DNA of 64,000 nucleotides from Rothia nasimurium (GTDB lineage Bacteria; Actinomycetota; Actinomycetes; Actinomycetales; Micrococcaceae): the NCBI RefSeq assembly GCF_014217215.1, contig NZ_CP056080.1, positions 2,232,001 through 2,296,000 on the forward strand. The letters are read 5' to 3'. The translations under genes and the position numbers were made by a program. Positions 1-64,000 of this stretch are shown piece after piece (positions within the stretch are counted from its first letter, which is position 1; each line of letters starts with the position of its first letter). The notes under the pieces were generated by a model. That model saw only the letters and a program-made list of their open reading frames with translations. It had not been told where the DNA came from and made no database searches.

Positions 1-776
1 GCGGATTCAAAGAGTGGAACGACCTGGGTAACGCCTTTGTCGCCCGCTGGGCGCAGATCCGTCAGCGGGTCAAGCACCCGGTTCTGCACCTGGCCTGCGT
101 GAACGAAGACATCGACGAGCTCGGCGAGGACATTGAAAACCTCAAGGTCGTAGCCCACGCCGCGCACATGGCGGGCTGGGAAACCCACATCATGCGCATC
201 GACGACCTCTACTGGGACGCCGACCGCCGCATCTGGCTCGATCACCACGACCGGCAGGTGCACAACCTCTTCAAGCTCTACCCCTGGGAAGACATGGTTG
301 AGGACACCTACGGGCAGGTCCTCTTCAACGGCGGCTACGCTGCCATGGAGAACTGGTTTGAACCGGCCTGGAAAATGTTCCTCTCCAACAAGGTGCTGAT
401 GGTTGCCCTCTGGGAACTCTACCCGGGGCACCCACTGCTGCTGCCGGCGTCCTTGTCGCCCAACCACGGCTTCACCAACTGGGTCAAGAAACCCATCTTT
501 GGGCGGGAGGGCGACGGTATCGTGGTGAACGCCCCGACCCACGGGGTGCAGGTTGCCCACACCGACGGATACATGACCGAAACCGCCGCCGACCACGAGT
601 ACATCTACCAGCAGTACGTGCAGCCGCCCAACTTCACCGGGGACGCCGGCGAACCCAACTACCCCATCATCGGGGCCTGGGTGGTGGGCGGACGCTCCGT
701 GGGCTTCGGCGTGCGCGAATCAGACGGGGCAATTACCGATGGCTACTGCCGGTTCGTGCCGACGGTGCTCAAGTAA
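1..776 (+). CDS. Glutathionylspermidine synthase-like ATP-grasp ligase (5' partial)
   Basis: The frame is open from the left edge, so the start lies outside the window; about 258 residues are visible. The visible part matches the C-terminal half of the glutathionylspermidine synthase family (GSP_synth, ATP-grasp fold). It has a FKLYPWEDM-type segment, a WKMFLSNK...LWELYPGHPLLLPA segment that is a family signature, and the KPIFGREGDG nucleotide-binding loop. Such enzymes ligate an amine to a peptide carboxylate using ATP. Many actinobacterial members have no proven substrate, so the real reaction here is unknown. The protein is cytoplasmic, with no signal or TM segment seen. It is followed by a structured repeat (782-1012), not by an obvious U-tailed terminator. 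Confidence 0.8.
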   Translation, partial: GFKEWNDLGNAFVARWAQIRQRVKHPVLHLACVNEDIDELGEDIENLKVVAHAAHMAGWETHIMRIDDLYWDADRRIWLDHHDRQVHNLFKLYPWEDMVEDTYGQVLFNGGYAAMENWFEPAWKMFLSNKVLMVALWELYPGHPLLLPASLSPNHGFTNWVKKPIFGREGDGIVVNAPTHGVQVAHTDGYMTETAADHEYIYQQYVQPPNFTGDAGEPNYPIIGAWVVGGRSVGFGVRESDGAITDGYCRFVPTVLK

Positions 777-781
777 GCGAA

Positions 782-1012
782 TAGGTGAAGCAGGCTCACA
801 GCGAAGCTGCTGGCTCGGATGAAGTGAGCGGGTGCGCCAGCACGCAAGAGCGAACGGAATCCGCCGCTAGGCGGGGCGTGAATCGCCAGTGATGAGCACC
901 GAGATTCCGAGCGCGCGAGGAAAATAAATCTCGGTGCGAATCTGGCGAGCCTGCGAGCCAGCTAGCGAACCAGGCGAGAGGGTCGGCAGCGAGCGTGAGT
1001 CTGCGCCACCTA
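782..1012 (+). repeat. Structured dispersed repeat, copy A
   Basis: This fills most of the gap between the ligase and the cyclotransferase. It shares long stretches with 13350-13515: GTGAAGCAGGCTC, AGCGAAGCTGCTGGCTCGG and AAGAGCGAACGGAATC. It also shares the core GCGTGAATCG with copies near 45.0 and 54.5 kb. Internally there is a perfect 11-bp inverted repeat (896-906 with 927-937, GCACCGAGATT) and a GCTGGCTCG/CGAGCCAGC pair. Open frames on both strands run through it, but nothing protein-like is recognisable. Function unknown. Confidence 0.6.
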
Positions 1013-1047
1013 ACTTTCTGAGCACACCTCATGGGTACGATAGAGGC

Positions 1048-1497
1048 ATGACAGCCCACCACCCCGTTTTTGTTTACGGCACCCTGCGCCCCGGCATGAG
1101 CAATAATCACTGGTTCCGCGGGGCTGACTCCAACCACACCGGTGCCAGCATCAGCGGCTACGAGCTGGTCACCAACGGCTCCTACCCCTACCTGCTCCCG
1201 GCGTCCGCACCGGTCGGCAGCGATGCCGCCGGGCAGGGCGCCCCGCTGGTGCGTGGCACCCTGGTTTTTGTAGACCCCGCCAACTGGGAGGCCGTTGCTG
1301 CATCCCTCGATGAGCTTGAGGGAACCGATCCCGCGCGTCCTGTGCACGATGACAACCTCTACAACCGGGTGCTGGCCGAGGTGGTGACGGACGCCGGTGA
1401 GCCGGTTACCGCCTGGGTCTACATTCCGCCGGTGAGCAAGCAGGCGCAGCTGCGCGAGCGCTACCCCCTGGTGCCGGGTGGCGAGTGGACCGAGTAA
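1048..1497 (+). CDS. Gamma-glutamylcyclotransferase family protein
   Basis: 149 residues. The N-terminal FVYGTLRPGMSNN is the glycine-rich YGTLRxG signature of the gamma-glutamylcyclotransferase/AIG2 fold. LDELEGTD carries the acidic residue that acts as general base in this family. Members convert gamma-glutamyl amines or peptides to 5-oxoproline; the exact substrate cannot be read here. I place the start at the ATG at 1048 because YGTLR normally lies within ten residues of the start. The frame stays open upstream but is composed of the structured repeat. The stop is immediately followed by the next start (TAAATG), so the two genes are probably co-transcribed and translationally coupled. Confidence 0.8.
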   Translation: MTAHHPVFVYGTLRPGMSNNHWFRGADSNHTGASISGYELVTNGSYPYLLPASAPVGSDAAGQGAPLVRGTLVFVDPANWEAVAASLDELEGTDPARPVHDDNLYNRVLAEVVTDAGEPVTAWVYIPPVSKQAQLRERYPLVPGGEWTE

Positions 1498-2493
1498 ATG
1501 CCCCCTTTTGATTTTGAACCAGAGACCTGGTTCCGTGTGATTGATGTTGCCGCTATTGTCACCAACGGTCTGTTGGGTGGGGCGGTTGCCCGCGCCCACC
1601 GTTTCGATATTGTGGGGTTCATTATTTTCTCGGTCATTACGGCGATGGGCGGGGGCATTATTCGTGATGTTCTGCTCGATACCGGTTTTCCCGTCGCCCT
1701 GACCGATAGCTACTACTGGGTGGCTGCGCTGGGGTCTGCGGCCCTGGCCTACCTGATGGATTTTGGGTCCCGCTGGGCTGACCGCACCCTGCTCGTGGCG
1801 GATTTTTTGGGCATGGGCTGCTGGACCGCCACCGGAACCATCAAGGCCCTCGCCCTGGGTCTGCACTGGCTCCCCGCTATTGCCCTGGGCGTGATTACAG
1901 CGGTGGGCGGCGGTGTGATTCGTGATGTCATGGTCAACCGGGTTCCCGCCATTTTGGGCGGTAGCCCCCTCTACGCCACCGTTGCTTGCGCGGGTGCCGC
2001 TGAGGTCGCTCTCATTGTTGTAACAACCGGGCAGACCGTGCTTGCCATGGGCTGTTCGGTGGTGACCTGCCTGGTGCTGGGCCTGCTGTCGCGCTGGCGG
2101 CGCTGGCAGCTACCGGAACCGGTCGATATCCGTCTGCGGGTGCCCCGCCCCAGGCTCCTGGCCAAGCGTCAGCCACACCTAGTTGCGGCCCAGGCCTGGC
2201 AGCCGGGCAACCCCATCACCCAGGAAATGCGGATTGTGGACGCCCAAAAGAAGGATTATAGGCAGATGCGGGGTTTCCTTCGAAATGCGCGGGGAACTAT
2301 CGCGCCTGGAAGGAAACCCCGCATCTCGGTGAGGTGGGAACCGCTAGATGCGGTAGTCCGTCATCTCAAAGATTTGCAGGAATCGGGCGATACGCTCATT
2401 GGTCGACTCAAAGAAGGCCTCAGGCGCACCGTTATAGAGCACCTTCCCGCCGTCCAAAAAGATGTTCGCTCGTTACTTTTCTGTATTGACTAA
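1498..2493 (+). CDS. TRIC-family (UPF0126) membrane protein with chimeric tail
   Basis: The first ~205 residues form the duplicated three-helix unit of the trimeric intracellular cation channel/YadS family: each half has a GGGxxRD motif (AMGGGIIRDV and AVGGGVIRDV) and hydrophobic helices. Bacterial members are proposed to conduct potassium or transport glycine. After about residue 250 the reading frame passes through a perfect 18-bp hairpin (2264-2326). It then enters a 124-bp duplicate of the 3' end of the downstream ABC ATPase gene, read in antisense. The last ~50 residues (EPLDAVVRHLKDLQ onward) are therefore a by-product of a rearrangement and unlikely to belong to the original protein. 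The stop overlaps the stop of the convergent DUF262 gene. Confidence 0.82.
   Translation: MPPFDFEPETWFRVIDVAAIVTNGLLGGAVARAHRFDIVGFIIFSVITAMGGGIIRDVLLDTGFPVALTDSYYWVAALGSAALAYLMDFGSRWADRTLLVADFLGMGCWTATGTIKALALGLHWLPAIALGVITAVGGGVIRDVMVNRVPAILGGSPLYATVACAGAAEVALIVVTTGQTVLAMGCSVVTCLVLGLLSRWRRWQLPEPVDIRLRVPRPRLLAKRQPHLVAAQAWQPGNPITQEMRIVDAQKKDYRQMRGFLRNARGTIAPGRKPRISVRWEPLDAVVRHLKDLQESGDTLIGRLKEGLRRTVIEHLPAVQKDVRSLLFCID
2264..2326. terminator. 18-bp perfect stem-loop, likely bidirectional terminator
   Basis: Arms 2264-2281 and 2309-2326 are perfectly complementary (AGATGCGGGGTTTCCTTC) around a 27-nt loop. It lies inside the extended reading frame of the TRIC-like gene. It probably marks the original end of the convergent ABC-importer operon, now separated from it by the DUF262 insertion. 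Confidence 0.6.
2341..2464 (-). repeat. Left copy of duplicated ABC ATPase 3' end
   Basis: This 124-bp segment matches 4461-4584 with 8 mismatches (about 94% identity) in direct orientation. The right copy is the genuine C-terminal coding end and stop of the amino acid ABC ATPase. This left copy is a detached duplicate that encodes nothing by itself in the sense direction. The two copies bracket the DUF262 gene exactly. Confidence 0.9.
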
Positions 2494-4325
2494 CGATAAG
2501 CCAGGGGAAAACGCCTAAGAGTTTGCTCGATTAGTTCCTGAGTACGTTTCTCAATAGCATCCTGGTTCCAGGTTTCAGCATTGGCCAAATCCCGGTTCAG
2601 GCTGAGCTTATTCTTGTACCCGATAAAACGTCCCTCTCCGTCCCGATGATCCCGTTTGGCCAGGAACTCCCTGTTGCTGAGGTTGCTGTTATAACCCGTA
2701 ATGGTTAGGTTTCCCAGACGATGTTTCTCTTTCTCTTGAATTTCACGAGCAATAGTCTCATCCCCGCCCAGCATCTCAACCCAACCAGGCTTGAGCTTAT
2801 CGCTTTGGGGAAGAATATGCTCAATTGACCAAACGTATGTCGGTTTGCTCTGACTAGCGTCACGTTTCCAGAGGTCTTGATGGGTCTCCTTTGTCATGTA
2901 CTCCTCTTCAAGAGACACTAAAACAAAGCGAATCGCGTCAGAATTAGTCTCGTAAACAGGGCCTGAGAGAATCTCCCTAAAAGCGTCATCTGATGCAGAA
3001 GTCGCAAGGAGCCGTTTTACGATAAGTTCCTTGATTAAATCAGGGCTCTCAGCTGAACGAACTTGAGTAATCAAATCCATAAAAATCTTAGGAAGAGCAT
3101 AAGTTGCGGGATAGCCAGTGATATTTCTGCGTACAAAAAATGAAGTTAGAAGGTCAGCGATATCCCGTATATCAGCATCAGATAGCGACAGTTTCTGCTG
3201 TTCCATCAGTAAATACATGAGTAGGATATGAGCAGGTGCCCCCTGTGCCCGAGCCAAGCGTTTGAACGCATCCAATAGCTCATCGCTATAGTTCTCATCT
3301 TTGATTGACCCTATGAGCAAGCCAAAGGCTTTCACGCCCTCGCTAATATCACGGATAGTCTTTTGTAAGTCAGTAGCAATGAGAGTCTCATATATCTTGA
3401 TAATGTTGCTTCGTGTAGCAACCGTTGCACCGGATACAGAAAACTCTTTTACATCCTTCATGGCATTGTAGTAATACCTGAAAAACCGCTCTTGAGTGCT
3501 GTATTCGTCTCCTAAAATACCTACCCATTGCTTCCATCGCTCATAGGTTTCATCAAGGCTGACTTCGCTACCTGCCCGATCAGCCTTACCTAGGAGGGTA
3601 TTTTTGATAAGGTCAATTGGTGTCAGCGGCATCCCTCTGTTGTTCAATGATTCGAACAGGACAAAAGCATCCGCCTGAGTTTCAACCTCAATTTTTACGA
3701 CGGTTGCCTTTTTGAGGCTTTCGAGCATATCGAAAGCAGTCTTCAGAGGAATCTCTTTATTTTCTTCAGCTTGGGTTTTAATGCGGTCGTAGAAGTAATT
3801 GAACCCTTTAATTACGCGCCGAACCCACGCGTAGGGAGAGTCTTCTGCATCTTTGAGCAGACCAGCTTTCTTAAGCACCTGGCCGTAGTCCAAGGCGTTA
3901 AAATTCTGAGCCTGCGGGCGAAGACGTGGTTGCTGGTTGCTTTTCAAAACCAACATTTTCTTGAGGTTGACTATATCCGCGTTAAGTTCGTCCTCATCAA
4001 AATCGCCAATTTCATCAGCTTGCTGAGACTCTTTAATTACTGCGTAAAGAGCCGACAAGAGCAATGAAATCGTAGTAAGACGCTGCTGACCATCGATAAC
4101 CTCAAGTACTGACTCAGCTGTCGTATTTACCGTGGCGTTGACGCAGATAATTGTTCCCATGAAGTGCTGACCGTTAGGCCCAGCTTCTAGGAGGTCATTG
4201 ACTAAATCCTCCCACTGGGCAACACCCCAGCTGTACTCACGCTGATACTTTGGAATAGAAAAAACAACATTATTCTCAGGGCTTAGCAGTGCATGGATGG
4301 GGTCGTTATTAAGGGATTTAATCAC
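2490..4325 (-). CDS. DUF262/DUF1524 protein, single-chain GmrSD-type nuclease
   Basis: About 611 residues. The N-terminal DUF262 domain shows IPKYQREYSW and the DGQQR motif (about 78-82), the ParB/sulfiredoxin-like nucleotide-binding signature of GmrS. The C-terminal DUF1524 domain has EHILPQ (from about 502) followed by HRLGNLT and NSNLSN, the His-Me finger nuclease motif of GmrD. Related fused proteins (GmrSD, BrxU) are type IV restriction enzymes that cut modified phage DNA; that role here is inferred. I prefer the GTG at 4325 because AGGAG lies 6-7 nt upstream; an ATG at 4367 has no visible ribosome site. The gene is clearly AT-richer than its neighbours and sits between two copies of the adjacent ATPase 3' end, so it was probably acquired by transfer. 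Read-through from the upstream ABC operon is possible. Confidence 0.9.
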   Translation of the reverse strand: MIKSLNNDPIHALLSPENNVVFSIPKYQREYSWGVAQWEDLVNDLLEAGPNGQHFMGTIICVNATVNTTAESVLEVIDGQQRLTTISLLLSALYAVIKESQQADEIGDFDEDELNADIVNLKKMLVLKSNQQPRLRPQAQNFNALDYGQVLKKAGLLKDAEDSPYAWVRRVIKGFNYFYDRIKTQAEENKEIPLKTAFDMLESLKKATVVKIEVETQADAFVLFESLNNRGMPLTPIDLIKNTLLGKADRAGSEVSLDETYERWKQWVGILGDEYSTQERFFRYYYNAMKDVKEFSVSGATVATRSNIIKIYETLIATDLQKTIRDISEGVKAFGLLIGSIKDENYSDELLDAFKRLARAQGAPAHILLMYLLMEQQKLSLSDADIRDIADLLTSFFVRRNITGYPATYALPKIFMDLITQVRSAESPDLIKELIVKRLLATSASDDAFREILSGPVYETNSDAIRFVLVSLEEEYMTKETHQDLWKRDASQSKPTYVWSIEHILPQSDKLKPGWVEMLGGDETIAREIQEKEKHRLGNLTITGYNSNLSNREFLAKRDHRDGEGRFIGYKNKLSLNRDLANAETWNQDAIEKRTQELIEQTLRRFPLAYR

Positions 4326-4460
4326 TGGTTCTCCTATCGTATAAGGCAATAATAGCCCTACGTTCATGCTGATTCTTTGTCTTGCCCTCAGAAAAATAAA
4401 AGCACAGTTTCCCCAGATGAATGAAACCAGTCTATCCGCACGAAGAAGCTTCCACAGTTA

Positions 4461-4584
4461 CCGCTAGATGCGGTAGTCCGTCATCTCGAAGATTTGCAAG
4501 AACCGGGCGATACGCTCATGGGACGATTCGAAGAAAGCCTCAGGCGCACCGTTATAGAGCACCTTCCCGCCGTCCAAAAAGATG
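4461..4584 (-). repeat. Right (functional) copy of the duplicated ATPase 3' end
   Basis: Direct-repeat partner of 2341-2464. It contains the stop codon and last ~40 codons of the ABC ATPase gene. Homology ends sharply on the DUF262 side at CCGCTAG, which marks the insertion junction. Confidence 0.9.
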
Positions 4585-5213
4585 ATGCGGTCGGCAACCC
4601 GGCGGGCGAAGGCCATATTGTGGGTAACAACCACCAGGGAACGCTTTTCGCGGGCCAGATCGATGAGCACACGAATAACCTCGGCTTCAAGCTCGGGGTC
4701 AAGAGCAGAGGTGGGCTCATCAAAGAGCAGGTAGTCGGGGGCAACAGCCAGGGCGCGAGCAATAGCGACGCGCTGCTGCTGGCCACCCGAAAGGTTATCG
4801 GGGTAGGAGTCTGCCTTATGCCCCAACCCCACCTTCTCCAGCAGGTCGCGCGCGAGCTGGGCGGCGGCGTCCTTACCCATCTTGCCGTTGAGCACCGGGG
4901 CCAGCGCCACGTTCTGCTCGGCGGTGTAGTGGGGGAAGAGGTTGAAGTTCTGGAAGACCATGGCCGAGTGCTTGCGGATGGTGCGCACCTGCTCGTCGCT
5001 CAGGCCGGCGGCGAAGTCCACCGAGTCGCCCTCGATGGTCAGGACGCCTGACTCGGGGGTTTCGAGCAGGTTCAGGCAGCGCAGCAGGGTGGATTTACCC
5101 GAACCGGAGGGCCCGAGAATAACCGTGGTTTCGCCGTTTTCGAGGTCGAGGGAGATGTCGCGCAGAATGGTGTTCTCGCCGAAGCTTTTGGTGAGGTTCT
5201 TCAGGCTAAGCAT
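4464..5213 (-). CDS. Polar amino acid (probably cystine) ABC importer, ATPase
   Basis: 249 residues with Walker A GPSGSGKST (34-42), signature LSGGQQQR (141-148) and Walker B YLLFDEP (161-167). It energises the importer encoded by the two preceding genes; the permease reading frame overlaps its start by 8 bp (5206-5213). The family is the GlnQ/HisP/TcyC group that imports polar amino acids. Cystine is favoured because a cystathionine gamma-lyase/synthase gene heads the same operon, but glutamine or another amino acid cannot be excluded. The last 40 codons lie in the duplicated segment. Confidence 0.9.
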   Translation of the reverse strand: MLSLKNLTKSFGENTILRDISLDLENGETTVILGPSGSGKSTLLRCLNLLETPESGVLTIEGDSVDFAAGLSDEQVRTIRKHSAMVFQNFNLFPHYTAEQNVALAPVLNGKMGKDAAAQLARDLLEKVGLGHKADSYPDNLSGGQQQRVAIARALAVAPDYLLFDEPTSALDPELEAEVIRVLIDLAREKRSLVVVTHNMAFARRVADRIIFLDGGKVLYNGAPEAFFESSHERIARFLQIFEMTDYRI

Positions 5214-5883
5214 TGACTGTCCTTATGTAACGGCTGGTGCGCTTCTCTAGGGCGCGCTGGGCGATGGAGAGAAGGGTGAAGATGACCAGGTAGATGGCGG
5301 CTACTTCAAGGTACATGGCCAGCGGTTCGAAGGTGCGGGCGGCGACCTGCTTGCCGGACTGGAAGAGATCGACCATAGAGATGACCGATACCAGGGAGGT
5401 GCCCTTGACCAGGTCGATCAGGTCGTTACCCAGCGGGGGTAGGGCGATACGGGTGGCCTGCGGAATCACGACGTGGCGCAGGGTCTGCATCTTGGTGAAG
5501 TTGAGGGTGCGGGCGGCTTCGAACTGGCCGCGCGGTATTGAGGCGTAGGCTGAGCGGAAGGTTTCGGCCACGTAGGCGCCGGTGTTGAGGCTCAGCGCGA
5601 TGATGGCGGCGGGCCAGGTGTCGAGGGTGATGCCGACGCGGGGTAGCCCGTAGAACACCAGGAAGAGCTGCACTAGAAGCGGGGTGCCACGGAAGAACCA
5701 CACGAAGGCTGTGGCTAGCCAGTTGAGCGGGTTGTAGCGGCTGAGGTTGCGGGCGGCGGTGGCCAGCAGACCCAGTACCAGCGCGAGGACGAAGGAGATG
5801 AGGGTCAGCGGGATGGTCACCTGCACGGTGGCCAGCAGCAGGGAGGGCAGGGATTGTGCCCAGAGTTCTAGGTAGCGGTCCAT
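5206..5883 (-). CDS. Polar amino acid ABC importer, permease
   Basis: 225 residues and several hydrophobic helices of the HisMQ/GlnP/TcyB type. FRGTPLLVQLFLVFYGLP is a hallmark of polar amino acid permeases. The EAA loop (FEAARTLNFTKMQTLRHVVIPQA) docks the ATPase. There is one permease gene only, so the pore is probably a homodimer. It is separated from the solute-binding gene by about 57 bp and overlaps the ATPase start. Confidence 0.9.
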   Translation of the reverse strand: MDRYLELWAQSLPSLLLATVQVTIPLTLISFVLALVLGLLATAARNLSRYNPLNWLATAFVWFFRGTPLLVQLFLVFYGLPRVGITLDTWPAAIIALSLNTGAYVAETFRSAYASIPRGQFEAARTLNFTKMQTLRHVVIPQATRIALPPLGNDLIDLVKGTSLVSVISMVDLFQSGKQVAARTFEPLAMYLEVAAIYLVIFTLLSIAQRALEKRTSRYIRTVNA

Positions 5884-5940
5884 AGTGTTCTACGGGTTAC
5901 TTTCGGTTCGGACGCCGGGGCGCGGCTTGCCGGGGCCGGG

Positions 5941-6765
5941 TTAGGCCTTGGGGCTGAGGTCGATGCCAACGTACTTTTCGTAGATGGCCTTGAAGTCGCC
6001 GTTCTCCAGGTGCTTGGCGATGGAGTCGTTGATGGCGGTCTGCAGGGTGGTTGCGCCCTTGGGCATCAGGATTGCTGATTCGGAGGCGTCGCCGAGTACG
6101 CCGTCGAGCAGACGGATGGGGGCGTCGGGGTGCTGCTCCTGGTAGTAGGCGAAGGTGACGGCGTCGTTACCGCAGGCGTCTACGCGGCCGGTGAGTACCT
6201 GTTCGATGGCTTCGTCGAAGCCGGTAACGATGGTCATCTGGGCGCCTGCTTCTTCGAGTAGGGTGCGGAAGTTAGAGGTCTCTGATGAGGCTGCGGTGGC
6301 GCCGTTGAGGTCGGCGATGGTCTGCAGCTCTGAGTCCTGCAGGACGGCGACCTTGCCTTCTGAGGCGACGTAGGGGTTGGAGAAGTCGTACTTCTGCTTG
6401 CGTTCTTCGGTGGGTGAGACGTAGTTGATGACGATGTCGTAGCGGTCGGCGTCGACACCGGCGATCAGGGAGTCCCAGGGGGTTTCGGTGTATTCGGCGG
6501 TGACACCCAGGTCGGCGGCGATGAGGTCGCCGATTTCCTTTTCCATGCCGACGAGTTCGCCGGCTTCGTTGTGGTAATTCCAGGGGGCGAAGGTGCCTTC
6601 GAAGCCGATGCGGATCTTGCCGGCGTCCTTGATAGCCTGCAGCTTGTCGGCAGCTGCGGAGGAGTCGGAGGTGCTGGAGGATGAGGAGCCGCAGGCGGCC
6701 AGGGCGAGGGCGAGGGCGGACGCGCCAGCGGCGGAGAGCGCGGTACGGCGGGTGATGTTCTGCAT
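5941..6765 (-). CDS. Amino acid ABC importer, solute-binding lipoprotein
   Basis: 274 residues. The start at 6765 gives a basic n-region with RR, a hydrophobic core and the lipobox LAAC, followed by a serine-rich linker, as in a lipid-anchored binding protein. AAAGG stands about 8 nt upstream. The mature part shows IRIGFEGTFAPWNY and GMEKEIGDLIAADLG, typical of family-3 solute-binding proteins of the FliY/TcyA cystine group. It would capture substrate outside the membrane for the permease and ATPase encoded next to it. Confidence 0.88.
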   Translation of the reverse strand: MQNITRRTALSAAGASALALALAACGSSSSSTSDSSAAADKLQAIKDAGKIRIGFEGTFAPWNYHNEAGELVGMEKEIGDLIAADLGVTAEYTETPWDSLIAGVDADRYDIVINYVSPTEERKQKYDFSNPYVASEGKVAVLQDSELQTIADLNGATAASSETSNFRTLLEEAGAQMTIVTGFDEAIEQVLTGRVDACGNDAVTFAYYQEQHPDAPIRLLDGVLGDASESAILMPKGATTLQTAINDSIAKHLENGDFKAIYEKYVGIDLSPKA

Positions 6766-6805
6766 GGGTGTACCTTTCGGTGATTGTGTTTGTTGTGGGG
6801 AAGGC

Positions 6806-7942
6806 TTAGGCGGCGTCGAGGGCGCCGATGATATCGGCACGCAGGTCGTCGACGTCTTCAATGCCGACGGCTACGCGCACCAGTCGGGTGGTGAGGCCGG
6901 CGTTGTCGCGGTCTTCTTGGGAGTAGGCGCCCTGGGTCATGGTGGTGGGCAGGCAGACCAGGGATTCGATGCCGCCGAGGGAGACGGCGAAGGTAAAGAC
7001 CTGCAGGGCATCGAGGAAGGCCTTGATGTCGTAGCCTTCTTTGATGGTGAAGGAGAAGAGGGCGCCCTTGCCGGTGGCCTGTTCGGCCTGAATCTTAGCT
7101 TCTTCGGCGCTGTAGGAGCCGGGGAAGTAGACGGTGTCGACGGCGGGGTGGGCGGCGACGGCCTCGATGAGGACGTCGGCGTTGGCCTGCTGGCGCTCCA
7201 TGCGCAGGGCTAGGGTCTTGACGTTCTGCAGCAGACGGTAGGAGTCGATGGGTGAGAGCACGCCACCAGAAATCAGCTGGGCCTTGAAGAGCTTGTCGGC
7301 CAATTCTGCGTTGTTGGTGGTGGCGACGCCCGCGAGCAGGTCGCCGTGGCCGGCCAGGTACTTGGTGGCTGACTGCACGACGATATCTGCGCCCAGGTCG
7401 AGGGGCTTCTGCAGGTAGGGGGTCATGACGGTGTTGTCGACGACCAGCAGGGCACCGTGGCGGTGGGCCAGCTCGGCGACCTTCTTGATGTCGGTGACGC
7501 GCAGGGTGGGGTTGGAGGGGGTCTCGATAAAGACCATGCCCACGTTCTTGCCCTCAAAGTGGGAGTCGGAGAGGGTGGAGAGGTCGTAGACCAGCTCGTT
7601 GGTGACGCCGCGCTTGGGGAGTTCGATGGTGGCGAAGCGGTAGTTGCCGCCGTAGACGGGCATACCCATGATGAGGGTCTGGCCGTGTTCCAGGATTCCC
7701 ATGGCTGCGGCGGTGGCGCTCATGCCGGAAGCGTAGAGGAAGGCGTGCTCGGCGCCCTCGATAGCGGCGAGGGTGGTTTCTGCCTTGGAGCGGGTGGGGT
7801 TACCGCCGCGCTGGTATTCGAAGGGGCCTTCGGTGCCGTCGGTGGGCTGACCGAAGGTAGAGGCTGTATAAATCGGGGGTACGACGGCCTGCTCTTCGTT
7901 AGAATGCACGGCGTGGATTGCGCGGGTGGTAAAGCCTGCCAC
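6806..7942 (-). CDS. Cystathionine gamma-lyase/synthase family PLP enzyme
   Basis: 378 residues of the Cys/Met metabolism PLP family. The PLP lysine lies in SATKYLAGHG (K194), the ring-stacking aspartate in VVDNTVMTPYL (D169), and the SGM...A phosphate loop near residue 73. The start is GTG at 7942 with GAAAGGA about 8 nt upstream; the frame continues upstream but across the promoter. The enzyme could make or break cystathionine, or desulfhydrate cystine. Its place at the head of the importer operon (40 bp to the binding-protein gene) suggests handling of imported cystine. The exact reaction cannot be told from sequence. Confidence 0.88.
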   Translation of the reverse strand: MAGFTTRAIHAVHSNEEQAVVPPIYTASTFGQPTDGTEGPFEYQRGGNPTRSKAETTLAAIEGAEHAFLYASGMSATAAAMGILEHGQTLIMGMPVYGGNYRFATIELPKRGVTNELVYDLSTLSDSHFEGKNVGMVFIETPSNPTLRVTDIKKVAELAHRHGALLVVDNTVMTPYLQKPLDLGADIVVQSATKYLAGHGDLLAGVATTNNAELADKLFKAQLISGGVLSPIDSYRLLQNVKTLALRMERQQANADVLIEAVAAHPAVDTVYFPGSYSAEEAKIQAEQATGKGALFSFTIKEGYDIKAFLDALQVFTFAVSLGGIESLVCLPTTMTQGAYSQEDRDNAGLTTRLVRVAVGIEDVDDLRADIIGALDAA

Positions 7943-7975
7943 GGTGATTCCTTTCGGTATCAAGAAAAAAGCGTA

Positions 7976-8004
7976 TTTATAGAGCCTATACCGGTTATCT
8001 GCAA
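7976..8004 (-). promoter_or_regulatory. Sigma70-like promoter of the gamma-lyase/ABC operon
   Basis: On the minus strand there is TTGCAG (7999-8004), a 17-bp spacer, then TATAAA (7976-7981), about 35 bp upstream of the GTG start. Predicted by eye only. Confidence 0.5.
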
Positions 8005-8120
8005 GGCAGGGAATTAATGTTACGCGTTTATGACGCCCCTCTTGGGCAAACACCGAGGGTATAACAAAGGGCACAACCGAGTCGCGCAGCAACGTCTTTT
8101 CAGGCCAGCTGGGTAGCAAA

Positions 8121-8154
8121 AAGGCCCCGCTCCCTGGTGAGGGAGCGGGGCCTT
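8121..8154 (-). terminator. Rho-independent terminator of the NlpC/P60 gene
   Basis: Perfect 14-bp arms (8121-8134, 8141-8154; AAGGCCCCGCTCCC) with a 6-nt loop. They are followed on the minus strand by a run of Ts. It lies about 30 bp past the stop of the 8185-9117 gene. Confidence 0.85.
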
Positions 8155-8184
8155 TCTCGAGAAAAGACGCCTGAGGCTACCTGC

Positions 8185-9117
8185 TTAGCTGTTGTAGCCA
8201 GCGGGGGTTACGAAGATCGGTGCGGACGCGGTGGGCAGGTTCACCGAGAAGATGGAAGTGCCCATGCCGTTCCAGCCACCGTGCACAGCCTGGCCGTTGC
8301 CAATGTAAACAGCGATGTGCTGCTGACCGAAGCCGTTGGACTGGTAGAGAACCAGGTCGCCAGGCTGGGGGTTGGAGGTTACGCTGCCGAGTGACATGTA
8401 GTCCATGGGCCAACCGTGGAAGTTGATGCCAGCGGCGCGCAGGGAGTTGGTTGCCAGCATGGTGCAGTCAGTCTGAGCATTGACAGCTGCAGCGGCCAGG
8501 GCGGCAGCTACAACAGCGTCGCGCTTAGCCTGGTTGGTGGCGGTGGAAAGAGTGGGGGCTGCTGCGGGAGCAGGAGCCTGAGCTGCAACAGGAGCTACAG
8601 TCTCAACAGGAGCGGGAGCAGCCTCTACAACCTGAACGGTTTCGGACTGAACAGCAACAGTGGCTTCCTCAACGGGAGCTTCTTCAACGACGGGGGCTTC
8701 CTCTACAGGAGCTTCGACGGGTGCCTCTTCGACAACCGGAGCTTCCTCTACGGGAGCTTCTTCAACGACGGGGGCTTCCTCAACGGGAGCTTCTTCAATA
8801 ACAGGGGTTGCCTCGACGGGCTTTTCGGGGGCTACGATGTAAGCGGGAACGCCCCAGCTTACGATCTTGCCTTCACCTGCAACGGCGAATGCCTTGAGCA
8901 GGGGGGCTGAAACAGCTGCACCGTTGTCTACGGTGGTCTGCGGGGCTTCATTGACGGCTGCGTTTGCTGCTGCGAGAACAGCACCGGACAGGATGACGCC
9001 TACCGCACCTACTGAGAGTGAACGACGCAATGTTGTACCTTTCGTCTCTTCTTGAGATTTCGCAGCCGGGTTGCTGCTACTGCTGGGTGGCCCGTACGTG
9101 GGGTTTTGGGCTCCCAT
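8185..9117 (-). CDS. Secreted NlpC/P60 peptidoglycan hydrolase with PVEEAP repeats
   Basis: Up to 310 residues. An RRSLSVGAVGVILSGAVLAAANAA segment forms a signal or anchor helix. A long acidic proline-rich stretch of PVEEAPVVEEA repeats (about residues 100-155) probably spans the cell wall. The C-terminal ~120 residues resemble NlpC/P60: the likely catalytic Cys is in TDCTMLATNSL and the His in QQHIAVYIGNGQAVHGG, with PGDLVLY between. NlpC/P60 enzymes cut peptide stems of peptidoglycan. Two starts are possible: ATG at 9117 (GAGGGA upstream) or TTG at 9030 (GAAAGG 7 nt upstream), which would give a classical signal peptide. The repeat region is repetitive at DNA level (about 8655-8830). Confidence 0.82.
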   Translation of the reverse strand: MGAQNPTYGPPSSSSNPAAKSQEETKGTTLRRSLSVGAVGVILSGAVLAAANAAVNEAPQTTVDNGAAVSAPLLKAFAVAGEGKIVSWGVPAYIVAPEKPVEATPVIEEAPVEEAPVVEEAPVEEAPVVEEAPVEAPVEEAPVVEEAPVEEATVAVQSETVQVVEAAPAPVETVAPVAAQAPAPAAAPTLSTATNQAKRDAVVAAALAAAAVNAQTDCTMLATNSLRAAGINFHGWPMDYMSLGSVTSNPQPGDLVLYQSNGFGQQHIAVYIGNGQAVHGGWNGMGTSIFSVNLPTASAPIFVTPAGYNS

Positions 9118-9152
9118 GCTTCCCTCGGAAGCTGATTGGACTTTGAACAGCC

Positions 9153-9190
9153 TATAACGATTTGGTAACGATGTATACCAAATCGTTATA
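9153..9190 (-). promoter_or_regulatory. 15-bp perfect palindrome upstream of the NlpC/P60 gene
   Basis: Arms 9153-9167 and 9176-9190 (TATAACGATTTGGTA) are perfectly complementary around 8 nt, 36 bp upstream of the ATG at 9117. It could be an operator or an RNA hairpin in the leader. The embedded GGTAACG resembles half of an MtrA-type GTAAC box, but only one such half is visible. Confidence 0.45.
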
Positions 9191-9336
9191 AAAAGTTGAT
9201 TTTTCTGCCCTATGTCACGTCTTCATGGGGACACATAAAACGCTGGGAATCACCTGTTAAGACTGGTCATCGCGAGTTACTGGCCGGTAGGGTACGCGGG
9301 TGCAACCCGTCGAAATAATATGCGACACGTTAGCCG

Positions 9337-9371
9337 CCGGGTCACGGTTTCATGACGAAACTGTGACCCGG
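9337..9371 (-). terminator. Hairpin downstream of the pirin gene
   Basis: 15-bp arms 9337-9351 and 9357-9371 with one G-U pair and a 5-nt loop, about 55 bp past the pirin stop. There is no U-run, so it would be a non-canonical terminator. The rest of 9118-9425 holds only the palindrome at 9153-9190; I see no gene there. Confidence 0.5.
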
Positions 9372-9425
9372 CCCGCTAGTTTAAGGGGCAGACTCGCGCC
9401 CGTCCGCTCCCCTGCGCCGGGGCTC

Positions 9426-10547
9426 TTAGTCGCCGCGCAGCTTCAAGCGCGCGTTGGGCAGCTCAGGAGCAGGAATCACCGACGTGCGGGGCTTCTCTTC
9501 ATATTCCCCGGGCAGCAGCACTACCCCACCAAAGCGGGGGTGGCCGGGGCCGGCGTCCTGACCGGCTGCAAGCGCCCCGCCGGTGACTATCTCGGTGCCC
9601 GACGCACCTGCCGGGGCGGTGACGGCCTCGAAGCTCTCAGCCTGGGCGTTCCAGGCGGCACGGGCTTCGACGATGTCTTCGTGGGAGCGGCCGATGAAGT
9701 TCCACCAGATAGCGATTTTTTCGCCGAAGGGGGCTCCGCCGAGCAGGATCAGGCGGGTGTCGCCGATGGCCTCGATGGTGAGTTCGGTGGTGCCGGGTTC
9801 GATAAAGAGCATTTTGTCGGCAGCTACCTGCTGGCCCTTAATAAGGAGGGCGCCGGTGTCGACCACGAAGCCGTGCTCGTACTCGGGGTTGAGGGTCAGG
9901 GTGATGGTGCGGCGCGGGGCGTCGTCTGCCGGGTTCTTGTCTGCCTCGGGGTCAGAGCCGGGGGCACCCACCAGGATTTCAGCGCCGAGCAGGGGCGAGA
10001 AGGTGGTGACGGGCGATGAGCCGGTGAGGGTCTGCCCGTCGACGGCCACACCCAACTCCCCCAGGAAGACGCGGGCCTGCACCGGAGCCGGGGCGGACGC
10101 GTCCTGCCCACTCCCCTGCCCGCCGAAGGTGAGGGCCTCGGGCACGAAGTTTTCGAAGGCGGGGGCGGTGTTCATGTCTTGGTGGGGCAGGGCAATCCAG
10201 AGTTGGATGCCGTGCAGCACGGTGGTGTCTGGCGTGGAGTATTCGGAGTGGTTGATGCCGTAGCCGGCGGTCATGAGGTTGAGCTCACCGGGGCGGACGT
10301 CGGCGACGGTGCCGAGGGAGTCGCGGTGTTCGATGGTGCCGGTGAAGATCCAGCTGGCGGTTTGCAGGCCGGTGTGGGGGTGCGGGGCGACGCGCATGCC
10401 GCCGGTGACGGCGACGTCGTCGGGGCCATAGTGGTCGATGAAGCACCAGGCGCCCACCATGCGGCGGTCGCGGGAGGGCAGTAGGCGGCGCACCGTCATG
10501 GCGCGCAGCCCGCCCAGGGGCACGGGGCGAGGCTCAATAAGTTTCAT
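9426..10547 (-). CDS. Pirin family protein
   Basis: 373 residues with two cupin barrels. The N-terminal barrel carries the pirin metal site: HPHTGLQT and, further on, GELNLMTAGYGINHSE, giving three His and a Glu as ligands. Pirins are iron-binding cupins; some are quercetin dioxygenases and others redox-sensing co-regulators. The role here is not predictable. It is a single gene with a hairpin on either side. Confidence 0.88.
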   Translation of the reverse strand: MKLIEPRPVPLGGLRAMTVRRLLPSRDRRMVGAWCFIDHYGPDDVAVTGGMRVAPHPHTGLQTASWIFTGTIEHRDSLGTVADVRPGELNLMTAGYGINHSEYSTPDTTVLHGIQLWIALPHQDMNTAPAFENFVPEALTFGGQGSGQDASAPAPVQARVFLGELGVAVDGQTLTGSSPVTTFSPLLGAEILVGAPGSDPEADKNPADDAPRRTITLTLNPEYEHGFVVDTGALLIKGQQVAADKMLFIEPGTTELTIEAIGDTRLILLGGAPFGEKIAIWWNFIGRSHEDIVEARAAWNAQAESFEAVTAPAGASGTEIVTGGALAAGQDAGPGHPRFGGVVLLPGEYEEKPRTSVIPAPELPNARLKLRGD

Positions 10548-10633
10548 GGGTTTAGTGTACGCCGGGGCGGACGGGGGTGGGGTGGGTTTAACCGGACGGC
10601 TGGGGCAAGCGGACGGCGGAGGGCAGTTACGCC

Positions 10634-10698
10634 GAATGTGACTCCTTTTCCCGAGCGGGCGTTAAAACAACACCCGTTCGGGAAAAGGAGTCGCATTC
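10634..10698. terminator. 30-bp-arm palindrome upstream of pirin
   Basis: Arms 10634-10663 and 10669-10698 pair over all 30 positions (27 Watson-Crick, 3 G-U) with a 5-nt loop. It contains GACTCCTTTTCCCGA. It may be a strong bidirectional terminator, or the edge of the AT-richer accessory segment that begins here. Confidence 0.6.
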
Positions 10699-11031
10699 AA
10701 GGGTGGCTATCAGTATGCTCTTCAGCCGTGAAGCTAACCATAAACTCGGTATCCGCTAGGTAGGTTCGGCTCACGCTAGATGTGCTACCCTAAGTATCCG
10801 GTATAAACACTAGGTTTTTAGCGCTACTGAACTTCACGCTCTAGGCTAAGAATGGGCAACGGTAAAAAAAAATTATCTTTACCTTCACGCTGCTACGCTA
10901 CCAAGATATTCGCCAAGTGCATCAACAACCCCAGTTGGAAAACCCAACCTGAACAAGCCTTATACCCAAGTATTGAAGGTGCTAATGGAGGAGCACCCCG
11001 GTTATGCTACGTTCCCAGAAGACTGGAAATT
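10699..11031. other. AT-richer non-coding stretch, possible gene remnant
   Basis: No convincing gene. One plus-strand frame around 10859-11063 reads like a protein remnant (KVLMEEHPGYATFPEDWKFYG) but lacks a start and ribosome site. Another open frame over 10852-11136 overlaps the end of the lipoprotein gene and looks spurious. The base composition is unlike that of the core genes nearby. Confidence 0.35.
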
Positions 11032-11595
11032 CTATGGAATAACCCACCCTATAGAGCCATCTCCATAGGCAAGTACGCCGCTCTGAGAGTTTACTTCCAG
11101 AACTATAGATCCACGGGTTGCTTCGCCTGCTGTTAGGTGCTCTGCAGGTCGCCCTACTGGGTCGTCACAGAATTGGCTGGCATTGCTACCCCATACATTT
11201 GGCTGAGTGAAACCCTCTGAGTCTTTCCACTCAAAAGAGCTAAAAGGTACATCTAGCCCATCCGGGAATGACTCTCTAAAAGCGTCATTGTCGAGCGCTT
11301 CGAGAGCGTACTCAATTTTTAACAGATAGTTACCTGCTACTGGTTCTTCCGACCATGTCGTGGGGCACTCCGTGACGAATTCAGCTGAGGTTAGGGTCAT
11401 ACTAGCTAGGTCGCCTTTGTCGTTGTACCAGGTGATTGGTTCCCCGATAGCCTTATCGGCTGGAGTGGCTGGAGCAGAAGCACTGGTTACAGTTTCGCTG
11501 GGCTGGACAGCGGTGGTGGTTTCTTGATCCCCGCTGCAACCGGTGAAAACTACCAGAAGTAGGGCGCATACAGTAAGCGTGTTTACTTTTTTCAT
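11032..11595 (-). CDS. Putative lipoprotein, unknown function
   Basis: 187 residues. A basic start (MKKVNTLTV), a hydrophobic core and the lipobox FTGC at about residue 20 indicate a lipid-anchored exported protein. A Ser/Thr/Ala-rich linker follows. The rest (about 55-187) looks like a beta-rich extracellular domain with two cysteines, broadly like DUF4352-type domains (inference only). It lies inside the AT-richer accessory segment. Confidence 0.65.
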   Translation of the reverse strand: MKKVNTLTVCALLLVVFTGCSGDQETTTAVQPSETVTSASAPATPADKAIGEPITWYNDKGDLASMTLTSAEFVTECPTTWSEEPVAGNYLLKIEYALEALDNDAFRESFPDGLDVPFSSFEWKDSEGFTQPNVWGSNASQFCDDPVGRPAEHLTAGEATRGSIVLEVNSQSGVLAYGDGSIGWVIP

Positions 11596-11739
11596 ACCTA
11601 AATTTTATTCGGAGAACCCTTCGCTAATCGTGATGTTACACGGTGCATCTGCACACTGAAATCGGCAATTTTGAATCGGCCATAAAATACGCTGTTACTG
11701 CTTCAAAAGCGCAACGACAAACGCCCTATTACAGAGAGC

Positions 11740-12009
11740 TTGCCCGCAGCATGGGTAACCCCCTGGGACGATAACCCGCAGCATACCTATTTCATGAGCG
11801 CCGAGAATATAGCAAAAGCGCTAGGAACCTACAGAATCCAGGTAGACCGCATGCTCAAGGAAACACCCCTAGAACCCGATGCTATTGCGGGGTACTACAC
11901 CGGCTATCTACCTCAGACTGTGGCCCATTGGATTGGCTACTACTTCCCTAACCTGCTCTCTACGGAGCTGCTTGTCACTATCAATAAATATCCTGACCGT
12001 GATTCCTAA
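11740..12009 (+). CDS. Small hypothetical protein, possibly the remnant of a larger gene
   Basis: 89 residues from a TTG at 11740, or 71 from an ATG at 11794; neither has a good ribosome site. Not recognised; no signal or TM segment is evident. An overlapping frame just upstream (11643-11768, GTG start) encodes AIKYAVTASKAQRQTPYYRELARSMG-like sequence and also looks protein-like. The two may be halves of a frameshifted gene. It ends 27 bp before a 20-bp-arm hairpin, so transcription in this direction is plausible. Confidence 0.35.
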   Translation: MPAAWVTPWDDNPQHTYFMSAENIAKALGTYRIQVDRMLKETPLEPDAIAGYYTGYLPQTVAHWIGYYFPNLLSTELLVTINKYPDRDS

Positions 12010-12036
12010 TCAGCAATAGCACATAAGACCGTATGC

Positions 12037-12080
12037 ACATACAGCCGTACAACCATAGGTATGGTTATACGGCTGTATGT
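12037..12080. terminator. Bidirectional terminator hairpin
   Basis: 20-bp arms 12037-12056 and 12061-12080 with one mismatch and a 4-nt loop, containing ACATACAGCCGTAC. It separates the small ORF at 11740 from the convergent recombinase gene. Confidence 0.75.
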
Positions 12081-12116
12081 ATATATGTTTATTTTTACCT
12101 TGCTTTGACTAGGTGT

Positions 12117-12677
12117 TTAGTTTCTATTAGCTCGTTTGATACGGGTAATAGTTGAGCGCGACACCCCAAAAGATTGAGCCACCTGGGATTCACTGAGACC
12201 GGATTCGATAGCTGCTAGAACCGCCTGCTGTTGTGTCTTATCCAGCTTAGGGCGGCGGCCTCCAACCCGCCCCTGTGCCCTGGCATGAGCTAGACCCTCA
12301 CGGGTGCGCTCCACAATTAGGTTGCGCTCAAATTCAGCCATCGAGGCTAGCACGCTAAGAACTAGCCTCCCGGCAGGGGTGCGCGTATCTAATTGTGTAT
12401 CTAAGGCTTCTATGGATATACCCCTGCTATCAAGGTCTTGGACAGTGCGGAGAATGTCGACAGTGGAGCGTCCAAGCCTATCTAGACGGGTTACTACGAT
12501 TGAATCTTTTTCTCTCGCGTACTCCAGCGCCGCTTTAAGACCAGGGCGGTTAGCAAGCATCCCAGAAGCAGTATCAGTAAAGATTTTTTCGCATCCATGC
12601 TGTCCGAGTTGCTGGCGCTGGTTATTGATGGACTCTGCTTGTTCGCGGGTTGAGACTCTAATGTATCCAATCTTCAT
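12117..12677 (-). CDS. Serine recombinase (resolvase/invertase family)
   Basis: 186 residues, the usual length for TnpR/Hin-type enzymes. YIRVSTREQ carries the nucleophile Ser9 and Arg7; TRLDRLGRS supplies R64, D66, R67 and R70 of the active site. MAEFERNLIVERTREGL is the long dimerisation helix. The C-terminus (SESQVAQSFGVSRSTITRIKR) is the helix-turn-helix DNA-binding domain. It would cut and rejoin DNA at a res- or inversion-type site. No transposase is nearby, so this is an orphan. It overlaps the upstream membrane-protein gene by 4 bp (ATGA). Confidence 0.93.
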   Translation of the reverse strand: MKIGYIRVSTREQAESINNQRQQLGQHGCEKIFTDTASGMLANRPGLKAALEYAREKDSIVVTRLDRLGRSTVDILRTVQDLDSRGISIEALDTQLDTRTPAGRLVLSVLASMAEFERNLIVERTREGLAHARAQGRVGGRRPKLDKTQQQAVLAAIESGLSESQVAQSFGVSRSTITRIKRANRN

Positions 12678-13093
12678 ATCTCAGGCCTGACAGGAGAGTT
12701 GGCACGGTACATAATGATTAGTTCAACCGCCTTGGCAGCCTGCATCCTAGGTATTTGTCGTTTGAAGAGCCTCCTCACGCCAAATAGAAACAGGACTATA
12801 ACAAGAGCTACCATGAACAGCTTAGGGTAAGTGGTTGGATCAGCCTGCTTAGCATAGATTTCAGCAAAAACATCAGTAGTATACACAAGAGCAATCGCAA
12901 TAATGATGGAAGCTCTTTGGAACACAGCCCCTGCTCCCGTTTGTGTATAGGCTGAATCTACGAGTGCTTGTTCTTCAAGAGATGCCCCCACTCCTGGAAG
13001 ACCACGGTACTCCAGTAACTGATTAACCTCAGAAATACGATTAGACCTTTTCGTTTTCTCACCTGAGCGCTTGATAGATATTTCTACTTTCAT
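12674..13093 (-). CDS. Two-TM membrane protein coupled to the recombinase gene
   Basis: 139 residues, not recognised. A basic N-terminus (~50 residues) is followed by two hydrophobic segments (about 58-75 and 90-108) and a short basic tail. Its stop overlaps the recombinase start as ATGA, which suggests coupled translation and transfer as a unit. The upstream region (13115-13232) holds four TGACGCA motifs that could control it. Confidence 0.65.
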   Translation of the reverse strand: MKVEISIKRSGEKTKRSNRISEVNQLLEYRGLPGVGASLEEQALVDSAYTQTGAGAVFQRASIIIAIALVYTTDVFAEIYAKQADPTTYPKLFMVALVIVLFLFGVRRLFKRQIPRMQAAKAVELIIMYRANSPVRPEI

Positions 13094-13114
13094 TCATGCT
13101 CCTATTACGTTCGT

Positions 13115-13232
13115 TTTTGACGCACTAACCGACATTCAAGGAATAAGACTCAAACGCCCTGATACTTGCGTCAAAACACTGCGTCAGAAATAAAGAGTAT
13201 CAAAATACAGGGCTCAAGCGTTTTGACGCACT
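13115..13232. repeat. Cluster of four TGACGCA motifs, possible res or operator region
   Basis: TTTTGACGCACT occurs at 13115-13126 and 13221-13232. Its inverse TGCGTCAAAA is at 13167-13176, and a further inverse TGCGTCA at 13180-13186. The spacing and mixed orientation resemble the multi-subsite recombination/control regions of serine resolvases. It stands one gene upstream of the recombinase. Confidence 0.5.
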
Positions 13233-13296
13233 GGAGATAATCAACAATATGTTACTTAACCACCTACATGGTGCCATATCAACAGACCAGTTAAAC

Positions 13297-13329
13297 CAGA
13301 AATGACCACCTGCTAGGTGGTCATTTCTG
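13297..13329. terminator. Perfect 14-bp hairpin
   Basis: Arms 13297-13310 and 13316-13329 (CAGAAATGACCACC) with a 5-nt loop. No gene points into it at close range. It may close the accessory segment on this side, mirroring the palindrome at 10634-10698. Confidence 0.6.
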
Positions 13330-13349
13330 ATTTAGATGGTACATAGGGG

Positions 13350-13515
13350 GTGAAACAGGCTCGCAGCGAAGCTGCTGGCTCGGCGGCTGGCGTGAATCGT
13401 CTCGTGAGCGAAGCGAACCAGCAAGAGGGCCGGCAGATGAAGTGAAGCGGGTGCGTCAGCACTCAAGAGCGAACGGAATCACCTGAGCTTGCGAAGGTGC
13501 GAGCCTGCGGAACCC
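13350..13515 (+). repeat. Structured dispersed repeat, copy B
   Basis: It shares long blocks with 782-1012 (AGCGAAGCTGCTGGCTCGG, AAGAGCGAACGGAATC). Between those blocks is an insert containing GGCTGGCGTGAATCG, GCGAACCAGCAAGAGGG and CCGGCAG; similar words occur at 44946-45043 (inverted) and 54495-54599. It ends just short of the stop of the CoA-binding gene. Confidence 0.6.
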
Positions 13516-13530
13516 CTAATGAATAAGCGC

Positions 13531-14034
13531 CTAGGCCAGTACCTGCCGCTTGGAGGAGATCACGCCGGTCACGAACCCGGCCAGGTGCAGGCCACCGTGG
13601 AAGCGGGCGTGCTCAATCTTTACGCACCGGTCCATCACCACGTTCAGCCCGGCGTCCTCACCCAGACGCGCGGCCTCCTCATTCCAGGAGCCCAACTGCA
13701 TCCACACCGTCTTCGCGCCCACCTCGATGGCCTCCTGAACCACACCGGGCAGGTCCTCGTTGCGGCGGAAAATCTCAACCAGGTCAGGGGCCTCAGGCAG
13801 GTCAGCCAGCGACGCATACACCTTCTGCCCCAACACCTCCTTACCCTTAGCCGCCAAAATCGGGTTCACAAAATACAGGGTGTAAGGGCTCGACGACTGC
13901 AAATACGTCGCCACAAAATACGAAGACCGCGAAATCTTGTCAGACATACCCACAATCGCAATGGACTTGGTCTCGTGCAAAATCTTCAGTCGCTCCGGCG
14001 CACTGGGGCCTTCCCAGGTACGAATCTCAGTCAC
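13531..14034 (-). CDS. CoA-binding protein (CoA_binding_2, YccU-like)
   Basis: 167 residues. Rossmann-type CoA-binding domain with IAIVGMSDKISRSSYFVATYLQ, followed by IFRRNEDLPGVVQEAIEVGAKTVWMQLG. The C-terminal MDRCVKIEHARFHGGLHLAGFVTGVISSKR is a strong family signature. It starts 3 bp after the metY stop, so it is very likely co-transcribed and functionally tied to O-acetylhomoserine sulfhydrylation, though the link is not understood. Cytoplasmic. Confidence 0.88.
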   Translation of the reverse strand: MTEIRTWEGPSAPERLKILHETKSIAIVGMSDKISRSSYFVATYLQSSSPYTLYFVNPILAAKGKEVLGQKVYASLADLPEAPDLVEIFRRNEDLPGVVQEAIEVGAKTVWMQLGSWNEEAARLGEDAGLNVVMDRCVKIEHARFHGGLHLAGFVTGVISSKRQVLA

Positions 14035-14037
14035 GGC

Positions 14038-15552
14038 TTAGGCCTCCTTCTTGGGTGCAGGAATTTCGCAGGCGGGTGCGGAAGCTGGTGCGGACGCCCC
14101 AGCCCCCTCACGTGCTGCGCGCTCGGCAGCGTGGGCGGCGGCGTCCGCCTCCAGTGCCTGCTTCTGGGCAGCTGCCTCAGCTTCGGCAGCTTCGCGGCGG
14201 GCTACCAGCTCGTCCGCGCTGGCGGTGCCGACGACCTCACCGGCGTGGTTGCGGCCGGAGGCGATGGTCAGGGCCTGGTCGAGGTCCCAGATAATGTCGA
14301 CGGCATCTTCCAGACCCACCGAAATACGAATCAGGTCTTCGCCCACGCCACCGGCTGCCAGCTGCTCAGCGGTCAGCTGCTGGTGGGTAGTTGAGGCGGG
14401 GTGCAGAATCAGAGTACGGGCATCGCCAATATTAGCCAGGTGCGATGCCAGCTGCAGGTTCTTGATGAACTCGGCGCCCACGTCGCGTCCACCCGCCTTC
14501 TCAGTGCCGGCAACGCCGAAGGAGAAGACCGACCCAACGCCCAGCGGCAGCAACTTCTGCGCCCGCTCATAGTGGGGGTGATCCGGCAGGCCGGCGTAAT
14601 TAACGTAGGAGATGCGGGCGTCCTCGTTTAGCCAGGCGACGACGTCCTTGGCATTGGCCAGGTGAGCGTCCATGCGCTGGGGCAGGGTCTCAACCCCCTG
14701 CAACAGGTTGAAGGCAGCCTGGGCTGAGAGGGAGGGGCCGAAGTCACGCAGCTGCTCCGAACGCAGCTTGGTGAGGAAGCCGTACTCGCCGAAGTTACCC
14801 CACCAGGAAATGTTGTTATAGGAGGGAATCGGCTCGGTCATGGTGGGGAACTTGCCGTTGCCCCAGTTGAAACGACCCGACTCAACGACCACGCCGCCCA
14901 GGGTGGTGCCGTGGCCACCCAGGAACTTAGTGACCGAGTGAATCACGATGTCAGCGCCGTGTTCGATGGGGCGAATCAGGTAGGGGGTAGAGAGGGTGGC
15001 ATCAACGACCAGGGGGATGTCGTTCTCATGGGCAACACGGGCCAGACCCTCAAGGTCAGCAACCTGGCCCGAGGGGTTAGCCACGATCTCGGTGTAGACA
15101 GCCTTGGTTTCGGGGCGAATTGCGGCGGCAAAATCGGCAGGGTCGGTGCCGTCCACAAAGGTAGTGTCAATGCCGAAACGACGCAGGGAAACATCCAGCT
15201 GGGTGATGGTGCCGCCGTAGAGGTTAGACGAAGCAACAATATGGTCACCGCTCTGGCACAGCGCCGCAAAGGTAATGAACTCAGCAGCCATACCCGAGGC
15301 AGTCGCTACCGCACCAATACCACCCTCCAACGAAGCGATACGCTCTTCCAGCGCCGCCACGGTCGGGTTGCCCAGACGAGAGTAAATGTTGCCGTACTTC
15401 TGCAGGGCAAAAAGGTTGGCGGCGTCGTCCGCGTCCTTAAAAACAAAGGAGGTGGACTGGTAAATCGGAACCGCGCGAGCACCGTGCTCAGCGTCGGGGG
15501 TGCCGCCCGCGTGCAGGGCGCGGGTGCGGAAGCCAAAAGTATGCTCAGCCAT
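14038..15552 (-). CDS. metY: O-acetylhomoserine sulfhydrylase (MetY type)
   Basis: 504 residues, longer than the usual ~430. PLP enzyme of the Cys/Met family: K209 in SVTKFLGGHG binds the cofactor, D184 in LVVDATLSTPYL contacts its ring nitrogen, and SGMAAEF forms part of the phosphate site. The long insertion with FGEYGFLTKLRSEQLRDFGPSLS is typical of O-acetylhomoserine (thiol)-lyases, which make homocysteine from O-acetylhomoserine and sulfide. About 70 C-terminal residues are Ala/Glu-rich, charged and repetitive, and probably form an appended helix. AGGAG lies about 6 nt upstream of the ATG at 15552. Confidence 0.9.
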   Translation of the reverse strand: MAEHTFGFRTRALHAGGTPDAEHGARAVPIYQSTSFVFKDADDAANLFALQKYGNIYSRLGNPTVAALEERIASLEGGIGAVATASGMAAEFITFAALCQSGDHIVASSNLYGGTITQLDVSLRRFGIDTTFVDGTDPADFAAAIRPETKAVYTEIVANPSGQVADLEGLARVAHENDIPLVVDATLSTPYLIRPIEHGADIVIHSVTKFLGGHGTTLGGVVVESGRFNWGNGKFPTMTEPIPSYNNISWWGNFGEYGFLTKLRSEQLRDFGPSLSAQAAFNLLQGVETLPQRMDAHLANAKDVVAWLNEDARISYVNYAGLPDHPHYERAQKLLPLGVGSVFSFGVAGTEKAGGRDVGAEFIKNLQLASHLANIGDARTLILHPASTTHQQLTAEQLAAGGVGEDLIRISVGLEDAVDIIWDLDQALTIASGRNHAGEVVGTASADELVARREAAEAEAAAQKQALEADAAAHAAERAAREGAGASAPASAPACEIPAPKKEA

Positions 15553-15783
15553 GGACTCTCCTGATCGATAGGCATAGTTCTCTACCCTCCATAGTCGCCC
15601 ATGCCCGCGCGGCGGCGGTAACTTATTTCACGGTGTGAACAGGTTACGTAGCATTACTATAACGTGACCAAAACCCCCAGCATCTCTACAAGCTAACTCA
15701 TAGGAAAACACAGGGTTCTAGGGGAAAATAGAGAAAGTTTTGTCACCGGGCCGTAGCCCGCACTCACAGCAGAAAGGGCACTC

Positions 15784-16410
15784 GTGCTCCAGAACATTAT
15801 CGACTGGGTTATCTCAATCATGGAGGCCATCGGCTCACCCGGTGTTGGCCTTGCCGTTTTCCTTGAGAACGTCTTCCCGCCGATTCCCTCCGAGGTCATT
15901 CTGCCCCTGGCTGGCTTCACTGCCTCGCAGGGCTCCATGAACGTTATCGCAGCCTTCATCTGGGCGACCGTTGGCTCCCTGGCTGGCGCCTACTTCCTCT
16001 ACTACCTGGGTGCCGCTATCGGCGCCAACCGCCTGCGCAAGATTGCAGCCTGGATGTGGCTGGTCAAGGTTGAGGACGTCGATGCCGCCCTGGCCTGGTT
16101 CGATAAGTACGGCAAGGCCTCCATCCTGATCGGCCGCGTGATTCCCGGTATTCGTTCGCTGATTTCGATTCCCGCCGGTATTGACCGTATGAACCCGCTG
16201 ACCTTTGGCCTTTATACCCTGCTGGGTTCATCTGTGTGGAACGCCCTGCTCATTTACTGCGGCTGGATTCTCGGCGAAAACTGGCATGCTGTTGAAGGCG
16301 TCATCGACCAGTACTCCAAGGTGGTGTACGCCCTGGTAGCCCTGGCTCTCGTGGCGATCTTCCTCTGGCTGCTGCGCCGCGCCCGCCAGGAAAAGCACGA
16401 CGTAGCCTAA
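15784..16410 (+). CDS. DedA family membrane protein
   Basis: 208 residues starting at GTG, with AAAGGG 6 nt upstream. It has the DedA/VTT signatures ENVFPPIPSEVILPLAGF, GRVIPGIRSLISIPAG and several hydrophobic helices including two re-entrant-type segments. DedA proteins are implicated in flipping undecaprenyl or phospholipid carriers across the membrane. It is a single gene divergent from metY; the 231-bp gap between them must hold both promoters. Confidence 0.88.
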   Translation: MLQNIIDWVISIMEAIGSPGVGLAVFLENVFPPIPSEVILPLAGFTASQGSMNVIAAFIWATVGSLAGAYFLYYLGAAIGANRLRKIAAWMWLVKVEDVDAALAWFDKYGKASILIGRVIPGIRSLISIPAGIDRMNPLTFGLYTLLGSSVWNALLIYCGWILGENWHAVEGVIDQYSKVVYALVALALVAIFLWLLRRARQEKHDVA

Positions 16411-16443
16411 CGGCGGGCGTCCGCGCACGCTTCTGCGCCCCCA

Positions 16444-17649
16444 CTACTTCCACAAACGATTACGGGCGTGCACCACCGACGGGCGAATCTGAATCCAGTC
16501 GCCGCAGGGCAGGCGCAGGGCCTTCTCGCACCCAGACAGGGCGGTAATAATCGACTCGCAGCGCTGGTTGAACTCGGAGACATGCCCCTTATCCACAATC
16601 TGCCCGGGGAAGTGCCGGTGCATCTTCGACACAGAATCCGATGACTCCTGCAGCCCGTGCCCAGTATGCCCCGGAATATGTTTGACCAGCACCCGGCGCT
16701 CCCGAATGGCCTCGGTCAGCCGCTCCATCTCGTCCAGAACCTGCTGGTTCTGCACCCCCTCGGCAGCCCAGGTGTTGTAGACCCAGCGGTTGTGCGCCAG
16801 GCGCAACACAAAGGTCAACGCCCCCAGCGAATCGGTGTGAATAATCAGCTGGCGGCCACCGTGATAGAAGATATTAAAAGCAGCCAACATCGCCGAGAGC
16901 TCCCCGGTCATAATGTTCGTTGCATCATAGTGGGAGTGGAAGAAGAAGCCGTCTTCACTCACCCCACCGATGCCCATGCGTCCACCCTTTAAATACTTCT
17001 TATTGTTCGTTGACCTGTACGAACAGTCAGTAAAGACACTGTACTCCACCAGCTTCTCAACCGGCAGCTGGGCGGTATTCTTCTCAAACTCGTGGTGGGC
17101 CAGGCGCGAGGCCTCGTCCATGAAGTGGGGCATGAGCTCCCCCGCGGAGGTGCCAATCAGCTTCACGTGAATCTCCCCCAGCGAGTGCGACTCGTAAGGG
17201 TTCATCACCTTATCAATGGAGCGGTACTCCAGAAAGTCGCGGAAGGCCGTGAACTTGCGGAAGAGCAGCTTCAGATAGTGCTTATCGGCGGCCACGGTGA
17301 TGAGGTTGGTCTTGTAGTCCTCGGGGATAACCTCCATCGCGGCCAAGATAGCGCGGCCCAGCATGTCGGTGTGCACGCTGTCGCAGGGGTCCATGAGGCT
17401 GTGGGTCAGGGATTCGGCGATAGGCTCGCTCTCAATCACCTCACGCTCGCCATTCTCACGCGAGATAAAGGCGAAGGACGTCAGCCCCACATGGCAGTCA
17501 CCGGCGGCTCGCACCTGGTCCATGACCACCACAATCACTGCCACGCCCTGCTCGGTAAACCCTGCCGGGTAAGAGCTGGTGTAGTCCGGCGGCTCCCAGG
17601 TCAGCTCACATTTTTTGATATGCGCAGGCGTAATTTCCACATTATTCAT
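16444..17649 (-). CDS. RNase H-fold protein with an unusual N-terminal half
   Basis: 401 residues. The C-terminal ~200 residues have the RNase H catalytic set in order: D208 (VFTDCSY), E250 (MTGELSAML), D273 (IIHTDSLGAL) and D338 (GLQESSDSVSKMHR), with VKHIPGHTGH before the last. This suggests an active RNA-DNA hybrid nuclease. The N-terminal ~170 residues look like a second, decayed copy of the same fold: a beta strand run (VIVVVMD, VGLTSFAFIS) then a helix (DMLGRAILAAMEVI) and another strand (NLITVAADKHYLKLL), without the acid set. Good ribosome site (AGGAG, 7 nt). It stands alone between two convergent neighbours. Confidence 0.75.
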   Translation of the reverse strand: MNNVEITPAHIKKCELTWEPPDYTSSYPAGFTEQGVAVIVVVMDQVRAAGDCHVGLTSFAFISRENGEREVIESEPIAESLTHSLMDPCDSVHTDMLGRAILAAMEVIPEDYKTNLITVAADKHYLKLLFRKFTAFRDFLEYRSIDKVMNPYESHSLGEIHVKLIGTSAGELMPHFMDEASRLAHHEFEKNTAQLPVEKLVEYSVFTDCSYRSTNNKKYLKGGRMGIGGVSEDGFFFHSHYDATNIMTGELSAMLAAFNIFYHGGRQLIIHTDSLGALTFVLRLAHNRWVYNTWAAEGVQNQQVLDEMERLTEAIRERRVLVKHIPGHTGHGLQESSDSVSKMHRHFPGQIVDKGHVSEFNQRCESIITALSGCEKALRLPCGDWIQIRPSVVHARNRLWK

Positions 17650-17798
17650 CTCCTAAGGGGTGTCTATAGTTGTTTTGCTTACTCTTTAAAGCTATATCAA
17701 CTCAGCGTCGTTTTGCCAACAGGTGAGGGGCATCGGGGACCCTCTTCACTCTCTCGGCGAATATCACCGCCCCCGTGCGGAAAACTAAAACCAAACAC

Positions 17799-17844
17799 AA
17801 GGACGCCCCGCCCCGGCTTGCGTAAGCCGGGGCAGGGCGTCCTT
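17799..17844 (-). terminator. Terminator of ilvD built from an inverted GGACGCC pair
   Basis: 21-bp arms 17799-17819 and 17824-17844 with one mismatch and a 4-nt loop. Outer ends are AAGGACGCC/GGCGTCCTT. It lies 22 bp past the ilvD stop, and the minus strand continues T-rich. Confidence 0.85.
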
Positions 17845-17865
17845 ATCTTGGGTGAAAACCGAGGT

Positions 17866-19704
17866 TTACTCGGGGACGATGCGCACTGCGCCCTTATCGG
17901 CGCTGGTGACCATGGAGGCGTAGGCGCGCAGGGCGCTGGAGACCTGGCGTTCGCGGGGCTTGGTGGGCTTCCAGGGGGCAGGGCCCTTCTTGGCACGACG
18001 CTCGGCCAGCACCTCATCGGAGACGTTCACGCGCAGGATGCGGTTGTGAACATCGATCTCAATCTCATCCCCGTGCTCAATCAGGCCCACGGCGCCGCCG
18101 GCAGCAGCCTCGGGAGAAATGTGGCCGATGGAGATACCGGAGGTGCCGCCCGAGAAACGTCCGTCGGTGATCAGGGCGCACTTCTTACCCAGGCCCAGGC
18201 CCTTGAGGTAGGAGGTGGGGTAGAGCATTTCCTGCATGCCGGGGCCGCCCTTGGGGCCCTCGTACTGGATGACGACGATGTCGCCCTCCTTAACGTTCTT
18301 CGACAGGATCTCGAAGACGGCCTCGTCCTGGGACTCCACCACGAAGGCCTTGCCGACAAAGTGGAAGAGTTCTTCGTCGATACCGGCGCTCTTGATGATG
18401 GCACCGTCCTCGGCGATGTTCCCGTAGAGAACGGCCAGGCCGCCGTCCTTGGTGTAGGCGTGCTCAACGGCGCGGATGCAGCCGTTTTCGGCGTCGGTTT
18501 CGTGGGACTCGTACTTGTTGGCGGTGGAGAAGGCCTGGGTGGTGCGGACGCCGCCGGGGGCAGCCAGGAAGAGCTCCTTGGCGGTGTCGGTGGCGGTGCC
18601 GGAGCGGATGTCCCAGTCAGACAGCCACTGTTCCAGGGAGCCGGAGTGCACGGAGTGGACGTCGCGGTTCAGCAGACCGGCGCGATCCAGCTCACCGAGC
18701 AGGGCGGGAATACCGCCTGCGCGGTGCACGTGCTCGATGTGGTACTTGGTGGAGTTGGGGGCTACCTTGGCTAGGCAGGGCACCTTGCGGGAAATCGCGT
18801 CGATGTCGCGCAGGGTGAAGTCAACGCCGGCTTCGTGGGCAACCGCCAGGATGTGCAGAACGGTGTTGGTGGAGCCGCCCATGGCAACGTCCAGGGCCAT
18901 GGCGTTCTCGAAGGCGGCCTTGGTGGCGATGGAGCGGGGCAGTACGGAGTCGTCGTCCTGCTCGTAGTAGCGCTTGGCCAGCTCAACAATCTTAGTGCCC
19001 GCTTCGAGGAAGAGCTGCTTGCGGGCAACCTGGGTGGCCAGGGTGGTGCCGTTGCCGGGCAGGGCCAGACCGATTGCCTCGTTGAGGCAGTTCATGGAGT
19101 TAGCGGTGAACATACCGGCGCAGGAGCCACAGGTGGGGCAGGCGTTCTTCTCAACCTGGGCCAGGGCGTCGTCGCTGACGCTGTCGTCCACGGCCATGAC
19201 CATGGCGTCCACCAGGTCGAGGCGGTGCTCGACGACGCCCTCAATGCCTTCGCCGGATTCCATGGGGCCGCCGGAGACGAAAATGACGGGGATATTCAGG
19301 CGCATCGCCGCCAGGAGCATACCGGGGGTGATCTTGTCACAGTTGGAGATACAGACCAGGGCGTCAGCGCGGTGGGCGTTGACCATGTACTCCACAGAGT
19401 CGGCGATTAGGTCGCGGGAGGGCAGGGAGTAGAGCATACCGTCGTGGCCCATGGCGATACCATCATCAACGGCAATGGTGTTGAATTCTTTGGCAACACC
19501 GCCGGCTTCGCGGATAGCCCCGGCGACCAGCTCGCCCATGTTTTTGAGGTGCACGTGGCCGGGCACGAACTGGGTGAAGGAGTTGGCGATGGCGATGATG
19601 GGCTTGCCGAAGTCGTCGTCGCCCATGCCGGTGGCGCGCCAGAGGGCGCGGGCGCCAGCCATGTTTCTACCGTGGGTGGATGTACGCGAGCGCAGTTCAG
19701 GCAT
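17866..19704 (-). CDS. ilvD: Dihydroxy-acid dehydratase
   Basis: 612 residues, full length. It dehydrates 2,3-dihydroxy-isovalerate and -methylvalerate in valine and isoleucine synthesis. The iron-sulfur cluster cysteines lie in [13 protein letters not shown] (C122) and [19 protein letters not shown] (C195). [13 protein letters not shown] and [29 protein letters not shown] are family blocks. It is a lone gene with a strong terminator; no ilvB, ilvC or leu genes are in the window. Confidence 0.95.
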
Positions 19705-20088
19705 CGATAGCTCCCAAGAAAGTTTGTGGTTGGAGGTTTGGGTATTAGTCTACGCCTGTCGGTGCGGCAGTCCACAGGGTGGAAAGCGGGGTTCTCACAT
19801 AGTGAAGATAGGGGCGCACGGCCCCGTCTCCACCCCCTCAAAGGGGACCTGAAAACTTAAAAGGGACCGCATAATATGAGGTCTCTTTTAGGTTTTGCGG
19901 TCCCCTTGCGGTGAGGCAGGCACGCATGACGGGAGTATGACGCGCAGCCGTCACTGTAGTTCATTTTTGAAATGTGCCGTCTTAGACCGAAAAGAGTTTG
20001 GGGGCTTACCGGGTGCGGGTGTTAGCTGGAGTCAAGGCCGCTGACGCAGGCAGCCTCTACAGCCGTAGGACCCACCCAGGAGTACATC
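19705..20088. other. Divergent ilvD/methyltransferase intergenic region
   Basis: 384 bp between divergent starts. It holds palindromic repeat copy 1 (19841-19907) and presumably the promoters of ilvD and the gene at 20089. I see no further gene and no clear operator. Confidence 0.5.
19841..19907. repeat. GGGGACC double-palindrome repeat, copy 1
   Basis: 67 bp, self-complementary over almost its whole length with several mismatches. The outer end is AAGGGGACC and its complement; the inner part is TTAAAAGGGACCGCAT and an imperfect complement. Unlike copies 2-4 it sits upstream of two divergent genes, so it is not simply a terminator. Confidence 0.85.
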
Positions 20089-21294
20089 ATGCCCATCAAC
20101 ACCGACCGTATTCTGACCACCCACGTCGGCTCCCTGCCCCGCAGCGAGCGCCTGATTCGCGCTAATGCCGCCCGCCGCGACGGTAGCATCGACGAGGCGG
20201 ACTTCCAGAAGATTCTGACCGAAGAAACCCAGGCGGTTGTTGACCGCCAGGTAGAGATCGGCATCGACATTGTGAATGACGGTGAGTACGGGCATGCCAT
20301 GAGTCAGGCCGTGGATTACGGCGCCTGGTGGCACTACTCTTTCGCCCGCACCGGTGGCCTGAAACTGCTAACCGAGGGTAACCCCGCCAACGAGGTACAC
20401 CGTTCTGAGCCGGGTAAGCTCAAGTACACCAGCTTTGCTGACCGCCGTGACTGGACCCGTTTTCAGGATTTCTACACCGCGGAGCTCGATCTGGGCAACG
20501 ACCCCGACCGCAGTTTCCCTGTTGCCGTCGCCCCGTTGACCTACCAGGGTCAGGACGAGGTGGGGCGGGACGTCCGCAACCTGGCCGCTGCTACCGATGG
20601 CAAGGGAGCGCACAGTGCTTTTGTTGCTGCCCTGTCGCCCGGGTCAGCGGCCCGCGTGGGTAACCTCTACTACCCCACCGATAAGGAGCACATCTACGCC
20701 TGGGCTGATGTGCTGAAGGAAGAGTACAAGGCCATCACCGATGCCGGCTTTACCCTGCAAATCGACGACCCTTCGGTGGCTGAGGGCTGGGACCAGATTA
20801 ACCCCGAGCCCAGCGTCAGCGATTACCTTGACTTTATCCAGGTGGCGGTTGATGCCCTCAACTACGCGCTTGAGGATATCCCGACTGAGCAGACCCGCTT
20901 CCACCTGTGCTGGGGTTCCTGGCACGGGCCGCACAGCACCGACCTAGAGTTCAAGCACCTGGCCGATACCCTGCTGTCGATTGACGCCGCCGGCTACACC
21001 TTTGAGGCTGCCAACGCGCGCCACGCCCACGAGTGGAAGGTCTGGGAGAACCTGGAGCTGCCCGAGGGCAAGTACGTGATTCCCGGCGTTGTGTCGCACT
21101 CGACCAACCTGATTGAGCACCCCGAGCTGGTGGCCCAGCGCATTGAGCAGTTTGCTCAGGTGGTGGGCAAGGAGAACGTGGTGGCGTCGACCGACTGCGG
21201 TCTGGGCGGACGCCTGCACCCCGACCTGGCTTGGGCCAAGCTGGAGTCGCTGGCCACAGGCGCCCGTATCGCCAGCGAGCGCCTGTTCGGCTAG
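20089..21294 (+). CDS. Cobalamin-independent methionine synthase II family protein
   Basis: 401 residues, equivalent to the C-terminal catalytic barrel of MetE alone. It begins ILTTHVGSLPRSERL. The zinc ligands are expected in FHLCWGSWHG (His and Cys) and in STDCGLGGRLHPD (Cys). Such stand-alone proteins transfer a methyl or alkyl group to a thiol; some are methionine synthases using other donors, others relate to epoxyalkane:CoM transferase. A full MetE is also present at 37822-40152, so this one may have another substrate. It is followed by repeat copy 2 as a likely terminator. Confidence 0.85.
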   Translation: MPINTDRILTTHVGSLPRSERLIRANAARRDGSIDEADFQKILTEETQAVVDRQVEIGIDIVNDGEYGHAMSQAVDYGAWWHYSFARTGGLKLLTEGNPANEVHRSEPGKLKYTSFADRRDWTRFQDFYTAELDLGNDPDRSFPVAVAPLTYQGQDEVGRDVRNLAAATDGKGAHSAFVAALSPGSAARVGNLYYPTDKEHIYAWADVLKEEYKAITDAGFTLQIDDPSVAEGWDQINPEPSVSDYLDFIQVAVDALNYALEDIPTEQTRFHLCWGSWHGPHSTDLEFKHLADTLLSIDAAGYTFEAANARHAHEWKVWENLELPEGKYVIPGVVSHSTNLIEHPELVAQRIEQFAQVVGKENVVASTDCGLGGRLHPDLAWAKLESLATGARIASERLFG

Positions 21295-21318
21295 TTATCT
21301 GGCTAGCCGCCCTACCCA

Positions 21319-21385
21319 AAGGAGACCGCATAACTTAAAAGGGACCTCGTATTACGCGGTCCCTTTTAAGTTATGCGGTCCCCTT
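21319..21385. repeat. GGGGACC double-palindrome repeat, copy 2
   Basis: 67 bp with nearly perfect arms: GACCGCATAACTTAAAAGGG on the left is mirrored on the right. It starts 25 bp after the stop of the 20089 gene and could serve as its terminator. The rest of 21295-21689 holds only the palindrome at 21556-21577 and the treR promoter region. Confidence 0.9.
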
Positions 21386-21555
21386 GTGAGGGATTGAGGG
21401 AGGCGCAAGGACGCTTGTGGGCCGCTAGCTGCGCCCACCGGGTGAGTTTCGCACCACATCTTTTGATTGAGGTGCTCTCGCTAACCGGTATTTTCGCAAG
21501 CCAGAGAGTACCCCGATTGCTTAAAACCTGCATGTAAGCAGCCTGACCAACGTGT

Positions 21556-21577
21556 GACATACATTTACATGTGTGTC
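21556..21577. promoter_or_regulatory. Possible treR operator
   Basis: Imperfect palindrome GACATACAT-TTAC-ATGTGTGTC (8 of 9 pairs) about 110 bp upstream of the GntR-family gene. Many GntR regulators control their own gene through such sites; this assignment is inference. Confidence 0.35.
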
Positions 21578-21689
21578 TCTCGCAAACACCCCACGCGAGT
21601 CCTAGACTATAGGGAAACACAATCACCGTGTATAACGCTCACTCCATCTCGCACAATGTGCTCTTGCACCTGTTACTTAGGGGAACCAA

Positions 21690-22424
21690 ATGGGAAAGTT
21701 TGAACGCATCTACCACGACCTGGCTCGTGACATTGATGAAGGCAAGTACGGCGTGGGCGATCTGCTACCCAGCGAAAAGAAGCTGACCGAAAAGTACAAT
21801 GTCTCCCGTGAGACCGCCCGCAAGGCCCTGGCTATTCTGACCGATCGTGGCTACATCCAGCGCATCATGGGCAAGGGCTCCCTGGTCATCGACCACAAGC
21901 GCTACTCCATTCCCGTGTCTTCACTGGTGAGCTACAAGGAGTTTGCCGAGTCAGCCAGCAGTGACACCCAAACCGAACTGATCGAGCTGGAAGACGCCCT
22001 GCTACCCCACGTACCCTTCCAGGCTCTGACCGACGGTTCAGTTGAGCAGGTTCCCGTCACCCACATCATGCGCGTGCGCCACATGGACGGTGCTCCCGCC
22101 ATTATCGACCACGACTACATCATCAAGAGCGTGGTTGCCGAGATTCCCCGCGAGGTCGCCGAGGACTCCCTCTACCACTACTTCGAGGGTGAGCTGGGCC
22201 TGAACATCGTCTCGTCTGCCAAGCAGATCACCATCGAGCAGGCCACCCCCAACGACGCCAAGTACCTGAACCTGCACGCTGGCGAGTACGTTGCGGTAAC
22301 CACCTCAATCACCGTGCTTGAGGACGGCACCGCCTTCCAGTACACCATCTCCCGCCACCGCGCCGACAAGTTCCGCTACCTGGACTTCGCGCACCGCCGC
22401 CAGGAAATTCCGGTTTCTGAATAA
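21690..22424 (+). CDS. treR: GntR/HutC-family regulator, probable trehalose operon repressor
   Basis: 244 residues. The N-terminal winged helix-turn-helix (about 1-70) has GDLLPSEKKLTEKYNVSRETARKALAILTDRGYIQRIMGKGS, which resembles Bacillus TreR closely in its YIQ-I-GKGS end. The C-terminal ~170 residues are the UTRA effector-binding domain. The adjacent trehalose-6-phosphate hydrolase gene supports a role in trehalose control, with trehalose-6-phosphate the expected inducer. Confidence 0.8.
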   Translation: MGKFERIYHDLARDIDEGKYGVGDLLPSEKKLTEKYNVSRETARKALAILTDRGYIQRIMGKGSLVIDHKRYSIPVSSLVSYKEFAESASSDTQTELIELEDALLPHVPFQALTDGSVEQVPVTHIMRVRHMDGAPAIIDHDYIIKSVVAEIPREVAEDSLYHYFEGELGLNIVSSAKQITIEQATPNDAKYLNLHAGEYVAVTTSITVLEDGTAFQYTISRHRADKFRYLDFAHRRQEIPVSE

Positions 22425-22455
22425 AGTTCCAAATCGGCTGCAATACAGACTGAAG

Positions 22456-22471
22456 AACCTGTTAGACAGGT
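22456..22471. promoter_or_regulatory. Palindrome AACCTGTTAGACAGGT, copy 1
   Basis: A 16-bp sequence with ACCTG/CAGGT arms between treR and treC, just before a terminator hairpin. The identical 16-mer recurs at 46434-46449. Possible binding site of a shared regulator. Confidence 0.4.
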
Positions 22472-22479
22472 AAGGTTAA

Positions 22480-22520
22480 GGAGCGTATCCCGCTTGGCGG
22501 GGTGCGCTTCTTTTCTTTTA
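22480..22520 (+). terminator. Terminator of treR
   Basis: Hairpin GAGCG...CCCGC-TTG-GCGGG...CGCTTC followed by TTTTCTTTT. It lies about 55 bp past the treR stop and implies that treC has its own promoter or is attenuated. Confidence 0.65.
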
Positions 22521-22583
22521 CCCCAGCCCCACCCACCGGGCGCACCCGCCCCAGCACCGGCGTCCTACCCTTTGGAGCACACC

Positions 22584-24245
22584 ATGAGCTTTCACGATAA
22601 GGTCATCTACCAGGTCTACCCCAAGTCCTTCTACGATTCGAGCGGCAACGGCATAGGCGACCTGCGGGGCATCATCGAGAAGGTCCCCTACATTGCCTCG
22701 CTGGGCGTGGATATGGTCTGGTTCAACCCCTTCTTTGTCTCACCGCAAAACGATAACGGCTACGACATCGCCAACTACTACGAGGTAGACCCCGCAATGG
22801 GCACCATGGCGGACGCCGAAGAGCTGATTGCTGCCCTGGGGCGCGAGGGCATCGGGGTTATGTTCGATATGGTACTCAACCACGTCTCTACCGAGCACGA
22901 GTGGTTCCAGCGGGCACTGGCTGGGGAGAAGGAGTACCAGGATTTCTTCTACCTACGCCCAGCACAGGCGGACGGCTCCCTACCAACCAACTGGGAGTCC
23001 AAGTTCGGCGGCCCCTGCTGGTCACAGTTTGGCGACACCGATCTCTACTACATGCACCTCTACGACGTGACCCAGGCAGACCTCAACTGGCACAACCCTA
23101 AGGTGCGCGAAGAGCTCTTCAAGGTAGTCAATTTCTGGAAGGACAAGGGAGTTCGCGGCTTCCGCTTCGATGTGCTCAACGTGATTGGCAAGGCCGAGGA
23201 CCTGCGGGACGCCGCCCCCGGCGAAAATGACAAGCTCATCTACACCGACACCGAGCGCGTGCACCCCTGGGTACAGGAGCTGCACCGGGCCACCTTTGGC
23301 GACACCGAGGGCACCGTGACCGTGGGTGAGATGTCGTCAACCACCATCGACAGCAGCGTGCGCTACACCAACCCGGCTAATGAAGAACTGGATATGGTCT
23401 TTTCCTTCCACCACCTCAAGGTGGACTATGACGGGGCCGAAAAGTGGTCTGACGTGCCCTTCGACTTCATGGCGCTCAAGGGCCTGCTGACCGACTGGGC
23501 AGTCGGTATCCAGGCAGGGGGCGGCTGGCAGGCGTCCTTCTGGAACAACCACGACCAGCCGCGCGCCATCAACCGCTTTGGCGATGTGGAGCACTACCAC
23601 GCTGAGTCCGCCACCATGCTCGCTGCCGCCGTGCACCTGACTCGCGGTACCCCCTACATCTACCAGGGTGAAGAAATCGGCATGGTTGACCCGGTCTACT
23701 CGTCGATGGCTGACTACGTGGACGTTGAATCCCACAACGCCTTTGACATTCTGCGGGCGCGCGGCGTGAGCGAGGACGAAGCCTTCCGTATCGTCACCAA
23801 GAAGTCCCGCGACAACTCGCGCACCCCCATGCAGTGGGACGCCTCTGAGTTCGCCGGCTTCTCTCAGGTGAAGCCCTGGCTGATGCCCACCTCGCAGACT
23901 GAAATTAACGTTGAACGCGAAGAGGCGGAGGGCGTCATTCTGCCCTTCTACCGGGAGCTGGTGCGCCTGCGCCACGAGATGCCCCTGATTGCTGAGGGGT
24001 CCTACGAGCCCTTTGCCCGGGAGCACGAGAGCGTCTACGGTTTTGTGCGCGAGCACGAGGGCCAGCGCCTGCTGGTACTCTGCAATTTCTACGGTGAGGA
24101 CGCCGCCGTGCACCTGCCCGCGGAGTTCGCGGCGGGGTCGGCGCTCCTGTGTAATTACAAGAATGAGCCCGCACTGGACGCCGCCACTGACGCAGGTACC
24201 CTTACCCTGCGGCCCTATGAGGCGGTAGCGGTACTGGCCGGCTAG
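22584..24245 (+). CDS. treC: Trehalose-6-phosphate hydrolase-like GH13 enzyme
   Basis: 553 residues. GH13 catalytic regions are all present: DMVLNH (H100), GFRFDVLN (nucleophile D196), VGEMSS (acid E249) and NNHDQPR (D324). QVYPKSFYDSSGNGIGDLRGI, NGYDIANY, NWESKFGG and YMHLY...QADLNW match TreC, which splits trehalose-6-phosphate to glucose and glucose-6-phosphate. A plain oligo-1,6-glucosidase is the alternative. The start at 22584 has GGAG about 6 nt upstream and removes a 30-residue proline-rich extension. No trehalose PTS gene is in the window. The stop overlaps that of the convergent TetR gene. Confidence 0.85.
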   Translation: MSFHDKVIYQVYPKSFYDSSGNGIGDLRGIIEKVPYIASLGVDMVWFNPFFVSPQNDNGYDIANYYEVDPAMGTMADAEELIAALGREGIGVMFDMVLNHVSTEHEWFQRALAGEKEYQDFFYLRPAQADGSLPTNWESKFGGPCWSQFGDTDLYYMHLYDVTQADLNWHNPKVREELFKVVNFWKDKGVRGFRFDVLNVIGKAEDLRDAAPGENDKLIYTDTERVHPWVQELHRATFGDTEGTVTVGEMSSTTIDSSVRYTNPANEELDMVFSFHHLKVDYDGAEKWSDVPFDFMALKGLLTDWAVGIQAGGGWQASFWNNHDQPRAINRFGDVEHYHAESATMLAAAVHLTRGTPYIYQGEEIGMVDPVYSSMADYVDVESHNAFDILRARGVSEDEAFRIVTKKSRDNSRTPMQWDASEFAGFSQVKPWLMPTSQTEINVEREEAEGVILPFYRELVRLRHEMPLIAEGSYEPFAREHESVYGFVREHEGQRLLVLCNFYGEDAAVHLPAEFAAGSALLCNYKNEPALDAATDAGTLTLRPYEAVAVLAG

Positions 24246-24772
24246 CCCTTGAGCTGCTCCACGATCTCCAGCAGGGCATCCATGTCGCCACTGAGGGCAA
24301 GGTTGGGGCGGGACTCACTACTGGCGACCGCCGCGTTGTAGTAGAGCCCGTCCCCCATCAGCAAGATAGCGCGCGCCACCGCATCCGAGGGCACCTCGGC
24401 CCGAATCATCTCAAACCAGCGACCCTGGATCCTGTCATAGACCCCGGCGACCTTCTCGGCGGCGTCCTGACGCAGACGCGAGGCGGCCACAAAAACCCGA
24501 TCAAAAGGGGTGTCCTGGTACATGGAGGTGCGCACATAGTAGGCGCAGGCCCCGGCAGGGTCATCTGCCATGGCCTTGAAATCCCGCTCAGCGAGCGCCC
24601 AGGCCCGCTCCAACAGCCCGTCGATCAAGGCGCTCTTATCGGGGAAGTGGTAGAGCAGGCCACCCTTCGACACCCCGGCACGGGAGGCAATAGCGTTCAT
24701 GGACGCCGCCCGCTCCCCCTCTTCAATGAGCAGGGCTTCGTAGGCGTCGAGGATTTTTTCGCGAGAACTCAT
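24242..24772 (-). CDS. TetR-family repressor of the adjacent efflux gene
   Basis: 176 residues. N-terminal helix-turn-helix: MNAIASRAGVSKGGLLYHFPDKSALIDGLL (about 24-53). The C-terminal helical ligand-binding domain is TetR_C-like. It is divergent from the MFS pump gene at 24915, with a good palindromic operator between them. It probably represses the pump until a toxic ligand binds. Its 3' end overlaps the treC stop by 4 bp. Confidence 0.88.
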   Translation of the reverse strand: MSSREKILDAYEALLIEEGERAASMNAIASRAGVSKGGLLYHFPDKSALIDGLLERAWALAERDFKAMADDPAGACAYYVRTSMYQDTPFDRVFVAASRLRQDAAEKVAGVYDRIQGRWFEMIRAEVPSDAVARAILLMGDGLYYNAAVASSESRPNLALSGDMDALLEIVEQLKG

Positions 24773-24808
24773 GTGTTCAACCCTACCGGGCTAGCACTTG
24801 AAAACAAA

Positions 24809-24822
24809 ACCGTCCAGACGGT
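24809..24822. promoter_or_regulatory. TetR-type operator in the divergent promoter
   Basis: ACCGTC-CA-GACGGT is a perfect palindrome of the kind bound by TetR regulators. It lies between TTGAAA (24798-24803) and TACAGT (24822-24827), a plausible -35/-10 pair for the pump gene, so binding would block transcription. Confidence 0.6.
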
Positions 24823-24914
24823 ACAGTAATCTGTATTGAACTAAAGCTACCGACGCAACACCCGCACCCAGCGGGCACCCAACCCCAGGTAGCCGTCCTC
24901 ACGAAAGAGCAGAC

Positions 24915-26450
24915 ATGCACCCCGCAACCGGCCAGATGAGAGCCGTCACCGAACCCACCACAGCACCCTACTCCCGCCGCTGGGCGGCCCTGGCCGTCCT
25001 TATGCTGCCGGTGCTCCTGGTCTCTGTCGACAACACCGTGCTCGCCTTTGCCCTGCCCGAAATCTCGGCCCAGCTCTCCCCCAGCGGCACCCAGCTGCTC
25101 TGGATTAACGATGTGTACCCGCTGATTCTCTCGGGCCTGCTCATCCCCGCAGGTAGCATGGGTGACCGCTTTGGCCGCCGCACCATGCTCCTGCTGGGCG
25201 GGTTCGGCTTTACCGTCATCTCGGCAGCCGCAGCATTCGCCCCCACCGCCGCCTGGCTCATTGCCGCCCGCGCCGGCATGGGCATCTTCGGGGCCATGCT
25301 CATGCCCGCAACGCTCTCGATTATCCGTAACATGTTCTCCGATGCCACCGAACGCCGCACCGCCATCGCTATCTGGGCGTCCGGCTTTGCTGGCGGTGCA
25401 GCCCTGGGCCCCGTCGTCGGCGGCTTCCTGCTAGAGCACTTCTACTGGGGTTCGGTCTTCCTCATGGCTGTCCCCGTCCTCCTGCCCATGCTCCTGCTGG
25501 GCTTCTGGCTGATTCCCAACTCTAAGGATCCCAACCCCGGCACCATCGACTTCGTCAGCATCGCCCTGATTATGGCGACCATGACCCCCTTCGTCTACGC
25601 CATCAAGCATTTCGCCCACGACGGCTTCGACCTGCTCACCGTCGTCCTGCTGCTAATTGCTGCCGCCTGCGGTGTTGCCTTCACCCGCCGTCAGCTGGCC
25701 CGCACCAACCCCATGCTGGAGGTGCGCCTTTTCACCAACAAGCAGTTCACCGGCGCAGTGCTCACCAACCTCATGGCCATTTTCTCCCTGGTCGGCTTCC
25801 TCTACTTCGTCTCCCAGCACCTGCAGCTGGTCAGCGGCCACTCCCCCTTTAGCGCTGCCCTGGTGCTGCTGCCCGGCCTGGTGCTGACCGTCATTGCAGG
25901 CTTGGTCGTGGTGTACATCGTCAAGGTGGTCAAGCCCTGGATCGTGATTGCCGGCGCCCTGCTCATGAACGCAGCGGCCTTCACCCTGGTCTTCTTCACC
26001 GCCGATTCCGGATCAGACACCGGTATTCTGGTCGCCTTCGCCCTGCTCGGTGTGGGCATTGGTTTTGCTGAGACGCTGACCAACGACATCATCCTGGCCG
26101 CTGTGCCCCCGCACAAGGCGGGTGCGGCGTCCGCTATCTCGGAAACCGCCTACGAAACAGGCTCGGTTATGGGTACGGCGATTCTGGGGTCGATCCTGAA
26201 CGCGGCCTATGTTGCCCACCTGGTGGTGCCCGAGGGGGTTAGTGCAGCGGACGCGGACGCCGCCCGCGAGACCCTGGGCGGGGCTGTGGAAACCGCCGAA
26301 CGCATCGGCGGGGAAACCGGCGCGGCCCTGCTCGCTTCGGCCCAGCACGCCTTCGACTCCGGCGTGGTCTACACCTCGGCCATTGGCATAGTGCTCATGC
26401 TGATTTGCGCCGTAATGGTGGTGCGCACCCTGCGCGGGGTGAAGATGTAA
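24915..26450 (+). CDS. DHA2-family MFS multidrug transporter
   Basis: 511 residues with about 14 hydrophobic helices. SVDNTVLAFALPEIS is motif D1, GSMGDRFGRRTMLL is motif A and GGAALGPVVGGFL is motif C of drug-proton antiporters. It is closest in style to the LfrA/SmvA/EmrB group, which expels quaternary ammonium compounds, dyes and antiseptics. Control by the divergent TetR gene is likely. Repeat copy 3 directly follows the stop. Confidence 0.9.
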   Translation: MHPATGQMRAVTEPTTAPYSRRWAALAVLMLPVLLVSVDNTVLAFALPEISAQLSPSGTQLLWINDVYPLILSGLLIPAGSMGDRFGRRTMLLLGGFGFTVISAAAAFAPTAAWLIAARAGMGIFGAMLMPATLSIIRNMFSDATERRTAIAIWASGFAGGAALGPVVGGFLLEHFYWGSVFLMAVPVLLPMLLLGFWLIPNSKDPNPGTIDFVSIALIMATMTPFVYAIKHFAHDGFDLLTVVLLLIAAACGVAFTRRQLARTNPMLEVRLFTNKQFTGAVLTNLMAIFSLVGFLYFVSQHLQLVSGHSPFSAALVLLPGLVLTVIAGLVVVYIVKVVKPWIVIAGALLMNAAAFTLVFFTADSGSDTGILVAFALLGVGIGFAETLTNDIILAAVPPHKAGAASAISETAYETGSVMGTAILGSILNAAYVAHLVVPEGVSAADADAARETLGGAVETAERIGGETGAALLASAQHAFDSGVVYTSAIGIVLMLICAVMVVRTLRGVKM

Positions 26451-26515
26451 AAGGGGACCGGAAAACTTAAAAAGGACCGCATATTTTGCGGTCCTTTTTA
26501 AGTTTTGCGGTCCCT
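26451..26515. repeat. GGGGACC double-palindrome repeat, copy 3
   Basis: 65 bp starting at the base after the MFS stop. Inner AAAAAGGACCGCAT-ATT-TTGCGGTCCTTTTT pairing is near perfect, and the T-run makes it a usable terminator. Confidence 0.9.
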
Positions 26516-26524
26516 CACAGAGGA

Positions 26525-26595
26525 GGACGGACGCGGCGTAACCTGTCCGTCACCTACTCGCCGGGCAAAATAAACCCGGCCGCCGGCGTCCGTCC
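26525..26595. other. GGACGGACGC inverted pair upstream of ugpA
   Basis: Arms 26525-26538 and 26581-26595 pair with one bulge; an inner CCGGG...CCCGG pair lies between. It stands 50-120 bp upstream of the Ugp operon and may be a leader structure or terminator remnant. It is another inverted pair of the GGACG motif. Confidence 0.4.
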
Positions 26596-26643
26596 ATCGT
26601 GCTGTAAACCACTGTTTACCTACCACGTGCAGAGTTATCCCTT

Positions 26644-27591
26644 GTGACTGCACCATCAATTCCCGGTCTTGAGAACACAGACCTGAGCCGCCAGCCGCGC
26701 ACCCGCCGCGTGCACACCAGCGCTAAAACCGCCCTCATCGGCGCGGCCCTGCTGCTGCCCAACCTGGTCCTGCTCCTGGTTTTTACCTACCGGCCCCTCA
26801 TCGACAACATCAGGCTTTCCTTCTACAACTGGAATATCGCCTCCACCCGGCCAGCAACCTTCATCGGCCTCGACAACTACATCGAGTGGGTTTCCAAACC
26901 CGAAAGCTGGCAGATTGTCTGGCAGACCGCTGTCTTCACCTTCTTCGCAGTCTTCGGGTCTATGGTGCTCGGCCTGGCGCTAGCCCTCTTGCTCGATAAG
27001 CCCCTCAAGGGCCGTAACGCGGTGCGGTCACTGATCTTCGCCCCCTACGTCATCTCGGGTGCAGCGATTGGTGTAGCCTTTCAGTTCGTTTTCGACCCCG
27101 GCTACGGTCTGATCCAAGACCTGCTCGGCAAAGTCGGCCTTGACTCCCCCGCCTTCTACACCAGCCCCGGCTGGGCCATGTTCATGATTACCACGACCTA
27201 CATCTGGAAGAACCTGGGCTACACCTTCGTCATTTACCTCGCCGCCCTGCAGGGCCTTCGCAAGGACCTCGACGAAGCCGCCGAAATCGACCGCACCCCG
27301 CGGGCCCGCAAGTTCTGGCGCGTCACCCTGCCCCAGCTGCGCCCCACCACCTTCTTCCTGTCCATCACGGTGCTGCTCAACTCCCTGCAGGTCTTTGACA
27401 TCATCAACGTCATGACGGCAGGCGGCCCCCTGGGCACCTCAACCACCACCCTGGTCTACCAGGTCTACCAGGAAACCTTCGTCAATTCCCGCGCAGGCTA
27501 CGGCGCTGCGGTTGCCACCATCATGTTCCTGGCCGTGCTCGTGATTACCGTTGTGCAGGTCCGTATGCAGGAGAAAAACAATGACCGCTGA
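26644..27591 (+). CDS. ugpA: Glycerol-3-phosphate/sugar ABC importer, permease 1 (UgpA-like)
   Basis: 315 residues from a GTG start. Six TM helices of the MalF/UgpA class; the EAA loop is LDEAAEIDRTPRARKFWRVTLPQLRPTTFF. A short N-terminal cytoplasmic tail precedes TM1 (ALIGAALLLPNLVLLLVF). The order A-E-B-C in this operon equals that of mycobacterial ugpAEBC, whose substrate is a glycerophosphodiester; other sugars are possible. Confidence 0.8.
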   Translation: MTAPSIPGLENTDLSRQPRTRRVHTSAKTALIGAALLLPNLVLLLVFTYRPLIDNIRLSFYNWNIASTRPATFIGLDNYIEWVSKPESWQIVWQTAVFTFFAVFGSMVLGLALALLLDKPLKGRNAVRSLIFAPYVISGAAIGVAFQFVFDPGYGLIQDLLGKVGLDSPAFYTSPGWAMFMITTTYIWKNLGYTFVIYLAALQGLRKDLDEAAEIDRTPRARKFWRVTLPQLRPTTFFLSITVLLNSLQVFDIINVMTAGGPLGTSTTTLVYQVYQETFVNSRAGYGAAVATIMFLAVLVITVVQVRMQEKNNDR

Positions 27592-28525
27592 TATCGCTCG
27601 CGCCCGCTCCCTGCCCGCCGCCAAGCCCGGCTCGGCTCTGGCTGAACAGCAGCTTCAGGACGCCGGTACCTCCCAGGTGCGCCGGGCAGCTTCTACCCCC
27701 GGCACCTCAGCCACCGGCAAGGTCTTTGGTTACATCGGTATGATTCTGGCTGGGCTGGTTATCGCTGTTCCGCTCTACTTCGTGGTGATTACCTCGCTCA
27801 AGTTGCGGCCCGAAATCTACTCCAACCCCATCACCTGGATCCCCCAGGTCTTTGCCCCCGAAAACTACACCTACGTGTGGCAGACCTTGGACTTCTCCCG
27901 CTACTTCGTCAACTCGGTCATCATCACCGTGACCCTGGTCGTCGTCAAAGTAACCCTGGGTGTGCTCAGCGCCTACGCCTTTGCCTTCTATAAGTTCCCC
28001 GGCTCCAAGATTCTCTTCTACCTGGTCATCGGAACCCTCATGGTGCCCAACGAAATCACGATTATCTCCAACTACGCCCTCGTGGCGCAGCTGGGCTGGC
28101 GTGACACCTTCACCGGCATCATCGTGCCCCTGGCAGGGGTTGCTTTCGGAACCTTCCTCATGCGCAACCACTTCCTCTCCCTGCCCACCGAAATCATCGA
28201 AGCAGCAACCCTCGACGGCACCGGCTTCTTCCGCACCCTCTTCAAGGTGGTGCTGCCCATGAGCTGGCCGACCCTCATGGCCTTCGTACTTATCACCGCC
28301 GTCACCGAATGGAACCAGTACCTCTGGCCCTTCCTCATCTCAGACACCGGCCACGTAGCACCCCTCCAAATCGGGCTCACCATGCTACAGGCGAACGAGG
28401 GCCTCACCAACTGGGGCCCGGTCATGGCAGGCACCGTACTCGCCACCATCCCCATGATCGTGCTCTTCCTCTTCCTGCAACGCTCCATGATTAAGGGCCT
28501 CACAGCAGGTGCCGTCAAGGGCTAA
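27581..28525 (+). CDS. ugpE: Glycerol-3-phosphate/sugar ABC importer, permease 2 (UgpE-like)
   Basis: 314 residues. The start at 27581 overlaps the ugpA end by 11 bp and has AGGAG 8 nt upstream. It has a long N-terminal tail (~55 residues), then six TM helices. The EAA loop is IIEAATLDGTGFFRTLFKVVLPMSWPTL. TEWNQYLWPFLI is typical of MalG/UgpE. It pairs with UgpA to form the pore. Confidence 0.82.
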   Translation: MTADIARARSLPAAKPGSALAEQQLQDAGTSQVRRAASTPGTSATGKVFGYIGMILAGLVIAVPLYFVVITSLKLRPEIYSNPITWIPQVFAPENYTYVWQTLDFSRYFVNSVIITVTLVVVKVTLGVLSAYAFAFYKFPGSKILFYLVIGTLMVPNEITIISNYALVAQLGWRDTFTGIIVPLAGVAFGTFLMRNHFLSLPTEIIEAATLDGTGFFRTLFKVVLPMSWPTLMAFVLITAVTEWNQYLWPFLISDTGHVAPLQIGLTMLQANEGLTNWGPVMAGTVLATIPMIVLFLFLQRSMIKGLTAGAVKG

Positions 28526-28588
28526 CCCACCCCGATTCACCCGACCACCCACGTCCTTACCCACCCTCTCACCCAAAGGAAAACCACC

Positions 28589-29890
28589 ATGAACATCACC
28601 CGCCGCTCCGTGCTCTCCCTCGCCGGCCTTGCCGCCACCACCGCAGCCCTCTCAGCCTGCGCAGGAACCGGCACCGGCACCGCGTCCGCCCAGCAGGAAG
28701 GCAACGGAACCCTGCAGTTCTGGTCCAATCACCCCGGCTCCTCCCGCGACGTCGAGCAGAAACTGATTGACGCCTGGAACGCCGCTAACCCCGACACCCC
28801 CGCTGAACTCATCGACGGCGGTAAGAACTACGAAGAACTCGGGCAGAAGTTCAACGCGGCTCTCTCAGGCGGCGGCCTGCCCGACGTCATCGTCGCCTCA
28901 GACGTCACCTGGTTCAACTTCGCCTTCACCGGCGCCACCACCCCGCTCAACGACCTCTGGGCGTCAGAAGGTATCGACACCTCCACCTATGTTGAGACCC
29001 TGCTCACGGACTACACCTACGACGGCAAGAACTACGGCGTGCCCTACTCCCGCTCCACCCCGCTCATGTACTGGTACACCGCCGACCTCGAAAAGGCAGG
29101 CCTGCCCACCGACGGCACCGGCCCCGCCACCTGGCAGGAATTCGCCGAAACCTGGGCGCCCAAGCTCAAAGAAGCCACCGGCAAGCCCGCCCTCACCGTC
29201 GCCGACGGCTCCAACTACCTCGACTGGTACTTCCAGGGGGCCTTCTGGACCTTCGGCGGCGCCTACTCCAACGAATGGGACCTCAAGTTCACCGCCCCCA
29301 AGACCATCGAAGCAGCCACCTTCCTGCAGACCATGGTCAAGGACGGCTACATCTCCGTGGTCAAGGATTCAGCCAACGAATTCGGCATCGGCAATGCTAG
29401 CGGCCTGCTCGAATCAACCGGCTCCCTGGGCGGCCTGAAAGAATCAGCCACCGGCGACTTCATCACCACCTACCTGCCCGGCCCCAAGCCCGGCACCACC
29501 ACCGGCGGCGCCGGCCTGGCTATCCCCGACGGCATCTCCGATGAGCGCAAGAAGATCGCCGTCAAGTTCATCGACTTCATCACCAACACCGAAAACACCA
29601 TCACCTTCACCCAGGCCACCGGCTACATGCCCGTGCGCACCGACGCCGCCGACGTGCCCGAACAGGCCGCCTACATGAAGGAAAACCCCAACGCCGCCAC
29701 CGCCATCCGCCAGCTGAACGAAAACACCAAGTCCCAGGACTACGCCCGCGTCTTCATCAACGGCGGCGGCAAGGCTATCGGCGGGGCCCTCGACAAGATT
29801 GTTGCAGGTCAGGACGTCGAAACCGTCTTCACCGCCCTGCAGGACGAGTTGCAAGCCACCTACGACCGCGACATCAAGCCCAACCTCTAA
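28589..29890 (+). CDS. ugpB: Solute-binding lipoprotein (UgpB-like)
   Basis: 433 residues. MNITRRSVLSLAGLAATTAALSAC is a twin-arginine-like signal with lipobox (LSAC), so it is lipid-anchored outside the cell. The mature part is a family-1 extracellular binding protein with LQFWSNH, GGLPDVIVAS and TGYMPVR; the last resembles UgpB. It delivers substrate to UgpA/E. 63 bp separate it from ugpE. Confidence 0.8.
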   Translation: MNITRRSVLSLAGLAATTAALSACAGTGTGTASAQQEGNGTLQFWSNHPGSSRDVEQKLIDAWNAANPDTPAELIDGGKNYEELGQKFNAALSGGGLPDVIVASDVTWFNFAFTGATTPLNDLWASEGIDTSTYVETLLTDYTYDGKNYGVPYSRSTPLMYWYTADLEKAGLPTDGTGPATWQEFAETWAPKLKEATGKPALTVADGSNYLDWYFQGAFWTFGGAYSNEWDLKFTAPKTIEAATFLQTMVKDGYISVVKDSANEFGIGNASGLLESTGSLGGLKESATGDFITTYLPGPKPGTTTGGAGLAIPDGISDERKKIAVKFIDFITNTENTITFTQATGYMPVRTDAADVPEQAAYMKENPNAATAIRQLNENTKSQDYARVFINGGGKAIGGALDKIVAGQDVETVFTALQDELQATYDRDIKPNL

Positions 29891-29929
29891 ATCACCCCGC
29901 CCCCGCCCAGAACCCCAGAAAGCTCCACC

Positions 29930-31063
29930 ATGGTTGAAGTCCACCTGCAAGATATTTCCCGTATCTACGACCCCAAGCGGCCGCGCGCCGTCAACCGGGT
30001 CAACATCACCGTGCGCGACGGGGAGTTTCTCACCCTGGTGGGGCCATCGGGGTCGGGCAAGTCTACCTGCCTGCGTATGCTGGCCGGGCTAGAGCCCGTC
30101 AACGAGGGCACCATCATGATCGACGGGGTGGACGTGACCGAAAAACCCGCCCGCGACCGCGACGTGGCCATGGTCTTCCAGTCCTACGCCCTCTACCCCA
30201 ACATGACCGCCCGGCAGAACATGGCCTTTGCCCTAGAAAACGCCAAGCTGCCCAAGACCGAGATTGAAGAGCGGGTGAACCGTGCTGCCCAGATTCTTGA
30301 GCTCGAGCACCTGCTCGATGTAAAGCCCGCCAACATGTCGGGTGGCCAGCGTCAGCGTGTCTCGATGGGCCGGGCTATCGTGCGGGAGCCCAAGGTTTTC
30401 CTTATGGACGAGCCCCTCTCTAACCTGGACGCCCGCCTGCGCGTCTCAACCCGCGCCCAGATTGCCCAACTCCAGCGGGAGCTCGGCATCACCACGGTCT
30501 ACGTCACCCACGACCAGACCGAAGCCATGACCATGGGCGACCGCGTGGCGGTGCTCAAGGACGGCATCCTGCAGCAGGTCGACGAGCCTATGCACCTCTA
30601 CCGCCACCCCGGCAACACCTTCGTCGCCGGTTTTATCGGCTCACCCGCGATGGCTCTAATCGACGGGGTTGAGGTGCGGCGGGAAGCCGACGGGGTGGCT
30701 ACCGCCCAAGCCCAGGCGTCCTTGGGTCTCCTCTGCCCCCTGCCTATTCCCGCTGAATTCACCGGGGTGCTGGGCGGCTCCGTGATTGTGGGCGTGCGCC
30801 CCGAACACTGGGAAGTTGAGCATGTGGGCGAGGGTGACGAGGTGTGCGGCCTGCGGGGCACGGTGACGCACGTGGAGCAGCTGGGAGCCGAGGCTTTCGC
30901 CTACGTGACGCCCCCGACTGGCCTGGAGCTACGCTCCCCCTCTATCGCGGTTCGGCTGCTGGGCAAGCACAATGTGGCACCCGGGGACGAGCTGCGCCTG
31001 ACCCCCATCCGAGCGTCCTTCTTCGACCCCGAAACCGAAATCAACCTGGAGTACCTGGTCTAG
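29930..31063 (+). CDS. ugpC: ABC importer ATPase (UgpC/MalK-like)
   Basis: 377 residues. Walker A GPSGSGKST (about 39-47), signature MSGGQRQR, Walker B FLMDEPLSNLDARLR, H-loop VTHDQTEAMTM. The C-terminal ~130 residues form the MOI/TOBE regulatory domain of CUT1 ATPases. Such ATPases can serve several importers. It is last in the operon, converging on corA 4 bp away. Confidence 0.88.
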   Translation: MVEVHLQDISRIYDPKRPRAVNRVNITVRDGEFLTLVGPSGSGKSTCLRMLAGLEPVNEGTIMIDGVDVTEKPARDRDVAMVFQSYALYPNMTARQNMAFALENAKLPKTEIEERVNRAAQILELEHLLDVKPANMSGGQRQRVSMGRAIVREPKVFLMDEPLSNLDARLRVSTRAQIAQLQRELGITTVYVTHDQTEAMTMGDRVAVLKDGILQQVDEPMHLYRHPGNTFVAGFIGSPAMALIDGVEVRREADGVATAQAQASLGLLCPLPIPAEFTGVLGGSVIVGVRPEHWEVEHVGEGDEVCGLRGTVTHVEQLGAEAFAYVTPPTGLELRSPSIAVRLLGKHNVAPGDELRLTPIRASFFDPETEINLEYLV

Positions 31064-31067
31064 CCCC

Positions 31068-31826
31068 CTACAGCCATTCTTTCTTCTTAAAGACCACCCA
31101 CAGCCCAAAGGACACCGCAACCATCAGTAGCAGGGAGGCCGGGTAGCCGAAGGTCCAGTGCAGCTCGGGCATCACGTCGAAGTTCATGCCGTAAATCGAG
31201 CCAATGACGGTGGGGGCCACCAGGATCGCTGCCCAGGCCGAGATTCTCTTCATGTCATCGTTCTGCCGCTCAGCCACGATAGTTGAGTTCACCGCCAGAG
31301 CGTTCTCGATTTCGTCGCCGTCGTTTTCTAGGCCCTCAATGACGGGAAAGTAGCCGTCCACGAGCATGTCGAGCACCCGGTGCAGGAAGGCCAGTGGGTA
31401 GGCCTGCATGGTGGGGCTCTCCAGGGCGCTCGAGAAGACCGCGTCCATGGTGCGCTGGGTGGTCTCAACAGAGCGCAGGGCATCTTTGACAAGCCAAATC
31501 ACAAAGTTTTCGCCCACGAACATGTGGGTTTCACCGAAACGGATCTCTTCGGTGTCATCGAGGTAGATCGCCGGGCGGAGCACCAGGTAGTAGGTGCTCC
31601 CGTAGCGATCGAGTTTGGAGCGCTGATGGCCCTGCTCGGAGTCTTCAACGGCGAGGGGGTGCAGGTCGAAGAGGCCGGTGAGGGTGGTGAGGTCGTCGCG
31701 GGAGGGGTCAACCAGGCCGATATAAGCGTAATCGGTGCCGGGAGTGAAGGCCCGGGCAAGGTCGGCGAGGGAGTCGTAGCCGGTGACGGCCCCGGTGGTG
31801 TGGTTGAGTGTGTTGAGCAAGGGCAT
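31068..31826 (-). CDS. corA: CorA-like magnesium/cobalt channel with shortened stalk
   Basis: 252 residues from the ATG at 31826, against about 315-330 for typical CorA. The N-terminal domain is normal, and the pore end has the hallmark YGMNF with MPELHW after it, followed by the second TM and a basic tail. The segment between GYFPVIEGLENDGDEIEN and ALAVNSTIVAERQNDDMKRISAW lacks about 65-80 residues that normally form the long stalk helices. The frame is kept. It may be an altered channel or a non-functional protein. Repeat copy 4 lies upstream. Confidence 0.8.
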   Translation of the reverse strand: MPLLNTLNHTTGAVTGYDSLADLARAFTPGTDYAYIGLVDPSRDDLTTLTGLFDLHPLAVEDSEQGHQRSKLDRYGSTYYLVLRPAIYLDDTEEIRFGETHMFVGENFVIWLVKDALRSVETTQRTMDAVFSSALESPTMQAYPLAFLHRVLDMLVDGYFPVIEGLENDGDEIENALAVNSTIVAERQNDDMKRISAWAAILVAPTVIGSIYGMNFDVMPELHWTFGYPASLLLMVAVSFGLWVVFKKKEWL

Positions 31827-31857
31827 GGTGTCTATCGTAGTCCTCTCTTGCTCCCGC

Positions 31858-31924
31858 AAGGGGACCTTAAAACCTAAAAAGGACCGCATAATATGCGGTC
31901 CTTTTTAAGAAATCTGGTCCCCTT
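31858..31924. repeat. GGGGACC double-palindrome repeat, copy 4
   Basis: 67 bp between the corA start and the purA stop (29 bp past purA). The inner AAAAAGGACCGCATAATATG part is near perfect. In the purA direction it can act as a terminator. Confidence 0.9.
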
Positions 31925-31952
31925 GTAAGGAGAGGGGGCGCGGACGTCCGCC

Positions 31953-33248
31953 CTACTTCTCGTCCTCGATTAGGTCACGCACGACGATGGTCTGCTCGCG
32001 GCCGGGGCCAACGCCAATTGCCGAGATACGGCAGCCGGAAATCTCTTCCAGCTTCTCAAGGTACTTACGGGCGTTCTCGGGCAGCTCGTCGAGGGTTTTA
32101 GCCTCGGTGATGTCTTCGGTCCAGCCGTCGAAGTACTCGTAGATGGGCTTGGCGTGGTGGAAGTCCGACTGGGTCATGGGCATCTCGTCGTGGCGAACAC
32201 CGTCCACGTCGTAGGCGACGCAGACAGGAATCTTCTCTAGCCCGGTGAGCACGTCCAGCTTGGTGATGAAGAGGTCGGTGAAGCCATTGATGCGCACAGC
32301 CTGGCGGGCCAGAACCGCGTCGTACCAGCCGCAGCGGCGGGGGCGGCCGGTGTTCACGCCGAACTCGCCACCGGTGGTGCGCAGGAATTCGCCCATGTCG
32401 TCGAAGAGTTCGGTGGGGAAGGGGCCAGCACCCACGCGGGTGGTGTAGGCCTTCTGAATACCGATGACGCGGGAGATGCGGGTGGGGCCAACGCCGGAGC
32501 CAACGGAGGCACCGCCTGCGGTGGGGTTAGATGAGGTGACGAAGGGGTAGGTGCCGTGGTCTACGTCGAGGAAGGTGGCCTGGCCGCCTTCCATGAGCAG
32601 GGTCTTGCCCTCGTCCAGGGCCTTGTTGAGCAGCTGGGTTGATTCAACAATCATGGGTGCCAGGCGGTCGGCGAAGCTCATGAAGTACTCAACGATTTCT
32701 TCGACCTCTACGTGGCGGCGGTTGTAGACCTTGACCAGCAGTTCGTTCTTCTGACGCAGGGCGCCTTCAACTTTCTGGCGCAGGATGGACTCGTCGAGGA
32801 TATCCTGCACGCGAATGCCCAGGCGGCCTACCTTGTCCATGTAGGTGGGGCCGATGCCGCGGCCGGTGGTGCCGATGGCGCGCTTGCCGAGGAAGCGTTC
32901 GGTGACCTTGTCCATGGTCTGGTGGTAGGGCGCTACCAGGTGGGCGTTAGCTGAAATTTTGAGCTTGGAGGTGTCTGCGCCGCGGGCTTCGAGGCCGTCG
33001 ATTTCTTCGAAGAGGGCTTCGGGGTTGACGACGACGCCGTTGCCGATGACGGGTACAGCGTTTTCTGAGAGGATACCGGCGGGAAGGAGCTTGAGCTCGA
33101 ACTTCTGGCCGTTGACGACGACGGTGTGGCCTGCGTTGTTACCGCCGTTGGGCTTGACGACGTAGTCGACGCGGCCGCCGAGCAGGTCGGTTGCTTTGCC
33201 CTTACCTTCGTCGCCCCACTGGGCGCCTACAATCACAATTGCTGGCAT
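31953..33248 (-). CDS. purA: Adenylosuccinate synthetase
   Basis: 431 residues, full length. [16 protein letters not shown] is the P-loop-like IMP/GTP site with the catalytic Asp; NNAGHTVV has the catalytic His; [14 protein letters not shown] and [10 protein letters not shown] are further signatures. It makes adenylosuccinate from IMP and aspartate with GTP, the first step to AMP. A small 8-bp hairpin (33274-33296) stands just upstream of its start. No other purine genes are adjacent. Confidence 0.97.
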
Positions 33249-33273
33249 AAGTCTTACTCCTGAATAGGGTGGT

Positions 33274-33296
33274 CACCGCCGGGTTTCACGGCGGTG
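33274..33296 (-). promoter_or_regulatory. Small hairpin upstream of purA
   Basis: Arms CACCGCCG 33274-33281 and CGGCGGTG 33289-33296 with a 7-nt loop, 26 bp before the purA start. Possible leader structure; no regulatory motif recognised. Confidence 0.35.
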
Positions 33297-33510
33297 GGGT
33301 GGGGCTGCGCGGCCTGTGCAGACGGCGCGGACGCAGGGGCACACCATTCTTAAGGATAGCAAGGGTGGTTTGTGTTTGGGTGGGTGTTCCAGGTTTTGCG
33401 CTGCTAGCGGTAGAGGGTGGGCGGACGCCGGTGGCAGGTTCCCGGGAATCATCGAGAAATAATCCGACATAAAGCCAGCGTATGCCCAGATTATCTTTAA
33501 GCTGGAGAGT

Positions 33511-34431
33511 ATGAGCGAAAACCCATACACACCTAACACACCGTCTTCTCAGCCCAATCAGCCCGGAGTACCCTCATCGCCTGCTGGGGCTTACGCCGCA
33601 CCGGGCCAGCAGCCCTACCAGGGCCCCTACGGCGCAGCTGAGCAGCCTAACGGCAAAAAGCCTAAGAATGTAGTTGGCCTGGTAGCCCTAGGTCTGGGCA
33701 TACTCGGATTTATTCTTGCCTGCATTCCTGGCATCATGATTCTGGGCTGGCTGCTACTCTTTGCAGCTTTTGTAACCGGCATCGTTGGCCTGTTCCAGAA
33801 AAATAAGGAAAAGGTATCTTCAATCGTCGCGATTGTTTTGTCGGTTATCGGCTCTATTGTTTCAGCCGTTGTGCTGATTGTCTTTGTGGGCAATACCCTG
33901 GCCAACGACCCCGAACTCCAGCAGAGCCTAGAAGAGCTTGAATCGACTTTGGCAACTCCTTCTGCTGTCGCCTCTATTGATTCTGGTTCTTCCTCTTCTG
34001 AATCTGCTGTTGAAGACTCTAGTGGTTCTGCGTCTTCACTTGAGGGCGTGCTGAAGTTTGGCGATACTGCAGAATTTGAGGATGGTCTGCGTCTTACTGT
34101 CTCTGAACCTCGTACCGATTATGTTCCTAGCGAGTATGCTGCGCGTTTAGATGAGTCTTTGACTAATTACGTGGCTTTCACCGTGACAATTGAGAACGGC
34201 ACAAGTGAACCATTTGAGCCTCTGTTTTATGCTGAGGGCAACTCTGGTGGTAAGGCTATTGACCAGATTTTTGATTCTGAGCAGAACATCGGTTCAGCAC
34301 CTAGCGGTCGTATCCTACCCGGTGAATCTGTCACCTTTGATATCGCCTTTGGTGTAGCCGATCCAGCAAGCATTACTCTTGATGTTTCCGCTGATTTTGA
34401 CCACGACGCCGTCCTGTACAGCAATAAGTAG
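33511..34431 (+). CDS. DUF4190/DUF4352-like membrane-anchored protein
   Basis: 306 residues in three parts. The first ~48 residues are a Pro/Gln/Tyr-rich cytoplasmic tail. Two TM helices follow (about 53-85 and 103-128), like DUF4190. A Ser-rich linker leads to an extracellular beta domain (about 183-306; FGDTAEFEDGLRLTVSEP, NYVAFTVTIENGTSEPFEP) of DUF4352/Telomeric-repeat-factor-like type. Function unknown. Codon use is visibly AT-richer than neighbours (many TCT, GCT, GAT). GGAG lies 5 nt before the ATG. Confidence 0.75.
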   Translation: MSENPYTPNTPSSQPNQPGVPSSPAGAYAAPGQQPYQGPYGAAEQPNGKKPKNVVGLVALGLGILGFILACIPGIMILGWLLLFAAFVTGIVGLFQKNKEKVSSIVAIVLSVIGSIVSAVVLIVFVGNTLANDPELQQSLEELESTLATPSAVASIDSGSSSSESAVEDSSGSASSLEGVLKFGDTAEFEDGLRLTVSEPRTDYVPSEYAARLDESLTNYVAFTVTIENGTSEPFEPLFYAEGNSGGKAIDQIFDSEQNIGSAPSGRILPGESVTFDIAFGVADPASITLDVSADFDHDAVLYSNK

Positions 34432-34463
34432 TTTCTCGGTCTAGTCATTTCTAGACTGGTGTG

Positions 34464-34508
34464 GGCCCCGCTTGTCCTTATCTCACTGCGGTGAAGACAA
34501 ACGGGGTC
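34464..34508 (+). terminator. Terminator after the DUF4190-like gene
   Basis: Arms 34464-34477 and 34495-34508 pair with G-U pairs, followed by TTTTATGTGTTTTTAT, about 33 bp past the stop. Confidence 0.8.
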
Positions 34509-34568
34509 TTTTATGTGTTTTTATACCTATTTAGCCGTCGCGGGGCGAATATCAGCAGGTAAGCGCCC

Positions 34569-35507
34569 TCAACAGGCCAGGCGGTAGATTTCTTCGGCAA
34601 GCACGAGGTCTTCCCAGCCCATACCCGTTGTTTTGAAAATGATGGGGGCAGTACGTTTTAGAGGGACGCTGCCGGTAACACAGTCTTTGAGAAGTATTAG
34701 ATCCTCATACGCAAGCGCTCCCTGAGCAACTGCCTGAATAACATCGCCTGCCTCGCGGCGAGCGGTTTCAAGGTCTTCAACGATCACCTGACCGCTTGCA
34801 AGAAAATCAGCGTCTAGCTCACGGGCGTCCGGCGTGTGCGACCCTACGGCCACGACCATAACGTCTTCACGCACGTCAGCCCGTGTAAAGAGCGGTTCCG
34901 AGGCAGTGGTGCAGCAGAGAACCAGATCAGCTTGGCTCAGCTCTAGACCCGCCCGATCGCTACCGGCTTGAGCCCACTGTCGAGTTGATCCTGCAGGTGC
35001 GTCTTCCGGTAGGTAGTGCGGACGGTTCCGACTCACATAGGTCACCAACACTTCACGCTTGTTATCGCAAAGGTCCCGTACTACTTTCTCGTGCCAGCGC
35101 CCCTGCGGGCCGGTGCCAAAAATAAGCACCTTCAGGAGCTCTGACGAGTCTGTGATCAAGGGCGAGATAGCGCTCAAAGAAACAGCGGGGGTGCGGATAG
35201 AAGTTAGAGCGGCACCGTCAATAACTGCTACAGGGCTCAGGGAGCCACCCTGAAAGAGCAAATAATTCCCTTGAATACGTTCCACCTCATAATCAGCGTT
35301 GTGGTGGTTGACGGTCAAAACCTTGATGCCGGTAGCAGTGGCTGTTGCTGAGGGCATGGTCAAGAGCTGCCCGCCGGGAATATCGTAAGCCTGCCGGTGG
35401 AAGTCCTGGGCCGGGTCATAGCCACTGGCAAGAGCCTGCCGGATAGCCTTAACGGCTTGCGATGGGGCAAGTACTTTTTCTACGGTGTCTTGATCTATAA
35501 ACAGCAT
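34569..35507 (-). CDS. Ornithine cyclodeaminase/mu-crystallin family protein
   Basis: 312 residues. The Rossmann NAD-binding loop is VLIFGTGPQGRWHEKVV (about 127-143), with VAVIDGAALTSIRTPAVSLSAI before it, matching the family. Members include ornithine and lysine cyclodeaminases, ketimine reductases and opine-type enzymes, so the substrate stays open. A terminator separates it from the gene before. No amino acid biosynthesis partner lies next to it; another family member is at 45109-46308. Confidence 0.82.
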   Translation of the reverse strand: MLFIDQDTVEKVLAPSQAVKAIRQALASGYDPAQDFHRQAYDIPGGQLLTMPSATATATGIKVLTVNHHNADYEVERIQGNYLLFQGGSLSPVAVIDGAALTSIRTPAVSLSAISPLITDSSELLKVLIFGTGPQGRWHEKVVRDLCDNKREVLVTYVSRNRPHYLPEDAPAGSTRQWAQAGSDRAGLELSQADLVLCCTTASEPLFTRADVREDVMVVAVGSHTPDARELDADFLASGQVIVEDLETARREAGDVIQAVAQGALAYEDLILLKDCVTGSVPLKRTAPIIFKTTGMGWEDLVLAEEIYRLAC

Positions 35508-35578
35508 ATTTTCTCCTTATCCCTAATCAGCAGATAGTTGGTAGTGACATCTGGCGGCCGAAATTATTAACCTTTCGC

Positions 35579-36565
35579 CTAGAAGAGCGCCACCTTCGGC
35601 GGGGCCGGGAAGATCTCGTCGAGGCGGGCGAGTTCGTCCGCGTCAAACCGGCGGACGACGGCAGCCGCGTTCGCGCGCACCTGCTCCTCGGTGGTGGCAC
35701 CGGCAATCACGGAGGCAACCGGCTCCTGCTGGGCCAGCCACGAGAAGGCGACCTGCACCTCGGTCAGGCCACGCTCGGCGGCAAAGGCTGAGAAAGCTTC
35801 GAGCTGATCCCAGTTAGCACCGTCCAAAATATCAGGCTTGATACGGGTCAGGCGCCCATCGGCAGGAGCAAAAGAGCGGGAATACTTACCCGTCAGCAGC
35901 CCGTTGGCCAGGGGGAAGTAGGGCAGCACGCCCAGCCCGAACTCGCGAGCAGCGGGCAGGACCTCAAGCTCAGCACGGCGGTCGAGCAGGTTGTAGTGGT
36001 TTTCAGCCGCAATGTAGCGGTGCCCCAGTGCCCGGCCCAGGTGTTCGGCGTGGGCAATCTGCCAGCCGGTGTGGTTGGACGACCCGATATAGCGCACCTT
36101 GCCCTGCTCAATCAGGGTGCCCAGGGCTGAGAGGGTTTCTTCGATGGGGGTGGCGGGGTCGGGGGTGTGGTGGAAGTAGAGGTCGATGTAGTCGGTGCCC
36201 AGGCGGCTCAGGGACGCCTCAACCGCCCGCATAATGTACCGGCGGGAGCCGCGCACCCCGTGGTCGGTGCCGTTGGCACCGCCCATATCCATACCGAACT
36301 TGGAGACAACTACAATCTCATCGCGGTCGATTCCGGTCTCGCGCAGGGCCCGCCCAAACATGGTTTCAGAAACGCCCGGTTCAGCCCCGTAGATATCGGC
36401 GACATCGAAAAGGGTAATGCCGGCTTCAACGGCAGCGGTGAGGACGGCGTTGGTTCCGGCTTGCGTTTCGGTAGCGGTTTTGGCGCGGCCCAGGTTATTG
36501 CACCCCAGGCCTACGTTTGAAACGGTGAGGCCGCTTTTTCCCAGTTGACGGTATTCAATGCTCAT
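35579..36565 (-). CDS. Aldo/keto reductase
   Basis: 328 residues from the ATG at 36565; an ATG three codons upstream (36574) is equally open. A TIM-barrel NADPH oxidoreductase of the YajO/Kv-beta-like group. The tetrad is visible: D (FDVADIYG), Y (DIYG), K (VVSKFG) and H (YFHHTPD). Cofactor residues lie in IAGATTEEQVRAN near the C-terminus. The substrate is not predictable. It is 71 bp from the cyclodeaminase-like gene, so it could be co-transcribed with it. Confidence 0.88.
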   Translation of the reverse strand: MSIEYRQLGKSGLTVSNVGLGCNNLGRAKTATETQAGTNAVLTAAVEAGITLFDVADIYGAEPGVSETMFGRALRETGIDRDEIVVVSKFGMDMGGANGTDHGVRGSRRYIMRAVEASLSRLGTDYIDLYFHHTPDPATPIEETLSALGTLIEQGKVRYIGSSNHTGWQIAHAEHLGRALGHRYIAAENHYNLLDRRAELEVLPAAREFGLGVLPYFPLANGLLTGKYSRSFAPADGRLTRIKPDILDGANWDQLEAFSAFAAERGLTEVQVAFSWLAQQEPVASVIAGATTEEQVRANAAAVVRRFDADELARLDEIFPAPPKVALF

Positions 36566-36680
36566 ACCCGTCATATTACTGTCATGTGTCTCGACACACC
36601 CGACACAGAGTCAAAAAGCTACACAGAGCGGCGGTTTCTTGCCAGCGCCCTGTCTGCGCTTTTAGTGTAGAACCATCAAA

Positions 36681-36766
36681 TCTATCCAGAGCGACCGAGA
36701 GACCTAGCTCGATGACGTCGCAGCAACCACCCTGACGGGAAAGGTGCTCCTGCTAGGACCGATAGA
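36681..36766 (+). ncRNA. SAM riboswitch (SAM-I/SAM-IV clan) upstream of metFE
   Basis: The P1 stem is TCTATC (36681-36686) with GATAGA (36761-36766). Inside are CAGAGCGACCGAGAGACC, the conserved GATGACGTCGCAGCAACC and AAGGTGCT blocks in the order expected for the SAM-I clan. It lies 107 bp upstream of metF. Between it and metF is a GC-rich segment with inverted repeats that could act as expression platform. High S-adenosylmethionine would switch off metF and metE. The exact Rfam subclass cannot be settled by eye. Confidence 0.85.
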
Positions 36767-36872
36767 GTGCATCACCAGCGGTCCACCCACCGCGCTGTGT
36801 GGCGCCCTCCCGCCACCAGTGGGAGCGGCCACCGCATTCTTTCGGGTCTACCCAACGACCTGTAAGGAAACC

Positions 36873-37784
36873 ATGAGTACCCATACACCGGCGCTCTCCT
36901 ACGAACTCTTCCCACCGCGAAGTTCTGCCAGTTGCGAGAGTCTGCTGACGACCATCGACCAGCTGGCACCCACTAACCCCGACTATGTGTCGGTGACCTA
37001 TTCCGGTGACCGGGCTCGTAAGCAGAAAACCCTGGCCCTGCTAGACCATCTGGTTCATGAAACCCGGCTCACTCCCCTGGCCCACCTCACCTGTGTGGGG
37101 CACACCGCCGAGGAGCTGGAAGCTGCTGTTCGCCGTATTCTGGCGATCGGCGTCCGCGGGTTTTTAGCCCTGCGCGGCGACCTGCCGCCGGGCAGTACGC
37201 AGGCTCCCGATATCCCCTTTGCCCGATCCCTGGTGGACCTCATCCGCCGGGTGGAGACCCAGGATTTTGCCCACCTAGCGGCAGGACGCGTGGCGGTGGG
37301 GGTGGCTGCCTACCCCTCCCGGCACCCGGAGTCCAGCTCGGAGCTGCAGGATATTGAAATTCTGCTCTCCAAGGAGCGGGCGGGGGCTGACTTCGCTATT
37401 ACCCAGGTTTTCTTTGAGGCGACCCGCTACGAATCCCTGGTGCAGCGGGCCCGAACTGCGGGGGTAACACTGCCCCTGATTCCGGGCATCATGCCGGTCA
37501 CCAGCCTGCGCAGGCTCACCACCCTCTGCTCGCTGGCGGGCCTGCCCGTACCCCAGCAGCTGGCCTACGACCTTGAAACCGCGAGCGGGGACGCCGATCG
37601 GCACCGTATCGGGGTGGAGTTCGGCGTCCGCCTGCTCCAAGAATCCCTCGACGCCGGTGCCCCCGGCATCCACTTCTACACCTTCAATGAACACGCAGCG
37701 GTGCTGGACGTTCTCGAGCGGGTCGACCTACCCCGCTACAGCACCCGCTTTGAAAACCCCCTGGCCGAACTGACCTACGCCTAA
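36873..37784 (+). CDS. metF: Methylenetetrahydrofolate reductase
   Basis: 303 residues. The start at 36873 has AAGGA 5 nt upstream; the open frame upstream is the riboswitch. Conserved blocks are SYELFPPRS, PDYVSVTYSGD (a changed form of the usual VTYGAGG), LTCVG, LALRGDLP, GADFAITQVFFEATRY and IPGIMPV. It makes 5-methyl-tetrahydrofolate for MetE encoded 37 bp downstream. Both genes are under the SAM riboswitch. Confidence 0.92.
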   Translation: MSTHTPALSYELFPPRSSASCESLLTTIDQLAPTNPDYVSVTYSGDRARKQKTLALLDHLVHETRLTPLAHLTCVGHTAEELEAAVRRILAIGVRGFLALRGDLPPGSTQAPDIPFARSLVDLIRRVETQDFAHLAAGRVAVGVAAYPSRHPESSSELQDIEILLSKERAGADFAITQVFFEATRYESLVQRARTAGVTLPLIPGIMPVTSLRRLTTLCSLAGLPVPQQLAYDLETASGDADRHRIGVEFGVRLLQESLDAGAPGIHFYTFNEHAAVLDVLERVDLPRYSTRFENPLAELTYA

Positions 37785-37821
37785 AAATATCGGCCCAAAG
37801 ACCTTATAGAAAGACACCACC

Positions 37822-40152
37822 ATGACCACCGTTTTCCCCACCGCAACCATCACCGGCTACCCCCGTATCGGCGCCCGCCGCGAACTCAAGCGCGCTGTTG
37901 AAGCCTACTGGGCGGGTAAGTCCGACCAGAACGAACTGAAACAGACCGCCCAGAAGATTCAGCAGGACGCCTACCGCACCCTCACCGGGTGCGGCCTGAC
38001 CGACGACTACGCTATTCCCGCGGACTTCTCCTTCTACGACCAGGTGCTCGATACCACCCGCCTCTTCACCGCCCTGCCCGCCCGCTTCGAGCCGGTACGC
38101 GATGACCGCGGCCTGATCGACCTGGACGGCTACTTCGCCCTGGCCCGCGGCACCGAGCACCTGCCCCCGTTGGAGCTGACCAAGTGGTTCGACACTAACT
38201 ACCACTACCTGGTGCCAGAAATCGGCCCGACCACCGGCTTTACCCTCAACACCGAAGCTCTCGACGACCTGCTGGCAGCCGCTGAGGCGGCGGGGACGTC
38301 CGCCCGCCCCAGCATCACCGGCCCCCTCACCTACCTGCTCCTGGCAAAAGCTGAGGACGGCGCCCCCGCCGACTTCGCACCCCTCGACCGTCTAGCAGAC
38401 CTGCTGCCCCTCTACCGGGATCTGCTCGCCCACCTGGCTGGCCGCGGTGTGCGCTGGGTTCAGTTCAACGAGCCCGCCCTGGGTGCCGATCAGGCTGTGA
38501 GTGAAGCTGAGCTGGCGCAGCTCATTGAGAAGACCTACGGGGAGCTCACCCAGCTCTCTGACCGCCCCTCCCTGCTGGTCACCAGCCCCTACGGCAACCT
38601 GGCCGGTCTGTTAGAACCCCTGGCCACTTCGGGCGTAGAGGCCCTGCACCTTGACCTGGTATCTACCGGCTATGATCAGGACGCCCTCGCCCGCCTCTTC
38701 GGCGGTGATTCGGCTCCCCTGCTGGTGGCAGGTGTGGTGAACGGCCGCAATATCTGGCGCAACGACCTGGCAGCCTCCCTCCACACCCTGCAGGAGGTGG
38801 GAGCGGCGTCCGTCTCAACCTCAACCTCCCTGCAGCACGTGCCCTACGACCTTGACCTGGAAACCGGGCTCGACCAGAAGCTCACCAACTGGCTGGCCTT
38901 TGCCCACCAGAAGGTCAGCGAAGTTGCCCTGCTCGCTCGGGGTCTCGCTGAGGGTCCCGAGGCTATCGCCACCGAAGTTGAGCAGGCCAAGGCAGCGCTC
39001 GCAGCGCGCGCCCAGTCCAGCGGAGTCAACGACCCCTGCATCCGCGAGCGCACCCTCTCCATTACCCCCGAGAACTACGAGCGCACGTCCGCTCAGGTGC
39101 GTCAGCAGGCCCAGGAGGATCTGAACCTGCCCCTGCTGCCGACCACCACCATCGGGTCTTTCCCGCAGACCGGTCATATTCGTTCCCTGCGGGCGGACTA
39201 CCGCAAGGGTGCCTTGACCAGGGAAGAGCTCGATGCTCATCTGCGGGAGGAGATTCGCTGTGTGATTGACTTCCAGGAGAGTCTGGGGCTGGATGTGCTG
39301 GTGCACGGTGAAGCTGAGCGTAACGACATGGTGCAGTATTTTGCGGAGAACTTCGACGGGTTTGCGCCGACCGAGCACGGCTGGGTGCAGTCCTACGGCT
39401 CGCGCTGTACCCGCCCCTCGATTCTGTGGGGCGATGTAAAGCGTAGCGGTGCGGGTACTCGCGGTGAGGCCTTTACGGTGCCGTGGATTAGCTTCGCGCA
39501 GCAGCAGACCGATAAGCCGGTCAAGGGTATGCTCACCGGCCCGGTGACGATTCTGGCCTGGTCGTTTGTGCGCGATGATCAGCCTCTGGCGGCGACCGCG
39601 ACCCAGGTTGCGCTGGCCCTGGCCGATGAGATTGCTGACCTTGAGGCCGCAGGCACCCGCATTATTCAGGTGGATGAGCCCGCCCTGCGCGAACTGCTCC
39701 CCCTGCGCGCCGAGGATCAGGCTGCCTACCTCGACTGGTCGGTCGGTGCCTTCCGCCTGGCAACCTCGCAGGTTGCCGACTCCACCCAGATCCACACCCA
39801 CCTGTGCTACTCGGAGTTCAACGAGATTTTCGGGGCAATCGATGCCCTGAACGCGGACGTCACCTCGATTGAGGCAGCCCGCTCCCGCCTGGAACTGCTG
39901 GCCGATGTGCCCGAGAGCTTCGACCGTGGCATCGGCCCCGGCGTGTGGGACATCCACTCCCCGCGTGTGCCCCAGGTCGACGAGGTCGAGAAACTGCTGG
40001 CTACTGCCCTGGAGCATATCCCCGCCCGTCAGCTCTGGGTTAACCCCGACTGCGGCCTGAAGACCCGCGCCTACAAGGAGACCAAGGCTTCCATCGAGTC
40101 TCTGGTTGCCGCTACCGAGGCTGTACGAGCCAGCCTCAACGTAGCGGTCTAG
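37822..40152 (+). CDS. metE: Cobalamin-independent methionine synthase
   Basis: 776 residues, full length with both barrels. The N-terminal half begins GYPRIGARRELKRAVEAYW. The C-terminal half has TTTIGSFPQT and the zinc site: HTHLCYSEF (His, Cys) and NPDCGLKTR (Cys). It transfers the methyl group of 5-methyltetrahydropteroyl-polyglutamate to homocysteine. It works directly with MetF and is co-regulated by the riboswitch. A strong terminator follows. Confidence 0.97.
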   Translation: MTTVFPTATITGYPRIGARRELKRAVEAYWAGKSDQNELKQTAQKIQQDAYRTLTGCGLTDDYAIPADFSFYDQVLDTTRLFTALPARFEPVRDDRGLIDLDGYFALARGTEHLPPLELTKWFDTNYHYLVPEIGPTTGFTLNTEALDDLLAAAEAAGTSARPSITGPLTYLLLAKAEDGAPADFAPLDRLADLLPLYRDLLAHLAGRGVRWVQFNEPALGADQAVSEAELAQLIEKTYGELTQLSDRPSLLVTSPYGNLAGLLEPLATSGVEALHLDLVSTGYDQDALARLFGGDSAPLLVAGVVNGRNIWRNDLAASLHTLQEVGAASVSTSTSLQHVPYDLDLETGLDQKLTNWLAFAHQKVSEVALLARGLAEGPEAIATEVEQAKAALAARAQSSGVNDPCIRERTLSITPENYERTSAQVRQQAQEDLNLPLLPTTTIGSFPQTGHIRSLRADYRKGALTREELDAHLREEIRCVIDFQESLGLDVLVHGEAERNDMVQYFAENFDGFAPTEHGWVQSYGSRCTRPSILWGDVKRSGAGTRGEAFTVPWISFAQQQTDKPVKGMLTGPVTILAWSFVRDDQPLAATATQVALALADEIADLEAAGTRIIQVDEPALRELLPLRAEDQAAYLDWSVGAFRLATSQVADSTQIHTHLCYSEFNEIFGAIDALNADVTSIEAARSRLELLADVPESFDRGIGPGVWDIHSPRVPQVDEVEKLLATALEHIPARQLWVNPDCGLKTRAYKETKASIESLVAATEAVRASLNVAV

Positions 40153-40162
40153 GCGTCAGCAA

Positions 40163-40220
40163 AAGGACGCCGCCCCCGCCCTCCCCGCCGCCTGGCAGGA
40201 GGGTGGGTGGCGGCGTCCTT
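40163..40220 (+). terminator. metE terminator built from an inverted GGACGCC pair
   Basis: Outer arms AAGGACGCCGCC (40163-40174) and GGCGGCGTCCTT (40209-40220) are perfect, with further pairing inside. It starts 10 bp past the metE stop and may also serve the convergent MFS gene. Confidence 0.85.
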
Positions 40221-40245
40221 GCATCCGTGAAGCTCAGGTGCGACC

Positions 40246-41763
40246 CTAGTGGGCCATGGGGGCACTTCCGGGAGCCTGCTTGCCGGCGGGCAGAAGTAGG
40301 GCTACCACGATAGAGCCCAGCGACATGAAGGCTGCTACCAGGAAGGCCAGGTGCACACCGGCCATGTAGGCCTCTACGCCGGTGCCGCCGTGGGCAGCCG
40401 ACCCGATACCCAGCAGAGCCACGAAAAGGGCGGTTGCTGCGGCACCGGATACCTGCTGGAAGGTGGTCATAGCCGAGGAACCGAAAGCGTGCAGCTCGTG
40501 GTCGAGAGAACCCAGCCCCAGGGACATCATGGGGGTGTTGATGAGCGGCAGGGCGAAAGTCATGAGCATGTAGGTACCCACCAGGTACCAGACGGGAGTC
40601 TGGGTGCTGAAGGTACTCATTAGCCAGATGGAGGCGCTAAAGAGCAGGGCACCGGGGATGACCAGGGTGCGGGCGCCGAAGCGGTCCGACAGGCGGCCGA
40701 CGACGGGGCTCAGCACCGCCATGAGCACGCCACCGGGTAGCAGCATCAGGCCGGTTTGCAGGGCGCTCATGCCTAGGACGTTTGCGGCGTAGAGGGGAAT
40801 CATAATTGCGGTACCTAGCATGACGCCAATACCCAGGGAGGTCATGATGACGGTCAGGGTGAAGGGGCGGGCACGGAAAATGCGCAGGTCCATGAAGGGA
40901 CCGCGGTCTTGCAGCTGAATCTGACGGCGCACAAACACGGCCAGCAGGGCAACCGAGACAGCCACAATAACCCAGGGGTTAACCGGCAGATGGGCACCGC
41001 CGTGGGAGGAATCACCGCCCATGGACGACAGGCCCAGCACCAGGCCGCCAAAGCCCAGGGTTGAGAGGACGATAGAGAAGACATCGAGCTTCTGTGAGCT
41101 ACCCTCGGGCTTCTCGGCCGGGGCCAGGCGTAGACCAATCACCAGGGCGATGATGCCGATGGGCAGGATCAGCCAGAAGAGCCAGCGCCAGCTAGCGACG
41201 TTCAGAATAAGACCTGAGACGGTGGGGCCAGCAGCCGGCGCTGCAGAAATGACCATACCGATAAGGCCCATAGCCTGACCGATTTTACTGGGGGCAACCA
41301 GGCGCATCATAGTGGTCATAAGCAGCGGAATCATCACGCCGGTACCGCCTGCCTGGAGCACGCGTCCGACCAGTAGCAGGGCAATGCCGGGGGCGATGGC
41401 AGCCACCAGGGTACCCAGGGAGAACAGGGCCATAGCACCCACGAAGACCGTGCGGATGGAATAGCGGGAGATGATGAAGCCAGAAGCCGGGGTTACGACC
41501 GCCATGGTCAGCATGAAGCCGGTGGAGGTCCACTGGGCGGTGGAAGCGCTGATGTTCAAATCTGACATGATGTCGGGCAGGGCTACGCCCAGCAGGGTTT
41601 CATTCAGAATCAGCACGAAGGCCGCGATGACCATAATAGCCAGGAGCAAGAACTCCTGGCGCTCTAGTTTATGGGCAGCGGGCATTGATGCGGTGTGCGC
41701 AGCCGGTTCAGTGACCGCGTGCGCTCCGGTTTCGGGGTGAGAGTGTGTTTGCGTAGAAGACAT
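40246..41763 (-). CDS. DHA2-family MFS transporter
   Basis: 505 residues with about 14 hydrophobic helices after a ~35-residue His/Ala-rich cytoplasmic tail. LNETLLGVALPDIMSDL is motif D1, and the PAAGPTVSGLIL motif C of antiporters is clear. It is like EmrB/LmrB/MDR pumps; the exported drug is unknown. There is no adjacent regulator, unlike the pump at 24915. Confidence 0.88.
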   Translation of the reverse strand: MSSTQTHSHPETGAHAVTEPAAHTASMPAAHKLERQEFLLLAIMVIAAFVLILNETLLGVALPDIMSDLNISASTAQWTSTGFMLTMAVVTPASGFIISRYSIRTVFVGAMALFSLGTLVAAIAPGIALLLVGRVLQAGGTGVMIPLLMTTMMRLVAPSKIGQAMGLIGMVISAAPAAGPTVSGLILNVASWRWLFWLILPIGIIALVIGLRLAPAEKPEGSSQKLDVFSIVLSTLGFGGLVLGLSSMGGDSSHGGAHLPVNPWVIVAVSVALLAVFVRRQIQLQDRGPFMDLRIFRARPFTLTVIMTSLGIGVMLGTAIMIPLYAANVLGMSALQTGLMLLPGGVLMAVLSPVVGRLSDRFGARTLVIPGALLFSASIWLMSTFSTQTPVWYLVGTYMLMTFALPLINTPMMSLGLGSLDHELHAFGSSAMTTFQQVSGAAATALFVALLGIGSAAHGGTGVEAYMAGVHLAFLVAAFMSLGSIVVALLLPAGKQAPGSAPMAH

Positions 41764-41851
41764 AGGCGTTTAAGCCTACTCTTCGCGACTGGGAGCGTAT
41801 ATAGCGTCTTGCTCACAACTCCCCGGCCAGGGGCAGGTCCGGGCATACAAA

Positions 41852-41886
41852 CAGGCGCTACACCTTTCCTCAAGGTATAGCGCCTG
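41852..41886 (-). terminator. Terminator of the Tat-exported protein gene
   Basis: 15-bp arms (41852-41866, 41872-41886; CAGGCGCTACACCTT) with one G-U pair, 24 bp past the stop of the 41911 gene. Confidence 0.75.
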
Positions 41887-41910
41887 AAAGCTAACTAAGA
41901 GCGGATTCTC

Positions 41911-42687
41911 TTAGAAGCAACCGTCGTAGCCGGAACCCCAGCCGCCGCCGGAGACACCAACGGTATCGAGAACGTGCCAGTGACCGGTGGCCTTGTTCTT
42001 AATAACCCAGATAGCTTTGAGCCAGCTCTGGGAGGAGCTGAACCAGCGGTTACCTAGCTGAAGCTGGAGCTTGCCTACGCCCTGGTTGCTGTTGAAGTAG
42101 ACGTTGCTGGACTGAACCATGATGGAGCCCTGGGGCAGGGTGATGGTCTTACGGCCTGATTCGTAGCCGTCGTAGGAGAAGGGTAGCTGTAGGCCGCTCA
42201 CGTCGCAGGGGGATGACCAGTTACCGGAGTAGAAATTTCTGCTGCTGTAGTAGCCGGAGCGGATGCCACGGAAGCGTTCACGTGCGTTACCGGCGGTATT
42301 GTAGCGGCCAGCATCCCCGCGAACAGGAACCAGGTAGCACTGGACATCGTAACCCTGGCGGCCTGCGGAAGCATCAAGGGTTAGGGTTGCGGTGTTACCG
42401 TAGCACCAGCCTTCACCGTTGCTCTGGTCGGTGAAGTGGGCGCAGGGAATATCGCGCATCCAGGTACCTTCGTGGCAGCCGGGAGGCAGGGGTGCCTGGT
42501 TAGTGGGCGGAGTCGGCTGAACGGGGGTGGTGGGCTGGGTAGAGTGGGTGGGCTGAGTCGGCTGGTTTGGCTGAGTGGACTGGGTGGGGGTGGTGCTATC
42601 AGCAAATGCAGCGGGGGCTACAGCCAGCAGGGGCGCAGCAAGTACCAGACCTTTAAGGGCTGTGCGACGGCTTGCGGAATGGGACAT
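41911..42687 (-). CDS. Tat-exported protein with Thr/Pro/Gln linker, unknown
   Basis: 258 residues from the ATG at 42687 (GAGGGAG upstream). The N-terminus SASRRTALKGLVLAAPLLAV...AFA is a twin-arginine signal peptide ending near residue 30. A repetitive TQPNQPTQPTHSTQPT linker (about 30-65) follows. The mature domain (about 70-258) has six Cys, many aromatics, Gly and Ser, and looks like a disulfide-stabilised beta-rich secreted domain. Not recognised. No anchor is seen, so it may be released or wall-associated. Confidence 0.7.
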   Translation of the reverse strand: MSHSASRRTALKGLVLAAPLLAVAPAAFADSTTPTQSTQPNQPTQPTHSTQPTTPVQPTPPTNQAPLPPGCHEGTWMRDIPCAHFTDQSNGEGWCYGNTATLTLDASAGRQGYDVQCYLVPVRGDAGRYNTAGNARERFRGIRSGYYSSRNFYSGNWSSPCDVSGLQLPFSYDGYESGRKTITLPQGSIMVQSSNVYFNSNQGVGKLQLQLGNRWFSSSQSWLKAIWVIKNKATGHWHVLDTVGVSGGGWGSGYDGCF

Positions 42688-42952
42688 AGTGTTCTCCCTC
42701 AAGAGATAGTGGTGTCACTGTGTATAAATGTTGTGATGTGTGAGGTAGCTAGCGCAATACGAATAGGAACCGCAGGCTTCCTCACCTTTTATTGTTTCTC
42801 AGAAAAAAATCTGTAGCTAGATAAAATCCCCATTTGTGGCGATAAGAGTGGGCATTGTAGGCTCATTTGTTGGCCGGGTACCTATCACGCCCTCAGCCAA
42901 ACCGTCTAGGTCATACCGGCCAAGACCGTACCGGCGGAATAAACTGGGGCAC

Positions 42953-44929
42953 ATGACACATTCAGGTATTGATACCAGCTTCCTTGACCCCGCGACCAGC
43001 CCCGCCGACGACTTCTTCCGTCACGTCAACGGCACCTGGTACGACGCCCACGTCATCCCCGCCGACCGCTCGCGCGATGGCGGCATGTACTTCCTCCGCG
43101 ATGCCGCCGAGGAGCACGTGCGCGACATTGTTGAGAAGTTCGCCGCCGAGCAGCCGTCCTCACGCATTGGCGCCCTCTACTCGTCCTTCATGAACACCGA
43201 GAAAATTGAGGCGGACGCCGCTGCCCCGCTACTCGCCGAGGTGCAGCCGGTACTGGACGCGGCTACCCCCGATGATTTTGTGCAGGTCATGGCGGAGCTT
43301 GACCGCCAGGGCCACGGTGGCCCCTTCGGCTGGTACACCAGCATCGACGCGAAGAACCCCGAGAAGTACGTGCTCTACCTGGCGCAGACCGGCCTGGGTC
43401 TTCCCGATGAGTCCTACTACCGCGACGAGAAGTACGCCGAACTGCGCGACGCCTACATCGCCCATATTGAGCGCATGTTTGAGCTGACCGGCATGGCCGA
43501 AAACTTCGGTCTTGAACCTGTAGACGCCGCCCGCGCTGTCTTCGCCCACGAGACCGAAATTGCCTCCCACCACTGGGATAACGTGCGCACCCGCGACGCC
43601 AACCAGCGCTACAACCCGGTCGAAGCCGCCGAGCTAGACGAGAAGTTCCCCGGCTTCCCCTTCACCACCTGGCTAGCAGGCATGGGCATTTCCACCGAAA
43701 AGGCCGGCACCGTTGTGGTTAACCAGCCCTCCTATTTTGAGGCAGCCGCCCAGATGTGGGCCACCGCTCCCCTCTTTATCTGGAAGCTCTGGTACATCTG
43801 GCACATGGCCCACTCCCGCGCCCCCTACCTCAACCAGGCCATCGTCGAAGAGAACTTTGATTTCTACGGCCGCACCCTCTCGGGCTCCGAAGAGCTGCGT
43901 GACCGCTGGAAGCGCGGCGTCGGCCTGGTCGAAGGCTCCCTGGGTGAAGAACTGGGCAAGGAGTACGTAGCGATTCACTTCCCGCCCACCCACAAGGCCA
44001 AGATGATGGAACTGGTAGACAACCTGCTCGAAGCCTACCGCCGCTCCATCACCGACCTAGACTGGATGACCGACGAGACCCGCACCCGTGCCCTCGAGAA
44101 GCTCAGCAAGTTCGTCACCAAGATCGGCTACCCCGACAAGTGGCGCGACTACTCCGCCCTCGAACTCACCGACGACCTCTTCGAGAACCTACGCCGCTCG
44201 GGCGTCTTTGAGCACGAGTTCCAGATTGCCCGCATCAACGAGCCCGTTGACAAGACCGAGTGGCTCATGACCCCGCAGACCGTCAACGCCTACTACATGC
44301 CCCCGGCCAACGAAATAGTCTTCCCCGCCGCAATCCTGCAGGCCCCCTACTTCGACGTGGACGCGGACGCCGCCGTCAACTACGGCGCTATCGGCGGCGT
44401 CATTGGCCACGAGATCGGCCACGGCTTCGACGACCAGGGTTCCAAGTACGACGGCACCGGCGCGCTCAACAACTGGTGGACGGACGCCGACCGCGAAGAA
44501 TTCACCGCCCGTACCAAGGCCCTGGTGGAGCAGTACAACGGCTACACCCCCACCGGCCTAGACCCCGAGAAGTTCACTGTCAACGGCGAGCTGACCCTGG
44601 GCGAAAACATCGGTGACCTGGGTGGCCTCTCCATCGCGCTCAAGGCCTACCAGATTTACCTGGAGCGCCAGGGCCTCACCCTCGAGACCGCCCCCGTCAT
44701 CGACGGTCTGACCGCCACCCAGCGCGTCTTTATCTCCTGGGCCCAGGGCTGGCGTATGAAGACCCGCCCGCAGACCGCCGAGATGTTCCTGGCCATCGAC
44801 CCGCACTCCCCCGAGGAGTTCCGCGTCAACGGCGTGGTCCGCAACATCGACGAGTTCTACACCGCCTTCGACGTGCAGCCCGAGAACGCCCTCTACCTGG
44901 CACCGGAGGAGCGCGTGCGTATCTGGTAG
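42953..44929 (+). CDS. M13 family zinc metallopeptidase (neprilysin/PepO type)
   Basis: 658 residues, usual length for bacterial PepO-like enzymes. Zinc site HEIGH (486-490) with the third ligand E551 in ENIGDLGG. NAYYMPPANEIVFPAAILQAPYF supplies the NAYY substrate motif. No signal peptide is seen, so it is probably cytoplasmic and degrades oligopeptides up to about 30 residues. The start at 42953 is preferred because family members begin near SGIDTSFLDPATSPADDFFRHVNGTW. The upstream gap (42688-42952) holds only promoter-like AT-rich sequence. Confidence 0.93.
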   Translation: MTHSGIDTSFLDPATSPADDFFRHVNGTWYDAHVIPADRSRDGGMYFLRDAAEEHVRDIVEKFAAEQPSSRIGALYSSFMNTEKIEADAAAPLLAEVQPVLDAATPDDFVQVMAELDRQGHGGPFGWYTSIDAKNPEKYVLYLAQTGLGLPDESYYRDEKYAELRDAYIAHIERMFELTGMAENFGLEPVDAARAVFAHETEIASHHWDNVRTRDANQRYNPVEAAELDEKFPGFPFTTWLAGMGISTEKAGTVVVNQPSYFEAAAQMWATAPLFIWKLWYIWHMAHSRAPYLNQAIVEENFDFYGRTLSGSEELRDRWKRGVGLVEGSLGEELGKEYVAIHFPPTHKAKMMELVDNLLEAYRRSITDLDWMTDETRTRALEKLSKFVTKIGYPDKWRDYSALELTDDLFENLRRSGVFEHEFQIARINEPVDKTEWLMTPQTVNAYYMPPANEIVFPAAILQAPYFDVDADAAVNYGAIGGVIGHEIGHGFDDQGSKYDGTGALNNWWTDADREEFTARTKALVEQYNGYTPTGLDPEKFTVNGELTLGENIGDLGGLSIALKAYQIYLERQGLTLETAPVIDGLTATQRVFISWAQGWRMKTRPQTAEMFLAIDPHSPEEFRVNGVVRNIDEFYTAFDVQPENALYLAPEERVRIW

Positions 44930-44945
44930 CTCCTGGAGAGGCGCA

Positions 44946-45043
44946 GGGGCCTTCCCCTCCGGCGACTAACCTTCTCGAGCTCGCGCTGGCGCGCTCGCTC
45001 GATTCATGCCAGCCCCAGCCAGTCGCCTTCCGGGGAAGGCCCC
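44946..45043 (-). repeat. Structured dispersed repeat, copy C
   Basis: 98 bp bounded by inverted arms of ~22 bp (44946-44967 with 45021-45043; GGGGCCTTCCCC and its complement). On the minus strand the loop reads CTGGCATGAATCGAGCGAGC, the core shared with the copies at 782, 13350 and 54495. It begins 17 bp past the M13 peptidase stop. Confidence 0.6.
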
Positions 45044-45060
45044 GCACCCCGCTTAACTAA

Positions 45061-45093
45061 AAGGACGCCGGTGAACTACTCACCGGCGTCCTT
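45061..45093. terminator. Terminator built from an inverted GGACGCC pair
   Basis: Perfect 14-bp arms AAGGACGCCGGTGA (45061-45074) and complement (45080-45093), 5-nt loop, T-run. It serves the convergent M13 peptidase and cyclodeaminase-family genes. Confidence 0.9.
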
Positions 45094-45108
45094 TTGCTTA
45101 CCCGAGCG

Positions 45109-46308
45109 CTAGGACATTGCGGGGACGTCCCAGAGATTCAGCACGGTGCCGATGCCCTTGCGGACGGCGTTGCGGTAGACCACGGTGCCCCAGGCGACGT
45201 CCTCAATGGGCATACCGCCGACGGAGTAGACGGTGATTTTTTCTTCATCGTCCTCGGGGGCGGGGTGGTTGAGGGCTTCGCCCATGTCGCGCAGTTCTTC
45301 TGGGGCCATGAGGCCCTTATGGATGCGGTCGTTGAACTTGCAGCCGACGATGGAGACGTAGTTGTGGGACTTGCCGGGTTCAGTTTCTTCGGCCCAGGCG
45401 TCGTACATACCGGCGTTGTCGACGAGTTTACGCACGTCAGGTTCAAACATACCTTCGTCGAGGTTGCAGGCGGCGGGCATGGCGAAGAAGGCGCCGGGCT
45501 TGACCCATTCGCGGCGGACGGTGGGGTAAGTTTCGGGGTCGCCCACGTGGATTGAGGTGCAGAAGGTGACGATGTCTGAGTCGCGCACGACTTCTTCTAG
45601 TTCTTCAACGGCGATGACGTTCATGCCGGGGTAGGTTTCTTCGGCCCAGCTGATGAAGGTGTCGATGCCTTTTTGGGAGCGGCCGAGCACCTTGATGGTG
45701 TCGACGGTGGGGCGGGCTTCGATGAGGGCTGCGACGGTTGCTTTGGCGATGACACCGGGGCCCAGCAGGCCGAGCACCTTTGCGTTTTTGGGGGCGAAGC
45801 GGCGGGCACCGACGCCGGAGGCGCAGCCGGTGCGGTAGGCCGAGAGCAGGTTGGCGCTCATGTAGGCGAGGGGGGCGCCGGAGGTCGCGTCGTTGAGGGT
45901 GAGCATGAGAATGGAGCGGGGTAGGCCAATCTCGCGGTTGTCGATGTTAGAGGCGTAGGTTTTGACGCCCATGGTGCGGAAGGAGCCGCCCAGGTAGGCG
46001 GGCATGGCGACGTAGCGGCGGTCGGGGCCGTCGGCGGGCATGCCCTCGTGGGCGGGGTTGACGGGGAACTGTACCTTAGCGCCGTGGGATTCGCCGTTGT
46101 GGCCGGCCATGCGGTAGTCGCCGCGGGCGTGCAGGGCCAGGGCTTCTTCCATGGCGTCGGTGCAGGCGGCGACGTCTTCTACGCCCGCTGCAATCATGTC
46201 GGCTTCTGAGAGGTAGCGGAAGTCAATGCGGGGGAAGACGGGGTTGAGTTCGGGGTCAACGGCTGCGTTGAGGTAGGCGTCGTGTGAGGTCAAGCGGGGG
46301 ATCTCCAA
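45109..46308 (-). CDS. Ornithine cyclodeaminase family protein (tyramine oxidase subunit B-like)
   Basis: 399 residues, longer than ordinary cyclodeaminases. Blocks such as YLSEADMIAAGVEDVAACTDAMEEAL, GDYRMAGHNGESHGA, PRSILMLTLNDATSGAPLAYMSANLLSAYRTG and LGLLGPGVIAKATV (NAD loop) match the group annotated as tyramine oxidase subunit B in Micrococcaceae. That name rests on database habit more than on proven activity, and no amine oxidase subunit A gene is adjacent. Probably an NAD-dependent enzyme acting on an amino acid or imine. Confidence 0.8.
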   Translation of the reverse strand: MEIPRLTSHDAYLNAAVDPELNPVFPRIDFRYLSEADMIAAGVEDVAACTDAMEEALALHARGDYRMAGHNGESHGAKVQFPVNPAHEGMPADGPDRRYVAMPAYLGGSFRTMGVKTYASNIDNREIGLPRSILMLTLNDATSGAPLAYMSANLLSAYRTGCASGVGARRFAPKNAKVLGLLGPGVIAKATVAALIEARPTVDTIKVLGRSQKGIDTFISWAEETYPGMNVIAVEELEEVVRDSDIVTFCTSIHVGDPETYPTVRREWVKPGAFFAMPAACNLDEGMFEPDVRKLVDNAGMYDAWAEETEPGKSHNYVSIVGCKFNDRIHKGLMAPEELRDMGEALNHPAPEDDEEKITVYSVGGMPIEDVAWGTVVYRNAVRKGIGTVLNLWDVPAMS

Positions 46309-46433
46309 CTATGAGTGTTAAAAGTTCAGACGAATCAACATAACACTTTTAGACGCTGCAGATAAATGAGTTTTTGGGCATACCTGGCAGGTGGTAGGGC
46401 CCTGTTCCGCATGCTTTCGCCGTGGAGCAGCTT

Positions 46434-46449
46434 AACCTGTTAGACAGGT
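46434..46449. promoter_or_regulatory. Palindrome AACCTGTTAGACAGGT, copy 2
   Basis: Identical to 22456-22471. It lies in the 247-bp divergent gap between the cyclodeaminase-family gene and the arsC-like gene, where an operator is plausible. Confidence 0.45.
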
Positions 46450-46555
46450 CATTGAAGAATTCATGCGATGTTAAGCAAGAGGCGGTAAGGTCGTCTCTGT
46501 ACGCGTCTCACCACGGTGGGTAGTAGCCCACCCGCACCAGCCCCGAGGAGGCCCC

Positions 46556-46981
46556 GTGAACCCCACCCCCAGCGTCCTTTTTATTTGCCAGTCCAACAAG
46601 GGTAAGTCGCAGATGGCTGAGGCCCTGATGAACCTCCATGCGCAAGGACGCGTGCGCGCAACTTCTGCGGGCACCAAGGCTGCGGTGGGTAGTGCGGTGA
46701 ACTCTGAGTCGGCCGCTTCACTGGCCGAAATTGGGGCCGATATGAGCACAGGTACCCCCAAGTTCGCATCCGCTGGGGATTTAGCTGCCGCAGACCGCAT
46801 CGTTATTGTGGGGGCTGCTGCCCAGCTTGAAACCGATGACCCTGAGATCCTGGCTAAGACTGAGCGTTGGGAAACTGTAGAGCCCTCCCAACAGGGTATT
46901 GAGGGTGCAGAGCGTATGGCCCTGATTCGCGACGATATTGATCACCGTGTCAGGGCCCTGCTCGACGAACTCACCCGCTAG
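46556..46981 (+). CDS. Low-molecular-weight phosphatase/ArsC-family protein
   Basis: 141 residues. The P-loop is VLFICQSNKGKSQMAEALM: the catalytic Cys is followed by five residues and then Lys, where phosphatases have Arg. This CX5K form is the one seen in corynebacterial ArsC1/ArsC2 arsenate-mycothiol transferases, so arsenate detoxification with mycothiol is the best guess. No arsenite pump or ArsR gene is adjacent, and a tyrosine phosphatase-like role cannot be ruled out. Confidence 0.75.
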   Translation: MNPTPSVLFICQSNKGKSQMAEALMNLHAQGRVRATSAGTKAAVGSAVNSESAASLAEIGADMSTGTPKFASAGDLAAADRIVIVGAAAQLETDDPEILAKTERWETVEPSQQGIEGAERMALIRDDIDHRVRALLDELTR

Positions 46982-46985
46982 GGCT

Positions 46986-47453
46986 TTATTTCAGCACGGT
47001 GAGGGTCATGGGGTAGGTGAAAACTTCACCGCTATTGGCCTTCACCGCTGCAAGGATGTGCGCAACAATCAGGGCTACCCATACCGCGATGAAGACGATC
47101 CAGGTAAATAGACCTGCCAGCCCAAAGGTCACAAATGTCAGCACCCAGGCGGCAGTATTGATGATCCAGAGGGTGAAGCTGAAGTTAAAGGCACCGGCAG
47201 CAGCCACACGCACAAAGGCGTACCCCGGCTTATCCTTGTAAATTGCCCAGAAAATTAGAGGGCCCACAAAGCTCGCGAAAGATGCGGTCAATACCAGGCC
47301 CAGCAGACCTGAGAGGTGGGCGAACATAGCCAGACTCTTAGCATCAGCCGGAATGACGTTGCCGTAGGCATCGTAGGTTGGGGTAGAAAAGTTAGGCCCC
47401 GGCCCATTCTGATTGCCGTAGTTACCGTAGGGGTTCTGATTCTGCTCAGCCAT
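46986..47453 (-). CDS. DUF4870 membrane protein
   Basis: 155 residues. A Gln/Asn/Gly/Pro-rich cytoplasmic tail (1-36) is followed by AMFAHLSGLLGLV, the start of the DUF4870/Tic20-like domain with three to four TM helices. GPLIFWAIYKDKPGYAFVRVAAAGAFNF is the family block. Function unknown. It is convergent with the arsC-like gene, 4 bp apart. Confidence 0.85.
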   Translation of the reverse strand: MAEQNQNPYGNYGNQNGPGPNFSTPTYDAYGNVIPADAKSLAMFAHLSGLLGLVLTASFASFVGPLIFWAIYKDKPGYAFVRVAAAGAFNFSFTLWIINTAAWVLTFVTFGLAGLFTWIVFIAVWVALIVAHILAAVKANSGEVFTYPMTLTVLK

Positions 47454-47625
47454 GGCTGTATCTCCTTCGTCGTCAGTGTTCTACTTTTCACTGTAGTCAA
47501 CAGACGGGCTCAAGTGGGCGTAGGCAGATACATACGTATGCGAGTTCATACTCTGGGTGGAGAGTTAACCGGCGCGTTACGTCCTAACGGTAAGACCGGG
47601 GCATGCCGGGCAGTAGCATAGAGTC

Positions 47626-48450
47626 ATGCGCGATTTACAGGCTCACATCATTGAAGAACTGGGCGTGAAGCCCTCCATCGACCCGGCTGAGGAGGTGCGC
47701 AAGCGCGTCCAATTCCTCATGGACTATCTCAAAGCCACCGGCACCCGCGGTTTTGTGCTGGGTATTTCGGGTGGGCTGGATTCTACCCTGGCCGGACGCC
47801 TGTGCCAGCTAGCTGTAGAGCAGCTGGAGCTAGAGGGTGTTGAGGCTGAGTTTTTTGCCGTCCGCCTACCCTACAAGGTGCAGGCCGACGAGGACGACGC
47901 CCAGGCTGCCCTGCGCTTCATCATGCCCCAGCAGACCGTCACCTATAACATCGCAGAGGCTGTTGACGGCTTTGAGTCCGCTTTTACTACCGCGACCGGC
48001 CGCCCCATTGCTGACTTTAACAAGGGCAACGTGAAGGCCCGTGCCCGCATGATTGCTCAGTACGCCCTGGCAGGTGAGAAGAACCTGCTGGTGGTCGGCA
48101 CCGATCACGGCGCTGAGGCTGTCACCGGCTTCTTTACCAAGTTCGGTGATGGTGGAGCTGACATCATGCCCCTCTTTGGTCTGAATAAACGCCAGAATCG
48201 GGCCCTGCTCAAGGTACTGGGCGCCGATACCCGACTGTGGGAGAAGGTACCCACGGCCGACCTGCTCGACGGTAAGCCCTGCCGCACCGACGAGGACGAA
48301 CTGGGCGTCACCTACGACCAGATTGACGACTACCTAGAAGGTAAGGACATCGACCCGGCGGCAGCAGAAAATATCGAGGGCAGGTTCTTGCGGTCGCGCC
48401 ATAAGCGCACCACCCCGGTCACGATTTTTGATTCCTGGTATAGGCAGTAA
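47626..48450 (+). CDS. nadE: NH3-dependent NAD+ synthetase
   Basis: 274 residues. The PP-loop is [15 protein letters not shown] (about 44-58). [35 protein letters not shown] is the acceptor-site block. [20 protein letters not shown] matches the ammonia-dependent form; there is no glutaminase domain. It adenylates and amidates nicotinate adenine dinucleotide to NAD+. The last 32 bp overlap the convergent PAP2 gene. Confidence 0.96.
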
Positions 48451-49156
48451 AAACGACCAGGTGCACCAGGCAGGCGATGGCCAGGCCCAGGGCTAGGCCG
48501 CCGACCACGTCGGTAGCCCAGTGCACCCCCACATAGATACGGGAAAACCCGATGGTCACCGCGAGGACGCCGAGCCCTGCTCCCAGGGCGCGGCGTCCTC
48601 GCTGCGTCAGGGCGGGGTAGGCGGTGAGAAAGAGGGTAGCGCAGAAGGCAGCGGTGCTGGTGGAATGCCCCGACGGGAACGAGAAAGTCAGCTCCTCAAC
48701 GAGGCGGTGCGTGAGGGAGGGACGCGGCCGGTCCACAAGGTTTTTGATGAGGGTGACGGTGAGCGGGGCCAGAATCATGGTTACGCCCAGGGTCGCCAGG
48801 GGCCAGGCAGAGCGGTAGCGCCAGATAAAGAACCCTAGGGCCACCAGCACATAGATCGTCATGGGCAGGGTGTTGAAGGCCTGGGTGAGCACCGAGAAAA
48901 AGGCATCGAGCGTGCCCGTGCGCCAGGTCAGCGACGCCTGCCAGACGGCGTTATCCACAGGGTTGGTGAGGGACTGCGCGTTGACCAGCCACATTGTCAC
49001 AAAAACCAGAAAGCCCGTGAGGCTGGCGCGAGCTAGACGGGCCCGGAGCCCCGCCAGCTCGCCGGGGGCAGGAGTGGGCGCGGGGGTGTCCTTGGGCGCA
49101 GCGGGCGGACGGACGCGCGCCCCACCGGTACGGGGCGATTCGGGGGTGTGGTTCAC
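48419..49156 (-). CDS. PAP2-family membrane phosphatase
   Basis: 245 residues. A Pro-rich N-terminal tail is followed by five to six TM helices. The three phosphatase motifs are [14 protein letters not shown] and [16 protein letters not shown]. It likely dephosphorylates a lipid phosphate such as undecaprenyl-diphosphate or phosphatidate at the outer membrane face. Its 3' end overlaps nadE by 32 bp in antisense. Confidence 0.9.
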
Positions 49157-49254
49157 GGCTATCTCTCTTCACGGGGCACCCTCTAGATTACCGGCTCGCC
49201 CCGGGCCGTCCCGTCTAGCTGCTTGCTAGAGAGCCCGGCAAGTAAGCTGGTGCT

Positions 49255-49672
49255 ATGTCTGATACACCCAAAGAGTTTTATCTCGATTAATCCGACCCGG
49301 CAGCCTGGGCAGCTTTTGGCGCCCTGAGCAAGCAGGCGGGCGAGTCAGCCCGCGCAGCGGGCCTTGATGACCAGCTCATCGAACTGGTCTGCCTGCGTAT
49401 CTCGCAGATTAACGGCTGCGCCTACTGCCTGAAGGTGCACACAAAGCGAGCCATCAAGGCGGGTCTGAGCGCGACGAGGACGGCTGCGGCGCCTACGAAA
49501 TCTTTGCCGACAGTTCCGGCAGCCCGGCTGGCTTCACCCAGTTCTTCACCTACACCGAAGGCGGGGTCAAGCAGCGCATCTTCCCCCACACGGTGGTGAA
49601 GGAAGAATTCGGCGGGCACGGGCTGGCGTTCAGGGTGCCGACGCGCACAAGACTATCGGGCTGTGCCTTCTA
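49255..49672 (+). pseudogene. Decayed AhpD-like gene fused to a YjdJ-like GNAT remnant
   Basis: From the ATG at 49255 the frame hits TAA at codon 12 (49288-49290). Read through, it encodes an AhpD/carboxymuconolactone decarboxylase-like segment with LVCLRISQINGCAYCLKVHTKRA, including the CxxC redox pair. After about 49470 that similarity stops. A different frame then reads GCGAYEIFADSSGSPAGFTQFF...VKQRIFPHTVVKEEFGGHGLA, the start of a short YjdJ-type N-acetyltransferase that is itself cut off. At least one nonsense mutation and two deletions have joined two former neighbours. Confidence 0.8.
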
Positions 49673-50974
49673 GATTCTGTAGAACCCCTCAATCGCGCGG
49701 GTCAGGTGGGCCATGTCGGCTACGGTGGTGAGTTCGCGGGCCGAGTGCATGGAGAGCAGGCCGACACCGACGTCCACGGTGCGCATACCCAGGCGGGTGG
49801 CCGTGATGGGACCGATGGTGGAGCCGCAAGGCACGTTATTGTTGGAGACGAACTCCTGGTAGGGAACCTTAGCCAGGGCGCAGGCCTGGGCGAAGATTCC
49901 TGCGCCGACGGCGTCGGTGGCGTAGCGCTGGTTAGCGTTGATTTTGAGCAGGGGCCCGCCGCCGGGCGCGGGGCGGACGGTCGGGTCGTGATGCCCGGCG
50001 TAGTTGGGGTGCACCAGGTGGCCAGCATCTGAGGAGAGACAGACCGACTCAGAGATGGAGCGGCGGTAGGCTTCGGCGGACTCGCCGCGGGCTTCGGAGA
50101 GTCGAACCAGGACGTCCTCAAGGAAGGGTCCGGCAGCCCCGGAGCGCGATTCCGAGCCGATTTCTTCGTGGTCAAAGGCGGCGAGCACGGCGGTCTGGGC
50201 TGACTCTACCCCGGCCTGAGCGTAGCGGATGAGGGCGGTGAGGCCGGCGTGGACGGAGCTGAGGTTGTCCAGGCGACCCGATGCAAAGAGCTCGTCATTT
50301 TCACCGAAGACGCGGGGTTCGGCAGAGTCGGCAAACATGAGGTCGTAGCCCACGATGATTTCGGGGTCGATAGGCCCGCCATCGGCGCGTTCGGCCAGGT
50401 AGGCGAGCACGTCGCCGGTGGAGTCGCCGAAGCCCCAGACGGGGTAGAGGTTGCCTTGCTTATCGAGTTTGAGGCCCTCGTTGGCGGCGCGATCCAGGTG
50501 GATGGCGAGCTGGGGGACGCGGGCGATCGGTCCGGTGGCGACCAGGCGGGTTTCGAGTTCCCCGTCGACCAGGATGGTGAGACGCCCGGCCAGGCGCAGT
50601 TCGCGGTCGAGCCAGGAGTTAAGCAGGGGCCCGCCGTAGACTTCGACCCCCACCTGGTTCCAGGTCAGGGTGCGTACGGAGGACTTGGGCTTGACCTTGA
50701 AGCCCGGGGAGTCGGTGTGGGCACCCAGCACCCGGTAGCTTTCGTGGGCTTCGGTGCCCACCCAGGCGATGATGGCCCCGTCGCGCACCACAAAGTGCTT
50801 GCCGGTCGCAGCTGTGCTGCCCCAGGCGTCCTGCTCGCTCAGCTCGGTGAAGCCGGCGGTGGCCAGGCGGCGGGCGGCCTCGGCCGCCGCATGGAAGGAG
50901 GTGGGGGACGCGGTGATGAAGGCGGCTAAATCATCAATGTTGGTTCGGGCATCGAAGGTCTGTGAAAGAGTCAT
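49670..50974 (-). CDS. M18 family aminopeptidase
   Basis: 434 residues from the ATG at 50974 (another ATG at 50983). Co-catalytic zinc ligands are visible: GAHTDSPG (His), SGRLDNLSS (Asp), AAFDHEEIGS (Glu pair), FADSAEP-like region and the terminal SMHSARE (His). M18 enzymes remove N-terminal acidic or neutral residues from peptides, usually as dodecamers in the cytosol. It converges on the AhpD/GNAT remnant with a few bases of overlap. Confidence 0.93.
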   Translation of the reverse strand: MTLSQTFDARTNIDDLAAFITASPTSFHAAAEAARRLATAGFTELSEQDAWGSTAATGKHFVVRDGAIIAWVGTEAHESYRVLGAHTDSPGFKVKPKSSVRTLTWNQVGVEVYGGPLLNSWLDRELRLAGRLTILVDGELETRLVATGPIARVPQLAIHLDRAANEGLKLDKQGNLYPVWGFGDSTGDVLAYLAERADGGPIDPEIIVGYDLMFADSAEPRVFGENDELFASGRLDNLSSVHAGLTALIRYAQAGVESAQTAVLAAFDHEEIGSESRSGAAGPFLEDVLVRLSEARGESAEAYRRSISESVCLSSDAGHLVHPNYAGHHDPTVRPAPGGGPLLKINANQRYATDAVGAGIFAQACALAKVPYQEFVSNNNVPCGSTIGPITATRLGMRTVDVGVGLLSMHSARELTTVADMAHLTRAIEGFYRI

Positions 50975-50984
50975 AGACCACATT

Positions 50985-52112
50985 TTACCGGACAGGCTGC
51001 GACTCTTCAGGGTGGCTTTCCTTGACCCAGACCAGGGCTGGGCGGGTGCGTTCTAGCCCGCGACGGTTCGCCGCCCAGATAACGACCAGCACGAACAGGC
51101 CGTTCGACACCAGCGACGAGATGAACATGCCCACGGTGGAACCTTCCTGCAGGAAGGGGTCGGCCATGCCCAGCACACCGAAGCTCATGGCCAGCAGGTT
51201 GTTGACCACGTGTAGGGCGATCGCCGCTTCGAGCCCGCCGGTGCGCCAGGTGATGTACCCGGCGGCCAGGCCCATGACCAATACAGAGAGCTGGCCCCAC
51301 AGGTCGTAGAGGTGCCCCAGCATAAAGAGCGGGGCCGGAATCACGATGACCCAGGCAGGGTGTTTCAGCCAGCGGCCGATGGTCTGCATGAGATAGCCGC
51401 GGAAGACCAGTTCTTCTGCGTAGGCCTGCACCGGCACCACCAGGGCGATAGCGACCAGCATAGCGACAAGACCGCTCACCGGCAGGGTTGTGCTGGGGAC
51501 GTAGCGAGCCCCCAGGGCCGTATCAAAGGCGAGGGGCAGGGCCACAATGAGCAGGGCCGCTATCCCAAAGCAGGTAGCCAGCCAGCCCCAGCGCATACGC
51601 CCGGCGACCGAGTGAATCAGACCCCAGGGCTTAGGCCCCAGAATCAGGCGGGCGGCCCAGAGGGCAGGGAACATGAGGGCTACAGACCCGAAGAGGAAGA
51701 CGAACGTGGCGGGGCTCCGCAGGGCCTCTTGCTCAAGGATTTCCGGGCTCGCAGCGAGGATGAGGTAGCTGGGGTCAGCGGGCAGGGCGGGGTCAAGGCC
51801 CAGCAGGAGCACGAAGAAGAAGATGACAACCAGCAGCAGGGAGAGCACCAGGTAGAGCGGTACCCCGATGACAGCTTCGACCAGGGGCTTCCACCAGGCA
51901 CCTTTAGGGTCGGCGTGGGAAAGCCGGTGGTAGCCCAGACTCTGCTTCTCCTGCCGATAGCCGGGGCGCCAGCCGACCGGCGGCAGGGGCACCGGGTTCG
52001 GGTGGGTTGCTCGCGGGTGGGCGGACGCCGGCCCGTAGTCCGGTGCCGCAGTCTGCGGTGGGTTGGGGGCGGGTGTCTGCCAGGGAATACGGGGGTCGTT
52101 GGGTGTGCTCAT
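50985..52112 (-). CDS. CPBP (CAAX/bacteriocin-processing) membrane protease
   Basis: 375 residues. A ~75-residue Pro-rich cytoplasmic tail precedes about eight TM helices. The ABI/CPBP motifs are YAEELVFRGYLMQ (EExxxR), FMLGHLYD (His) and LHVVNNL (HxxxN), expected to form a glutamic-type intramembrane protease site. Substrates are unknown. Confidence 0.88.
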   Translation of the reverse strand: MSTPNDPRIPWQTPAPNPPQTAAPDYGPASAHPRATHPNPVPLPPVGWRPGYRQEKQSLGYHRLSHADPKGAWWKPLVEAVIGVPLYLVLSLLLVVIFFFVLLLGLDPALPADPSYLILAASPEILEQEALRSPATFVFLFGSVALMFPALWAARLILGPKPWGLIHSVAGRMRWGWLATCFGIAALLIVALPLAFDTALGARYVPSTTLPVSGLVAMLVAIALVVPVQAYAEELVFRGYLMQTIGRWLKHPAWVIVIPAPLFMLGHLYDLWGQLSVLVMGLAAGYITWRTGGLEAAIALHVVNNLLAMSFGVLGMADPFLQEGSTVGMFISSLVSNGLFVLVVIWAANRRGLERTRPALVWVKESHPEESQPVR

Positions 52113-52190
52113 GCCTCTACCCTAGCGAAACCCGCCCTGCCCCGTGCAAGGGGAGGGCGGGCGTCCGCGTCATAGTTCGTTCCCCGGGGG

Positions 52191-53468
52191 CTAGCTGACG
52201 AGCGCTCGCCGGTAGCGCACCGCAACCGCGACCCAGAGCAGCACCGCTGCGGTGAGGCAGATGATGGGGGCAGAGGACGCCGCCAGGGCGCCCTGGCTGA
52301 GCTCGTCGAGGTTGTGGGTGGTGGGGTCGAGGCGAATGCCAATGCGCATGGGCCCGTAGATGAGCCCGGCGAAGCCGATGATCGTTAGGGCACCGGCCAG
52401 TAGGCGTACCGCGCGGGGGGCGAGGGTGAAGAAGGTGGGGAAGGCGTCCAGCCAGAAGGCGGCAATCAGCAGGGGTAGCCAGATGTTGTGGTGGGACCAA
52501 GAAATGGGCGACATGGCCATCATGAGAAACCCGTTGAGGGCTATCTGGGAGAGCACCATACCTCGGCGGTGCAGCACCGGAATTAGGTAGGCTACGCCCA
52601 CCAGCAGGGCCAGAATAAGGCCGTAGCGCAACGCCGAGAGCAGCGGCCCCTCAACAAGCCCCAGGTGCAGAAGCCAGCCCAGGGTGGAGATGTTATCAAC
52701 ATAGGCGATGTTGCCCACGCGGGAGGGGTCTGAGATGGCGAAGAACCAGAATTCGCGGGCGGTGGCGGGCATGAAGATGAACCCTGCCGCGACTGTGGCT
52801 GCAAAGGTGACGCCCAGGGTGAGCACCCCCTTGATGTCCCGGCGCATGAGCAGGATTAGGCCGAAGGCCAGCGGGGTGAGTTTGATACCGCCAGCGATAC
52901 CGATGAGTACACCGCGGGGCACCCGGGTGGCTGGGCGGAGCAGGTCGATGAGCACCAGCAGCAGAATCAGGGCGTTGATTTGGGCTAGGCCAATACCGCG
53001 GTCCCAGGGGCTAAACATGGTGATGCAGGTAGCCATCACTACAACCGTCGAGCGGCTACCTAGCAGGGCCTCGCCGGGTACGGTGATTCCGCGAGCGCGC
53101 GCGTGGTTGAGAATCAGTACCGAGATCCAGAGGGCTGCCAGGACGGCCAGGAGGGTCATGGCCCCGGCACCGGCCCAGAGGGGCAGGAAGGCGAAGGGGG
53201 CGAAGACCATGACCGCAAAGGGCGGGTAGGTGAAGGGCAGGGTGATGGGCTGCCCATCTTCGAGGTAGTAGTTGTAGAGGGTTTTACCGGGGTAGAGGTC
53301 GCCGAAGACTACGCCTGCGCCGGTGCGGTAGACCTCGAAGTCTTGGCCGTTGAGGATCATGGAGTGGCGGATGTGCCACTGCATGACCGCTATGAAAAAG
53401 ATGCCGGCGAGAACCGGCCAGATGATGTGCCGGGCGGGCAGGCGGGTAGTGAGACTGAAGAGGGGCAC
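52191..53468 (-). CDS. GT87 (DUF2029) polyprenol-phosphate-mannose glycosyltransferase
   Basis: 425 residues with about ten TM helices. GQDFEVYRTGA has the catalytic-type Asp after the first helix; TYPPFAVMVFAPFAFLPL, GIGLAQINALIL, GIAGGIKLTPLAF and SPISWSHHNIWL are GT87 blocks. Actinobacterial members add mannose to lipomannan/lipoarabinomannan-like polymers outside the membrane. It is 6 bp from the gene at 53475 and so is in an operon with it. Confidence 0.85.
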   Translation of the reverse strand: MPLFSLTTRLPARHIIWPVLAGIFFIAVMQWHIRHSMILNGQDFEVYRTGAGVVFGDLYPGKTLYNYYLEDGQPITLPFTYPPFAVMVFAPFAFLPLWAGAGAMTLLAVLAALWISVLILNHARARGITVPGEALLGSRSTVVVMATCITMFSPWDRGIGLAQINALILLLVLIDLLRPATRVPRGVLIGIAGGIKLTPLAFGLILLMRRDIKGVLTLGVTFAATVAAGFIFMPATAREFWFFAISDPSRVGNIAYVDNISTLGWLLHLGLVEGPLLSALRYGLILALLVGVAYLIPVLHRRGMVLSQIALNGFLMMAMSPISWSHHNIWLPLLIAAFWLDAFPTFFTLAPRAVRLLAGALTIIGFAGLIYGPMRIGIRLDPTTHNLDELSQGALAASSAPIICLTAAVLLWVAVAVRYRRALVS

Positions 53469-53474
53469 CTGGGG

Positions 53475-53942
53475 CTACTTTTCGGTGGGGGTTGCGGCGT
53501 CCTGGTCTGCGGTTTTGCGGACGGCTACCAGGTTGGTGCCGCGCTTGGTTTTGGCGTGGCCGGGTAGGCGTTTGGTAGGACGTTCCTCGGCGGCTTTCTT
53601 GGGCAGGGCGGCGATGCGCAGGGCGAGTTCGAGAACGAGCAGGCCGAGGGCTGCGTAGAAGACGTAGTAGGAGGGGTAGAAGTAGTAGAGGCTGGCGCTC
53701 CACCCGGCGATGGTGGCGCCCAGGGCTACAACGGCGAGGGCGGCGATGATGATGTGGGCGAGGGGGAAGGCGCCGTTGTTTTCTTTGTTGCGCCAGGTGA
53801 TGTAGATGGCCATGAGCGCAAAGAGTACGGGGAAGAAGATTTGACCGGAGAGGGCCATGGTGTCTTCGGTGTAGCGGAAGATACCGAGGGCCTGGACGAT
53901 GGCGGTGGCGGCAAGGATGAGGGAAGCAGGCAGTGTTTTCAC
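53475..53942 (-). CDS. Small membrane protein, unknown
   Basis: 155 residues with four TM helices (about 5-22, 33-48, 60-82, 85-112) and a basic Thr/Lys-rich cytoplasmic tail. Not recognised. The tight spacing to the GT87 gene (6 bp) and to the DUF456 gene (18 bp) suggests a three-gene envelope operon. Confidence 0.7.
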   Translation of the reverse strand: MKTLPASLILAATAIVQALGIFRYTEDTMALSGQIFFPVLFALMAIYITWRNKENNGAFPLAHIIIAALAVVALGATIAGWSASLYYFYPSYYVFYAALGLLVLELALRIAALPKKAAEERPTKRLPGHAKTKRGTNLVAVRKTADQDAATPTEK

Positions 53943-53960
53943 GGGAAACCAGTCTACCGG

Positions 53961-54464
53961 TTAGGCGGTGATGAAGTAGGTGATGGCGCAGATAGTGAAG
54001 ATGGTGCCGGTGGTGAGGGCTGCGGCGAGTTCGATGAGGATGCCGATGCCCATTGATTTGAGGGCGGCCAGGGTGCTGCGTGCTGAGGTGGCGATATCGC
54101 CCTGGCTGCGCACGGTTTCGCTGAGCAGCAGGGCTACCGCGAAGCCGACGAAGAGGCCGATGACGGGGATTACGAACATGCCGATCACTGCGCCGAGCAC
54201 GCCCCAGAGAATAGAGCGGTTGGGAATGGCTCGCTGTTTGAGGGTCTTGCCGGTGAGTAGGGCCTGGGCGGCCATGCCCGCAATCATGATGGGAAGGCCT
54301 AGGCCGAGGAGCCACCAGCCTTCCGGCCCGCGCAGGGTAAGCCCCCAGAGCAGCACGCCGCCGAGCACGGCGAAGGAGCCGGGCAGGATGGGGTAGACGA
54401 TACCGACGATGCCAACGGCAATGAGGACGACGGTGATAAGGGTCATCACGATAGCTAGGGTCAT
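53961..54464 (-). CDS. DUF456 membrane protein
   Basis: 167 residues from the ATG at 54464 (an upstream frame extension looks unnecessary). Hydrophobic throughout with about four helices; GIVGIVYPILPGSFAVLGGVLLWG and the Gly-rich LGAVIGMFVIPVIGLFVGFAVALL are DUF456 blocks. Function unknown. First gene of the operon with 53475 and the GT87 gene. Confidence 0.8.
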   Translation of the reverse strand: MTLAIVMTLITVVLIAVGIVGIVYPILPGSFAVLGGVLLWGLTLRGPEGWWLLGLGLPIMIAGMAAQALLTGKTLKQRAIPNRSILWGVLGAVIGMFVIPVIGLFVGFAVALLLSETVRSQGDIATSARSTLAALKSMGIGILIELAAALTTGTIFTICAITYFITA

Positions 54465-54494
54465 ACTGTTCAGTTTACCGGTGCGGTTACTGGC

Positions 54495-54599
54495 AAGCAT
54501 TGGGCATGCCGAAGCCTATTGGCCGGGTCTGGCGTGAATTGCGACGAGCCCCCAGGTGAGGAGCAAGAGGGTCGATAGGCAGAGGTATGCCCAATGCTT
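54495..54599 (+). repeat. Structured dispersed repeat, copy D
   Basis: 105 bp with perfect 13-bp terminal inverted repeats (AAGCATTGGGCAT, 54495-54507 with 54587-54599) and further pairing inside (GCCTATT/GATAGGC). The central GTCTGGCGTGAATTGCGACG and GAGCAAGAGGGTCG match the core of copies at 782, 13350 and 44946, while the stem is unrelated to theirs. It sits in the divergent DUF456/nirK gap. Confidence 0.65.
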
Positions 54600-54622
54600 A
54601 GCTATCTCATCGTAAAACCACA

Positions 54623-54635
54623 CTGATATAATCAG
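54623..54635 (+). promoter_or_regulatory. Extended -10 promoter with palindrome before the nirK-like gene
   Basis: CTGATATAATCAG at 54623-54635 contains TGATATAAT, an extended -10 (TATAAT at 54627-54632), inside a CTGAT/ATCAG palindrome. The -35 is poor. The palindrome resembles an FNR/CRP half-site pair but with 3 instead of 4 central bases, so regulator control by oxygen or NO is only a guess. Confidence 0.45.
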
Positions 54636-54663
54636 CATTACGCATACAAGTTTTGGAGTAGAG

Positions 54664-57504
54664 ATGCCAGATAAGGACGCCACCCCCCGCCCCGGTTACC
54701 GCGAGCAGCTGACCCTGGGAGCGCGTCCGCTCGATGCCCCCGGTGCGCCTATCGCCGACCGGCAGGCCCGCGATATCGCTACCGGCCGCCGCACCTGGCA
54801 CCGCAGGGCTTCTAAGCCGGTGTCCCTGTGGATGTTTGCCCTATTCATTGTGCTCATGACCCACCGGTGGATTCCAGAGTCCCTTTGGCTGATGGTTCAT
54901 ATGGTCACCCTGGGTCTCATCACCAACTCGATTCTGGTGTGGTCCCAGCATTTCACCGAGGCCCTGCTCAAGCACAAGCTCCCCGACACCGCTCGACCGG
55001 TGCAGCTGGCCCGTATCTATACCCTCAACGCCTCGATGGTGGTGCTGATGGTGGGTGTGGTCTTTTCTCTCTACCCGCTGACGGTGCTCGGCTCGGTGGG
55101 CGTGGGCGCTACGGTGACCTGGCACGGGGTTGCCCTGCTGCAGCAGATGCGTGCTGCCCTACCTGCCCGCTTTGGGGTGACGATTCGCTACTACATTGCA
55201 GCCTCCTGGCTTCTGCCGGTGGGCGCTACTTTTGGTGCCCTGCTAGCCTATGACGGGTTGAGTGCCACCTGGCACGGCCGTCTTTTGCTGGCCCACGAGG
55301 CTATCAACGTTCTGGGTTTTGTGGGTATCACGGTGGTGGGTACCCTGATGACCCTCTGGCCGACCATGCTGCGCACGGTCATGGTGCCGGACGCCGTCGT
55401 CCGCTCCACCCGCGCCCTGGCAGGCCTGTGTGCGGGGTTGGGGCTCACTGTGGCCGGCGCCCTGGCAGGTCTCACCTGGCTGGCTGTTACCGGCCTGCTG
55501 CTCTACGCCGGTGCCCTGGGGCTAGTTCTTACCCTCATGGTGCGCACCGCTGCCGCCAAGAAGCCTGCCGACTACGCGACCTTCTCGGTAGCTGCCGGTA
55601 TGGTCTGGCTGACCGCGGGCGTCCTTTTCTCTGCCTATCTGGTCGCTACCTCCCCCTTTGACTCCCTGACCCTGCGCCCGGTCACTCCCATATTTGTTGC
55701 CGGCTTCCTGGCTCAAACCCTGCTGGGTGCCATGACCTACCTACTGCCCGCCCGTATGGGCGGCGGTCCCAAGGCCGTCCGCGCCGCCAACAAGGAGTTC
55801 AACCGTTTCGCGGCGGGCCGCACCGTCATGGTCAACCTCTCCCTGCTCATCTTCATCCTGCCGGTTTCCCTCACCGGCTCTTGGGTGCGCACCGGCGCCT
55901 CCCTGCTCGGAGCCTTTACCCTCTTCGCCTTCATCCCCCTCATGATGCGCGGGGTGCGGGCCTCCGTTAGCGCGCGCAAGGCCATGATTCAGGCCCGGGC
56001 CCGTGGCGAGGCGCCCACCCCCGACCCCGAGGTGCTCACACCGACTCCCGTACCCCACCTGCGCAATGCCCTCATCGGTGCCCTGGCTGTGGCTCTGATC
56101 GTAGCCTTAGGGGTCGCGGTTGACCCGGCGGCCCGCGCACGACTTGCCGCGCCATCGTCCGCCGGGAGTGCCACCGGCCAGACCACCACCCTGGCCGTCG
56201 AAGCCACCGCCGACATGCGCTTTACCCCCGACACCGCAGAGGTGCCGGTAGGCAACCGCCTGGTCATTGAGGTCACCAACACCGACACCAAAAACGCCCA
56301 CGACCTGACCTTCCCCAACGGAGCCACCACCGGCCGCATCGACCCCGGGGCAACCAAGAGCGTGGACGTCGGCATCATCACCGGTGACCTAGAGGGCTGG
56401 TGCTCGGTGGTCGGGCACAAGGCTATGGGTATGACCTTCACGGTGGTAGCAAGTGGGGCGGACGCCGCCCAGGCGGGCACCAGCGCCGCCGACAGTTCAG
56501 CCCACGCCGGGTACAGCACCGGCGGGGCGACCGACTCGGTACTAGCCCCCACCGATATTGACCTGCAGGGCGATATCTCTGAAAGCTACCAGACCCGCGA
56601 CGCCACCCTGGCTCCCGTAGCCGACGGTGAAAGCATCGACGGCCGCACCGTGCACCGCCAGACCCTGGATGTGCAGGAACTCCCCCGCGAAATCGCCCCT
56701 GAGGTCAACCTCAACACCTGGACCTTCAACGGCTCCTACATGGGCCCCACCCTGCGCGGGCGCGTGGGCGATATTTTTGAAATTACACTCGTCAACAACG
56801 GGAGCATGGGGCACTCGGTAGACTTCCACGCCGGAACCGTCTCCCCTGACGAGGTTATGCGCACCATCGCCCCCGGTGAATCCCTCACCTACCGTTTTGA
56901 AGCCGTGCGCTCGGGCATCTGGCTCTACCACTGCTCCACTATGCCCATGAGCACCCACCTGGCAGCGGGAATGTTTGGGGCGGTCATCATCGACCCCGCT
57001 GACCTGCCCGAGGTAGACCGCGAATACCTGCTGGTGCAGTCAGAGGTAGCCCTAACCGAAACCACGAGCACCCAAACCTCCACCGCCAACCCGGGCGAGG
57101 GCGTCCTCACCGACATCTCCCCCGAAGGCCTCGCCGCTGGCACCCCCACCCTCACCCTCTTCAACGGCCACGCCACCCAGTACCTACGCGACCCGCTCAC
57201 CGCCCGCGTCGGCGAGCGCGTGCGCATCTGGGTGCTCAACGCCGGGCCCAACGGGGAGCTGAGCTTGCATGTGGTGGGTAGCCAGTTCGATACGGTCTAC
57301 AAGGAAGGCGGCTACCTACTACAGGACGGGTTAGATGCTTTTGGTTCCAGCGGGGGCGGCGCCCAAGCCCTCGACCTTTCAGCCGCCCAGGGTGGCTTCG
57401 TCGAAATGGTCTTTACCGAACCGGGCACCTACACCTTCGTCAACCACAACTTTGCCGCCGCCGAACGCGGGGCCCGCGGGCAGATCGTCGTCACCGGAAA
57501 ATAA
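54664..57504 (+). CDS. nirK: Membrane-fused copper nitrite reductase (NO-forming)
   Basis: 946 residues in three parts. Residues 1-~490 form about ten TM helices with several His, similar in style to NnrS/heme-copper-like modules. Residues ~505-600 are a cupredoxin with type 1 copper ligands H546, C580, H585 and M588/M590. Residues ~640-946 are a two-domain NirK-type multicopper unit: H717, D720 and H722 in HSVDFH, H756-C757 (YHCST), H765 and M770, and H928 in FVNHN give both type 1 and type 2 copper sites. It would reduce nitrite to NO at the outer membrane face, with the cupredoxin passing electrons in. GGAG precedes the ATG. No nitrate reductase gene is in the window. Confidence 0.85.
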   Translation: MPDKDATPRPGYREQLTLGARPLDAPGAPIADRQARDIATGRRTWHRRASKPVSLWMFALFIVLMTHRWIPESLWLMVHMVTLGLITNSILVWSQHFTEALLKHKLPDTARPVQLARIYTLNASMVVLMVGVVFSLYPLTVLGSVGVGATVTWHGVALLQQMRAALPARFGVTIRYYIAASWLLPVGATFGALLAYDGLSATWHGRLLLAHEAINVLGFVGITVVGTLMTLWPTMLRTVMVPDAVVRSTRALAGLCAGLGLTVAGALAGLTWLAVTGLLLYAGALGLVLTLMVRTAAAKKPADYATFSVAAGMVWLTAGVLFSAYLVATSPFDSLTLRPVTPIFVAGFLAQTLLGAMTYLLPARMGGGPKAVRAANKEFNRFAAGRTVMVNLSLLIFILPVSLTGSWVRTGASLLGAFTLFAFIPLMMRGVRASVSARKAMIQARARGEAPTPDPEVLTPTPVPHLRNALIGALAVALIVALGVAVDPAARARLAAPSSAGSATGQTTTLAVEATADMRFTPDTAEVPVGNRLVIEVTNTDTKNAHDLTFPNGATTGRIDPGATKSVDVGIITGDLEGWCSVVGHKAMGMTFTVVASGADAAQAGTSAADSSAHAGYSTGGATDSVLAPTDIDLQGDISESYQTRDATLAPVADGESIDGRTVHRQTLDVQELPREIAPEVNLNTWTFNGSYMGPTLRGRVGDIFEITLVNNGSMGHSVDFHAGTVSPDEVMRTIAPGESLTYRFEAVRSGIWLYHCSTMPMSTHLAAGMFGAVIIDPADLPEVDREYLLVQSEVALTETTSTQTSTANPGEGVLTDISPEGLAAGTPTLTLFNGHATQYLRDPLTARVGERVRIWVLNAGPNGELSLHVVGSQFDTVYKEGGYLLQDGLDAFGSSGGGAQALDLSAAQGGFVEMVFTEPGTYTFVNHNFAAAERGARGQIVVTGK

Positions 57505-57509
57505 GAAAA

Positions 57510-57525
57510 GCCCGCCTGTGCGGGC
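57510..57525 (+). terminator. Short hairpin after the nirK-like gene
   Basis: GCCCGC-CTGT-GCGGGC, 5 bp past the stop; followed by AAGAAAGTTTT. Confidence 0.6.
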
Positions 57526-57553
57526 AAGAAAGTTTTCCAGTAATCTTGACCTG

Positions 57554-58171
57554 ATGACAAGTGAACGCACCAAGCCCAACCTCGCCCTGCGCATCGGCGC
57601 GGGGCTGGTCGCGCACTGGCAAATTGTGGCATCGGCAGTGCTGATGTCGGCCGGTATCGCGGGGCTTTCTGCTACCTACGAGGACTACTGCGGGCAGACC
57701 GACCTAACCTACGCCCCCACAGAGCTACGGGACGACATTGAAGCTGCCGCCCAGCTCGCCGGCCTCCGCGCAGGCGTGTTGGCAGCCCAGCTCGAAACCG
57801 AGTCAGGCTGGGTCACCACCGCCCAGTCCCACGCAGGCGCCCACGGTCTAGCCCAGTTCACCCAAGATACCTGGGACATCTGGGGCGAGGGCGATATCAA
57901 CAGCCCCGAAGACTCCATCGCCGCCCAGGGCCGCTACCTGGCCTACCTTTCCGAGCGCCTAGTCCCCTATGTATCGGATGAAGCTTCGCTTCAGGATATT
58001 GTTCTAGCTGGCTACAACGCCGGGCCCGGCGCAGTCGAGGAATACGGCGGTATCCCACCCTACTTTGAGACCCAGAACTACGTGGTCAAAATTGACGAGC
58101 TCGCCGCCACTAAATACGCGGTCACCTGCGCGCCTGACCCCGAGTTCAAGCAGGCTACCCTGGTGCGCTAG
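57554..58171 (+). CDS. Membrane-anchored lytic transglycosylase-like protein
   Basis: 205 residues. A TM segment (about 20-40) anchors an SLT-type lysozyme-fold domain: catalytic Glu in LETESGW (about 78), then GAHGLAQFTQDTW, and LAGYNAGPGAV near the end. Such enzymes cleave glycan strands of peptidoglycan outside the membrane. The start at 57554 is chosen because the upstream frame lies inside nirK. Confidence 0.82.
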   Translation: MTSERTKPNLALRIGAGLVAHWQIVASAVLMSAGIAGLSATYEDYCGQTDLTYAPTELRDDIEAAAQLAGLRAGVLAAQLETESGWVTTAQSHAGAHGLAQFTQDTWDIWGEGDINSPEDSIAAQGRYLAYLSERLVPYVSDEASLQDIVLAGYNAGPGAVEEYGGIPPYFETQNYVVKIDELAATKYAVTCAPDPEFKQATLVR

Positions 58172-58186
58172 GGGAGCCGTAAAATA

Positions 58187-58205
58187 AACATCTGTTATAC
58201 ATGTT
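58187..58205 (+). promoter_or_regulatory. Palindromic promoter region of the cupin gene
   Basis: AACAT-CTGTTATAC-ATGTT, about 50 bp upstream of the cupin start; TTATAC inside it can act as -10. Possible operator; the regulator is unknown. Confidence 0.4.
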
Positions 58206-58255
58206 TTGGCTTCTGTGGGCGATAATGGGAAAACCTAACCATTAAGGAGATTCCC

Positions 58256-58657
58256 GTGACCGCTTCGTCCGTTCCCTCAGATCAGCTCTTCCCGCAGGGC
58301 AAGCCCGCCCCTGCCGGCTCTTTCACCGGCCAAGCATATATGCACCCGCTGGCGCCCAGCAGCCAGCTCCAGTCGCTAGCCGTTACCTTCGAGGCTGAAG
58401 CCCGCACCAACTGGCACACCCACGACGTTGGCCAGCTCATCGTGGTGACCTCAGGCATCTGCGTCTATCAGCTCGAAGGCCAGGAACCCAAAACCCTCAA
58501 GCCCGGGGAAGCCTTCTTCTTCGAACCCGGCGTCAACCACTGGCACGGCGCCACCAGCGACGGGCCCATGACCCACATCGCCGTCACCCCCTTCAACGAG
58601 GACGGCGAATTCGTCAACTGGGGTGCCCCCGTCGACGACGCCACCTACACCGGATAA
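58256..58657 (+). CDS. Cupin-domain protein
   Basis: 133 residues from a GTG with AAGGAG 6 nt upstream. Single cupin barrel: motif 1 is WHTHDVGQLIVVTSG, motif 2 is PGVNHWHGATSDGPMTHIAV, giving three His and one Gln as likely metal ligands. It resembles small cupins related to carboxymuconolactone decarboxylase-type or hydroxynitrile lyase proteins; the reaction is unknown. The neighbouring P450 gene is convergent. Confidence 0.85.
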   Translation: MTASSVPSDQLFPQGKPAPAGSFTGQAYMHPLAPSSQLQSLAVTFEAEARTNWHTHDVGQLIVVTSGICVYQLEGQEPKTLKPGEAFFFEPGVNHWHGATSDGPMTHIAVTPFNEDGEFVNWGAPVDDATYTG

Positions 58658-58667
58658 AAGAGCGAAG

Positions 58668-58722
58668 GCAGCCACAGACTATCCGGGGTAGCACTTTGGC
58701 TACCCGGATAGTCTGTGGCTGC
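58668..58722. terminator. Bidirectional terminator between cupin and P450
   Basis: 24-bp arms (58668-58692 with 58699-58722; GCAGCCACAGACTATCCGG) with one bulged G and a short loop. Confidence 0.9.
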
Positions 58723-58735
58723 TACTGGCTCTCCC

Positions 58736-59902
58736 CTACCTTATGACAACCTTCACCGAGGAGTACCCAGCCACCGGGAACTGAGCATTCTCAGTAGACT
58801 CGACTATGATTGACTCCGTCGCCGCAAGTAACTCTTCAACCAGAATGCGCAACTCTAACCGAGCTAGGGGCGCACCAGGACACACATGAATCCCCGCGCC
58901 ATACGTCAGATTCATAGACTGGTCACGATCAGGTCGGTAGTCCAGGGCATATTCAAAGGCCTCCTCATCACGGTTAGCCGACGTCCAGTTGAGTGTCACC
59001 GGGCACCCGGCAGGGATCATCCGACCGCCCACTTCAACATCCGCAGTCGTCACGCGGCGGTTAGCGACAAGGGGATCTTCCAAGCGTAAAATCTCTTCAA
59101 CAGCATGACCAATATGTTCAGGATACTGCCGCAAACGGTTAGCCTCGTTCGGATTCTTACCTAAAAAGTTCACGATGACCCCCACGATGGCCGAAACCGT
59201 CGACAGCTCACCAACAGTCCAGTTTCGGATAAGGGAGACAATCTCTTCGTCCGTCATGACGCGAGGCTGTTCCCCCGGCAGTTCAACAAGGTCCTGCAGA
59301 AGCTCGGCTGTGACATCCTGAATTTCATGGTTCGCCCGCCGTTCATTCAGAAGGTCGCGAATGTAGCCGTCAAATTCTAAAGCGACTGCAGCGATTTCAG
59401 CACGGTCACGCTTGAGGGTGGCCGACCGATTCTTGTTCATCCAGGCAATAAGGGCTTCTTCAAGACTCTCTGGCCACCCCATAAAAGCATTTTGCACTCT
59501 CATGGCATAGCGAGTAGCAAACTCACCCATAATGTCTATCGTCTCACCACGAGGAGTATCACGAACAAGCTGCCGCACCACTTCACGAATCTGCGGCTCA
59601 AAAGCCTGCATACGCTCTGGAGTGAAGTACTTATCGTTGATAGCCCTGAAAGCAGTGTGTTCAGGTGCGTCCATTCCGTTGGGAACCGCTATATGGCGGG
59701 TCGATACCCGGTTAGAGAACAGTTCAGGATGTTCAAGGGCATACCGGATATCTTCATTTTTGAAGAGGGTGTAGCCCATAAACTCATCGTGAGCAACGGG
59801 GCACCGGGTGCGCATAGAGTCGTAAGCAGCAATCTGATCTGCTTGCACCTCAGGTGAACGGGAGTTCCAGTCATAGTATGTTTCTTCAGTTTGTTGAGTC
59901 AT
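58736..59902 (-). CDS. Cytochrome P450
   Basis: 388 residues, a soluble bacterial P450. The heme loop is LTYGAGIHVCPGAPLARLE with Cys341 as ligand (Tyr replaces the usual Phe). The ExxR motif lies in EEILRLED. The I-helix reads WTVGELSTVSAIVG in place of the usual AGxxT oxygen-activating motif; EthB-like P450s have a similar WTVGE form (from memory). GGGGAG stands 5 nt before the ATG. No ferredoxin or reductase gene is adjacent, so electron partners are elsewhere. The gene is somewhat AT-richer than the genes around it, a hint of transfer. Confidence 0.92.
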   Translation of the reverse strand: MTQQTEETYYDWNSRSPEVQADQIAAYDSMRTRCPVAHDEFMGYTLFKNEDIRYALEHPELFSNRVSTRHIAVPNGMDAPEHTAFRAINDKYFTPERMQAFEPQIREVVRQLVRDTPRGETIDIMGEFATRYAMRVQNAFMGWPESLEEALIAWMNKNRSATLKRDRAEIAAVALEFDGYIRDLLNERRANHEIQDVTAELLQDLVELPGEQPRVMTDEEIVSLIRNWTVGELSTVSAIVGVIVNFLGKNPNEANRLRQYPEHIGHAVEEILRLEDPLVANRRVTTADVEVGGRMIPAGCPVTLNWTSANRDEEAFEYALDYRPDRDQSMNLTYGAGIHVCPGAPLARLELRILVEELLAATESIIVESTENAQFPVAGYSSVKVVIR

Positions 59903-60038
59903 GATTCTCCCCTAACATAGCGGTAATTAGTATTAGATATGCAATATATTTCTATTTCGAAACTATCAGACCTACACAGAAAATACACCCACCACCTTCG
60001 TATACTTGGCCACACCAGCTAACCCGCAGACCTTAAAC

Positions 60039-60096
60039 AAGGACGCCGCCACCCGCTTTCCTGCCTCAGGGCAGGGGTGCAGGTGGCGGCGTCCTT
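60039..60096 (-). terminator. DUF1846 gene terminator built from an inverted GGACGCC pair
   Basis: Arms AAGGACGCCGCCAC (60039-60052) and complement (60083-60096) are perfect, with CTGCC/GGCAG inside. It is 25 bp past the stop of the 60121 gene. Confidence 0.85.
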
Positions 60097-60120
60097 ACTC
60101 AGAAGCCCTACCGGGGAAGC

Positions 60121-61614
60121 CTAGCGCTTCTGGTAGAGGGCCTTCTTCTGGAACTTGGGGTCAGAGGTGACCAGCATGCCCAGGGAGCGGAAGATCCCCT
60201 CGTCCACCGAACCCAAAATGGTGGTGGTGTGCACATCAGCCCCACGCAGGTTCTTAATCTGCTCAAGGGCGGCGCGGGCGTCCTCATCGTGAGCCGCAGA
60301 GGTTGAGAGGGCAATCAGTACCTCGTCGGTATGCAGGCGGGGGTTCTGGCTACCCAGGTGCAGGGTCTTCAGGCGCTGGATGGGTTCCAGGGCCTCGTTG
60401 GATAGCAGGTGCTTGTTGTCGTCCAGACCAGCCAGGTGCTTGAGGGCGTTGAGCAGGGCAACAGCCGAGCAGCCGAGCAGGTCGGTGGTTTTACCGGTGA
60501 TAATGGTTCCATCTGCCAGCTCGATCGCCGCACCGGGGGCACCGGTGGTTTCTTCGCGCAGACGGGCAGGGGTGACAACCGGGCGGTCAGTTGCCTTAAT
60601 ACCGGCCTTGGCCATGACCACGGCAGCGCGATCCGACTGGGTGGAATCCAGGCCGCCGCGGGCCTCGTCCACCAGGGCCTTGAAGTAGCGGCGGATAATC
60701 TCCTGCTCAGAGGCATAACGGCAGGCGGCGTCATCGGTGATACAGTTACCGGCCATATTCACGCCCATGTCGGTGGGCGACTGGTAGGGGGTAGTGCTGG
60801 TCATCTTCTGCAGCAACACCTTGAGCAGCGGGAAAGCCTCAACGTCGCGGTTGTAGTTGACGGTGGACTCGCCGTAGGCGGTCAAGTGGAAATGGTCGAT
60901 AACGTTCGCGTCATCGAGATCAACGGTCGCAGCCTCGTAGGCCAGGTTAACCGGGTGTTCCAGGGGCAGGTTCCAGATGGGGAAGGTCTCGAACTTGGCG
61001 TAGCCAGCCTTCACACCGCGCTTGTTCTCGTGGTAGACCTGCGACAGGGCGGTTGCCAGCTTGCCAGAACCGGGGCCGGGGGCGGTAACAACCACCAGGT
61101 TACGGGTGGTTTCAGCGAACTCGTTGCGACCCAGGCCGTCCTCGCTCACGATCAGGTCGGTGTTGGTGGGGTAACCGGGAATGACGCGGTGACGCGAAAC
61201 CTTCAGACCCAGACGCTCCAGGCGCTGCTTGAAGGCAACGGCCTTGGCGTTGTCGTCCTCCATCTGGGTGAGCACCACGTGCTCGACCAGGAAGCCGCGC
61301 TCACGGAAGACGTCGACCAGGCGGAGCACGTCGTCCTCGTAGGTAATGCCCAGGTCGGCGCGGATTTTGTTGCGCTGCAGGTCCTTGGCGTTGAGGCAGA
61401 TGAGAATCTCTACCTCATCGCGGATTTGCTCCAGCATCGCAATCTTGTTGTCAGGTGTGAAGCCGGGTAGCACACGGGAGGCGTGCATGTCGTCAAAGAG
61501 TTTGCCACCCATTTCGAGGTAGAGCTTGCCGCCGATTTCTTCGCGGCGCTCCTGGATATGTCGAGACTGCATCTCGATGTACTTCTCACGGTCAAAACCA
61601 ATTTTGTTCACCAT
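60121..61614 (-). CDS. DUF1846 family protein
   Basis: 497 residues from the ATG at 61614, where family members start ([18 protein letters not shown]). Strongly conserved blocks: [70 protein letters not shown] (a P-loop-like segment) and [23 protein letters not shown]. Structures of relatives exist but no reaction is established to my knowledge. Cytoplasmic. Confidence 0.92.
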
Positions 61615-61691
61615 GGAATTCAAGCCTATCAAGTCCAAGGGAGCGGACGCCCGCGCCCCGACCGCGTGGCGGCGGTGAGGGCGGGCACGCT

Positions 61692-62423
61692 TTACTTCTC
61701 GAGGTGCAACAGCCGCTCGGGATAGTCAGTGAAGACGCCGGTGGCGCCCCAGTTTTTGAGCTCGTTGGCGCGGGCGGGGCTGTTGACCGTCCAGACATTG
61801 ACCTCGTATCCGGCTTCGCGCAGGGCGCGGACGGTCGCGCGGGTCAGGCCCCGGTCTTCCAGGTGGGCGGCGCTGGCGTCGATGAGTTCTAGAACGGAGC
61901 GCCAGTCAGGCTGGAACATCTCGGTAACGAAGAGGGCCCCCACCGCACACTGCGGGGCGCAGCGTTTAAACTCGGCCAGGAGCAGGTGGTTGAAGGAGGA
62001 GACAATCACCTCCCGCCCCGGCTGCAGGCGGGCAAGCTCTTCAAAGACCCGGTCAACCAGCAGGCGGGAACGCTCCGCCCCCTGCTCGTTGGATTTCAGT
62101 TCGATGTTAAGGTTGAGCCCGCGCTCATTAGCCAAATCAATCAGCTGGGCCAGGGTGGGCACCGCCTCCCCCGCCGTGTCGGGCGAAAACCAGGCGCCGG
62201 CGTCCGCCCCGGAAAGCTGCTTGGCGGTGTAGCCGTAGAGGGGGCCGGTGAGGTTGGTGGTGCGGTCGAGGTCGGTGTCGTGCAGCAGGACGGGCGTGCC
62301 GCAGGCGGCGATGTCAACGTCGGTTTCGACCCAGGTTGCGCCGGAGTCAGCGGCGGCGGTGAAGGCGGCGAGGGTGTTTTCAGGGCGGGTTCCGGACGCC
62401 CCGCGGTGAGCAAAAATACGCAT
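61692..62423 (-). CDS. Glycerophosphodiester phosphodiesterase
   Basis: 243 residues from the ATG at 62423, which places [12 protein letters not shown] at the N-terminus as usual. Metal and catalytic residues: E and D in WVETDVDI, H in [11 protein letters not shown], and E in NIELKS. It releases glycerol-3-phosphate from deacylated phospholipids. No signal peptide, so cytosolic. It could process glycerophosphodiesters brought in by the Ugp importer encoded at 26.6-31 kb. Confidence 0.93.
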
Positions 62424-62474
62424 GGCACCAGTATGGAACAGGACGGCCAGCAGAAGACACCCCGCCATAGAGCT

Positions 62475-62538
62475 CTGTGCAGGGTTCTTGGGCTGTGTGC
62501 AGGGTTTTCCCTGCACAAGCGCTAAGAACCCTGCACAG
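62475..62538 (-). terminator. Nested palindrome overlapping the mcrC stop
   Basis: Outer perfect 15-bp arms CTGTGCAGGGTTCTT (62475-62489 with 62524-62538) enclose a second hairpin GTGCAGGG-TTTT-CCCTGCAC (62497-62516). The mcrC stop codon lies inside the right outer arm region. It holds four copies of TGCAGGG in alternating orientation. Confidence 0.7.
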
Positions 62539-63976
62539 GTTGGATATGACTCTCAGGACCGGGAAAGGGCAGGGAAAGGACGCCGATGCGGTGACTCAGC
62601 GCCTCAAGGTCAAGCCTGCCGCTGGCTGGGCTTCCAGGCTTGGACAAGTAGAACTCACTGTGTAGCGGCTCCTGCCCTGGTTTATGGGGGTAGACCAGGA
62701 AGGCGTCAGCGGCTAGACGGTAGGCGTAGGTGGCAAGCTGGTACTGGTCCCCCATCAAAGCGTCATCGATGTTCTTTCCACGGAGCTTCTTGTACTTGGC
62801 GTCGTAAACGACGGTTTTGTCACCGTGCTTGAGCACAATATCAGGTTTCTTAGCTTTGGCCGCCGGCGTACCATCAGCCCTGTAATAGAGATGAAGGTTA
62901 GACTGTTCTTCCACTTCAGCCTGTGGAATACTTTGCCGCACATAATCCGCAACAATCTTTTCCCAAAGGTCGCTAGAAACCACCTTAAGGTTAGCGATAA
63001 CACCACCTGCGTAGGTTGGTTCTTCAAACCCTACGCCCAACTGCATGGCCAGAATGGAACGGGCCAAAAGGTAGGCTTTTCTAAGCGGAGAGCCGATGCG
63101 GGAAAGCTCTGTAGAACTCAGTCTCCTACCCAAAAGCTCTGCTGAAGTTTTGATTCCTACATCTCGAAGGTGAGCGTCGATCTCCACAGAATAGGCCTGT
63201 AGGTACCGGTCTTCTACCTGTCCAGTTACTTGCACCGCAGCACGAATTACCTGCCAGATATGGTTATCGGCAGTGAGTGAATCGAACTCACAGAGCACAG
63301 GCACTCGATGGTAGATTTTGCGCTTAATTAGACCCTGGGGCACCATGCGCCCGCGCACAAAGTTCAGTTCATCTTGGGTTTGCAGGAAGACAGGCTTGCG
63401 TTGCCTGACAGCCCCTTCGGCCTGCCGCAGAAATTGCCGGTAAAACTGAATTTTCAGTTCAGGAACATCGGGCAAGATAGAGACGCCAGAAGGTGGAAGG
63501 TCGATTTTGTCAGCCAGTGGCACGGGGCTCATGCCGTAGGTGTTGATGAGCTCCCAGAGGGTGTTGGCATGGCCCGTATTGAGGACGCCGAGCGGTTCAG
63601 TGTACGGCCGACTTCTGGTTTCTGACCAGAGAGGGTCGGTTGCGCCTTCCTCTTCTTCATCTGCTGATTGTTCTTGAAGTTGTGCTGGTGCAACCCTTGA
63701 GAAATGGGAGGCCCAGCTCTCGTCAAGGGCTATGACGTCCATTTCGTAGACAAAGGTATGAAAGGTTTCTGTGCTGATGCCTTCGGGTAGGGTGAAAACC
63801 GTATCGTATGTACCCTCGTCCCTCCATAGTTTGGGAAGAATATGGATGGTAAGAGTTCTGCACTTCTCCCCTTCTGGAACTTCTCGTTGTAGCACGGTAA
63901 GCCCCACCCCATTGCCCAGTTTGCTGGCTTGGAAGTAGCGGAGTGGGGCCTGCCAGGTTTCCTCGTGGTTGCTCAT
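62522..63976 (-). CDS. mcrC: McrC-family restriction endonuclease subunit
   Basis: 484 residues. The N-terminal two thirds include LNFVRGRMVPQGLIKRKIYHRVPVLCEFDSLTADN, the typical McrC RGK-like block. The C-terminal nuclease has the PD-(D/E)xK set KPDIVL (D379), VVYDAKYKKL (D392, K394) and Q411 in QYQLATYAY. McrC pairs with the GTPase McrB to cut methylated DNA. McrB should lie immediately upstream, beyond the right edge. AGGGTTAGGT precedes the ATG. Somewhat AT-richer than core genes, as for many defence genes. Confidence 0.9.
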   Translation of the reverse strand: MSNHEETWQAPLRYFQASKLGNGVGLTVLQREVPEGEKCRTLTIHILPKLWRDEGTYDTVFTLPEGISTETFHTFVYEMDVIALDESWASHFSRVAPAQLQEQSADEEEEGATDPLWSETRSRPYTEPLGVLNTGHANTLWELINTYGMSPVPLADKIDLPPSGVSILPDVPELKIQFYRQFLRQAEGAVRQRKPVFLQTQDELNFVRGRMVPQGLIKRKIYHRVPVLCEFDSLTADNHIWQVIRAAVQVTGQVEDRYLQAYSVEIDAHLRDVGIKTSAELLGRRLSSTELSRIGSPLRKAYLLARSILAMQLGVGFEEPTYAGGVIANLKVVSSDLWEKIVADYVRQSIPQAEVEEQSNLHLYYRADGTPAAKAKKPDIVLKHGDKTVVYDAKYKKLRGKNIDDALMGDQYQLATYAYRLAADAFLVYPHKPGQEPLHSEFYLSKPGSPASGRLDLEALSHRIGVLSLPFPGPESHIQPVQGS

Positions 63977-64000
63977 ACCTAACCCTGGTATGACTCATCA

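Follow-up and report, generated by a model that had tools for sequence, protein, structure and literature searches.

As described in PMC2428073, site II of the Sin system has its motifs head-to-tail, and res sites of this kind are used by many systems; the account of Tn3 in PMC7157771 places autoregulation of its resolvase at res. Here, we analysed a window of 64,000 nucleotides from Rothia nasimurium (contig NZ_CP056080.1, positions 2,232,001 to 2,296,000; coordinates below are those of the window). On sequence evidence, we consider it probable that this window holds a resolution module of plasmid or transposon type, now chromosomal, whose recombinase would act at a composite res upstream of its own operon, with one exchangeable passenger gene between the two.

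The module lies in a patch (10699-13280) with a GC content of 47.9%, as compared to 60.5% for the whole window. The earlier note was right to call this patch AT-richer and to place in it a lipoprotein, a small ORF, a two-TM protein and a serine recombinase, the last two genes overlapping as ATGA (the TGA stop of the two-TM gene overlaps the ATG of the recombinase). By domain criteria, the 186-aa product of 12117-12677 (minus strand) is a small serine recombinase of the resolvase/invertase type, with matches to Resolvase (PF00239, E 4e-45) and HTH_7 (PF02796, E 1e-8) that both pass the cut-off. Its closest solved structure is a DNA-invertase (4m6f, E 2e-41), which we take to be Gin, followed by gamma-delta, Tn3 and Sin; the first three all outscore Sin (E 1.5e-17). 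Some homologues of the recombinase are plasmid-borne: a 68% one lies on p1 of R. terrae, and others are on Micrococcus and Kocuria plasmids. Within the 2.6 kb, the recombinase alone matched plasmids and no replication or partition genes were seen, so that the presumed plasmid origin rests on its relatives; no plasmid genes were recognised around the window copy.

The remaining genes of the patch are less informative. The lipoprotein gene (11032-11595, minus strand) has a putative lipobox-like start and is left without a family by Pfam; it is accessory, and its membership of the module is putative. The 89-aa ORF (11740-12009, plus strand) gave no match in Pfam or in the plasmid search. No tnpA-type long ORF is present in 10699-13280 and no transposase was found among the five ORFs scanned with Pfam, which agrees with the earlier description of a module without a transposase. 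Between the convergent 89-aa ORF and recombinase gene lies a hairpin (12032-12085, fold z -7.2), which is possibly the transcription stop of the module, although it is not among the results of a simple terminator scan.

Upstream of the operon, the four TGACGCA motifs reported earlier in mixed orientation are real and span 113 bp (13118-13124 and 13224-13230 on the plus strand, 13167-13173 and 13180-13186 on the minus strand). Their clustering is not due to chance: among 2000 dinucleotide-preserving shuffles of 10699-13340, none reached three motifs per 118 bp and the maximum was two (6 shuffles), and shuffling the whole window 200 times likewise gave no more than two in 118 bp (21 shuffles). 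TGACGCA itself is not rare, with 13 occurrences in the window vs 8.2 expected; a fifth copy at 13452 lies inside an unrelated dispersed repeat and was excluded.

The motifs appear to fit a composite recombination site on the minus strand, with a site I, a Sin-like site II in head-to-tail arrangement and, as its third element, an inverted pair. The proposed site I (28 bp, 13097-13124) is an imperfect dyad with a putative AA crossover core at 13110-13111, and it ends 3 bp from the start codon of the operon. Its dyad gives 8/14 matches at the proposed centre vs 1-4 when shifted by 1-6 bp. The proposed site II (13167-13189) is formed by the pair TTCTGACGCA / TTTTGACGCA, 13 bp apart, and the proposed site III (13196-13230) by the inverted pair TGCGTCAAAA ... 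TTTTGATACT. A promoter scan returned nothing at the composite site. Only one site was found in this genome, both by alignment and with up to two mismatches to the site I half.

A pattern built from five loci was run against 395 genomes of the family and returned these five alone, with 0 matches in the backward control; all five lie within the genus Rothia. The same dyad centre scores best in 5/5 of these loci, and all five hold the head-to-tail pair at 13-bp spacing with at most two mismatches per motif, as compared to 0-2 of 5000 mononucleotide shuffles. The outer motif of site III recurs at -119 to -123 in four loci (G011 lacks it), exactly in two and with two mismatches in the other two, which may be chance; the inner motif is found only at the window locus and in G007. 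To the right of site I, a passenger gene and then a recombinase follow at 4/5 loci (two intact, two truncated or decayed). Three of these recombinases are recognisable homologues (100%, 75% and, for a truncated gene, 61% across 57 residues), the fourth is a decayed gene in G011 with 69% DNA identity, and G030 has a composite site without an adjacent recombinase.

Motifs were expected by the earlier note next to close homologues of the pair. They adjoin the closest one (G025, 75%), but no composite site was seen beside the 68% recombinase of R. terrae p1, which has an IS upstream; by eye, no composite site was recognised upstream of the passengers of 51-60% recombinase homologues either. Allowing two mismatches, the site I half occurs at 17 places in 13 of the 35 genomes of the genus, five of them being the composite-site loci. 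Among the others, the contexts inspected at G030 C18, G004, G029, G013, G021 and G003 C1:232196 lack a second pair. The four places with a TGTGTCA variant, in G018, G025, G028 and G032, also lack it; the variant in G032 has one TTTTGACACA upstream and could be a related site on which a different recombinase acts. In viral contigs, the site I pattern matched 13 stretches of near-identical context, which were set aside as they gave no sign of sites II and III.

The earlier note had left the two-TM partner unexplained. Its gene (12674-13093, minus strand) encodes a protein recognised as two-TM by eye and in a low-confidence single-sequence model (helices 54-81 and 90-113, mean pLDDT 62, pTM 0.25). 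Relatives were found neither in 58 related genomes (its own excepted), 72,556 plasmid records or 50,697 phage records nor, by six short peptide patterns, in wider genome contigs; a two-TM protein family was thus rejected. The passengers at the composite-site loci are mutually unrelated, recombinases that are 82-94% identical carry unrelated passengers, and at two such loci DNA homology starts inside the recombinase start codon. In the wider recombinase clade, the slot is frequent and holds restriction genes in three cases, one of them inferred. As unrelated passengers stand beside closely related recombinases, the two-TM gene is best read as the passenger that a variable slot happens to hold here, which accounts for its place beside the recombinase.

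The earlier note had drawn the patch between two strong hairpins. The folds are strong when hairpin-holding stretches are compared with shuffles, but there are three hairpins, and the outer two are shared chromosomal features that we read from the comparison of genomes as borders of a hot spot, outside the accessory patch. The left one (10634-10698, z -10.4) lies upstream of a pirin gene; alignments with G002 and G012 extend through all of it, but not those with G018, where cas5 is nearer the pirin gene. The terminator-like right one (13281-13346; stretch 13286-13340, z -8.5), behind a CoA-binding gene, is 86-92% identical in G002, G011 and G005 and partial in G012, G014 and G018, that is, present in 6/6 close relatives. 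The same spot is occupied by type I-E CRISPR-Cas genes in three close relatives. Here, 74 bp (10710-10783, minus strand) are 84% identical to G018 L057:1181-1254, which lies in a gene matching Cas_Cas5 (PF09704, E 4e-24); the type I-E locus thus appears to have been lost from the hot spot apart from this cas5 relic, and the loss may be connected with the module. Conserved synteny, which would have counted against an accessory region, was not found in close relatives. Integration with precise ends is not supported: the cas5 relic adjoins the left hairpin, the right edge has the chromosomal terminator-like hairpin, and no direct repeat linking both edges was among the repeats listed.

Between the integrative and resolution modules suggested earlier, resolution is favoured by the recurrence of the composite site beside homologous recombinases with other partners. 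The recombinase would bind the composite res just upstream of its own operon, with site I, beside the first gene, serving strand exchange and the head-to-tail site II and inverted third pair serving regulation. If a supercoiled circle, such as a dimer or cointegrate, held two directly repeated copies of the site, strand exchange at the AA core would resolve it. The passenger between site I and recombinase, presumably coupled to the latter in translation by the ATGA, would have been swapped over evolution, being the two-TM protein in this chromosomal hot spot that seems to have lost its CRISPR-Cas. Because a single site was detected in the genome, the recombinase is probably idle here, with nothing to resolve. 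It is quite unlikely that the recombinase instead inserts a circle of passenger and recombinase into any resident copy of the site through a site I crossover and is able to cut it out again, with recombinase-free sites as empty or used targets. This would suit the site without recombinase in G030, the differing locations of the module (the CRISPR spot here, a tad-like locus in G007) and the left-side gene pairs of G025 and G011, which are related (44% and 25% identity) next to unrelated right-side genes. However, integration of a circle would produce another copy of the site on its far side, whereas the search of this genome gave only one; in addition, where resolvase-type sites have regulatory repeats, deletion is normally favoured over integration.

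We likewise regard it as improbable that the repeats are a mere operator or promoter region repressing the operon, with strand exchange no longer involved. Site I would cover the leader, and Tn3 resolvase autoregulates at res (PMC7157771), but an operator has no need of a 28-bp dyad centred on a dinucleotide or of the head-to-tail pair, both of which belong to a recombination site, and the two roles can coexist. The ATGA overlap, the restriction genes of slot relatives and padloc matches (two-TM protein to SAVED_TM, E 0.02; G007 partner to KwaA, E 0.003) would suit one joint defence or maintenance system of two-TM protein and recombinase; we find this very improbable, as the padloc matches are weak, the two-TM gene occurs nowhere else searched and the recombinase has unrelated partners elsewhere. 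An inversion switch that toggles the passenger on and off is hardly credible despite the DNA-invertase as closest solved relative, since it needs two opposed sites where one was found and the accessory motifs resemble further recombinase sites rather than a distant enhancer.

Beyond the resolution module itself, the clade may keep a one-gene slot, in which genes of unrelated families, including several with roles in restriction or defence, are put time and again directly upstream of the recombinase, so that its start codon supplies their stop. Exchange would take place at site I or at the gene edge, and recombinase and res would form a cassette system that spreads defence genes one at a time among the plasmids and chromosomes of actinobacteria. 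We think this rather unlikely; the 109 bp common to G025 and G011 are the composite site itself, which gives no proof of exchange at the core and slightly lowered our estimate. If the slot is real, the gene upstream of the recombinase would be a cheap route to new defence or maintenance genes. For the genus Rothia, the analysis also yields a candidate res site defined by its sequence, and it points to a chromosomal spot where CRISPR-Cas was lost or exchanged. Judged by their titles, the eight papers listed with both "Rothia" and "resolvase" treat no such system.

Compared with known systems, the locus combines several features. Like the SGI1 resolvase system, which PMC12217951 describes on a genomic island and as acting on multimers, it would resolve circles, but no island integrase or conjugation gene was recognised in 10699-13280. 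Like the res of Tn3 and gamma-delta, it has as many as three sites of two motifs each ahead of a small serine recombinase, whereas it lacks their transposase, its site II is head-to-tail in contrast to Tn3 regulatory sites as presented in PMC2428073, and its site I faces the recombinase operon while in Tn3, by the account in PMC7157771, tnpR adjoins site III. The same account describes toxin-antitoxin genes of the Tn3 family embedded by res I, a repeated gain of accessory genes right beside site I as proposed here, although here there is no transposon and the passenger, placed between site I and the recombinase, overlaps the latter. Unlike Sin, to which the recombinase is only distantly related (E 1.5e-17 vs 2e-41 for the DNA-invertase) within a shared protein family, the locus has a 134-bp site with a third inverted pair instead of 86 bp, and its site I and recombinase have a passenger gene between them. 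The plan of the predicted site, a catalytic site I with a head-to-tail regulatory site II, is nevertheless that of Sin res as described in PMC2428073, and it recurs in 5/5 loci.

The module was described in the earlier note as an AT-richer patch with a serine recombinase, and the composition is as stated, with a GC content of 47.9% in 10699-13280 as compared to 60.5% across the window; the gene parts, hairpins and TGACGCA motifs that it named are all present. The cluster of four TGACGCA copies in 113 bp exceeds chance, being reached in 0 of 2000 region shuffles and 0 of 200 whole-window shuffles, the best of which gave two copies. Another clustered 7-mer in this analysis derives from the DNA of a protein with many VEEAP-type repeats (8185-9117). 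The genome comprises 2.53 Mb in three contigs, and the best named match of the recombinase (12117-12677, minus strand) is on a Rothia terrae plasmid.

Read from the core AA (13110-13111) of the proposed site I in the operon direction, the proposed composite site (13097-13230) has an outer inverted motif at -120, its partner at -95, and head-to-tail motifs at -79 and -66; TGCGTCAAAAACG ends at this core. A search with the site I half in 35 genomes of the genus gave further loci, and a gapped pattern was drawn from five loci, those of the window and of the related genomes G025, G007, G011, and G030. Among 395 genomes of the family, this pattern found those five loci and no other, although more divergent sites would escape it because it requires an exact half site; read backwards, it had no match in the same 395 genomes. 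With the loci aligned on the half site, the best dyad centre is identical in all five (8 or 9 of 14 matches versus at most 7 at shifts up to 6 bp), and the core reads AA, TT, TT, TT or AT. A motif pair with 13-bp spacing lies 66-81 bp from the core in 5/5 loci, while such a pair arose in 0-2 of 5000 mononucleotide shuffles. The outer motif was found in four of the five, two of these with 2 mismatches that could be chance matches.

The motifs recur beside a close homologue, since the nearest recombinase relative (G025, 75%) has a like site and a different partner gene. A separate TGTGTCAAAAACGACCGTT stretch recurs in G025, G018, G028, and G032 (L117, L119, L120, and L121), with TTTTGACACA upstream in G032 and a distant recombinase match some kilobases off in all four contigs; it may be a related site that serves another recombinase.

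The genes that follow the site differ among the five loci. In the window, the site is followed by the two-TM gene (12674-13093, minus strand) and the recombinase, in G025 by a 151-aa protein and the recombinase (75%), in G007 by a hydrophobic product encoded by two frames that overlap and by a truncated recombinase of which 57 residues align at 61%, and in G011 by a GNAT gene and the decayed remains of a recombinase gene (201 bp at 69% DNA identity); at the G030 site no recombinase match was found within the 12 kb examined. Pairwise comparison of the passengers of site-bearing loci gave no match at E 0.1. The G007 module (L113:3566-5450) probably sits in a tad pilus locus, because it comes after a fragment that we take, by resemblance, to be cpaF, which had no Pfam match, and before a T2SSF gene. 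Across the site from the passengers, related divergent gene pairs occur in G025 and G011 (L063:9366-10017 and L114:4167-4777; 44% and 25% identity), toxin-antitoxin-like by layout, with a ribbon-helix-helix match in one member of each pair (below cut-off in G011). The 109 bp common to both at 83% start at site II and end just beyond the core. This block shows that the site is conserved and that the genes beside it are related on one side and not on the other; since it is the site itself, it is no proof of exchange at the core.

Among the 83 distinct recombinase homologues kept after filtering, a quick tree placed the window's recombinase and all 13 rows labelled coupled in a 23-row clade with support of 100 (SH-aLRT). 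Seventeen homologues have at least 51% identity and a start reading xTGA, and in 11 of these an open frame of at least 85 codons, a limit chosen after the table was seen, ends at the start TGA, as compared to 2/17 and 0/17 for the other two frames; in other lineages, for example those with ATGGC starts, such an upstream frame is mostly absent. ATGA overlaps are common in operons. Any ORF read in that frame into an xTGA start ends there, so an overlap by itself does not prove selection; what counts as evidence is the frame bias.

The usable passenger ORFs number 10 rather than 11, as L172 has just a 7-codon ORF; they span 70 to 840 aa, the window's among them, and the L009 one, in GC-rich DNA, may be open by chance. 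Compared with each other, the ten gave no match at E 0.01, and when the G025, G007, G011, and R. terrae partners were added (15 sequences), the one pair matching at E 0.1 or better was formed by L010 and G011, whose GNAT proteins align at 29% over 65 residues (E 2e-5). Among the passengers are a type IIG restriction-modification enzyme with MmeI domains and a padloc score of 1044 bits (L179) and an HsdS-like specificity protein (L178). L010 has a GNAT-like protein just under the Pfam cut-off; in L138, a 375-aa protein without a family match stands behind a methyltransferase-like frame, and we infer from its motif that it is a restriction enzyme. L138 aside, five of the nine scanned passengers had no Pfam or padloc match. 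On R. terrae p1, an HEPN-like gene lies 91 bp upstream of the recombinase (E 9e-5, below cut-off). The passengers of L010, L011, and L012 are unrelated although the recombinases beside them are 82-94% identical, and between L168 and L169 DNA homology begins inside the recombinase start codon. Two recombinase genes (55-56% identity) on the 42.9-kb contig C3 of the window's genome are damaged (G000:C3:14184-14732 and 35634-36183): one has an internal stop and the other is split across two frames.

The CoA-binding gene and, in whole or part, the adjoining hairpin (13281-13346) are common to six close relatives (G002, G005, G011, G012, G014, and G018). Both flanks were compared in four of them, G011 and G014 being compared on the right only. 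G002 and G012 share DNA with the window through the hairpin at 10634-10698 inclusive, and G005 and G018 have the pirin gene in common with it, without this hairpin. The patch regarded as accessory in the earlier note proved variable, its content being unlike the window's in 5/5 relatives listed (G002, G005, G011, G012, and G018). As the flanks are common to relatives and the content between them varies, the outer hairpins are, on these alignments, the edges of a chromosomal hot spot.

CRISPR-Cas genes lie between the borders in G005, G011, and G018, with a cas6e match in each. Of the genes tested, those of G018 gave matches to Cas5, CT1975, Cse1 (which marks type I-E), and Cas1, and those of G011 to CT1975 and Cas1. 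CRISPR arrays at the hot spot were judged solely from repeated translations. G002 and G012 carry a short ORF and an EF-G-like gene, the latter resembling tetracycline ribosomal-protection genes; the short ORF of G002 matches the Cas3 HD domain and its G012 counterpart reads the same, and the EF-G-like match was tested for G002. Stretches L054, L056, L057, L058, and L059, beside the CoA-binding gene, carry either CRISPR-Cas genes, arranged in one of two opposite orders, or a replacement made up of the Cas3 HD fragment and the EF-G-like, tetracycline-protection-like gene. The window's strain would once have had CRISPR-Cas at the hot spot, since 74 bp at 10710-10783 match the interior of the G018 cas5 gene at 84% identity. 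A cas6e gene lies elsewhere in its genome (C1:1509345), and cas6e matches occur in 20/35 genomes of the genus.

All six relatives lack the roughly 180 bp that separate the right hairpin from the CoA-binding gene; this stretch belongs to a dispersed modular repeat (13340-13529 and 784-861; ends GGGGGTGAAACAGGCTCGCA and TGCGAGCCTGCGGAACCCC). It has at least 51 matching places in the window's genome (40 of 61 candidates scored), and a 91-bp piece matches in 19/35 genomes of the genus, at least 25 times in ten, with 25 as the upper limit of candidates scored; the repeat is MITE- or REP-like.

In the working that we propose, strand exchange at site I would resolve dimers or cointegrates that carry a pair of sites, sites II and III would have a regulatory part, and passenger and recombinase would be produced together. 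As site I ends 3 bp ahead of the start codon, the recombinase may repress its own operon. Binding and cutting by the recombinase and the topology of exchange are putative, as is any role of the two-TM protein. With one site found in this genome, the module probably represents a stranded copy.

In a limited literature search by title and abstract start, no resolvase preceded by a slot for a single coupled gene was described. A Sin-like res site combines a head-to-tail site II with an inverted site I that has a dinucleotide core (PMC2428073), and the layout here is alike by sequence; however, the module is not classed as Sin because its recombinase is closer to a DNA-invertase and gamma-delta. 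Tn3-family transposons, according to PMC7157771, acquire accessory genes beside res site I and have tnpR adjoining site III, whereas the operon here is on the site I side and its passenger separates site I from the recombinase.
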